Of a DNA stretch of 35,205 nucleotides, positions 1 through 35,205 are shown in pieces. Position 1 is the first letter of the stretch; every line of letters begins with the position of its first letter. The stretch comes from an uncultured Dehalococcoidia bacterium (lineage in GTDB: Bacteria; Chloroflexota; Dehalococcoidia; Dehalococcoidales; UBA1222), in the NCBI GenBank assembly GCA_903844845.1, contig CAIMVG010000003.1, positions 1 to 35,205 of the forward strand. The letters are read 5' to 3'. The translations under genes and the position numbers were made by a program. The notes under the pieces are model-generated. The model saw nothing but the letters and a program-made list of their open reading frames with translations, searched no databases and was not told the DNA's origin.

Positions 1-25
1 GGCGAGGCCTGCCGAGTTGAGGCGG

Positions 26-125
26 TGCGCACAATTAACTTATGTTACCGGCCAGACTGAGCCGCAGTGAAGTTAGCATAAGACTTGATTGTGCGCAGGG
101 GCGGGGTACAGATGCGGCCCTTCGA
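26..125 (+). repeat. Hairpin module copy 1 (TGCGCACAAT stem)
   Basis: Bases 26-35 pair with 88-97 over 10 bp, and an inner stem pairs 39-44 with 77-82. The stem is followed by GGGGCGGGG and then CCCTTCGA (118-125), the same 3' arrangement as the CAGTCG-type modules although the stem sequence is unrelated. Confidence 0.55.
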
Positions 126-150
126 TACATTTGATGGAAAACCAGGCCGA

Positions 151-189
151 GGGACACTCCGGCTTATGCGGCGCTGGACGGAGTGGACC
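151..189 (+). repeat. Class B hairpin with tandem G-A mismatches, copy 1
   Basis: CACTCCG (155-161) pairs with CGGAGTG (179-185). Outside it, GA (153-154) faces GA (186-187), and GG (151-152) pairs with CC (188-189). Tandem GA/GA is a classic sheared-pair RNA motif. The same arrangement recurs at 341-384 with different paired bases. Confidence 0.5.
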
Positions 190-248
190 GAGGGGAGACT
201 GATTATAGATATGCCTGTTGAGCAGAACCTGCGTTTTGGGGGTGCGGA

Positions 249-316
249 TGCCAGTCGGCGCGGCGTCCGTGTTAGAGCGGCGACTGGCATGGGGCGGTAT
301 AAATGGTGCCCTACGA
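249..316 (+). repeat. CAGTCG hairpin module, copy 2
   Basis: TGCCAGTCG (249-257) pairs with CGACTGGCA (281-289). The loop contains GCGGCGTCCG and GAGCGG, as in the 741 copy. A G-rich strand follows and the module ends with CCCTACGA (309-316). GCGTTTTGG precedes it at 231, as it does before the copy at 741. Confidence 0.6.
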
Positions 317-340
317 CACTCGTTTGCGGCAACACAGAAC

Positions 341-384
341 GTGCGACGCTCCGGCGAACATTTAGCGGTGACGGAGCGGAGCAC
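341..384 (+). repeat. Class B hairpin with tandem G-A mismatches, copy 2
   Basis: CGCTCCG (347-353) pairs with CGGAGCG (372-378). GA (345-346) faces GA (379-380), and GTGC (341-344) pairs with GCAC (381-384). Compared with 151-189 the second base pair changes from A-T to G-C, a compensatory change. Confidence 0.5.
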
Positions 385-483
385 GAGGGAACGAGCCAGT
401 TATAGCCAACGCCAACTTATTAGGCATGAACTGGCGAGTGACCGTTTCAACCTCCCGCTTGCCGCAAGGTGATTGGGGGGCGG

Positions 484-513
484 GTAACAGTCCGCCGGTG
501 AGCGGGCTGTTAC
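484..513 (+). repeat. Hairpin GTAACAGTCCG / CGGGCTGTTAC
   Basis: An 11-bp stem (484-494 with 503-513) has one T-G pair (491 with 506), which would be an A-C mismatch on the other strand and so favours a plus-strand RNA. It is preceded by GGGGGGCGG and followed by GGGGG, like the CAGTCG modules. Confidence 0.5.
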
Positions 514-546
514 GGGGGACATACTCAAGACTTTTCAGATGCGGGG

Positions 547-610
547 GCCAGTCGGCGGCCTGTGTGCGGACGACTGGCAGGCGGCGGGGCTATGAATACG
601 TACCCCTCGA
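547..610 (+). repeat. CAGTCG hairpin module, copy 3
   Basis: GCCAGTCG (547-554) pairs with CGACTGGC (571-578). It is followed by GGCGGCGGGG and ends with CCCCTCGA (603-610), which fits the shared module end with one difference. Confidence 0.55.
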
Positions 611-740
611 CAAGGCACTGATGATTAACAGGATAGCGGCTGCAACCCGGCGCTGCCTACCTCCCCTGCCGGGGTGCGCCGCGAAAGAGCGAGCCAGGGC
701 GGAACCCGAAAGAGCGGATAATGCGTTTTGGCGGGGCGGG

Positions 741-807
741 TGCCAGTCGGTGCGGCGTCCGGAGCGGCGACTGGCAGGGGCGGGGACACCAGCCTCGTGC
801 CCTCCGT
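741..807 (+). repeat. CAGTCG hairpin module, copy 4
   Basis: TGCCAGTCG (741-749) pairs with CGACTGGCA (768-776), flanked by GGGGCGGG before and GGGGCGGGG after, and ends with CCCTCCGT (800-807). GCGTTT (723-728) and AAACGC (814-819) could form an outer closing stem. Confidence 0.6.
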
Positions 808-818
808 TGATATAAACG

Positions 819-858
819 CTTTACCCTAGCCACTGCGAAGCAGATCGGCTGGGTAAAG
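819..858 (+). repeat. Bulged hairpin with inner CTGC-GAA-GCAG stem-loop
   Basis: CTTTACCC (819-826) and AGCC (828-831) pair with GGCTGGGTAAAG (847-858), leaving one bulged T at 827. Inside, CTGC and GCAG pair around a GAA loop (833-843). This hairpin lies between two CAGTCG modules. Confidence 0.5.
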
Positions 859-912
859 CCACTATAACCGTAAGAAGCGTTACCCTCGCCGTCAGCATCA
901 TCGAGGGGCGGG

Positions 913-948
913 TTCAGTCGGGCGGACGTGTCAGGGAGCACGACTGAA
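913..948 (+). repeat. CAGTCG hairpin module, copy 5 (covarying stem)
   Basis: TTCAGTCG (913-920) pairs with CGACTGAA (941-948). Relative to the TGCCAGTCG copies the base pairs at the stem foot have changed on both sides. It is flanked by GAGGGGCGGG and CGGGGCGG. Confidence 0.55.
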
Positions 949-995
949 CGGGGCGGAGTGGCCTCTGCGTAACCTCAAGGTTGGGCGGGGGCGAG

Positions 996-1054
996 TGCCA
1001 GTCGACGCGTGTGTGTGGCGACTGGCACGGGGACGGGCACCTCCTGCCCTCCGA
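996..1054 (+). repeat. CAGTCG hairpin module, copy 6
   Basis: TGCCAGTCG (996-1004) pairs with CGACTGGCA (1019-1027). A small second hairpin follows (GGGCA with TGCCC), then CCCTCCGA (1047-1054). A short AACC-TCAA-GGTT hairpin precedes it at 971-982. Confidence 0.6.
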
Positions 1055-1069
1055 AAACGCTTATTCTGG

Positions 1070-1094
1070 ATTCCCGAGTCTGCTGCTCGGGAAT
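1070..1094 (+). repeat. REP-like palindrome, copy 1
   Basis: ATTCCCGAG (1070-1078) pairs with CTCGGGAAT (1086-1094), preceded by TTCTGG and followed by GACAA. The same element recurs at 10862 and 14090, each time shortly upstream of a phage structural gene. It resembles the common GGATTCCCG...CGGGAATGAC intergenic repeats of many bacteria. Confidence 0.7.
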
Positions 1095-1131
1095 GACAAA
1101 CGGGGCAATGACACAACAATAGGAGAAACAA

Positions 1132-1569
1132 ATGGCAGACACCGATAAACCTAAGAAGGCAGGCCGCCCTATGCTGGTATTTGATGACAGTCAGTGGGCT
1201 ATCATTGATGCCAAACTGGCAGAACAATGCCCTGACGGGGAGATAGCGGCAGCCCTCGGCATAGACCGCGCTACGTTTCTCAACCACAAGAAAAAGGATC
1301 CTGCATTTGCTGAACGCTACGAATGCGGCAAAGAGAAGGGAAAGAGTTTGATGCGCCACCTGGCGTTCGAGTCGGCCAAAGGTTGCGACCCCAAACCCCT
1401 GCTGGATGAAAACGGAAAGCAGGTTTATAAAAAGAATGGCGAACCAGCTACTTATGGTGGGCGTGAACCTAACATAACGATGCAGATTGTGCTTGGCAAT
1501 ACATACCTGGGTTTTAAGGACAAGCAAACTTCGGGTGAAGTGGTATTCAGAGTGGTAATGGATGACTGA
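1132..1569 (+). CDS. terS: Terminase small subunit
   Basis: A 145-residue protein that would recognise phage DNA and hand it to the large terminase at the start of head filling. After a basic, flexible N terminus it has a helix-turn-helix-like stretch around residues 33-52 (DGEIAAALGIDRATFLNHKK), followed by the KDPAFAERYECGKEKGK helix typical of phage small terminases. The ATG at 1132 follows AGGAG at a normal distance. The last 8 bases overlap the start of the large subunit, so the two are translationally coupled. The candidate structured RNA and a REP-like element lie directly upstream. The family call rests on the HTH, the size and the position before an unmistakable large terminase. Confidence 0.85.
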   Translation: MADTDKPKKAGRPMLVFDDSQWAIIDAKLAEQCPDGEIAAALGIDRATFLNHKKKDPAFAERYECGKEKGKSLMRHLAFESAKGCDPKPLLDENGKQVYKKNGEPATYGGREPNITMQIVLGNTYLGFKDKQTSGEVVFRVVMDD

Positions 1570-2845
1570 TTACGTCATCCACGTACGCAACACACTGAAA
1601 CACCCATGCCAGCACGAGTTCGTACACTGCGATAAGAAACGCATCGTCATCAAGGCGGGGCGCAGGGGCGGAAAGACCGTCGGCATCGCCACACGGGCAG
1701 TAAATCGCTTCCTGAGCGGGCGCAGGCAGCTTTACGCGGCGCCAACAGCAGAACAAACCGACGCGTTCTGGTTCGAAGTGTTAAGAGCGCTGGCTGAACC
1801 ACTCCAATCCGGGGCGCTCAAGCTGGATAAGTCGGAGCGCACCATCGAGAAGCCCGGCACCAAGCAGAGAATCAAGGCCAAGACGGCATGGAACGCCGAC
1901 ACCCTGCGCGGAGACTATGCCGACGACCTCTACCTCGACGAATACCAATTAATGAATGAGGACGCCTGGGAAGTGGTTGGCCAACCCATGCTGCTCGACA
2001 ACAATGGCGACGCGGTGTTCATCTACACACCGCCGTCACTCATCTCAGCGGGGGTGTCAAAAGCGAGGGACCCACTCCACGCCTCCAAGCTGTTTAAGAA
2101 GATGCAGTCGGACACCTCCGGTTTGTGTGCTGTGTTCCACTTCACGTCGTGGGACAATCCTTTCATATCGCGTGTTGCACTGCAGATAATAGCGCGTGAT
2201 ATGAGCCAGACGTCCTACCGGCAGGAGATCATGGCTGAGGACGACGAGGTATCGCCCAGGCAGCTCATCTACAGCGGTTTCAACGAGAGTGTGTGCAAGG
2301 TACCGCGCATGGCTATAAACGACAGATGGATTGTTTACTCTGGTCATGACTTCGGCGGGGCTAATCCAGCGGCATTGTTCTTCGCACAGAATCCGGACAC
2401 AGGATTTTTATATGCCTTTCAAGAATATCTGCCCGGTGGCGGCAGGTCAACTTTTCAGCACGTGGAAGAGTTCAAGCGCATCACCGCCGGCTTGCATGTC
2501 AACAGGAGGGCAGGAGGCAGTCATCAGGAAGATGAGATAAGGCAGGGATATGCAGCGCATGGCTGGCCGATCAGGGCTCCCAAAATAGAACGGGTTGGTG
2601 CTGGCATCGACAAAGTGCGCGGCATGTTCGAGCTGGGCAAGGTCTTCATATTCGAGGACCTGGTGCATACGCTGTCCGAGTTATCGGTCTACAAGTGGAA
2701 AGTGGATACGAGCGGCACGATTACCGACGACATTGAGGACAAGGCCAAGTTCCACCTGATGGACTGTATGCGATACATCCTCGGCGAGTTCGCGCCTGAG
2801 ACGGCGGATATTCGAGGTGGGCCGGAGGTGAGAGGGGGGTGGTAG
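1562..2845 (+). CDS. terL: Terminase large subunit (packaging ATPase/nuclease)
   Basis: A 427-residue motor that pumps DNA into the prohead and cuts it. The ATPase Walker A is GRRGGKT (33-39) and Walker B with the catalytic Glu is DDLYLDE (121-127). The C-terminal RNase H-like nuclease begins near GHDFGGANPAA, whose Asp is the first metal ligand, and ends with a DIEDKAKFHLMDCMRYIL-type segment carrying late acidic residues. All key residues appear intact and the length is normal for a compact TerL. The start overlaps terS by 8 bases. Just after the stop the gene order turns to the opposite strand, where a cargo cassette separates it from the portal gene, which would normally follow directly. 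Confidence 0.95.
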   Translation: MTDYVIHVRNTLKHPCQHEFVHCDKKRIVIKAGRRGGKTVGIATRAVNRFLSGRRQLYAAPTAEQTDAFWFEVLRALAEPLQSGALKLDKSERTIEKPGTKQRIKAKTAWNADTLRGDYADDLYLDEYQLMNEDAWEVVGQPMLLDNNGDAVFIYTPPSLISAGVSKARDPLHASKLFKKMQSDTSGLCAVFHFTSWDNPFISRVALQIIARDMSQTSYRQEIMAEDDEVSPRQLIYSGFNESVCKVPRMAINDRWIVYSGHDFGGANPAALFFAQNPDTGFLYAFQEYLPGGGRSTFQHVEEFKRITAGLHVNRRAGGSHQEDEIRQGYAAHGWPIRAPKIERVGAGIDKVRGMFELGKVFIFEDLVHTLSELSVYKWKVDTSGTITDDIEDKAKFHLMDCMRYILGEFAPETADIRGGPEVRGGW

Positions 2846-2853
2846 ACGAGAGG

Positions 2854-3333
2854 TCAACTGCCTAACCCATTAACTTTGTTTAATCCCAACTCTCTCCATT
2901 GGCATTGCAGTCGTTCTACGTCTATTTTGCCCTTGGGCAGAGACCAGCACGGAGTCCAATCTTTTAACCCCTGGGCACGAGCTGTATCTATACCCGCCTG
3001 TATCTGTTTAGCAACGATATTTGATGTTTCCAGAAAAGCCTCAAAACCAGCCTCTTTGGGCAGAAGACGAACAAAAACATAATAGTTGTTTTCCCCAAGC
3101 CACTGGTCGTAGGTAGTGCCGACCGGCCAAAAGGCCACTTTGTTTTGAGATGTTTTCACCTGGAGATTGGCGTGCCACGAACCGTCAACACTGGATACCA
3201 AAACATCGACTCCCGCAGTATTTCTTATCGTTGGCAGGGCGATTAAACCGCGTAAGCTCAGTTGAGATACGACGAAATGAACGCCTGCAACACCTATGAG
3301 AGTATTTGAAACCCTCAGTTTAGTGATAGTCAT
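2854..3333 (-). CDS. PD-(D/E)XK-like nuclease-family protein
   Basis: A protein of about 159 residues and the last gene of the reverse cassette. Its N-terminal half reads as a restriction-endonuclease-like fold: a helix with GVHFVVSQLSLRG, then NTAGVDVLVS and LQVKTS. The Asp and the QVK triad (Q in place of the usual E) match the D...(E/Q)xK core of small PD-(D/E)XK families found in phages and mobile elements. I chose the ATG at 3333 over an upstream in-frame start because AGGAG lies just before it in the mRNA. The C-terminal part, rich in Trp and Lys, is unrecognised. The target is unknown: it could be a defence nuclease, a repair or recombination enzyme, or inactive. It converges with terL with only 8 bases between stops. 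Confidence 0.6.
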   Translation of the reverse strand: MTITKLRVSNTLIGVAGVHFVVSQLSLRGLIALPTIRNTAGVDVLVSSVDGSWHANLQVKTSQNKVAFWPVGTTYDQWLGENNYYVFVRLLPKEAGFEAFLETSNIVAKQIQAGIDTARAQGLKDWTPCWSLPKGKIDVERLQCQWRELGLNKVNGLGS

Positions 3334-3402
3334 AGACCTGCCTGCTCCTTTTGAGTGCCTATTATGAAAAGAACACAATACACAGTTTGCGATAACGATA
3401 TA

Positions 3403-3858
3403 TTAAAAATTCAAAGCCGAGTATTGCCACTTACCCGCGAACGGAGAATATACCATAGAAGCAATGGGGAACTGGTCTGAGAGAGCTTTGAAAGCGGGTT
3501 TAAAATGTTTGTCGAAATAAATTTCATCCCAATAGTCAGTTATTATTAAGATTACTTTGAGTTTACTATGGCAACCAATCGCACAGGCTATACCCAAGTT
3601 CAAATGGAGAATGAAATTGGCTCTGCCTTCACATGCGATAACAAGTAAATCGGTACAGGGGCCCTTTGTATCGCTCGGAATGTAATTTATCCCCTCTTCC
3701 GAAGGGAAACCCTGCCCCATACGCTTTGCCCACCCTTTTCTGCGCGGCTCCCCTGCATCGTCGAAAAAATCGGAAAACATAGAACTGGCGACATGTATAC
3801 TCCTGCTTGATATCCCGGAGCCGCCCAAATTTTCAACTAACTGATTACGAGCGATCAT
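3403..3858 (-). CDS. Hypothetical protein of reverse cassette
   Basis: A 151-residue protein I do not recognise. It has a very strong ribosome site (AAGGAGGA) before the ATG, so it is very likely real. The middle holds two hydrophobic beta-like stretches, LLVIACEG and LKVILIITDYWD, separated by a predicted helix, which suggests a small alpha/beta domain. No signal peptide or membrane segment is convincing. It lies third in a four-gene reverse operon, between a small Cys-containing protein and a PD-(D/E)XK-like protein, with gaps of about 70 bases. Low GC compared with terL and portal suggests separate ancestry. Confidence 0.6.
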   Translation of the reverse strand: MIARNQLVENLGGSGISSRSIHVASSMFSDFFDDAGEPRRKGWAKRMGQGFPSEEGINYIPSDTKGPCTDLLVIACEGRANFILHLNLGIACAIGCHSKLKVILIITDYWDEIYFDKHFKPAFKALSDQFPIASMVYSPFAGKWQYSALNF

Positions 3859-3928
3859 TTGTTCCTCCTTGTCGACATGGGTTTTCTTGTATCAAACCAC
3901 TTGTGTGCGAATTAACAATAACAAACTG

Positions 3929-4132
3929 CTATTTTGTTTTTTCATTAATCTGTTTATCAAGATCTTCCAAGAGGCTACAGAGGGATCGATAGCCTGTCTG
4001 CCCCGGTCCCGAACTTTTATCATTATATGGGGTGCGCGGGTCAACCATGATGTAATTTTTACATTTCCTGCATGTATCCGTAACGCCGTATTCGCAAACT
4101 TGCCAACGGGCAACCGCTTCAGGTAATTTCAT
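3929..4132 (-). CDS. Small Cys-containing protein of reverse cassette
   Basis: A 67-residue protein whose start is fixed by AAGGAGGAA a few bases before the ATG. A competing overlapping frame has no such site and was not chosen. Cysteines at about 13, 21 and 24 (CEYGVTDTCRKC) and another near 51 could make a small metal-binding knuckle. The C-terminal third is charged and helical. It is the second gene of the cassette, 46 bases after its upstream neighbour. Function unknown. Confidence 0.5.
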   Translation of the reverse strand: MKLPEAVARWQVCEYGVTDTCRKCKNYIMVDPRTPYNDKSSGPGQTGYRSLCSLLEDLDKQINEKTK

Positions 4133-4178
4133 AGTATTTCCTCCTTAATTTAATTCACTTGATTTCACGGACGAATAA

Positions 4179-4601
4179 TTATCGGACCTCTTCAGTGTTT
4201 TCTAATACAACCTCCTTCCAAATTGGTATTAATTTGTACCCACTTTTTTCATTGTTTATTAGTGGGCGCTTTAGCACTATGCCATGTATTTTCCCTTGTT
4301 TTTTTGTTTGTGCTCCCAGGGATGAAAGTGAACCACCAACACCAGTTGAATCCTCTCCAAGTTTCTTAAGTTGGTCTTTCCAATCATCCTCATCATTATG
4401 GGCCAGACTCACTAATATACGCTTGGCCTTCGGGCTCAAACCTGCCCATGCCGAAAGAACAAGGTCTTTTGTCCAATCATCTACTGGCAAGTTGATACTT
4501 TTGCTTACAAGTTCTTTATTTCCTTGTAATTCGCCAAGTTTAGCCATTACTGAGGCTAATTCACCAATTTCCCCTTCGACTGTAATCGTGATCTTTGCCA
4601 T
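4179..4601 (-). CDS. Hypothetical protein, first gene of reverse cassette
   Basis: A 140-residue unrecognised protein. It begins MAKITITVEGEIGELASVM, a beta strand followed by a helix, and then carries LSPKAKRILVSLAHNDEDDW, which looks like a small helical unit of the kind seen in winged-helix regulators. If so it could be the cassette's regulator, but that is inference only. The ATG at 4601 follows GGAG in the mRNA. A TATAAT hexamer lies about 40 bases upstream on the same strand, so this is probably the first gene of the operon running 4601 to 2854. Confidence 0.6.
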   Translation of the reverse strand: MAKITITVEGEIGELASVMAKLGELQGNKELVSKSINLPVDDWTKDLVLSAWAGLSPKAKRILVSLAHNDEDDWKDQLKKLGEDSTGVGGSLSSLGAQTKKQGKIHGIVLKRPLINNEKSGYKLIPIWKEVVLENTEEVR

Positions 4602-4639
4602 AGAATCTCCTTAAAGCCTTTTCATTCTTGGATGTATCT

Positions 4640-4659
4640 ATTATACCATACCTTGTCAA
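4640..4659 (-). promoter_or_regulatory. Candidate promoter elements for the reverse cassette
   Basis: On the minus strand there is a perfect TATAAT (4640-4645) with a perfect TTGACA (4654-4659) only 8 bases upstream. That is too close to be its -35, so TATAAT more likely uses a weak TTTTAC-like -35 further upstream. The position, about 40 bases before the first cassette gene, supports a promoter here. Confidence 0.4.
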
Positions 4660-4721
4660 GCATAAGTAAAACTTAAGAAACTTGAAGCAATTTGACAACT
4701 GGCAATGACACGTGAGGTTAT

Positions 4722-6383
4722 ATGGACTATTTGAAACTTATCGAGGAAAAGCAGAGTGAATATGCTGGCATGTATGAACGCATGGACTCCGACGCGGCCA
4801 TGTTTCACACCCGCCCCTACCAGATGCTCGGCGTAGACGGCAAGAAGATTAACAAGGCCTATCACATCACCCTGCTGGACGCATCCCAGTTTCTGGACAA
4901 GACCACCACACGTATAACCTCCGTCAAGCGCCAGGTGCTTGTCGAAGCGGAGAAGCTGTCGGGGGAAAAGACGGCTATTATCGAGAACTTCCTGACCGAC
5001 CTCCAATTTGAGATAGACTCGCGCTTATGCGACAGCGGAGAAAGGGACTCCTACACCCAGCACAGCGAGTTGGTCTGCGCCAGAGGGCCTATCGTGGAAC
5101 AAAACCTCCTGCGTGTGGAAGGCGGACAGCTGGTGCCTGACTCGCGGCCCATCGATGCCAGATGGTTCACCTACGAGTTGAGCGGGGGAAAGATGCTGTG
5201 GGGCTGTGTGGAAAGCATGCGCAGTGCCGCCGATATTGAGAACGAGTTCGGCTGCCAGGTATCAGGCAAGAGCGCCTCCGTGCTGGACTTCTGGAATGAG
5301 AAGATGGAGCTTATCTACGTTGACAGACGACTCGTGGCCGAAAGGGCCAACGGCTACGGCTACCCACCCTTCGTCATGGCCTTTCCTGCTACATCCTCAG
5401 CCATACGGGACGCCGACTATTATATGCGTCTGGGAGACTCCATCATGCACTCGCTCCGTACCGCGGACAGCAAATACCTCTTCGACGAAAAGAACTTCGT
5501 GGCCTCTGTCCTGAAGACGCTGGCTTCCAAATCCATCGCGCCTGACCTGCAGTTTCCCTCGCCTGCCGATGGGGATTACCAGAAGCTGCCGCAGGAATAT
5601 CCCGCCGGAACAGGCGTCATGTTACAGACACATGAGCCGGTTGAACTGATACCGCGGCCTGACGTGTCCGAGGCAGTCAAGGAATATGACATCAAGATAC
5701 AGGGGCAGATAGACCGGGGCACCTTCTCGGCGCTGGACTACGGCACCATCGACATGCCGCTGTCTGCCGTGGCGATTTCCCGTGTGATGCAGGGCAAAGA
5801 TGAACTGCTGCTGCCGCGCCTTAACGCGCTGGCGGCGCTGTGCCAGGCCTCCGCCCGAATGAAGGTAAGGCAGTTTCAACGACTGGGAGAAAAACTGGAC
5901 CTCGGAGAATACGGACACCGGCGCAGTTATTCGCCCGTAGACCTCGACGGGGAATACATCATCAAGTATCGATTTTATACCTCGTCACAGGAACAGATGG
6001 CCGGCGCCGCCGCAATCTGTAACGCTCTGGGCGACCACGTATCCGAAGAGTTCAAACAGGATCAGATACTTAAACTGCAGGACCCGGCGGGAATGCGGGC
6101 GCAGATCGCCGCAGAAAAGGCCGTGAGAGACGACCCGGCGCTGGAGAAATACGACCAGATGTGCCTGTTCATCAAGGGACAGGAAGCGGCCACGGATTTG
6201 GGCGTAAAGAAAGACCTCGACATGAAGGCGCGTATCACACTCGACCTGCTGATAGGCATTCTGAAGCAGCGCAAGATAAACGGGGGGCAGGGCAAGCCGT
6301 TGAATCTGGCAGAGAAAGCCAAGTCGCCGGCCACGCAGGCGGTGCCCATGTTTGCAGGGGGGCAGGGGGTGAATACGGTATGA
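4722..6383 (+). CDS. Phage portal protein
   Basis: A 553-residue protein that would form the dodecameric ring through which DNA enters and leaves the capsid. The assignment rests on its size, its place between terminase and scaffold/capsid, and a portal-like layout: an N-terminal helical region, a beta-rich wing in the middle, a long helical stretch near SRVMQGKDELLLPRLNALAA, and a C-terminal part with many charged helices. Sequence resemblance to a specific portal family is not clear to me, so it may be a divergent group. The ribosome site is weak (GTGAGG). The stop overlaps the start of the next tiny gene (ATGA), indicating coupling. Confidence 0.8.
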   Translation: MDYLKLIEEKQSEYAGMYERMDSDAAMFHTRPYQMLGVDGKKINKAYHITLLDASQFLDKTTTRITSVKRQVLVEAEKLSGEKTAIIENFLTDLQFEIDSRLCDSGERDSYTQHSELVCARGPIVEQNLLRVEGGQLVPDSRPIDARWFTYELSGGKMLWGCVESMRSAADIENEFGCQVSGKSASVLDFWNEKMELIYVDRRLVAERANGYGYPPFVMAFPATSSAIRDADYYMRLGDSIMHSLRTADSKYLFDEKNFVASVLKTLASKSIAPDLQFPSPADGDYQKLPQEYPAGTGVMLQTHEPVELIPRPDVSEAVKEYDIKIQGQIDRGTFSALDYGTIDMPLSAVAISRVMQGKDELLLPRLNALAALCQASARMKVRQFQRLGEKLDLGEYGHRRSYSPVDLDGEYIIKYRFYTSSQEQMAGAAAICNALGDHVSEEFKQDQILKLQDPAGMRAQIAAEKAVRDDPALEKYDQMCLFIKGQEAATDLGVKKDLDMKARITLDLLIGILKQRKINGGQGKPLNLAEKAKSPATQAVPMFAGGQGVNTV

Positions 6384-6520
6384 ACGAAGAATATTTGACG
6401 ATTGAAGAGGCGGACGGGAGGATACGGGAGGCGCTGGACGAACCAGAGGGCGGGCAGGTGGCGGGTGTGGGACAGGGAACGGGCGACAAGGCCACCGGCA
6501 AGTTGGATACTGTGAAATAA
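6380..6520 (+). CDS. Tiny phage protein coupled to portal
   Basis: A 46-residue acidic and Gly-rich protein (MNEEYLTIEEADGRIREALD at the start). Its ATG shares bases with the portal stop codon (ATGA), and GC content matches the phage structural genes, so it belongs to the original phage operon rather than to the following cassette. Function unknown. Confidence 0.55.
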   Translation: MNEEYLTIEEADGRIREALDEPEGGQVAGVGQGTGDKATGKLDTVK

Positions 6521-6624
6521 TGGGCGGGATACTTTTAAACCAGATATCACGGATTCGACTTCAGTCTTGTCTTAATTGAACACAATCATCAAGATGATTA
6601 TAATAACTAGTATGCATAATACAC

Positions 6625-6653
6625 TTGACTAACTAATCAGATTATGCTATTGT
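6625..6653 (+). promoter_or_regulatory. Sigma70-type promoter of the phosphatase/DnaA-domain cassette
   Basis: TTGACT (6625-6630), a 17-base spacer and TATTGT (6648-6653). Only 21 bases separate the -10 from the first codon at 6675, with AAGGAGGA in between, so the leader is very short. This gives the cassette its own promoter. Confidence 0.6.
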
Positions 6654-6674
6654 TTGGTTTAAGGAGGAAGAAAT

Positions 6675-7163
6675 TTGGATACCAAACAAAGTATGAGGTT
6701 AGAAAGCTATTTCTTAAATGCACAACTCTTTCTGTGGGGTCTGGGAAGTGGGCAAAAGGAAACATATAAATGGCTTGAACTGCATAGCATACAATTTGAA
6801 AGGGCCACTTATGAAAGTGTCCGTTTGCAGCTGATTGAAACCATTGGAATCCAAGGTGTCATACAAAAAATAATTATACCGTTGGTTCAAAAGAAGTTCC
6901 CCAAAGAAAGTCGAGACTTTTTACGAGAAAAGTGGAACAATCATCGGTTACCTGACCTAACTGAGGTCAATAAACTTACGATTAATGACAACTTTAAAGA
7001 ACTAAAAGAGAAAAAAGATGCCGGAGGGCAATATCGACTTTGGAAACCCTTCTTAGAGATTAGCACTCAGAATCCTACCTGGAATTATGTGGAAAGATGG
7101 GGGCAACTTGCGCCTATTTGGTTTTTGGAAATTGAAGATACATTCCACGATGCCAAGTATTAA
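6675..7163 (+). CDS. Hypothetical protein, first gene of cassette 2
   Basis: A 162-residue unrecognised protein starting with TTG at 6675. The choice is decided by AAGGAGGA at 6661-6668. It is mostly helical by composition and rich in aromatic residues (for example WNYVERWGQLAPIWFLEIED at the end). No signal, membrane segment or known motif is seen. It is the first gene after a good promoter and its GC is clearly lower than that of portal or capsid, so it arrived as part of a cargo module. Confidence 0.6.
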   Translation: MDTKQSMRLESYFLNAQLFLWGLGSGQKETYKWLELHSIQFERATYESVRLQLIETIGIQGVIQKIIIPLVQKKFPKESRDFLREKWNNHRLPDLTEVNKLTINDNFKELKEKKDAGGQYRLWKPFLEISTQNPTWNYVERWGQLAPIWFLEIEDTFHDAKY

Positions 7164-7199
7164 AGATGAAGATTTGTAGGCTAACCAAGGGAGGTAAAA

Positions 7200-7649
7200 A
7201 TGGCTAACTTGAAATCGAATGTTGAATTTCAACTGAGAAAAGTAAAAGAACTAAGGAACTCATCTGGGAAAACTGAAATATTAACTCACCCTGATCTCGG
7301 GAAGGTAAAGGAGAAGGTTAGGGACGACCAGACTCTGCGGCTCTTGAAAACCGATCGAAGCGCTCTTCAGTTTGCTCGTAATTATTGTAACCGAAGCGAT
7401 GAACGGAAAGGGTTAGGCGAGGGGGAAAAATTCTTAGGTGTCGTGGTTGTGCAATTTGAGGACTCATCAATTGGTGCGAAGCCTGTGCCTTCCACTATTC
7501 CGCAGATTAAAATAGCAGGTCACAGTGCTCGCCGCAAAGCCGGTACGACCACCTGGCTTTACTACGTTCAACCCGAGACATGTAAGGCATTTCATATTGA
7601 TACAACAGCGACCGGCGAACACCTTGTCGGGGAAAAAGTAGAATCTTGA
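7200..7649 (+). CDS. Hypothetical protein, second gene of cassette 2
   Basis: A 149-residue unrecognised protein with ATG after GGGAGG. The first half is basic and helical (QLRKVKELRNSSGKTEILTH, then KVKEKVRDDQTLRLLKTDRS). The second half is beta-like (FLGVVVVQFEDS and TTTWLYYVQPETC). This could be a nucleic-acid or protein-binding domain, but I see no diagnostic motif. It is co-oriented with its neighbours, with gaps of 36 and 28 bases. Confidence 0.6.
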   Translation: MANLKSNVEFQLRKVKELRNSSGKTEILTHPDLGKVKEKVRDDQTLRLLKTDRSALQFARNYCNRSDERKGLGEGEKFLGVVVVQFEDSSIGAKPVPSTIPQIKIAGHSARRKAGTTTWLYYVQPETCKAFHIDTTATGEHLVGEKVES

Positions 7650-7677
7650 AAGACACCTGACATTTGGAGAAAATGCA

Positions 7678-8160
7678 GTGGTGGACACAATTGGTATTTC
7701 AACCGACACTCAGGATTTCGTATGGGAATGGGGGGACCACTGGTTCCAGTTCGCCCGCCAAATATTCTCTTTGCTTCTGGACGAGGAATCTCAATTTGCT
7801 CCTCACACCCCTAGTGACCTGGAGGAGTTCCAACACCACGAGCTTCGTGCCTGGTTTATCGAGAATGCTGAGAGGATTATCCCTTTATGGGGCAAGTTTT
7901 ATGAGGCGAAATTTGCCGAACTCGAAATTGATGATAGCACTCCCTATTTACACTGGTTAAATCCTTTCAGGATGTTTTATGAGCCTGAATATCTAAGCGA
8001 ATTGGCCCATGTGCTCCATATGCAAGAAACTGATTCTACATGGGAACCATCTGAAAAGGGAGCATGGGACGCCTGCATGTTGTTGTTTACACAGGGAACT
8101 ATCGTAAGGCAATTCTACGACTGGGTATGCATTGAGGACCTGGGTAAAACCGATGAATGA
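7678..8160 (+). CDS. Hypothetical acidic protein, third gene of cassette 2
   Basis: A 160-residue acidic, Trp-rich, helical protein starting with GTG at 7678, chosen because GGAG lies 8 bases before it. The stop overlaps the start of the DnaA-domain-like gene by 8 bases, so both are made together and may interact. Acidic, DNA-mimic-like composition (many Asp and Glu among aromatics) is compatible with an inhibitor, but that is only a suggestion. No family recognised. Confidence 0.6.
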   Translation: MVDTIGISTDTQDFVWEWGDHWFQFARQIFSLLLDEESQFAPHTPSDLEEFQHHELRAWFIENAERIIPLWGKFYEAKFAELEIDDSTPYLHWLNPFRMFYEPEYLSELAHVLHMQETDSTWEPSEKGAWDACMLLFTQGTIVRQFYDWVCIEDLGKTDE

Positions 8161-8623
8161 TGCCAGGGAAATCTGGTTATTAGCATTAATTGAGATTGAG
8201 GCAAATGTATCCTGGCTCAATTTCTTAACGTGGTTCAAAGACACACAAGGGCTTGAATACGATAATACTCATTTCATTGTCGGCGTTCCCACCGCATGCG
8301 TAGCCGAATACCTGAAAATAAATTGGCGCCCTCCAATAGAGAATACCCTTGAACGAATAATGCAAAGGGGCATGAAAGTGCATTTCCAGATTGTCTCACC
8401 ATGGTTCGCGAAAGTTAAGAGCAGGGATGAAAAAATCTCATTGATCACTGTCGATGACCCTGGCTCTAGATCCCTTTCAGCCTTGACCGAATTGGAAAAG
8501 CTTAGGGGTTGCCTGATGGAGTTAGTCAGAATCCCCGATCCTGATGTCACTTGTTTTGTAAAACTTGCCGGGATGAAGTGGGGATTAAGATTCGAAGGTC
8601 ATGCTGGTGCAACAAATCCTTAA
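8153..8623 (+). CDS. Stand-alone DnaA domain I-like protein
   Basis: A 156-residue protein. Residues 1 to about 75 match the layout of DnaA domain I: Trp near residue 8, a helix with EIEANVSWLNFLTWF like the E. coli F-x-x-W-I segment, a DNTHFIVGVP strand like NTLALYAPN, then VAEYLKINWRPPIENTLERI like the FVLDWVRDKYLNNI helix. In DnaA this domain binds DnaB helicase, other DnaA molecules and regulators, and does not hydrolyse ATP. There is no AAA+ or DNA-binding domain here. The remaining 80 residues are unrecognised. The ATG at 8153 overlaps the previous gene by 8 bases, and coupling replaces a ribosome site. I infer it touches host or phage replication initiation; the domain call is from pattern reading only. 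Confidence 0.6.
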   Translation: MNDAREIWLLALIEIEANVSWLNFLTWFKDTQGLEYDNTHFIVGVPTACVAEYLKINWRPPIENTLERIMQRGMKVHFQIVSPWFAKVKSRDEKISLITVDDPGSRSLSALTELEKLRGCLMELVRIPDPDVTCFVKLAGMKWGLRFEGHAGATNP

Positions 8624-8648
8624 CGGATTTTGAATTGGAGGTATACAT

Positions 8649-9854
8649 ATGACAAATCCAAGTAAGATATTAGTCGTCTGTTCGGGCAATACTTGCCGAT
8701 CGCCAATGGGAAAAATTATTTTAGAGAAGATGCTCCAAGATCATGGACTGGATACAACATACAAGGTGGATAGTGCAGCTTGCGTTAAGACTAGCGACAC
8801 AAAGGCTCATCCAAACTCCCAAAAAGTAATCGAGGAGCTTTATGGGGAAGACTTACTAGCGAGTCATGTACCGAAGAAGTTGACCAAGGAAATGATTGAC
8901 GAGGCGAAAGTTATTATAGTCATGGAAGAATACATGAAAGGCAGTCTCCCCGCAGATAAAGTTATTGTCTTGGGAATCCAGGATATTTGGGGCTCAAATA
9001 TTGCCGCCTATAAAACGTGTGCTGGTGAAATGCAACAGAGCTTTCGGAAATATTGGCTAAAGATAACAAACGGGGTTTCTCAACTTCAGAATACTTCGTC
9101 TCAACCACCAGCCACTGATATTAAAGAGATATCAGATTTAAAGATGGCAGAAATTTTGAAGAAATATGGGTTGGACCCGTGGCCCTCTGCCCCAAAAATA
9201 TGTGAAGAAGTTCTCAAAATTGCCAAAAGTGTTAATTATGGCCGAGGTACCCATTCCAAAACCGTTACAAGGCTCATGCTGAATATGTATGATGACTTGG
9301 TAGCTATTGATCTCATCAAACGTGTTAACAACGGCCGTATTCTTGCTGAGATGATCGGGTTGTCTCACGATATTGGAGTTGGCAAGGAAAAACCTAATGA
9401 AGAGCACAATCACGCCGGTTGGCGGATATTAAAAGAACAGTTGTGGGAAGGGCATACCCTAGGTGATAACGAAGAGGATTCGCGCGCCCTGATAATGTAT
9501 GGCGTCTTCTATCACAGGGATGAGATTATTGACGGCAAGCTTAAGCCTTTAGGTGATATACCTTTTTGGGACTCTCGGACTGCTGCCCAATTCGTGTCTT
9601 TAGTTCGAATCGCTGATGGGCTGGACTATGGTTACTGCACAGGTGGCCCAGATAAGATAAAGAAAGTGGAAATGGTTAGAACCCCGAAAGGAGTCGAGTG
9701 CAGAATTTTCCCACGGCCCGGACAGAACGTGATATCCCTTATCGCAAAATCCTATAAAAAGCGTGAGGTATTTGAAGCTACATTCGGCAAGTTAACATAC
9801 TGGTTACCTGGGGAAGGTGGCAGCTGGGTGCCTTGGAAACCAGGCACATCATGA
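8649..9854 (+). CDS. LMW phosphatase (arginine-phosphatase-like) fused to an HD domain
   Basis: A 401-residue two-domain enzyme. Residues 5 to about 145 are a low-molecular-weight protein phosphatase: P-loop CSGNTCRS (C11 nucleophile, R17) and the general-acid region QDIWGSNIAAYK, which aligns with DPYGGSIDAYR of YwlE-type enzymes. Thr15 sits where protein-arginine phosphatases have Thr and tyrosine phosphatases usually have Ile. Residues 195 to about 370 are an HD metal phosphohydrolase domain with THSK, LSHDIG, EEHNHAG, YHRDE and RIADGLD, closest in style to the C-terminal HD domain of exopolyphosphatase/GppA proteins. Both active sites look intact. The HD substrate is unknown (nucleotide, polyphosphate or other). 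It is the last gene of the cassette. Confidence 0.8.
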   Translation: MTNPSKILVVCSGNTCRSPMGKIILEKMLQDHGLDTTYKVDSAACVKTSDTKAHPNSQKVIEELYGEDLLASHVPKKLTKEMIDEAKVIIVMEEYMKGSLPADKVIVLGIQDIWGSNIAAYKTCAGEMQQSFRKYWLKITNGVSQLQNTSSQPPATDIKEISDLKMAEILKKYGLDPWPSAPKICEEVLKIAKSVNYGRGTHSKTVTRLMLNMYDDLVAIDLIKRVNNGRILAEMIGLSHDIGVGKEKPNEEHNHAGWRILKEQLWEGHTLGDNEEDSRALIMYGVFYHRDEIIDGKLKPLGDIPFWDSRTAAQFVSLVRIADGLDYGYCTGGPDKIKKVEMVRTPKGVECRIFPRPGQNVISLIAKSYKKREVFEATFGKLTYWLPGEGGSWVPWKPGTS

Positions 9855-10016
9855 GTTCAACCATCCTCATATCTTAACCAAACTGACTGAAGTTTTACTA
9901 TTAATTTATTAAGAACTAATTCTAAATATAAAGAACGCGATATTATTCCTTTTTTGAATTCTTACGCCAGATAAAAAATATCTAAACTAAATAATCAATA
10001 ATTCAACCAACCCGGA

Positions 10017-10047
10017 AGCCTCGCGGAATAACAACGCGGGGCTTTTT
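10017..10047 (+). terminator. Rho-independent terminator after cassette 2
   Basis: AGCCTCGCG (10017-10025) pairs with CGCGGGGCT (10035-10043) with one T-G pair, followed by a run of five T. It separates the cargo cassette from the scaffold gene, so head genes need read-through or another promoter. The 160 bases before it (9855-10016) are AT-rich with no gene. Confidence 0.8.
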
Positions 10048-10072
10048 CTATTTAAAGGAGATATAACAGATT

Positions 10073-10714
10073 ATGGACGGAACTGGAACTAAGCAGGACA
10101 CCGGGGTGACGCAAAACTCGCCCGCGGCTTCTGCGACTGCACAGGAAACTCCAACGGCACCTCAGACTTTTACCTCGGAACAAGTACAACAACAGATCAG
10201 CGCAGCCCTATCCAGGGCGGGCAGGGAAACCAAGAACCTCGAAACTGCCCGGGCCGATATCGCCGCACGCGAAGCCCGAATCATCAAGGCCGAACAGGAA
10301 CGGGAGCTGGCTGAACTCGAAGCGGTGAAAGACAAGCCCGAGGAACTATCCATCATCCAGCGCAGGCAGAAGCTGGCCGCCGACATCCGCACCCATAACG
10401 AGGAAGTCGAAAAGCGCAACCTCGAATGGGCAACCCGCGAGGCGGAAGTCAGCGAAGCGAAGGCCATCCGGTTTGAACTGGCTCTCAATGGCGCCGCCGA
10501 GAAACACGGGGTCTCACTCGAAGTTCTCAAAGCTAAAGCGGAAAAACTCGGCGTAATCACGCCCGACGGCATCGAGGAACTGGCTGCCGTCCTGCCAAAG
10601 AAAACCATTGTACCTGTGCCTGATTCAGGGAAAGGGATGGGGGGCGAAGACGCCTCAAAGCTCTCGCCGGAAGAGAAATTCAGGCGAGGTGTGGAAAGGG
10701 AAAAGAAGGGGTAA
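10073..10714 (+). CDS. Phage scaffold protein
   Basis: A 213-residue protein expected to line the prohead during assembly and leave before DNA filling. After a Thr/Gln/Ala-rich disordered N terminus (1-35) there is a long charged coiled coil from about residue 45 to 145, and a basic C terminus ending ERGVEREKKG-like (EEKFRRGVEREKKG), the sort of tail that binds capsid protein. The position directly before the major capsid gene is the classic one. AAAGGAG lies 12 bases before the ATG. No protease domain is visible, so maturation cleavage, if any, is not encoded here. Confidence 0.75.
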   Translation: MDGTGTKQDTGVTQNSPAASATAQETPTAPQTFTSEQVQQQISAALSRAGRETKNLETARADIAAREARIIKAEQERELAELEAVKDKPEELSIIQRRQKLAADIRTHNEEVEKRNLEWATREAEVSEAKAIRFELALNGAAEKHGVSLEVLKAKAEKLGVITPDGIEELAAVLPKKTIVPVPDSGKGMGGEDASKLSPEEKFRRGVEREKKG

Positions 10715-10733
10715 GGAACTACGACAAAGTTGA

Positions 10734-10753
10734 GGGCACGGCACGCCGTGCCC
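10734..10753. repeat. GC-rich palindrome in scaffold-capsid gap
   Basis: GGGCACGGC (10734-10742) pairs with GCCGTGCCC (10745-10753). It stands just before a degenerate REP-like element and could act as a mobile short palindrome or attenuator. No T run follows. Confidence 0.5.
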
Positions 10754-10771
10754 CTACAAACGAGATTCTGG

Positions 10772-10793
10772 ATGCCGGATTCCTCTACGGCAT
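10772..10793 (+). repeat. Degenerate REP-like palindrome
   Basis: ATGCCG (10772-10777) pairs with CGGCAT (10788-10793). The flanks ATTCTGG and GAC match the REP-like copies at 1070 and 10862 although the stem bases differ, consistent with the same family under pressure to keep pairing. Confidence 0.45.
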
Positions 10794-10861
10794 GACAACG
10801 AGGGGACGTGGGGAACGAGATTGCCGCGCTGTGCTCGCAATAACAACCACGAATATTCTGG

Positions 10862-10887
10862 ATTCCCGAGTCTCGACGCTCGGGAAT
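10862..10887 (+). repeat. REP-like palindrome, copy 2
   Basis: ATTCCCGAG (10862-10870) pairs with CTCGGGAAT (10879-10887) around TCTCGACG, preceded by ATTCTGG and followed by GACAACGA. It ends 26 bases before the capsid gene start. Confidence 0.7.
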
Positions 10888-10913
10888 GACAACGAAATAA
10901 ATAAGGAGAATGA

Positions 10914-11897
10914 ATGCTAACACTTGCAGACTATCAGAAACTGGACAAGGACATGATTGTCCAGGCCATCTATGACTGGATCTTCCAGAGCGATTCCGGA
11001 TTCCTTTCGAAACTGGCCGTGCGCGAGGTGAAGGGCAACGGCATCAAGTATGACGTCAAGACCGCCCGCGCCGCCGTATCGTTTCAGGACCCGATGGACG
11101 ACATCCCTGAAACGACCCCGACCTTTGTGCAGCGGAGCGCCGCGCTCTACGTCGCTATCAAGGACACTCTGGTTTCCAAGTTCGCTATCGCTACCAATTC
11201 GACGCAGAACCCCGAGTTCGTGCAGATTAAAAGCGACATCGAGGACTTCACCGCCGCTATCAACAACATCCTCGTCCTCGGGCAGACGACCACGGCGGGC
11301 AGCACAAAGCAGCCCAAGGGGATGCTGAAACTTATCTCGGAACTGGAAAGCGAAGCGACCACCGACCTCGACGCCATCAACAACACCCAGGTTATCGCGA
11401 ACTCCGCCACTTCCGGGGCTCTCACGCTCGACAAGCTGGACGAGCTGATCGACGCCGTGAACGGGGCAAACTTCCTGATGATGTCCAAGATGTCCCGCCG
11501 CAAGCTGAACATCCTCGCCCGCGCCTCCGGCAGCATCCTGAAAGTGGAGCAGGACGGCTTCGGGCGCTTCATCCAGATGTACAACGACCTCCCGGTATAC
11601 ATCAACACGAACATCCCCAACAACATGCCGGACAGCATCGCATCTGTGCTGACAACTTCGACTTATGACCCCTCCACGACACGGGCCGCAGGCAACGACA
11701 ACTCGCCCATCTTCTGCGGGCGCATCGGGGACGATGGGGCTTTCTGCGCCAACCAGGCTATCCCGCTGACGCAGGAACTGGTGGGCACTTCACAGAAGAA
11801 AGACGCGGAAATCCGCCGCGTGAAGTGGTATCACGGCTTCGCCGCTTACGACAAATATTCGCTCGCGGTGCTAACCGGCTGCTGCCCCACGGACTAA
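10914..11897 (+). CDS. Major capsid protein (HK97 fold)
   Basis: A 327-residue protein that forms the icosahedral shell. It follows the scaffold gene, has AAGGAG before the ATG, and shows typical HK97-type features: an N-terminal region with an elongated loop (FQDPMDDIPETTPTF), a spine helix near LDKLDELIDAVNG, then the SKMSRRKLNILAR segment common in phage capsid proteins and the P-domain-like strand with LPVYINTNIPNN. There is no fused protease. High GC and optimal-looking codons suggest strong expression. It is shorter than HK97 gp5, in line with having no delta domain because a separate scaffold exists. Confidence 0.85.
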   Translation: MLTLADYQKLDKDMIVQAIYDWIFQSDSGFLSKLAVREVKGNGIKYDVKTARAAVSFQDPMDDIPETTPTFVQRSAALYVAIKDTLVSKFAIATNSTQNPEFVQIKSDIEDFTAAINNILVLGQTTTAGSTKQPKGMLKLISELESEATTDLDAINNTQVIANSATSGALTLDKLDELIDAVNGANFLMMSKMSRRKLNILARASGSILKVEQDGFGRFIQMYNDLPVYINTNIPNNMPDSIASVLTTSTYDPSTTRAAGNDNSPIFCGRIGDDGAFCANQAIPLTQELVGTSQKKDAEIRRVKWYHGFAAYDKYSLAVLTGCCPTD

Positions 11898-11923
11898 ATA
11901 AACAAGAGTGAGGTGAAAAGGAA

Positions 11924-12334
11924 ATGGCTTTAACAGACGCACAGAGCGGGGCGCTCATACTCGACGGGAGCATCCCGGTGGAAGTTACCCTCGCCGGAAC
12001 GGTTGCCAAGGGCGACCTCATCGGCTATTCGACCGGCTGGAAACGGGCGCTGGCTACTGCCGGCAGCGTCGTCCAGGGGAAGGCCGTCGCGGGAATGGAT
12101 GGCAAGACCGGCGACAAGATCGTGGCCTATTTCGGCAAGACGCGCATCGGCGGACGGCTGACCGCCATGACGGCGGGTTCGGCGGTTTTCGGAGAAGAGG
12201 GGAGCGGGAACGGAAAATACACCGAGACCATCCCCACGACTCAGAACGACTCCACCAAGCAGGTGGGGGTATCGATTTCCGCGACCGAAGCGGTAATCGA
12301 CCCGAACGCAGAAGCTGATACAGTGCACGCGTAG
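11924..12334 (+). CDS. Capsid decoration (cement) protein
   Basis: A 136-residue Gly/Ala/Thr-rich beta protein directly after the capsid gene. The pattern SIPVEVTLAGTVAKGDLIGY followed by KAVAGMDGKTGDKIVAYFG is like the DUF2190-type head-decoration proteins that bind the outside of the shell and stabilise it after expansion. It starts 26 bases after the capsid stop and is followed by a GC-rich hairpin, which may set the ratio of capsid to downstream products. Confidence 0.65.
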   Translation: MALTDAQSGALILDGSIPVEVTLAGTVAKGDLIGYSTGWKRALATAGSVVQGKAVAGMDGKTGDKIVAYFGKTRIGGRLTAMTAGSAVFGEEGSGNGKYTETIPTTQNDSTKQVGVSISATEAVIDPNAEADTVHA

Positions 12335-12342
12335 GGGATGGG

Positions 12343-12362
12343 GGGGGCGGGGGACCGCCCCC
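12343..12362 (+). terminator. GC-rich hairpin after decoration gene
   Basis: GGGGGCGG (12343-12350) pairs with CCGCCCCC (12355-12362) around GGGA, followed by TTCTCTTCTTT. The pyrimidine tract is not a pure T run, so this may be a partial terminator or attenuator. Confidence 0.55.
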
Positions 12363-12384
12363 TTCTCTTCTTTAAGGAGAATCC

Positions 12385-12708
12385 ATGAGTTATCTAATAC
12401 CGCAAATCACGCTATCGCAATTACAAAGCATGACCCCCGGGCAGATTAAAGATTCGCCCTCTGTCATCGTAACCAACGAGGAAGGCCATTACCTGGGGAT
12501 ACTGATTGTGCCGCAGACGGATTTCATCAAGGCGCAGGCCGAGTACATGGGCGAGATGTCTAACGGGGTGAAGCCGAGGAAAGACGATGTTTCGGCTGCC
12601 GTGATCTCAAACGAGCCGAAAGTTAAGCGGGCGAGACGCAAAATAGTACGCCGGAAAAAGAAAGACAAGCCAAGTAAAAGCAAGGGGACGATAGAGGCGA
12701 TAGGGTAA
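12385..12708 (+). CDS. Small basic protein of head operon
   Basis: A 107-residue protein in two parts. Residues 1 to about 58 form an alpha/beta unit with SPSVIVTNEEGHYLGILIVP, a hairpin resembling Phd-type antitoxins. Residues 62-107 are strongly basic (VKRARRKIVRRKKKD) and probably disordered, able to bind DNA or the acidic face of another protein. AAGGAG precedes the ATG. Position and high GC put it in the head operon, so a head-completion or DNA-binding virion role is at least as likely as a TA role, and no toxin gene is adjacent. Confidence 0.6.
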   Translation: MSYLIPQITLSQLQSMTPGQIKDSPSVIVTNEEGHYLGILIVPQTDFIKAQAEYMGEMSNGVKPRKDDVSAAVISNEPKVKRARRKIVRRKKKDKPSKSKGTIEAIG

Positions 12709-12723
12709 AACAGCCTTTGTTTA

Positions 12724-13932
12724 TTAACCTATAGTTACAACCACTTTTGTGACATTAGGCGCTATTGACGTCGTAACTAAAGTTGACCCTGTGAACTCCT
12801 TTGTAATGTTACCCGAAATTGTCAACGCATAAGCCAAATCATCATCGACCTCGAAACCATTGACGTCAAGGTATTGAATGGTCGCGTTAAAGGTATAGGG
12901 TTGGGCACCAGAGTTGGTTATAGAGAATTTCCAAGCAATACGCCACCAAGTGGAATTCTGTTCGGTAACGGCCCACCCAATGTTACTAATCTGAGCGGAA
13001 GTCGTTGTGGTCGGTGGATAACTCTGGCTGGCTATATTCACAACCACCTTTGTGATTTTGGGGGCTATTGAAGTGGTAACTAAAGTTGAACCGGTAAATT
13101 CCTTTGTAGAACTCCCTGGAATGCTCAGGCCGTAAGCCAAATCGTCATCGACCTCGAAACCATTAACATCCAGATATTGGATTGTCGCATTAAAATAATA
13201 TGGTTGTGTCCCTGGATTGGTGAGGGTAAATTTCCAGGATACGCGCCACCAAGTGGAATTCTGTTCGGTAACGGCCCACCCAACATTGCTAAGCTGAACT
13301 GAAGCAGTTGTGGTTGGTGGATTGGTCTTACTTGTCGTAGTGCTAGTTTGAGTAATAGCACTGGTGGTTGGGGATTGACTTTGGCTAGTTGCGTTGAAAG
13401 GGGTGGTTGCGGGTGGGGTATACAACTTAGCTTGCAAAACTGTAAGCTCGGGAATGGTGCGTTGGGCCCCTAAAACGGTTTGGTAGGTAAAAGTACCTAA
13501 CACTTTACCCACGAATTCAATGATGTCATTCTCTAACAATCTTGAACCAGAATAATGTACGTACACATCATCCGACCAAAAACCAAAGGAAGAAGACGTA
13601 ACATAGACACGTAACACGTAATTATTGTTGCCGGATTCGGTAACCTGTACTACCTGGCCTGTGTAATAAACCTGTTTACCTACATACTGTTCAATGTTGC
13701 GGAATAAATCCTGGTAATTAACGATAATACTTTGAGATTTTAATTGGTCAAATGTGGCGGCTGCAGTGGTTTTTGGGATGATGCTAGTGGTTGAGGGTGC
13801 CATCGTGGTTTGACTGCTAGTATTTGGTGAGCTAACGGTATTCGCGTAAGGCGTTAAATATCCGCTGCTGCTAGAACAAGAAAACAAACTCACAGATAAT
13901 ACCACCACGGAAGCAATTAACAACCTCTTCAC
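12724..13932 (-). CDS. Lipoprotein with OB-like domain and two tandem beta repeats
   Basis: A protein of about 402 residues, opposite to the structural genes on both sides. I prefer the GTG at 13932 to the ATG at 13938 because GGAG abuts the ATG but lies 6 bases from the GTG. A signal peptide ends in the lipobox LFSC, so it would be anchored outside the membrane. A Ser/Thr-rich linker, then an OB-fold-like region (YVGKQVYYTGQVVQV to about LTVLQAK), another Thr-rich linker and two copies of a roughly 100-residue FxLYD-like beta domain follow. The DNA copies are 303 bases apart and share a perfect 40-base run (12941 and 13244). As a moron it is a candidate for lysogenic conversion or superinfection exclusion; function unproven. 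Confidence 0.75.
   Translation of the reverse strand: MKRLLIASVVVLSVSLFSCSSSSGYLTPYANTVSSPNTSSQTTMAPSTTSIIPKTTAAATFDQLKSQSIIVNYQDLFRNIEQYVGKQVYYTGQVVQVTESGNNNYVLRVYVTSSSFGFWSDDVYVHYSGSRLLENDIIEFVGKVLGTFTYQTVLGAQRTIPELTVLQAKLYTPPATTPFNATSQSQSPTTSAITQTSTTTSKTNPPTTTASVQLSNVGWAVTEQNSTWWRVSWKFTLTNPGTQPYYFNATIQYLDVNGFEVDDDLAYGLSIPGSSTKEFTGSTLVTTSIAPKITKVVVNIASQSYPPTTTTSAQISNIGWAVTEQNSTWWRIAWKFSITNSGAQPYTFNATIQYLDVNGFEVDDDLAYALTISGNITKEFTGSTLVTTSIAPNVTKVVVTIG
12737..13342. repeat. 303-bp tandem duplication inside lipoprotein gene
   Basis: Two in-frame direct copies (12737-13039 and 13040-13342). The stretch at 12941-12980 is identical to 13244-13283, while other parts differ mainly at third positions, so the duplication is recent or kept alike by conversion. 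Confidence 0.8.
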
Positions 13933-14000
13933 TTGCATCTCCTGCCTAAATCACCTGGATCCACATATCAACCATATCTACGCCAACTATGAGTGCCACA

Positions 14001-14006
14001 ATTATA
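14001..14006 (-). promoter_or_regulatory. Candidate -10 for the lipoprotein gene
   Basis: A TATAAT on the minus strand lies about 70 bases upstream of the GTG start. Only a weak TTTTTG is found at the -35 distance (16-base spacer). The gap 13933-14193 otherwise holds a REP-like element and no gene. Confidence 0.35.
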
Positions 14007-14089
14007 CACCCGTAAAGCAAGACAAAAAGACGAGTAGCCAACCATCAGCTACGAGATAACCGTTCACACCGCCAATAAATTTATCCTGG

Positions 14090-14115
14090 ATTCCTGGGTC
14101 TCGACGCCCGGGAAT
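14090..14115 (+). repeat. REP-like palindrome, copy 3 (covarying)
   Basis: ATTCCTGGG (14090-14098) pairs with CCCGGGAAT (14107-14115) around TCTCGACG. Compared with copy 2 the A-T pair in GAG/CTC became G-C on both sides, and one T-G pair appears, which suits a plus-strand RNA hairpin. Confidence 0.65.
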
Positions 14116-14193
14116 GACCACATTGGGGGACGGGATTGCCACAAGTTAAAGGGATCGTTTAACCGTTCAGAGGAATAAAACCGGGGGTGATAT

Positions 14194-14589
14194 ATGGCAT
14201 ACGCAAAACTTTTCTTCACAAGCGGCGGCGTTCAGGTCTCCGCGGCTCCTGCCACAACGAACGCCGTCGCGTTCACACTCCGCGCTGATCAGAACGAAAT
14301 CGGTTCGCCAACCGGCATCACCGCCAAAGCTGACAGCGGTTACACCGTTGCCACCGGCTGCACGATTACTCCCACCGGCACATCGGCCGCTAAGTGGGCT
14401 CTGGCTCCTGACTCCGGCGGTTCTCCCGGTACATTTGGGTCTTACGGCGCAGCTTTAACCCTTACCGGAACGATGGACAACGCAACCGGCATCCCGTTTT
14501 GGGTCAAGGCAAAGGCCACGAGCGACGAAACGCCTGCAAACGATACGTCCGTAACGCTGGTTCTCGCCGGTGTAGCTTCAGCCGTATAA
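14194..14589 (+). CDS. Small beta-rich virion protein
   Basis: A 131-residue Ala/Thr/Gly-rich protein with alternating hydrophobic strands and no charged helices, like phage head-tail or tail decoration proteins with an Ig-like fold (for example AVAFTLRADQNEIGSP and TLTGTMDNATGIPFWVKAKA). It opens the tail/fibre block, 15 bases before the next gene. GGGGGTGA serves as ribosome site. The specific role is not recognisable. Confidence 0.6.
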   Translation: MAYAKLFFTSGGVQVSAAPATTNAVAFTLRADQNEIGSPTGITAKADSGYTVATGCTITPTGTSAAKWALAPDSGGSPGTFGSYGAALTLTGTMDNATGIPFWVKAKATSDETPANDTSVTLVLAGVASAV

Positions 14590-14604
14590 GGGGATTTAAC
14601 AACC

Positions 14605-16494
14605 ATGTTAAGCGGTTTTCCTTGTAGCAAATCCATAACGGTGACGGGATCCGCAGACGGGGCCCAAACCAATATACCGCACAGGATAACCGTCTTCAGG
14701 AAAGCCGGTTCGGACTCCGGGGACACGGTATACATCGGGACTCGCTGCAACGTAGACTTTTCCGACCTGAGGTTCACCAACGCCGGCGGGACAGAACTCG
14801 GATACTGGCGCGAACCGTACAGGGACAGATACGCATCCGGGGACAATACCTCGCGCAGTTTTTACGGTGCCACCTGGCGCTGCCAGAGTTTCAAGGCAGA
14901 CCACTCCGGCACCGTAATCGGTGTGTATCTTTGGGTCAAAAGGATCGGAAGCCCGTCGAACCTCATCGTACGGTTAAGGGCCAGCACCACCGGGACCAAC
15001 CTGGCCTCGGTAACAGTAGATCCTTCGTCAATCGGCACAGCGGGCTACGTTAAAACCCTGTTCACGTTCTCATCTTCCTATGCCCTCACCGGCGGCACGC
15101 AGTATTATATTGTCTTTTCCTGCACCGGCGACGCCTCGAACTATATCGATACACTCGCGGACGATACCACCCCGCTTTATCCCGACGGGTGTTTGTGGCA
15201 CAGCGGCAACAGCGGCATTAGTTTCAACCAGTATCTCACCGAAAACCATCTTTTCGAGATACTGTATGACTCGGTGACGGTACTGTTCAACCTGGACTCT
15301 GTTCCAGCCAGCCCTTCCACCGCGACGTTTTACATTTGTTACGGCAACTCTTCAGCGGCTACCACGGAAAACATCACCGGGATCTCTTTCATCGGCGAGA
15401 CAATGGCGAGCGCGCCTTCCGGCAGCCTGGCAGGAAACGCGGCGACTTACCTGCCTTATGTGCGCCTCACCCCGGCGGTGAACAGCAATAGCGGCTCGCT
15501 CTACTATGCCGCTTCGCATCCGGCGCAATACGAGATCGTCTTCATGGGATGGACCGGAAACGTCAGCGGCGGCGCGGACGCTATGGCTGTCACGTCTGAA
15601 GCGGCATCTGTTTCAAACGATGAGAACTCTGCGACCGGCGGATATACCTTTGTTTCGAACGAATACCTTAACTATTACCGGGTTAAATACAACGGCACGG
15701 ATATTGCCACGTACACGGGCGGCGGCACACTCGGCGATAAGGTATTACACAGGTTCGTATGCCAGGTATTGACCGACGGGTCTAATGCCCGGTTGAAACT
15801 GTATAGAGACGGCGCACTGAAAATCAATACAACCACGGCGAGCGTACCGTCTGCCGGAAGCACTTATTTCTATTTCAGCGCCAGGACGGGCGGCGCGAAT
15901 AACATTCATGCGGTGGGCTGGTTCTATTTCAGGAAAACGACGCTTAACGAACCGGCTATTACGGCATGGGGGGCTGAAGTTATAGCGGCGGGTTATTCGG
16001 GCCAGTCATCCCGGATAGTCAAGAATACGGCCGCTTTCTCCGGGCAATCATCCCGGGCGATCAAGAACCTGGCGGCATTTGCCGGACAGACTTTCCGGCT
16101 CCTGGGGATAACGGCAGAATACACTGCGCAGACCGTCCGAAATGTCTTTTTGGTGCTCGTGGCATCCTATGATGCGCAGTTACTCCGGATAGTGAAAAAT
16201 ACTTCGGGCTATACGGCGCAGGCAGCCAGGGCAGTACACGCCGCGGCCAGTTACAACGCCCAAACAAGGCGCACTGCTGTGGCACTCGCCGCTTTTATCG
16301 GACAGGCCCGGCGTATTTTGGCCTCACCGCCGCTTGTGATTGCCGAGAACATCGTCACCGGCCTCGGAATCACCGCCTCGGAGATCGTCACACGCATCAC
16401 TTCAAGGCTCCCCGGACTGCCAACCATTTCGAGGAAACCGAATAATGCCGGGACCCAGGACAAGCAAAAAGGCCCATCGATAGACAGGAGATAA
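14605..16494 (+). CDS. Tail/fibre protein with split DUF2341-like domain and 14-residue repeats
   Basis: A 629-residue protein. DUF2341-like segments lie near residues 45-75 (VDFSDLRFTNAGGTELGYWR) and 224-255 (SVTVLFNLDSVPASPSTATF). They flank an inserted beta domain of about 150 residues that looks like a carbohydrate-binding jelly roll. Residues 270 to about 450 resemble a concanavalin-like lectin (YYRVKYNGTDIATYTGGGTL, then a strand with RLKLYRDGAL). From about residue 462 eight copies of a 14-residue unit follow, with consensus (Y/F)x(G/A)QxxR. This layout suggests a receptor-binding or fibre protein that attaches to sugars on the host surface. It overlaps nothing and is followed 3 bases later by the next gene. 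Confidence 0.65.
   Translation: MLSGFPCSKSITVTGSADGAQTNIPHRITVFRKAGSDSGDTVYIGTRCNVDFSDLRFTNAGGTELGYWREPYRDRYASGDNTSRSFYGATWRCQSFKADHSGTVIGVYLWVKRIGSPSNLIVRLRASTTGTNLASVTVDPSSIGTAGYVKTLFTFSSSYALTGGTQYYIVFSCTGDASNYIDTLADDTTPLYPDGCLWHSGNSGISFNQYLTENHLFEILYDSVTVLFNLDSVPASPSTATFYICYGNSSAATTENITGISFIGETMASAPSGSLAGNAATYLPYVRLTPAVNSNSGSLYYAASHPAQYEIVFMGWTGNVSGGADAMAVTSEAASVSNDENSATGGYTFVSNEYLNYYRVKYNGTDIATYTGGGTLGDKVLHRFVCQVLTDGSNARLKLYRDGALKINTTTASVPSAGSTYFYFSARTGGANNIHAVGWFYFRKTTLNEPAITAWGAEVIAAGYSGQSSRIVKNTAAFSGQSSRAIKNLAAFAGQTFRLLGITAEYTAQTVRNVFLVLVASYDAQLLRIVKNTSGYTAQAARAVHAAASYNAQTRRTAVALAAFIGQARRILASPPLVIAENIVTGLGITASEIVTRITSRLPGLPTISRKPNNAGTQDKQKGPSIDRR
15990..16320 (+). repeat. Eight 42-base coding repeats in the fibre gene
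   Basis: Repeat units begin at about 15990, 16032, 16075, 16117, 16165, 16207, 16249 and 16291. The usual period is 42 bases (14 residues) with one longer step. Each unit has an aromatic residue, Gly or Ala, then Gln and Arg. DNA identity is low, so these are old protein repeats. Confidence 0.6.
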
Positions 16495-16497
16495 AAG

Positions 16498-18168
16498 ATG
16501 ATATTTGACCGAGGCGAAACAGTACCGAACTCCATCGATGTAAAAAACGCAGTCGGCGCTCTTTACGACCCGAGCACTTCAATCCTTATCACTATAACCG
16601 CGCCATCCGGGGTTGACGTTATCACCGCGCAGGCGATGACGAAAGACAGCACGGGGGTTTATCATTACAACTGGCTTTCCCCGTCCGATGCCGAGACCGG
16701 CACTTATACCAGGAAGTATACGACCGTTGATGCTTCTGCCGGAACATCGATCCAGCACGGCTCGTTTATTCTGGCTGCCAGATCTCCGAGCACAGGCAAG
16801 TCCATCGGTGCGCTCATCGATGAGGTTTCCGTAGTCCTCGAGGACACCGGCAACGTTATCTTTTCGGACGCGGTTATCGCCCAGGAACTCGGTTATGCCG
16901 CTATCAGAGTCTCGATGGCTTCGCTCTGCGAGTCCAAAGAGACCGTGCTGCTAACTGCCGGGTCCGCCGATGTCGATGTCACCGGCATCGAGGGGCTCCG
17001 GCATATCATAAAGGCCGAATATCCGACGGGAAAATCCCCGAAGGAATTTCGGAACGTTACTCTTTTTTCAAATACTGCCACGATTGAAACCGACATGACG
17101 CCCGCCGCCGGTGAGCAAGCTATCATTTACTGTGAAAAGCTGCACATACTGGATACCTCGGCCTCGACGCTCACCCCTGAACTGGAGCCCATAGTCGTCA
17201 ACCTGGCCGCCGGCAATGTCGCGCTCAATAACATCGGAGACGGCAGGACTCAAATCAAGGCGGCTATCGATGCCGCCGCGTTAGTAAATTCTGCCGTAGA
17301 CAGCATGGCGGCGCGGATAGGCCAGGCGACCACCGATATCACGGCCGCCAGAAACGCTATCGCAACCGACCTCTCATCCGCCGGTGCTGCTATTACCGCC
17401 GTCGGGAACACAATCACGACAGCGATGGCAACCCTCGCATTAGGAAAGTCAGCCGCCGCCGCCATAGCCGCCGATGTTACGGCTGCCGGTACCCAGCTCG
17501 GCCTGGCCATTACAGATGTCGGCGCGGCAAGAAGCAAACTGGCGACGGCGATCGCCGCCTTCAGCAGCCAGCTATCCGATATCAGCGCCCAAATAGGCGA
17601 CTCCGAAGACGATCTGGCGGCTGCAAGAGCCTTGAATAACACAATACCGACCTGGGCGACCGCAGAAACGGGGCTGCATTCCTCTGCCAGCGGCGGTTTC
17701 GGCGCCGCTTCCAGCCGCATAAACGAAATCAGGACTATCCTTAACGACTCCACCGGCATATCGCAGGAAGGCGCACTCGCCTCGGGGCAACTCAATATCG
17801 TCTCCGGACTGCTCAACGAATTGCGGCTCACTCTATCAGCCAACGAAGGCAAGGCTGTCCAATACAGGGGGCTCGGTTCAGCCGAACTTAGCGCGGCCAA
17901 CGCCTATATCGGGCAGGCCAATGCCTTGCTTTCGAAGATAAGCGAGACTGTCAACATCTACATGGGGACAGCGGCGCATGAGTTATCGACAGCCAGCGGA
18001 TATTTGAACGAGGCGTCCGGCTACGCCCGCGAGGCTGCGTCACGTTTGAGCATCTCCAACACGCAACTTAACTTCACGAACTGGGGCCGCAACAAAGTGC
18101 AGAAAGCCGAGGCCGACCTGAAAAGGCTCGAAAAACCGCACGAATACCTGCCTTATTCGAGGACTTAA
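16498..18168 (+). CDS. Tail protein with Ala-rich helical repeat region
   Basis: A 556-residue protein. The first 110 residues look like an Ig-like beta domain (SILITITAPSGVDVITAQAM). After a second mixed domain (to about 245) a long Ala-rich helical stretch (about 250-540) runs to the end, with many AATDI and AIAADVTAAG-like heptads and no hydrophobic membrane segment. It could be a small tape-measure-like or fibre-shaft protein. The nearest neighbours are fibre-like proteins on both sides. Its stop codon overlaps the next start by one base. Confidence 0.55.
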   Translation: MIFDRGETVPNSIDVKNAVGALYDPSTSILITITAPSGVDVITAQAMTKDSTGVYHYNWLSPSDAETGTYTRKYTTVDASAGTSIQHGSFILAARSPSTGKSIGALIDEVSVVLEDTGNVIFSDAVIAQELGYAAIRVSMASLCESKETVLLTAGSADVDVTGIEGLRHIIKAEYPTGKSPKEFRNVTLFSNTATIETDMTPAAGEQAIIYCEKLHILDTSASTLTPELEPIVVNLAAGNVALNNIGDGRTQIKAAIDAAALVNSAVDSMAARIGQATTDITAARNAIATDLSSAGAAITAVGNTITTAMATLALGKSAAAAIAADVTAAGTQLGLAITDVGAARSKLATAIAAFSSQLSDISAQIGDSEDDLAAARALNNTIPTWATAETGLHSSASGGFGAASSRINEIRTILNDSTGISQEGALASGQLNIVSGLLNELRLTLSANEGKAVQYRGLGSAELSAANAYIGQANALLSKISETVNIYMGTAAHELSTASGYLNEASGYAREAASRLSISNTQLNFTNWGRNKVQKAEADLKRLEKPHEYLPYSRT

Positions 18169-19238
18169 TGAGAACGATATCCGAGGGACTACAGGACAAG
18201 CAGGAACTAATCGACGGCTCCCGGGTTCCTTATATCCATCTTGATTTCGTGCCGAACTCGGGCGAAGGGGCCCATATCGACTATTCCGGCCGCTGGCTCA
18301 TCGTCGACCAGTGGGAAACGACTTACGGGAAGGCGGACGGGTGCACGGTGACACTCTCGAACCATGACCGGGCCGTGGCGGACCTTCGCGGCTATTACTG
18401 CGATATCGGATGGGGGGATATCGTCGAAGGCACGCCGGAATACGCGGCGCTGCAACGGTTCTGGGTGGTATCTCAAACATGGGTGACTTCGCCGAACGGC
18501 CTCGTCTCGACCGTGACGCTCGAAGATGCTATGCAGCATATCTTCAAGAATACCGAATGGGACAGCACCGGGTCTCCGCCCGGGTTCCGAGCTGTCTGGG
18601 ATCGGATTTATACGCCTTACGCGCTCTTGAACCTGATACTGATTACCGCGTTCGCGGTTGTGCCGGGCGGCTTTACACTGGTGGCTCCGGACATTTACGA
18701 CGATATCATCGATACCTTTCTGCCGTATTTCATCATCAACGACGGGACCTGGAACCCGTCCAGGCCCAATACCATGGGGGCTTATGAGAGGTATTACGAT
18801 ATCATCGTCAAGCTCATCAGCCAGACGAGAAGCTATCTCCGTCCTCAGGCTAATCTCGAGTATAAAGTCATCTTCCCGCAAATCGACGACCCGGCGGACA
18901 TGACGTATTACTCGGACAGAAAACCCCAGTTTTACGAGTACCAGGAAAAGCTGAACGTGCTCACGCCGGACAAGGTGACGGTTTTCTACAATGCGACGCT
19001 GGATGCGGACGGCTATGTGACCGATTGGGACAATATCGAAAGCGCCTCATCCGGGAACGGAAACATCGTGGCTTATTACATGTTCCCGCGTATAGATGAT
19101 GTTGGAGACGCCGGAAACCAGGCCGCCGCCATCCTGACCCACTTGAAATCTGCAATCATGTCGGCAACTATCGTCGTGCCTCACGACTGCCGGATAGAAC
19201 TGTATGACAGACTGGCCGTAAAAGACGCGAGGGCTTAA
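18168..19238 (+). CDS. Putative tail hub/baseplate-like protein
   Basis: A 356-residue beta-rich protein starting at an ATG that shares its A with the previous stop (TAATG). The N-terminal 110 residues hold strands such as WLIVDQWETTYGKADGCTVT followed by DRFWVVSQ-like (LQRFWVVSQTWVTSP), a layout seen in phage tail hub proteins where two barrel domains stack. The middle has a hydrophobic stretch, YALLNLILITAFAVVPGGF, which may be an internal helix rather than a membrane anchor. Assignment is by layout and position only. Confidence 0.5.
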   Translation: MRTISEGLQDKQELIDGSRVPYIHLDFVPNSGEGAHIDYSGRWLIVDQWETTYGKADGCTVTLSNHDRAVADLRGYYCDIGWGDIVEGTPEYAALQRFWVVSQTWVTSPNGLVSTVTLEDAMQHIFKNTEWDSTGSPPGFRAVWDRIYTPYALLNLILITAFAVVPGGFTLVAPDIYDDIIDTFLPYFIINDGTWNPSRPNTMGAYERYYDIIVKLISQTRSYLRPQANLEYKVIFPQIDDPADMTYYSDRKPQFYEYQEKLNVLTPDKVTVFYNATLDADGYVTDWDNIESASSGNGNIVAYYMFPRIDDVGDAGNQAAAILTHLKSAIMSATIVVPHDCRIELYDRLAVKDARA

Positions 19239-19243
19239 ATAAT

Positions 19244-20413
19244 ATGTCGATCACTACAACAACTGTACAGATCGAGTGGCAGTGGTATCGCGGAGTGTGG
19301 GCCGAGGCGGACGCTCACTGTCCGGGCGGTTGGCCGTGGACCGGCGCACAACAGAACGCGTCCATAGCCGCCGCAGCCGCAAAGAGTACGGGGAATGTCG
19401 GTTTCTTGCCTTACTATAAATACTGGTTCCGGGGCGGCACTTCCAAGTCCGGAATATATTGGGGCGACTCTAACTCTGCTTGTGCCAGGGCCGTCAACGT
19501 TTACAAACAGACAAACCTGCAGATACCCGAAGCCGCGACAATCCTCTCGGCATATTTATACGGGGATAGTTGGGATGCCACGGGAACTTTTTATGTAACT
19601 AATGCGAATAGCGTTAGAGACCTATACGCGAATGATCTGCAGCCGGCAGATTTCGGGGTGCTTGCCGGGATGCCGGTGATTGCATCATACAGCGGGGCAG
19701 AATATAACCCCTCCAACCTCGAATTGCCGGTATCCATCTTCGACGGACAAAGAACGGGCCACGTTCAGATCGGATATTTGTACGTTCCTACCCTGCCGTC
19801 GGCCACGACTTATATGTCCGCTCACAATTACCTCTGCACACGCGGGGGCGGCGGATATCCCCTGTTAGTGGCTACCTATACTCTCGATCTGGAAGTAACA
19901 ACCGGCGCCGCGACGAACAAACTCGGAAACCGCGCCACGGTGCACGGCACACTCGTAAAAGGCGGGGGCGTACATTGCTCCTGCTGGTTCGAATGGGGAT
20001 TGACTACCGCTTACGGGCATACAACAAATTCATCTCAGCAAGAAACCGGCGAAAGTTTTGCTCAAACTTTGAAAGGATTGAACCCCGAGGCAACCTACCA
20101 TTACCGCGCCGCGGCTGAATACAGGTTCAACGGCCAGAATATAACCTTTTACGGAGCGGATGCAACGTTCACGGCCATGTCATATACCGGCTACCCGGCT
20201 GATCCTATCACCCGCGTCACGACCCTGCGGCATTATGCCAACCGCATGACGGGAGTGTACCGGCTTACCGCGTACCTGGGCGGCCTGACCAACCTGCCGG
20301 AACTTCCTTTCAGCACTTCGAAAAACCCCGCCGGCACGACGCCGCTATACCCGACGCAATCACCGGTGCTGGCGCATTACGACGACGACGGGAATTTCAT
20401 GGGATTCTATTAA
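19244..20413 (+). CDS. Tail fibre-like protein with Fn3-like domain
   Basis: A 389-residue protein. The N-terminal 215 residues are Trp/Tyr/Gly-rich and beta-like. Residues 220 to about 305 match a fibronectin III-like domain of bacterial surface proteins: NRATVHGTLVKGG, CSCWFEWGLTTAYGHTT and GLNPEATYHYRAAAEY. Such domains are common spacers in virion and cell-surface proteins and often bind carbohydrate. The C-terminal 80 residues are unrecognised. It is the last gene before the lysis block. Confidence 0.6.
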   Translation: MSITTTTVQIEWQWYRGVWAEADAHCPGGWPWTGAQQNASIAAAAAKSTGNVGFLPYYKYWFRGGTSKSGIYWGDSNSACARAVNVYKQTNLQIPEAATILSAYLYGDSWDATGTFYVTNANSVRDLYANDLQPADFGVLAGMPVIASYSGAEYNPSNLELPVSIFDGQRTGHVQIGYLYVPTLPSATTYMSAHNYLCTRGGGGYPLLVATYTLDLEVTTGAATNKLGNRATVHGTLVKGGGVHCSCWFEWGLTTAYGHTTNSSQQETGESFAQTLKGLNPEATYHYRAAAEYRFNGQNITFYGADATFTAMSYTGYPADPITRVTTLRHYANRMTGVYRLTAYLGGLTNLPELPFSTSKNPAGTTPLYPTQSPVLAHYDDDGNFMGFY

Positions 20414-20425
20414 AAGGAACGGAAG

Positions 20426-20653
20426 ATGAAAATACCTGATTTAACCGTAACCGACCTGGTGAAAAACATCATCTGCCTGCTGATAATCGCGGCCACATTG
20501 TTCCTGTATGTTCAGGGGATAGAACCGCCAACGGAACTCAAACTCATTTCCGGCGCAGTGCTAGCGGGTTACGGGATCAACGTGGCACAGACAGCGGTAT
20601 CGCAGGCAAAGGCCAAAGCCCCGAAAGAGACGCCCCCGGCGGTACAGCCTTGA
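20426..20653 (+). CDS. Small membrane protein, holin candidate
   Basis: A 75-residue protein with a clear transmembrane helix (about 13-32, NIICLLIIAATLFLYVQG) and a second weaker hydrophobic stretch (40-57), then a basic, Pro-rich tail. Size, topology and place right before the putative endolysin fit a holin that makes membrane lesions at the end of infection. GGAACGGAAG precedes the ATG. Confidence 0.55.
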   Translation: MKIPDLTVTDLVKNIICLLIIAATLFLYVQGIEPPTELKLISGAVLAGYGINVAQTAVSQAKAKAPKETPPAVQP

Positions 20654-20679
20654 ATATAACAGCCGGAGAGTTCGCGGGG

Positions 20680-20991
20680 ATGAACGAAGAACAGAGGACG
20701 GTACTCACGTTCGAGATACTGTCCAGCATCGATAAAAGCGTGGCGGCGCTCGCCGAGGATATGGCAGGCGTGAAAAAGTGCGTTCAAGAGGGAAAACTCA
20801 CGGACAGCAACAATGAGAACGCTGTCCGGAAAGCGCAAGCAGCCGGGGACGAGGGCGTCCGGATAGCCATGACTGCTAACCGGCGTATCGACAGGATAAT
20901 CTGGGCCGGCCTCGTGCTGTCCGTGACGACACTGGCGTCTTTGATAATCGCCGTCCTGGGATACCTGATTCAAAAAGGATTGAAAATATGA
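20680..20991 (+). CDS. XhlA-like coiled-coil membrane protein
   Basis: About 103 residues from ATG 20680. A TTG start at 20650 overlapping the previous stop is possible but lacks a ribosome site, whereas GGAG lies before 20680. An N-terminal charged coiled coil is followed by a single C-terminal membrane helix (WAGLVLSVTTLASLIIAVLG). This is the layout of XhlA-type holin partners in phage lysis modules. It overlaps the endolysin start by 4 bases. Confidence 0.55.
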   Translation: MNEEQRTVLTFEILSSIDKSVAALAEDMAGVKKCVQEGKLTDSNNENAVRKAQAAGDEGVRIAMTANRRIDRIIWAGLVLSVTTLASLIIAVLGYLIQKGLKI

Positions 20992-21761
20992 ATGGTTTAA
21001 AACTAGGCAAGCTGCCGGCCCGGGAAGACAAACGCACGTTTCAGATGCGCATATTCCTGCCTGCGAAGTTGCCGCCTATCCCTGAATCTTGCAACGTCGA
21101 TAGTTCTCTTCCGTGCCCCGTCACGATAGACATGCTGGCGAACGACGAACTCGGGGACTGCGTGATGGCGGGGCGGGGGCACCACACGCGCCGATTCGAG
21201 GCGAAAGAACAGGGGTGCTTGACGCTGCTGCCGGATGCCGGGGTGCTTTCGGCTGTCCGGAAAGAATATTTCAAAGAAGGGCGGGGGCGTGATGAGGGGT
21301 TGGTGGTGCTGGATTCCCTCAACCACTGGCGCAAGGGCTGGACCGTCAACCGGCGTAAATATAACATCTATGCCTTCGGGCAGATCCACGCGGCTGACCG
21401 GGAAGAGGTGGCGGCTACCATCTACTTGCTGGGCGGGGCGCAGTTCGGGTTGGATCTGCCGCTTTCCGCTGAAGACCAGTTCAGGGCGGGCGAACCATGG
21501 CGTGTTGTGCCCGGCTATAAAGCCAAACGCGGCTCGCTGGGCGGGCATCTGGTATATGGCAAGAAGTTCGAGGTTAAGGGGTGTGGCGGGGAAGGTGTCT
21601 CGGTTATCACCTGGGGGAAAGAGCAGTTGATGACGTGGGATTTCCTCGAATACTACTGCGACGAGGCTTTCGCCGTGGTGGACAACCGTAACCGTTGGTT
21701 GAAGTCATCGACATTGGATGTGGAGAAATTGGACGGGTATCTGAGGGGTGTGGTGACGTAA
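20988..21761 (+). CDS. Papain-like cysteine peptidase, putative endolysin
   Basis: A 257-residue protein. The motif NDELGDCVMAGRGHH places Cys58 as nucleophile, and GGHLVYG places His186. VSVITWGKEQLMTW follows, as in papain/C39-like folds, where an Asn or Trp region comes after the His. I have a sense of this family from phage and metagenome proteins with NDxxGDC motifs, generally unnamed. With two membrane proteins directly before it, a cell-wall peptidase role is the natural reading, but processing of virion proteins is also possible. There is no signal peptide. Part of its C terminus exists a second time as a remnant at 31687-31839. Confidence 0.6.
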   Translation: MNGLKLGKLPAREDKRTFQMRIFLPAKLPPIPESCNVDSSLPCPVTIDMLANDELGDCVMAGRGHHTRRFEAKEQGCLTLLPDAGVLSAVRKEYFKEGRGRDEGLVVLDSLNHWRKGWTVNRRKYNIYAFGQIHAADREEVAATIYLLGGAQFGLDLPLSAEDQFRAGEPWRVVPGYKAKRGSLGGHLVYGKKFEVKGCGGEGVSVITWGKEQLMTWDFLEYYCDEAFAVVDNRNRWLKSSTLDVEKLDGYLRGVVT

Positions 21762-21915
21762 GACAATAACGAGAATTTGTGCATGTCCGTATTTTGAGCC
21801 TAAACCCACTCATTTTATATTCGTTCTGAAAAAAATGTTAGCAATTTTGTTAGCACTGTTTCATAGAAGTTGAGATGTTATTCACACAAAGGGATTTTCG
21901 ACTTTCTAAATATGG

Positions 21916-21942
21916 TATTATTTCACTAGGATAAGTGAAATA
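21916..21942 (+). promoter_or_regulatory. -10 element overlapping a perfect operator-like palindrome
   Basis: TATTAT (21916-21921) overlaps TATTTCACT...AGTGAAATA (21919-21927 with 21934-21942), a perfect 9-bp inverted repeat with a 6-base centre. A protein bound here would block the promoter of the operon beginning at 22011. No good -35 is visible. The rest of the gap 21762-22010 shows only a GTTAGCA direct repeat 12 bases apart (21837, 21849). Confidence 0.45.
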
Positions 21943-22010
21943 GGAAGCGAGTCTTCGGTTTCGCCCTTGAAAATTATATTTGGTTTCAAACAGCACACAG
22001 GAGGAAGTCT

Positions 22011-22685
22011 TTGCGGCTGATCCATCTAGCCTTGACTCTTAACTTTGAGAAAGAATTCATCTCAGAGTCAATCTCACAGAGGCTTCATAAAGCTTTGACA
22101 GGGAAAACTTCATTGTGCGAAGAATTAGAAGAACCCGGAGTTGAATTTCGCTCCCTGAAAAAACGACAACAAGTGAATTGGGATTCAACGTCGTGCAGGA
22201 TAGTGATGGAGTCGGTAGCGGACTACTCTGAGTGCATTACCAAGATGGCGGCTATTCTTGAAACTATTAACCAGATTGCACCGATCGGGAGATTATCGAG
22301 AAAAGAGTTCGTAACATACTGGATAATACCCGCCAACGATTATTCCTTCAGGCTACTTGAGAAGAAATACAGAGATACTTTTATCGCGCCCCAAAGAATC
22401 TGGGACAATGGTTATGACTCAAGTGTAATCGTCGATATGAAAATTAATGGAATGGTGCTCCATCATCAGAGCGGTGCAATGGAAAGAACACAACTCAGGC
22501 GTGAATATGCGGCTTTCAAATTAGACGATGTTCCCCCAGTATTCGTGTTCTTATTGGCCACAGTTGAGAGTTTCAAAATGATAGAATATTCCTATAATGA
22601 CATCAGTTGTTTTCTTAACATGGCCGTGGATAACTGTAAGATCCATAGTGAACTTTTTGAGGAGACCATAAAGGCAATATTATGA
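22011..22685 (+). CDS. Hypothetical protein, first gene of cassette 3
   Basis: A 224-residue unrecognised protein with a TTG start at 22011, supported by GGAGGAAG just upstream. Mixed alpha/beta: RLIHLALTLNFEKEF, then a beta region around QVNWDSTSCRIVMESV, an acidic helix and IAPIGRLSRKEFVTYWIIPA. It vaguely recalls the TIGR04255-type accessory proteins but I cannot confirm that. The stop overlaps the next ATG (ATGA), so it is coupled with the next gene. Confidence 0.6.
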   Translation: MRLIHLALTLNFEKEFISESISQRLHKALTGKTSLCEELEEPGVEFRSLKKRQQVNWDSTSCRIVMESVADYSECITKMAAILETINQIAPIGRLSRKEFVTYWIIPANDYSFRLLEKKYRDTFIAPQRIWDNGYDSSVIVDMKINGMVLHHQSGAMERTQLRREYAAFKLDDVPPVFVFLLATVESFKMIEYSYNDISCFLNMAVDNCKIHSELFEETIKAIL

Positions 22686-22930
22686 CTACTGATCTAATGT
22701 ATCGAAACAAAACGAAAAGCCGAATGCCAAATCTGCGGACAAGAGTATTAGAAGTCGATGACTTTAACAATGCTTTTTCCAGGTATGAATTGCCGATGTC
22801 TTTGGATTTGGATGTTGAGGTGACCGGAATTCCAATGCCCAAACGAGTGCGTTTTGTTTCTCTTAAAATCGAAAAAAGAGAAAGAGCGAAATTCGAAGCT
22901 GCTCCATTCGAACTTTACACAGATATCTAA
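22682..22930 (+). CDS. Hypothetical small protein coupled to its upstream gene
   Basis: An 82-residue basic/hydrophobic protein (MTTDLMYRNKTKSRMPNLRT at the start), starting with the ATGA overlap. The central strands RVLEVDDFNN and LDLDVEVTGIP suggest a small beta domain. Middle gene of a three-gene set; no family recognised. Confidence 0.5.
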   Translation: MTTDLMYRNKTKSRMPNLRTRVLEVDDFNNAFSRYELPMSLDLDVEVTGIPMPKRVRFVSLKIEKRERAKFEAAPFELYTDI

Positions 22931-22937
22931 CATTCAG

Positions 22938-23462
22938 ATGCACAAATTCGACTGGTACGAGGTTGTAAATGGGGGGGATCTTCAACAGGGAGATCTTCTT
23001 GAAAATATAGATATCCTGGTTCCTTTACTAGGCGACGAGAAACAAAAAGATAACATTCCAAGCGTTGTTGAGACTTACGATGTAATCGTGCTTACTCAAA
23101 GCTGTGATATTGTTAAAGAAACATGTAAGGACGTTTTGGTTTGCCCGATTTGGACCATCGATGATATCAAGAAAGAAGTACCTCATTTCAAAACTAGCAA
23201 AGGTCTTGAAGATCTAAGAACCGGGAGGGTGGTTGGTTACCATCTCCTAAATCGGTGTGATATTGAAGGGTTTAATCGAGATTTTAGAATCATTGGTTTT
23301 TCTAAAGTGTTTGATTTATCTAAAACCAATATTATTTCTATCGCCAAATCCCAAAATAAGAGACTGAGGTTGCTACCTCCATACCGAGAGCATTTTTCCC
23401 AAGCATTCGCCAGGTTTTTTATGAGAGTCGGCCTTCCCTCGGATATCCCTAGTTTTTTGTAA
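22938..23462 (+). CDS. Conserved-looking hypothetical protein (TQSCDI family)
   Basis: A 174-residue protein. I start it at ATG 22938, 7 bases after the previous stop, since the upstream extension would overlap the preceding gene. Motifs that look conserved: DLQQGDLLENIDI, YDVIVLTQSCDIV, VLVCPIW and, at the end, LRLLPPYREHFSQAFARFF. I associate this pattern with an unnamed family seen in accessory regions, and the strings read as a compact enzyme or sensor domain with Cys and Asp at its core. No function assigned. It ends 316 bases before the methyltransferase stop on the other strand. Confidence 0.6.
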   Translation: MHKFDWYEVVNGGDLQQGDLLENIDILVPLLGDEKQKDNIPSVVETYDVIVLTQSCDIVKETCKDVLVCPIWTIDDIKKEVPHFKTSKGLEDLRTGRVVGYHLLNRCDIEGFNRDFRIIGFSKVFDLSKTNIISIAKSQNKRLRLLPPYREHFSQAFARFFMRVGLPSDIPSFL

Positions 23463-23778
23463 TTCATACTTTATGATACCGCCCCCTGACGATTCTTAAT
23501 TGATTGGCTTTGGCAAAATAACACTTAAAAATTCGCGTTTTCTTCGTAAATCGTTTTGCCTCGCTTGACTGCCATTGATAGCATGCCATCCAGAATGCGA
23601 AATGGGATTAGACGAGAATAGCAACACCATTGAGTTCGGTGTCAAATCTACAATTGTTCCAATGTTGAAAAATTGGAACCAGCTAACGGCGCTGGGGCTC
23701 GAAGAGATCATGGACAGTAGTCTTGTTAGTTTTCATAGATCACCTTCAGAATATTCAAATAGCCTGAATTAACTAAGA
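23463..23778. other. Intergenic stretch between convergent genes
   Basis: 316 bases without a convincing gene. An open frame from ATG 23602 to 23772 (56 codons) has no ribosome site and no recognisable product. It may be a gene fragment or chance. No terminator hairpin is apparent for either flanking gene. Confidence 0.4.
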
Positions 23779-26700
23779 CTATTCCTCTTCCTCGTTGTCC
23801 TTCCCCATGCGATATTTAATGTCATAGTTGATAATGTAATCCAGTTCTTCCTCAGTAAAGCCATAGTGTCTCGCCAAGGCCCTGTCGATTTCATCAATGA
23901 TCTTCTTTGAGTGCTTGGGATAAAACTCATCGTACTCTACTTGACCAGTGGCAGCGTAATAGGCTGTTTTTCTTTTTGCATTTTTCTCTAAATCACACAT
24001 GAGGTTTGAACATAATACTTTCAAATTGGCGAGCGTTTGAGTATCCGGTATTTCGAAAGGGAAAGATCCTATGACATGTTTCGTAAAATTATGGCCATCA
24101 CTATAATTTACATAAAACCAATAGAAAAGCGATGAATTCATAACCGATGTTAATGCATCCCTATCCAAACCTTTTCGGCAATAAATATATTTGTCTCCTG
24201 TTGATGAATTAACCTTTTCACCCTTGAAAAAGGACTTGAAGTTGAGGATTTTCCCCCAATACCCAAACCCATATCCGTAATATACGTAATTGCCGTTTTC
24301 TGGTTCTTGAAGGTAATCGGCGATGCTGTTTTTCTTTGACCAAAGCTTTCGCACGATGTCATTCTCAAGGGCGGTCGAAACTTTAAGAACGCTACTACCG
24401 TGTCTAGGCTGCTCATTGACTTGCAGCGTGATACTGTTAAAAAGGAATGGACGAGTTTCAGTGGCGAACTTGATGTAACGAGTTGTGGAGATCACAGGAT
24501 TGCTTCTTCCTTTTCGTCCTAAAACGATGGATACCCTGATATGCTCTAGTCCATCAAATAACTTGCCCGGTCTATCGTCAAAAAAGGAAAGATGACCCAA
24601 ATCTATTTCTCTAAACAACACGTCTTGGAACGGTTCCATACGTGGCGTACAGAAAGCGGATAATTGGATAATCATGCCTATGCGGGAAGTATCGTGCTCC
24701 AAACCCAAAGAACGTTCGATGATATAGGCATAAAGGTTTCCTGCCTCCAAGCAATCTATGCCTTTGATAGAATAAGTATTTCGAATCTTCGCATACTCAA
24801 CATACGGAGGATTCCCAATAATGACATCGAATCCGCCATCCCTCATAATTCCATAAAATTCAACGAACCAATGGAACGGTTGATGGGTTTTCTTAAACTG
24901 CTCAAAATTTCGCGCCCCATAAAAAGCGAACAGGTTTTTATCCAGTTCATTTTGTATTTCCGCCAGCTTTGCTTTCACTTCGGTTTTGGCTTTGTTTATC
25001 TCTAATGCCGAAGTACCAAATCTAGTTTGCGCATCTCTGAAGGCTTTTAGATAGCGATCTGCTGTTTCAATGCGCTTCTCAATCGTAGCCAGCGTGCCAC
25101 CAAGGTCGAGCTGAGTAGCCTTGGCTTTCTTTATTTCATCTTCGCTCGCGTAGCCCACCAACGTATTACCGGCCCGGATATTGAAATCGATATCCGGTAA
25201 CGGTTCAATTTTGTTCGCATCATCCACCTGGGCAACAAGTTTAAGGAAAAGCCTCAGCTTGCATATTTCAACAGCCTCCTCCATGATGTCCACGCCAAAG
25301 AGGTTGTTGACAATGATGCTCTTCAGTACAAAGTACTTTCGATTTGGATGTTGATTTACCCGGGCGAGTTCTTCGGCAAAATCAGGGAATTTCGGACTGG
25401 CCAGTTCCTCCATCTTGTCGAGGCAAATTTCATAAAGCGGCTCAAGAATGTTTAGAGCGGCAAAGAGGAAAGCGCCGCTGCCCACGGTGGGGTCTAACAC
25501 AGTCACTTTGGAGAGGCATTGGAAATAGAAAAACCGTAAGGCGAGGGGGTCTTTTATAGAACTGAGCCAATCTTCGGCGAAACTACGGATGTCCAGATTG
25601 TACGTAATTAGATCATTGATACCAGCTATCTTACCGGCAGCAAAGTCGGTTTTAATTTGCTCATACCGTTTGTGGCGCGCCTGGTACTCACGCTCGGTTT
25701 CGGTAGGCAGGTATTCCTCCTGTTTCACTGCATCATAAACATAGGGATCAACATCTTTCATTGGGAATGGCGTGAGATCTTCAGCTCTCTGGGTGGCTAT
25801 TTTGTCAAAAAGAAAGGGGACAATGGTGTTTTTGCAAATGTAATCGGTGATATCCTCTTTGGTATAATAAGCTCCCATCTGCTTCTGGTTGATGTATTTC
25901 TCAAAGATATAACCCAAGACGTCCGGGTTAATCTCGTCATCTCTCTTTAACGGCCGGTAATCTAGGTGCCAATTATATTTATCAAACAAAGCGAATATCT
26001 GGGCGAATGCTGCGTCGCTGATTATGATTTTCTCGCCGTGAGCCTGTTCTAGCTGGTGGCGCAGAAAGAGACCGCCGTTCAAGTAAGGCACACTGCCTAA
26101 AAGGGTGTTCACCTCGGGTGATCGTTCGGCCTTTTCTTTAGCGAATCCCTCAAAGAATAGCTTTTTCAAAAACGAATTGTAATATTGGTTTGAACCCCGT
26201 TTCTGCGACTCTTTAAGTTTTGTAAGGAGATAATTCTGATTGCCGTTGAGAAATCCCTTCTTCTGAATGAAGTAAATAAACATCAGGCGGTTCAGCATCA
26301 CCGATGTGTACCAGGCCAGTTCTTCCAGATTTTCGATTCCCTTGATTAACTTGCTGAATGAATCATGCTCATCTTTGAACTCGTCGTAAAAGCGCTTGGT
26401 TACTTTCTCAACATCAAGGGCTTTGCTAACCGCGCCGGTAACTTTAGTGATTACTATGCCGCCGTCTTCATCCAGTTCGGAAAAATCGAAGCCTATAGCG
26501 GATAATTTCTGAAGCAGGGAATCACCTGGCTGCCCTTTGCGGTATTCATGTTCCCGGGCAGCTGCGGATTGGCCGACGCCCCGCTTTACCCATTGCCAAA
26601 TCGAGCGAGTTCTGGCTTTATCGACAAAGACAAGAATATGCTCGTGCACCTGGGATTTAATCTGGTTCTCGATTTTACGACGCAAAGCGTAATCCGGTAT

Positions 26701-26898
26701 CCCGCCCTTGGCGGAGCTTACTTCGTAAATGACAAAGCCCCCCTGTTCCGCAAGGGGACTAAACTGGTATTGCTCGACTCCAATATTAAGCACGATAGGC
26801 CGCTGGTGACTAACTCCCCAGTTCAATTCGTTGATAAATAGGCCCTTAAAATCAAAACTCTTGAGAAAAGGACGCATGGTGGTTGTGTTGGCGCTCAT
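23779..26898 (-). CDS. Adenine-N6 DNA methyltransferase, Eco57I/type IIG-like
   Basis: A 1039-residue protein, second gene of a reverse pair. Residues 1-130 form an N-terminal domain with YALRRKIENQI and HILVFVDKARTRSIWQWV that could be a nuclease or a coupling domain. A helical region with NPDVLGYIFEKYI and GAYYTKEDI leads to SAM motif I DPTVGSGAF (469-477), catalytic motif IV NPPY (696-699) and the HWFVEF signature. A recognition/helical C terminus follows, ending in a charged tail. The NPPY motif predicts N6-adenine methylation. The start overlaps the helicase stop by one base (TAATG), so stoichiometry is fixed. It may act as the modification half of a restriction-like system or as a single-chain restriction-modification enzyme. 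Confidence 0.85.
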   Translation of the reverse strand: MSANTTTMRPFLKSFDFKGLFINELNWGVSHQRPIVLNIGVEQYQFSPLAEQGGFVIYEVSSAKGGIPDYALRRKIENQIKSQVHEHILVFVDKARTRSIWQWVKRGVGQSAAAREHEYRKGQPGDSLLQKLSAIGFDFSELDEDGGIVITKVTGAVSKALDVEKVTKRFYDEFKDEHDSFSKLIKGIENLEELAWYTSVMLNRLMFIYFIQKKGFLNGNQNYLLTKLKESQKRGSNQYYNSFLKKLFFEGFAKEKAERSPEVNTLLGSVPYLNGGLFLRHQLEQAHGEKIIISDAAFAQIFALFDKYNWHLDYRPLKRDDEINPDVLGYIFEKYINQKQMGAYYTKEDITDYICKNTIVPFLFDKIATQRAEDLTPFPMKDVDPYVYDAVKQEEYLPTETEREYQARHKRYEQIKTDFAAGKIAGINDLITYNLDIRSFAEDWLSSIKDPLALRFFYFQCLSKVTVLDPTVGSGAFLFAALNILEPLYEICLDKMEELASPKFPDFAEELARVNQHPNRKYFVLKSIIVNNLFGVDIMEEAVEICKLRLFLKLVAQVDDANKIEPLPDIDFNIRAGNTLVGYASEDEIKKAKATQLDLGGTLATIEKRIETADRYLKAFRDAQTRFGTSALEINKAKTEVKAKLAEIQNELDKNLFAFYGARNFEQFKKTHQPFHWFVEFYGIMRDGGFDVIIGNPPYVEYAKIRNTYSIKGIDCLEAGNLYAYIIERSLGLEHDTSRIGMIIQLSAFCTPRMEPFQDVLFREIDLGHLSFFDDRPGKLFDGLEHIRVSIVLGRKGRSNPVISTTRYIKFATETRPFLFNSITLQVNEQPRHGSSVLKVSTALENDIVRKLWSKKNSIADYLQEPENGNYVYYGYGFGYWGKILNFKSFFKGEKVNSSTGDKYIYCRKGLDRDALTSVMNSSLFYWFYVNYSDGHNFTKHVIGSFPFEIPDTQTLANLKVLCSNLMCDLEKNAKRKTAYYAATGQVEYDEFYPKHSKKIIDEIDRALARHYGFTEEELDYIINYDIKYRMGKDNEEEE

Positions 26899-29800
26899 TA
26901 GTCCGTGCCTCCGACTTCAGTTTTGAATAATCCCATTGAACAGATGATACGAGGTTCTTGCGTCTCGATTTCCTCTTCTTTCAGACTTAGGCGGCCCTCT
27001 TTCCTCAAGTCAATCACCATGTTGGCCAGAGATTCATCGGAGGCACCTGTCTTGAGCTGGCGGTTTAGAGCGTCGGTTGCTAGCGAACGTAAAGGATATT
27101 TGTAGATATCGTCGATAGCCCTCATAAGGTCATCTGTTGCCAGTAAGGGCGCATGTTTGCGCATATCATCGAAGTAGCCTTTCAGCCGCTCATAGGAACG
27201 ATACCTGGCCCCCGATGGGCGGCCCAACTGGCCGCCGGTGGCTTTATCCTGTTGAATGATGTTTTCCAAACCTTTGCGTACAAGCTCGTGGTGATTTTCA
27301 TTGCGTTTCTGCGCCGGAGTGGATAGTATGCATTCTGCCGCTTTCAGAATGGCTGTCTGGGACTGCGTAACGCTTTCACCCCGCTTGTTAACCCAAACAA
27401 GCGCATCATTGCCTTCCGCGGTCTTGGAATAGACCAACACCCCTTCGGGAGAATTTGGTGTGGGCGAATGGCCCTTGGTAGCGTACACAACATCGGGCAG
27501 ACTCGATATCTTTTTGGCCAGTTCCGGATCATCTTTGGTAGCGTTATGCCATATCTGGTAAGCATAGGAAGAGAGATCAACTTCGGTATCAGGATCAGCA
27601 TCCAGGATGCCTGATCTCTCAGTGTACAAATGTCTGAGAGTCTGGGCGTTGGCATCATCTTCAAAGAACAACTCATCCGAACCGACGACTTCACTATTCT
27701 CCTGTAACCGCTGTTTTACGCGAGCGCGTAGACGGATGATTTTCTCTAATCCTTCTGCAGGAAGGAAAGAATAGCAATAAATTTGGGCAGCCTTCTGTCC
27801 GATACGGTCGATACGCCCAACACGTTGAATCAGGCGTACCAAGGCCCAAGGGAGATCGTAATTGATGACGATGGCGCAATCCTGAAGGTTTTGACCTTCG
27901 CTCAGAACGTCCGTAGAGATAAGAACACGTAACTCTTCTTCTGGTTTTATTGTCTTTTCATTACTGACAGGGCTGAATCGCCATGCGAGTTCGGTGGGAT
28001 TTTCTGATTCGCCCGTAACGCCCGCCAGCTTGGCTACGCCGCGTTTTTTGAGTTCATTCGTTAGGTAGTTGGCAGTGTCCGCAAATTGAGTGAATAGAAG
28101 TATCTTACCCTGGGGGTGAGTTTTGGTAATGAGGTCACTCAAAGCGGTGAGCTTGGTATCCTGTGCGGAATCCCACGAGCCAAACTCCTGCAATAAAGCG
28201 ATTAGAGATTGCGAGTCGGCCAGAAGTGTTTTTTTGAGTGAAGGGATAAAGAAGGCTGGGGGCAACCATTTAAATCTCTTGTGTTTTGATTTCGAATACT
28301 GCTCGTATATTTTGCTTGCTGTGTCGAGATACCAGGCGGTGGTGTACGGGTGAGCGCCATCGGAAGGTATTGCATTGCCTTTATCGTTTGTATCTTCTTC
28401 TTCAAAAGCAAAACCGGTTTGTGTAGCGCCTGTTATATCAACATCTTCATCGTCGATGGTTTCCATTAGGAGTTCGGCGCCTTGAATGCCGATTGGTAAT
28501 GGAAGGCTATTTTCGATGGCGTATGAATAGATATAATTGCGCAGGATATGACGGTCAACAGACAGTAAAAACGATTGGCCGCTACTTTCCAGTCTTTTGA
28601 ATAGATTAGTACGACAGAAGCCTATTAAACGGCCGCCGGCTTTACATAGGTTGTCCATCTGTTTGGCTTCTTCGGGTGACGCTAAAGACAGGGCATCGCC
28701 AGTTAGGTAGCTGCCAAGGCCGTAGCGTGGCAAAGACATATGATTAATTATATTAACCACTTTGTCCGAGTATAAACGTGCATAATGATCATTGGGGTCA
28801 TTCTCATCAAATTTGAAAACCGCTTTCACTGGCAACCGGTCGGGAAAATAGAAACGACGGCCATCTTCGAAAGCCAGATACTTGCGCCCATTGGTGTTAT
28901 CTGTGAAGGCGTAGTTATCTTTAATGAAACTGCGGGTGCGGCGAACCATATAGAGACGCATCAAGTCGCGCCAATCGTCCGCATATTCACTTTTCTCAAA
29001 CGCAGCCAGGGAACGAATAAGTGCCTGGTGTCTTCTGATAAATTCAACTTCGCCGATTTCTTTGATATAACGCTCCGGGCGGATACCCAAATCCATGTCT
29101 GGCGGTACGAATAACTGAAGCTGGGCACCCAGATCAAGGTAGCTCTTGTTATATGGCGTGGCAGAAAGCAAAATACACTTGCTTTCGTTCCTCGTAATAT
29201 AGTCTTGGATGATTTTGTATCTTTTGCCCTCTTTATTTCTTAAGTTTTGACTTTCATCAATGATTACAATGCGGTATCTGCGTTCATCCGGAAGTTCATT
29301 CATCACGACACTGACTGGGAGAACCTTGGCCCGGAGTTGGTAACGATGGACGTAGCCAGTCCACATTCTGACAAGGTTTTTGGGACATATTATTAACGTC
29401 TCGAGATTCTGGTCGTCTTCCAGAAGTTTGGCGGTTGCACAAGCCATCAATGTCTTGCCAAGGCCGACAACGTCGCCAATAAGGACCCCGCCGCGTTTGT
29501 TGATATGATGAGCGGCGATCTTTACCGCATTCATCTGGAATGTAAGCAGCCTACCTTGAAAGATAGCAGGCAATTTGAATTCGTCCAAACCCGTACGAGC
29601 TTCCTGCGCCAGATGGTAGGCCATTTTTAGATACACATAATATGGAAGCAGTGGTTCAGGGCGAGCCCAGCTTTCCTCGATAATTTTGATAAGCTCTTCC
29701 GAGATATCAACGCACCATTTATCATCCCAACGGTCATTAAACCATTTCCCAAGTTTGACGCATGAATCCTGTTCTAAAACGTCAACGTTAAGTTCCCCTT

Positions 29801-30311
29801 GATGCGCTAAACCGGCTAAAGTGAGGTTGCTGCTGCCGAGGTATCCTGTGACCGGATTGTTGAAATCCTGGCGGTACATCAAGTAAAGTTTGGCATGTAA
29901 TGGATGCCTGAGATAAAGTTTGACTACAAGTTTTTTCTCTTTTATCTGTCGGGCGAGACCCTGCAACGATGCTTCATCGACGTTGTTCGGCGCGCCCATC
30001 ATCAGCTGCCTTCTAAAACTCTCGGCGAGTTGCCGTTGAAGCCTCTTGAGAGTTGGCGCATCTATCGGATTGTCTGAATGAGTAATGCTTAAAGACTCTG
30101 CGAGTTCTTCGTTTGCCAATTTCTGCATCCCGACCAGCAAACGACAGCAATTAGATTCGCCGCCTACCCAACCATCAATAGATCCCTGAAGCTTGCTCCA
30201 ACCGCGTAAATTGAAAAAGCCGACGCAAAAGTCGGCTCTCTCAGATGTACCCAGCGTTTGTTTAAGCGCCGGCAATAGACTTTGTTCGATATTGTCGAAA
30301 ATCCTCGGCAT
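26898..30311 (-). CDS. PLD-nuclease/SNF2-type helicase fusion
   Basis: An 1137-residue protein. Residues 1 to about 190 are a phospholipase D-type nuclease with one HKD motif: H139-A-K141, then GSSN (159-162) in a spacing typical of PLD nucleases that dimerise. The helicase core follows: Walker A GDVVGLGKT (279-287), DESQ box (352-355), SATP (384-387), then the second RecA domain with LLFTQFADTANYL, DVLSEGQNLQ and QRVGRIDRIGQ, as in RapA/SNF2 proteins. It would translocate on duplex DNA and cut when its partner finds unmodified sites. This is inferred from architecture and pairing. The order is helicase first, methyltransferase second, from a strong promoter. Confidence 0.85.
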   Translation of the reverse strand: MPRIFDNIEQSLLPALKQTLGTSERADFCVGFFNLRGWSKLQGSIDGWVGGESNCCRLLVGMQKLANEELAESLSITHSDNPIDAPTLKRLQRQLAESFRRQLMMGAPNNVDEASLQGLARQIKEKKLVVKLYLRHPLHAKLYLMYRQDFNNPVTGYLGSSNLTLAGLAHQGELNVDVLEQDSCVKLGKWFNDRWDDKWCVDISEELIKIIEESWARPEPLLPYYVYLKMAYHLAQEARTGLDEFKLPAIFQGRLLTFQMNAVKIAAHHINKRGGVLIGDVVGLGKTLMACATAKLLEDDQNLETLIICPKNLVRMWTGYVHRYQLRAKVLPVSVVMNELPDERRYRIVIIDESQNLRNKEGKRYKIIQDYITRNESKCILLSATPYNKSYLDLGAQLQLFVPPDMDLGIRPERYIKEIGEVEFIRRHQALIRSLAAFEKSEYADDWRDLMRLYMVRRTRSFIKDNYAFTDNTNGRKYLAFEDGRRFYFPDRLPVKAVFKFDENDPNDHYARLYSDKVVNIINHMSLPRYGLGSYLTGDALSLASPEEAKQMDNLCKAGGRLIGFCRTNLFKRLESSGQSFLLSVDRHILRNYIYSYAIENSLPLPIGIQGAELLMETIDDEDVDITGATQTGFAFEEEDTNDKGNAIPSDGAHPYTTAWYLDTASKIYEQYSKSKHKRFKWLPPAFFIPSLKKTLLADSQSLIALLQEFGSWDSAQDTKLTALSDLITKTHPQGKILLFTQFADTANYLTNELKKRGVAKLAGVTGESENPTELAWRFSPVSNEKTIKPEEELRVLISTDVLSEGQNLQDCAIVINYDLPWALVRLIQRVGRIDRIGQKAAQIYCYSFLPAEGLEKIIRLRARVKQRLQENSEVVGSDELFFEDDANAQTLRHLYTERSGILDADPDTEVDLSSYAYQIWHNATKDDPELAKKISSLPDVVYATKGHSPTPNSPEGVLVYSKTAEGNDALVWVNKRGESVTQSQTAILKAAECILSTPAQKRNENHHELVRKGLENIIQQDKATGGQLGRPSGARYRSYERLKGYFDDMRKHAPLLATDDLMRAIDDIYKYPLRSLATDALNRQLKTGASDESLANMVIDLRKEGRLSLKEEEIETQEPRIICSMGLFKTEVGGTD

Positions 30312-30347
30312 ATATTACCTCAACAAAAACGGGAACTATTGCTGGCT

Positions 30348-30376
30348 ATTCTACTCTAGGCATACGGGTGTGACAA
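30348..30376 (-). promoter_or_regulatory. Promoter of the helicase-methyltransferase operon
   Basis: On the minus strand TTGTCA (30371-30376) is followed after 17 bases by TAGAAT (30348-30353), then about 36 bases to the ATG at 30311 with GAGG in the leader. Near-consensus elements suggest constitutive expression in the lysogen. Confidence 0.6.
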
Positions 30377-30519
30377 GAAGATCACGCGTTTCTTATTTGC
30401 CAAATTGATTCAAACGAGAGTTGAAATGGCCCTACCCCCTATATCTTGTGTTCTAAGTTATTATAAAACCACTAGGGCTAGTGTTTATGTTATAATTATT
30501 ATAAAGGTTTTGATTTTCG

Positions 30520-31632
30520 ATGGAGGTGAATGGGATACTGAACAATAAAGAGGCAAAATCTGGGTCCAAAAATATTATGAAAATTCCAGAAAAAATTAAA
30601 AACTCATTTTATAGAGCTTTTCTTGCAGTCTTCGTATTTTATTTTCTTTGGTTCATCGTGAACTATACTTTGCTAATATTCCTAATGCCAAAAATGGTAT
30701 TTAGTCTACCCTTGCGTTTAATTTTGGACCTAGCTCTAGCGATCCTGGCCTTGTATTTTACTCGAAAAGTGAGAATACTTGCACGGCAAAACCAAGGTAA
30801 CAGTCGTAAATTAAATACAAAAAAGTTAGCTTTTGTTTCATTTTTAATAATGGTAGTGTTCTTTGGAGGGCTAATAGGTTATTATCGGATTCAATCGATT
30901 AAAGATGAACAATATGTTAAAACTCATGTTATTAGTTTTAACGCGATCAAACATGGTAACGTTCCTGCCAGTCAATATTACTCGACCATAAAGAGAGTTC
31001 AATCCACGTTAGACTCTTTAAGGGCACAGTATAAGGCCACCCCTTTAGGGACCCCACTCAAAGAAATTGATTTATATCCTGATCATGACACATTTGTAAT
31101 TGATACAGGGATTACATCAACAACAGTAGCCTTTTTCCAAGTTGTCAATGGTAATCCAACCATATTTATCCCCGTAGATCTGTTTCTGATTCAACCAGAA
31201 AGCATTGCCCACGAAGTTATGCACGCTTTCATGTATGAAGAATTAGGGAACGACTACTTAAATATCCCGCTTTGGTTTCACGATGGAATGGCACAGCTTT
31301 ATTCTTTTAGTGGGATGAATCTCGTTGACCAAAGAGTAAAAACCAATGTTGGGTTATGGTCGGAAAAACCTAATGTTTTGTTATCGCCCGATTTCATCCT
31401 TAATCGTTTGAACTATCCAGGGGATGATGAAAGCATATATCTTTTCTATTCAGCATCTTTTTCACTCACCGATTTCCTCAACTCAAAAGACAACCGACAT
31501 TTATTTACAGACATTGTCGTCGAAATGTCGAAAGGTATCTCTTTCGATGAGGCTTTTAAAAATGTTACTCACGGTGACGTTGAAAAAACCTATTACGATT
31601 GGGTTAATCAATGCACGGGATTAACAAATTGA
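30520..31632 (+). CDS. Membrane-bound zinc metallopeptidase-like protein
   Basis: A 370-residue protein. Two membrane helices near residues 31-55 and 60-80, and a third near 104-123, are followed by a domain of about 240 residues that would face outside. It carries AHEVMH (H231, E232, H235), the HExxH zinc motif, then PLWFHDGMAQ 20 residues later, where gluzincins have an E-G-L/M-A pattern; here Asp255 takes the Glu place. It resembles Peptidase_MA-like families. The ATG at 30520 lacks a good ribosome site, and a GTG at 30526 is an alternative. AT-rich, oriented away from the helicase operon, with a TATAAT in its leader near 30490. Target unknown; cell-envelope modification or superinfection exclusion are possible. 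Confidence 0.65.
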   Translation: MEVNGILNNKEAKSGSKNIMKIPEKIKNSFYRAFLAVFVFYFLWFIVNYTLLIFLMPKMVFSLPLRLILDLALAILALYFTRKVRILARQNQGNSRKLNTKKLAFVSFLIMVVFFGGLIGYYRIQSIKDEQYVKTHVISFNAIKHGNVPASQYYSTIKRVQSTLDSLRAQYKATPLGTPLKEIDLYPDHDTFVIDTGITSTTVAFFQVVNGNPTIFIPVDLFLIQPESIAHEVMHAFMYEELGNDYLNIPLWFHDGMAQLYSFSGMNLVDQRVKTNVGLWSEKPNVLLSPDFILNRLNYPGDDESIYLFYSASFSLTDFLNSKDNRHLFTDIVVEMSKGISFDEAFKNVTHGDVEKTYYDWVNQCTGLTN

Positions 31633-31686
31633 AGAAAGTTACAAACGATAACCAATAGATACGACTGTCGAAAGAACTAGCATATA

Positions 31687-31839
31687 TTGCTGTTTGCGCT
31701 TGCCTGCGACGAGACCTACGCTGGGGTGGATAACCGCAACTGGTGGCTGAAGGCAACGACGACGGATGTGGAAAAGCTGGATGCTATATTACATAAAGTG
31801 GGGGTCGGGCTCGGCACCCGACCCCCACTTTCTATTTGA
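31687..31839 (+). pseudogene. Remnant of a second endolysin 3' end
   Basis: An open frame of about 50 codons with no start matches the end of the cysteine peptidase gene at 20988-21761. CDETYAGVDNRNWWLKATTT corresponds to CDEAFAVVDNRNRWLKSSTL, followed by DVEKLDAIL against DVEKLDGYL. DNA is also alike (for example TGCGACGAG, GATGTGGA). The frame runs on through the terminator hairpin and stops at 31837-31839. It looks like the 3' end of a related phage's endolysin left where two phages recombined, or one end of a duplication that flanked the accessory block. Confidence 0.75.
31796..31832. terminator. Strong bidirectional terminator
   Basis: A perfect 15-bp stem, AAAGTGGGGGTCGGG with CCCGACCCCCACTTT, has a 7-base loop. 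The A run on one side and T run on the other allow it to stop transcription from both directions: the accessory/lysis side and the integrase gene, whose stop codon lies at its edge. Confidence 0.85.
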
Positions 31840-32791
31840 GGTGCATGCGATCCACCGGGCTGTTATGTTTGTAAGTCTCCTCGATGAGGTTAGGTTTTAA
31901 ACCCCGGAGATAAGTCTGAGTCGTCTTAAGATCGGTATGCCCCATGAGTCGCTGGAGGGTAAAGACGTTGACCCCGCTATCCACCATGTTGTCAGCGAAG
32001 GTATGCCGGAAAGTATGGGGGGAGCATCGTACACCCTGGATATTTGCCTTTCTCTTGAGGCGTTTGATGATTTCCTGTATTCCGCGAGCCTGTAAGGGCT
32101 TCTTTTCCTCGGTCAACCATAAGACATCTTCGGTGCTTTTGCGAAATAAAAGATAGCGCAGGATGGCGCGGCGGCTTTGCTGACCTATACCGACTAACCT
32201 TTCCTTGGCGCCTTTGCCAAAAACCTTGATGGTGCCGGCTTCCATATTTATACTTGAGATATTCATGCTGACCATCTCGGCAAGCCTGACACCGCTGTCA
32301 ATAAACACTAGGACGATGGCCGTGTTTCTGGCTGCACAATAGTCGGTTCCCGAAGTGCACAGTTCTAAAAGCTCTTTGAGGTGCGTAGGGGTGAATGGCT
32401 GGATAATTCTCTTGGGTACTTTGGGTGGGCGTTCCCCGGACATAGGATTTTCATGGATAACACCCTCGTGCTTTAGCCAGTTAAGCCATACCTTGACGTT
32501 GCTGAAAGAATCTTTTACAGAAATGGGGGAAACGGATTCTCTTTTCTTTTGAAGGTACAGCCGAACATGGTTAAGGGTTATGTCTTTGGGCGCATCTATC
32601 CCGGTGCTTTGGCAAAAGAGGATAAACGGTTTGATCTTTTGCTGATAGTCAACTATAGACCTGGGCGAAAGCCCATCCACCTGCTTGGCGAGGATGAAGG
32701 TCTGAAGACAGCCGTTTAGAGTGTCACTGTTTAGAGCATTTAGGCGCTCAAGGCCAGATACGGCCCATGCCTGTGAGTTTTGATGATTCAT
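31832..32791 (-). CDS. int: Tyrosine integrase of the prophage
   Basis: A 319-residue site-specific recombinase. An N-terminal SAM-like DNA-binding domain (about 25-110) is followed by the catalytic domain. All catalytic residues are visible: R169 in SGVRLAEM, K193 in FGKGAK, H259-T-F-R262 in SPHTFRHTF, H285 in LMGHTD and nucleophile Y294 in TQTYLRG. Its start lies 52 bases from the 3' end of tRNA-Pro, the usual place for an integrase that uses a tRNA end as attB. No clear ribosome site precedes the ATG at 32791, so translation may be weak. The similarity is of XerC/D type, but the location argues for a phage integrase. Confidence 0.9.
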   Translation of the reverse strand: MNHQNSQAWAVSGLERLNALNSDTLNGCLQTFILAKQVDGLSPRSIVDYQQKIKPFILFCQSTGIDAPKDITLNHVRLYLQKKRESVSPISVKDSFSNVKVWLNWLKHEGVIHENPMSGERPPKVPKRIIQPFTPTHLKELLELCTSGTDYCAARNTAIVLVFIDSGVRLAEMVSMNISSINMEAGTIKVFGKGAKERLVGIGQQSRRAILRYLLFRKSTEDVLWLTEEKKPLQARGIQEIIKRLKRKANIQGVRCSPHTFRHTFADNMVDSGVNVFTLQRLMGHTDLKTTQTYLRGLKPNLIEETYKHNSPVDRMHLK

Positions 32792-32843
32792 GTGCGCTAG
32801 AGAGCCGCACTACCACTGCCGAACAGCCGTTTTGTGTGTAAAA

Positions 32844-32870
32844 TCGGGGTGAGAGGATTTGAACCTCCGA
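32844..32870. other. Predicted right attachment site (tRNA 3' end)
   Basis: The T arm and 3' end of tRNA-Pro next to the integrase is the expected recombination core. The matching left copy would lie beyond the left edge of this window, so the site is inferred rather than seen twice. Confidence 0.4.
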
Positions 32871-32917
32871 CCACCTGAACCCCATTCAGGTGCGCTACCA
32901 GGCTGCGCTACACCCCG
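32844..32917 (-). tRNA. tRNA-Pro(GGG)
   Basis: A 74-nt cloverleaf on the minus strand. The acceptor stem CGGGGTG pairs with CACCCCG, the D stem is GCGC/GCGC, the anticodon stem CCTGA/TCAGG encloses the loop ATGGGGT with anticodon GGG, and the T arm GGAGG-TTCAAAT-CCTCT is followed by discriminator A. CCA is not encoded. It is probably the attachment target of the neighbouring integrase. Because the tRNA is complete, the phage must supply a matching 3' end. Confidence 0.95.
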
Positions 32918-32931
32918 ATGACAACGTTAAT

Positions 32932-32960
32932 ATAGTAGCATAACGGCGGCTGCAGGTAAA
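32932..32960 (-). promoter_or_regulatory. Promoter of tRNA-Pro
   Basis: On the minus strand TTTACC (32955-32960), a 17-base spacer and TACTAT (32932-32937) stand 15 bases before the tRNA 5' end. Confidence 0.45.
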
Positions 32961-33098
32961 TATCCCGGTTTCTTCGGCAAAACGAGGTGCAAAATTACTA
33001 CGAAGGGTTTAATCCCAATTCTGAAGATCGTCAAATTCAATCGGCGAATGTGGACGCCTAAAGCTAATTTGTGTTAAATTAGTATCAGGATATATGTT

Positions 33099-33683
33099 AT
33101 GGCAGTAAAAACTATACGTTATATTACCGACCCAGTATTGAGACGAAAAACCAAGCGCGTCCTCAAGATAGATAAAACCATTCATCAATTAGTGGACGAC
33201 ATGCTCGATACTCTGGAAAAATGCGACGGCGCCGGATTGGCAGCGCCCCAGATCGGGATATCGCTAAAAGTCGCTGTTTTATGGCTTCCCGACGAACAAC
33301 CGTTTGCTATCATCAACCCCGAAGTTGTCAAACGTATCGGACAACGAGAAGTCGAAGAAGGTTGCCTTAGTTTGCCTGGGTACCAAGGCAAGGTTAAGCG
33401 CGCTGTCTCTGTCACAGTGAAATGCTTGGATATCGATGGACGTCCTCTAAGAATTCGGGCTAAAGAACTGCTTGCCCAGGCTTTAGAACATGAGATTGAT
33501 CATCTGAATGGAATTGTTTTCACTGATTTGCTCGAAAGTCCAGACAAATTATATAAATTGGAACAAAAACCAGGAGAAAAAACTGGCGGTCAATCTTCAC
33601 AAAACGAACTCGTGATTGGTGATTCGGTTGGAGCGGCTGTATCGAAAGAACCTCTATCCAAAGGGAATGATAATGACGCCTGA
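33099..33683 (+). CDS. def: Peptide deformylase
   Basis: A 194-residue enzyme that removes the formyl group from the first methionine of new proteins. All three metal-site motifs are present: GAGLAAPQ (44-51), EGCLS with ligand Cys89, and HEIDH with His131, Glu132 and His135. A C-terminal extension of about 45 residues after the catalytic core is Lys/Glu/Gly-rich and probably disordered. AGGA lies 8 bases before the ATG. This is the first host gene to the right of the tRNA and its stop overlaps the next gene's start region, which suggests an operon with the HAD phosphatase. Confidence 0.95.
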   Translation: MAVKTIRYITDPVLRRKTKRVLKIDKTIHQLVDDMLDTLEKCDGAGLAAPQIGISLKVAVLWLPDEQPFAIINPEVVKRIGQREVEEGCLSLPGYQGKVKRAVSVTVKCLDIDGRPLRIRAKELLAQALEHEIDHLNGIVFTDLLESPDKLYKLEQKPGEKTGGQSSQNELVIGDSVGAAVSKEPLSKGNDNDA

Positions 33684-34323
33684 AAACAACCGGACTCTGG
33701 TTCAATGTGATTTTGACGGTACGATTACTGACGGCGACGTAAGTTTCCAGATACTGGATGAGTTTTCGGACCCCGGTTGGCGCGACAAACTCAACGAATA
33801 CATGGCAGGCAAGATATCGGTAAACCGTTTTAATGCGTCTGTTTTTTCAAAGGTCAAAGTGGATAAGGAAACGCTCGACAATTTCGTTCGAGCGAAAGCC
33901 GTAATACGACCCGGATTAGATGATCTCCTCCAAGCGTGTCGCGAACGTGATTTCCGTTTTGTGATAGTAAGCAACGGGATGATGTTTTATATTGACGCCA
34001 TCCTGAAGATGCTGAAATTGAACGAGGAATTCGTCGCAGCTCGCGCCAATTTTAAACTCGAAGGGATGGAGGCCTGGTATGAAGGACCGGATGGGCAACC
34101 TGTCGAGGAAGGTTTTAAAGAAGCATACACGAATTACTTTCTGAGACAGGGCTACAGAATCATCTATGTGGGGAATGGGACCTCTGATTTTCCTGCTGCA
34201 AGGCTTTGCAGCCACATCTTTTCTATAGATAATCTAACTGCAAGTTGTAAACAAGCAGGGGTGGATCATACCCCGTTCACGGACCTTCACGGCGTTGCTA
34301 AGGGGTTAAGGGGCCTCTCTTAA
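33673..34323 (+). CDS. HAD-family phosphatase (MtnX/SerB-like)
   Basis: A 216-residue hydrolase. I choose the ATG at 33673 because AAAGGG precedes it at a proper distance; it overlaps the deformylase end by 11 bases. HAD motif I is DFDGTITDGD with the nucleophile Asp13 and Asp15, motif II is the VSNGM segment, and motif III is GNGTSDFPAA with the metal-binding Asp, preceded by a Lys-containing helix (GFKEAY). The overall layout is that of 2-hydroxy-3-keto-5-methylthiopentenyl-1-phosphate phosphatase (MtnX) or phosphoserine phosphatase-like enzymes. The exact substrate cannot be told, and no other methionine-salvage gene is in view. Confidence 0.8.
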   Translation: MTPENNRTLVQCDFDGTITDGDVSFQILDEFSDPGWRDKLNEYMAGKISVNRFNASVFSKVKVDKETLDNFVRAKAVIRPGLDDLLQACRERDFRFVIVSNGMMFYIDAILKMLKLNEEFVAARANFKLEGMEAWYEGPDGQPVEEGFKEAYTNYFLRQGYRIIYVGNGTSDFPAARLCSHIFSIDNLTASCKQAGVDHTPFTDLHGVAKGLRGLS

Positions 34324-34979
34324 GTGCGGTGCCCGAAAATTCTGCTCCCGAGCCGGATCATGTTGGCCCCCTCTTCTATTGCGATTTTGTAAGAGTTCGT
34401 CATACCCATCGAAAGATATTTCATCTCGACTCTTGCGATATCCAGTTTTTGTAGCTGTTCAAATATCTTGCGGGTTTCGACAAAGTAAGGCCGGGCTTCC
34501 TCGGGGTTTCCGGTGCGGGGACCCATAGTCATCAGGCCGAGTATTTTAACCCCCTTAATGTCGGAGATTTGTCTAACAATGTCTTGGGCATTCTCAGGCA
34601 TCACCCCCGTTTTCTGTGGTTCACGACCGGAATTTATCTCGATGAACACCGGCATGATTTTACCTTGGGCGAGGCCTTCGTTACCTATCGCCCGAGCAAG
34701 AGCCACAGAATCCACTGTTTCAATCAGATCAAACAGCCTGACGGCTTTTTTAACCTTATTATTTTGCAGGCTTCCGATAAAATGCCAGTTCACAATGGCT
34801 CCAATCGTTGCTCGTGCGGCTTCCGCTTCTTGGATATAGTTTTCCCCTATGGTAGATAGTCCTGCATCAATTGCTTCGTTGATTTCTTTGGGAGTGCGCG
34901 TTTTGGCGGCCGCGACAAGTTCCACGCCTCTCGGTAATTCGGCGAGGACTGAGTAAACATTTTCTGAAATAATCCCCAT
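34320..34979 (-). CDS. yggS: YggS/PROSC-type PLP homeostasis protein
   Basis: A 219-residue protein with the alanine racemase N-terminal barrel alone. It binds pyridoxal phosphate and balances vitamin B6 pools rather than acting as a racemase. The PLP lysine is K26 in LVAAAKTRT. GENYIQEA, NWHFIGSLQNNK, LMTMGP, LSMGMTNSYKIAIEEG and RLGSRIFG are the family signatures in order. It converges with the HAD gene and overlaps it by 4 bases (TTAA shared). In many bacteria the gene neighbours division or sepF genes. Confidence 0.95.
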   Translation of the reverse strand: MGIISENVYSVLAELPRGVELVAAAKTRTPKEINEAIDAGLSTIGENYIQEAEAARATIGAIVNWHFIGSLQNNKVKKAVRLFDLIETVDSVALARAIGNEGLAQGKIMPVFIEINSGREPQKTGVMPENAQDIVRQISDIKGVKILGLMTMGPRTGNPEEARPYFVETRKIFEQLQKLDIARVEMKYLSMGMTNSYKIAIEEGANMIRLGSRIFGHRT

Positions 34980-35005
34980 ATTATTTTGCTCTCTGTTTTC
35001 TTGTT

Positions 35006-35011
35006 ATTATA
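35006..35011 (-). promoter_or_regulatory. Candidate -10 of yggS
   Basis: A TATAAT on the minus strand 26 bases before the ATG, with no clear -35 at 17 bases. Confidence 0.4.
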
Positions 35012-35120
35012 CACACTCATTCCTCTTGGTGAGTCGATAGCACTTTACAAGGATGGGATATTCTGTGAAAAAGTTCAGAAACATATTGGACTCTCTGGGG
35101 GGTGAAGACAGGGAGCCCGA

Positions 35121-35205
35121 TTGAAGCAGATCTATCTAGAAAGTTATTACCGAAGCGGGTATATTCGCTTCATGCATTACGTCAATGATGTTCTCGACAA
35201 TCCCA
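35121..35205 (+). CDS. Partial open frame at right edge
   Basis: From TTG 35121, preceded by GGGAG, the frame stays open to the end of the window (begins LKQIYLESYYRSGYIRF). A 19-codon frame from GTG 35065 (after AAGGATGGG) ends inside it by overlap. Which is translated cannot be settled here, and the product is not recognisable from 28 codons. Confidence 0.35.
   Translation, partial: MKQIYLESYYRSGYIRFMHYVNDVLDNP

Follow-up and report, generated by a model that had tools for sequence, protein, structure and literature searches.

Gene content and hairpins of the locus

The window, the whole stretch of 35,205 nucleotides analysed here (contig C3), carries a prophage with an array of hairpins at its left end. 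The phage genes include a terminase small subunit (TerS, 1132-1569, + strand, phrog_309), a terminase large subunit (TerL, 1562-2845, + strand, phrog_2), a major head protein (10914-11897, + strand, phrog_212) and a tyrosine integrase (31832-32791, - strand). The integrase adjoins a tRNA-Pro (32843-32918), the only tRNA of the window and located about 32 kb from the array. These genes supported the phage context proposed in an earlier, sequence-only reading of this DNA. Also next to the prophage integrase, at 23779-30311, are genes for type IIG restriction-methylation and for a PLD/SNF2 helicase.

All hairpins of the array are given on the + strand. The CAGTCG/CGACTG stem is exact in five hairpins: unit 2 (248-290), unit 4 (547-578), unit 5 (741-776), unit 6 (912-949, GTTCAGTCG / CGACTGAAC) and unit 7 (995-1028). 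The unit 3 hairpin at 484-513 (GTAACAGTCCGC / GCGGGCTGTTAC) is a sixth, variant member. The first hairpin (26-97, TGCGCACAAT) has a stem unlike CAGTCG (TGCGCACAATTAA / TTGATTGTGCGCA, 13 bp with an inner stem), which is identical in the genomic copy C28; it shares the G-rich / CCCTTCGA tail after the stem, here the unit 1 tail hairpin (98-125). The claim of at least six CAGTCG-type modules in the sequence-only reading was confirmed with a correction: five are exact and one is a variant (484-513), and the module listed at 26 is of a different kind. The module spacing is 80-250 nt.

Downstream of most CAGTCG hairpins comes a small G-rich/C-rich hairpin ending in CCCTNCG. The recurring end noticed earlier was found at five sites: the CCCTNCGA-type tail lies at 118-125, 309-316, 604-610, 800-806 and 1047-1053, with CCCTCCG at the last two, and forms the 3' arm of this second hairpin downstream of the stem. 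The tail hairpins comprise GGGGC / GCCCT ending in CCCTACGA (291-316), GGGG-c-TATG(AATA)CGTA-CCCC (586-610), one ending in CCCTCCG (777-806) and GGGCA / TGCCC, also ending in CCCTCCG (1035-1053).

Further hairpins are interspersed. The P-type hairpin CACTCCG / CGGAGTG (155-185) and the 347-378 stem are distinguished by an A-U to G-C change affecting both sides; the latter belongs to the P-type hairpin GTGCG..CGCTCCG / CGGAGCG..GCAC (340-385), whose stems are unchanged in all four genomic copies. A Q-type hairpin, GCCAGTT / AACTGGC (395-435), has relatives upstream in the adjoining contig. The unit 3 hairpin is preceded by a weak C-rich / G-rich stem with many G-U pairs (451-480), and unit 5 by a long hairpin GCGGC..GCCGC (636-682). 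A hairpin GCTTTACCC / GGGTAAAGC (818-859) and a stem CCCTCG / CGAGGG (883-907) lie before unit 6. Outside the array, at 1062-1099, is a dispersed REP-like hairpin with no strand assigned (ATTCCCGAGT / GCTCGGGAAT); its core ATTCCCGAGT..GCTCGGGAATGAC has many further matches at other sites of the genome.

Window positions 1-1058 contain six perfect Watson-Crick stems of at least 8 bp (span <70). Dinucleotide shuffles (n=200) yielded 0.76 +/- 0.87 such stems with a maximum of 4, and any other 1-kb stretch of the window contains 0-1. This excess established the hairpin array as real.

Extent and coding potential

The left boundary of the array in the window is the assembly edge of contig C3. Positions 15635-15775 of L012 (contig C9) are identical (100%) to window positions 1-141, and C9 then continues upstream with about 500 nt of similar sequence, including two hairpins that resemble 395-435. 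The exact overlap and this extension bring the array to about 1.5 kb. Exact overlaps of about 141 bp link C9 to C3 and C22 to C23 at their ends. A single left arm may continue into several right arms, which would mean several prophage copies or a mixed population.

In the C9 arm, small opposite-strand genes lie upstream of the array, followed by genes for a RusA nuclease, a DnaD-like loader and a Gp3-like protein. Two of the small genes are directly upstream of the array (L012:14650-15115 and its equivalent in L009), with high conservation between the contigs C9 and C28. A single viral-contig scan gave no relative of the first small opposite-strand protein. The upstream part of the C28 copy (L009:6540-6680) has short ATTGTGCGTAAT-like direct repeats, iteron-like and absent from C9.

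The array copies are set apart by indels of 1, 2 and 4 nt and have no open frame in common. The array is therefore non-coding, as the earlier reading had supposed when it saw no convincing gene; a coding hypothesis was ruled out by the non-triplet indels and by frames that are closed in some copies. Neither a recognisable sigma-70 promoter at the upstream end of the array nor a U-tailed terminator 3' of unit 7 was found.

Genomic copies and neighbouring genes

The host genome (1.9 Mb, 29 contigs) has four copies of the array that are 89-92% identical. Compared with the copy of the window on C3, the identity is 92% for C28, 89% for C23 and 89% for C22; the C22 copy lacks unit 7 in the alignment. 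The copies on C3 and C22 lie in prophages that encode a terminase, a head protein and an integrase; the major head proteins of the two are 98.8% identical. Their TerS proteins share only 49% identity, compared with 89% for the arrays. The C28 element encodes a phage-type integrase and an AAA_25 ATPase, with a type I restriction gene after the array; no terminase was detected in its assembled part. On C23, AbiE and type I restriction genes follow the array before host genes begin, and no terminase was detectable beside this copy.

In C22, C28 and C23, the genes 3' of the array are on the opposite strand and point towards it. Defence genes occupy this position in three of the four copies (L011:1677-7910, L009:8296-11445 and L010:742-10305): a type III restriction system and a RhuM-family gene in C22, a type I HsdR in C28, and AbiE with type I restriction in C23. 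The type III restriction cassette of C22 covers 6 kb between the array and terS. The recurrence of defence genes in three copies suggests a cargo hotspot. The copies are mosaic at window positions 658-672, where C3 and C23 have one version and C28 and C22 another. This sequence pattern suggests that the copies have recombined.

Covariation and strand bias

The CAGTCG stems of paralogous modules have two-sided changes in five of ten pairs. The module covariation score was 0.383, compared with 0.115 in shuffled controls, and was reached in none of 500 shuffles; the signal was lost when partners were slid by 1-3 columns. The statement that stems stay paired while their bases change was borne out between modules. 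Among the four genomic copies, pairing-preserving changes were not above column-shuffled controls, and the evidence for covariation is therefore that of the paralogous modules. Covariation of this kind is equally expected of a DNA inverted-repeat array.

The strands differ. Against column shuffles, the z-score for the consensus fold of the four copies was -6.5 for the + strand compared with -3.4 for the - strand, with single windows down to -4.1 on the + strand. Single-sequence folds of 200 nt had modest z-scores. In single-sequence folds of the + strand, paired columns were less variable than unpaired columns for all four references (p 5e-5 to 4e-3); on the - strand this was the case for only one of the four. 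Variable columns made up 9% of stems and 32% of linkers, with the structure derived from the same alignment. In the 4-bp stem at 591-602, within the tail hairpin 586-610, three one-sided changes in C22 preserve pairing on the + strand only. Fold, column variability and the 591-602 stem moderately favour a + strand RNA.

Searches for homologues

Searches of about 740 Chloroflexota genomes and of viral contigs, phages and plasmids detected no homologue of the array. DNA similarity searches of phages, plasmids, the family of the host and 400 genomes from the phylum gave only the copies of this genome; weak matches in five other genomes resembled chance matches on reading. Covariance models were built for the module (R1) and for window positions 340-514 (R2), and each was run against 393 genomes of the class. 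R1, which was built without unit 6, recovered that unit weakly (E 0.01). R1 had a single weak match in the class. R2 found no array and had two matches, one within a long open frame (L103) and one weak, a short intergenic hairpin (L104). Hairpin patterns occurred in viral contigs in chance numbers only, and the best match (L112) was a lone hairpin rather than an array. The search of Chloroflexota and phage sequences proposed in the sequence-only reading, made with covariance models in the class and with hairpin patterns and proteins in viral contigs, yielded no array outside this genome. Module matches within the genome were confined to the four arrays.

Neighbouring proteins did not lead to further arrays. 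Around TerL relatives, both in viral contigs and elsewhere in the order, the examined stretches had no array; in the named genome collection, a Dehalococcoidia MAG has the sole TerL relative. Scans with the small opposite-strand protein, the DnaD-like loader and the head protein gave zero array-bearing relatives.

Rfam searches at gathering and permissive thresholds had chance matches only. The GOLLD covariance model did not match even at E up to 5-10, and the ROOL model did not match either. By model, the array is therefore not GOLLD or ROOL, in agreement with the earlier impression that it resembled neither. A type III toxin-antitoxin RNA or CRISPR-repeat mimic was dropped because no ToxN-like gene was seen among the scanned neighbours, the spacing is 80-250 nt and the module is confined to the four arrays.

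Interpretation of the array

GOLLD RNAs are often close to tRNA genes, which is typical and not strictly defining, and are characterised by increased expression during lysis. GOLLD is a large, structured RNA encoded by phages and prophages, with unknown function, and ROOL is a large phage- or prophage-encoded RNA without a known partner protein (PMC12286853). The array is like GOLLD and ROOL in size and phage context (PMC12286853). It differs from GOLLD by the missing Rfam match and the missing tRNA island next to it, and it consists of serial related hairpins, whereas GOLLD has a conserved 3' domain and a variable 5' domain. Compared with ROOL, the array is about twice as long, has no Rfam match and no tRNA neighbour, and is limited to a single lineage. 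By analogy, it is best read as a counterpart of GOLLD and ROOL that is a member of neither.

On balance, the array is probably a new, narrowly distributed structured non-coding RNA of about 1.5 kb, or else a series of hairpin units made as RNA. It would be encoded on the + strand, between replication and packaging genes, in a family of temperate phages from one Dehalococcoidales lineage, and would also be present in related islands with defence genes. The stem excess, the module covariation, the + strand fold, the column variability, the 591-602 stem, the non-coding character, the missing Rfam match and the array identity of 89% against 49% for TerS count for an RNA. The lack of a recognisable sigma-70 promoter or U-tailed terminator, homologues in one genome only, the modest z-scores of single-sequence folds, the missing pairing excess among copies and the absence of unit 7 in C22 count against it. 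The kilobase-scale new phage RNA of the sequence-only reading is in part supported, by scale, prophage context, serial units, the + strand fold and stems kept in four diverged copies; the pairing-preserving changes among copies, not exceeding shuffles, did not support it. The alternative given in that reading, a smaller RNA arrayed in several copies, matches the anatomy about as closely as a single large RNA does.

Such an RNA would be transcribed, probably when the phage is induced or in its lytic phase. It may act in trans, since three of the four copies are no longer directly linked to terS. The repeated units would be multivalent: they could bind several copies of one protein, or pack against each other as in GOLLD and ROOL RNAs. 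More tentatively, the array may represent a large modular RNA of about 1.5 kb that forms a new class, common to Dehalococcoidales temperate phages and satellite-like defence islands, with hairpin units that are multivalent in trans and anti-phage genes that are swapped alongside.

A cis-acting DNA element is a serious rival to the RNA reading. An origin or single-strand initiation hairpins beside the DnaD-like loader and RusA, common to a replicating island, is a rather unlikely explanation in our judgement, although the C9 arm has replication genes a short distance upstream and the C28 element encodes an AAA_25 ATPase, a family that includes RepA-type helicases. The short ATTGTGCGTAAT-like direct repeats upstream of the C28 copy fit an origin too, but are missing from C9, and the paralogue covariation would result from DNA hairpins just as well. 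The better consensus fold on one strand speaks against this element, and 1.5 kb of conserved hairpins is unusual for origins of dsDNA phages. A cos or pac site read by the terminase, and copied by satellites for packaging by a helper phage, has a still lower probability. The window array is directly 5' of terS, and its presence in prophages as well as in elements without detectable terminase is the arrangement expected of satellites that borrow a packaging site. However, a cos or pac site would be expected to co-vary with the specificity of its terminase, and the array does not: it holds 89% identity while TerS falls to 49%. This divergence, with two copies lacking a detectable terminase, makes a TerS recognition site unlikely. 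Moreover, phages whose TerL is 79% and TerS 37% identical show no such array within 6 kb 5' of terS, phages with 78-79% identical TerL have none in the stretches available, and the type III restriction cassette parts array and terS in C22. Known cos and pac sites are far shorter than 1.5 kb, and covarying hairpins of this extent, kept despite TerS divergence, set the array apart from them.

Defence cassettes at a fixed site in related prophages and integrase-bearing islands recall the P2/P4 hotspots and PICIs (compare PMC9122126). What stays fixed beside the cassettes here is a structured non-coding array, and the host is a Chloroflexota lineage. A rearranging non-coding repeat spacer that serves cargo insertion or recombination and the exchange of defence genes, with no RNA function, would account for the convergent defence genes in three of the four copies, the mosaic around 658-672 and the REP-like element at the 3' end of the array. 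It leaves the compensated stems, the conservation of stems against variable linkers (9% vs 32%) and the strand bias unexplained, and exchange needs no structure; we consider it improbable. A long, structured leader at the 5' end of the late operon, such as an RNA antiterminator in cis of the HK022 put kind, agrees with the position of the window array immediately 5' of terS on the same strand. It cannot be a general role because the next downstream genes in C22, C28 and C23 are on the opposite strand, and it is very improbable.

If the array is transcribed as one molecule, few known structured phage RNAs would be longer. If the RNA reading is true, such RNAs can consist of repeated hairpin units and can also reside in defence islands without a terminase. 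Giant phage RNAs would then be separated from tRNA islands, and the array would provide a second, independent test system for their role.
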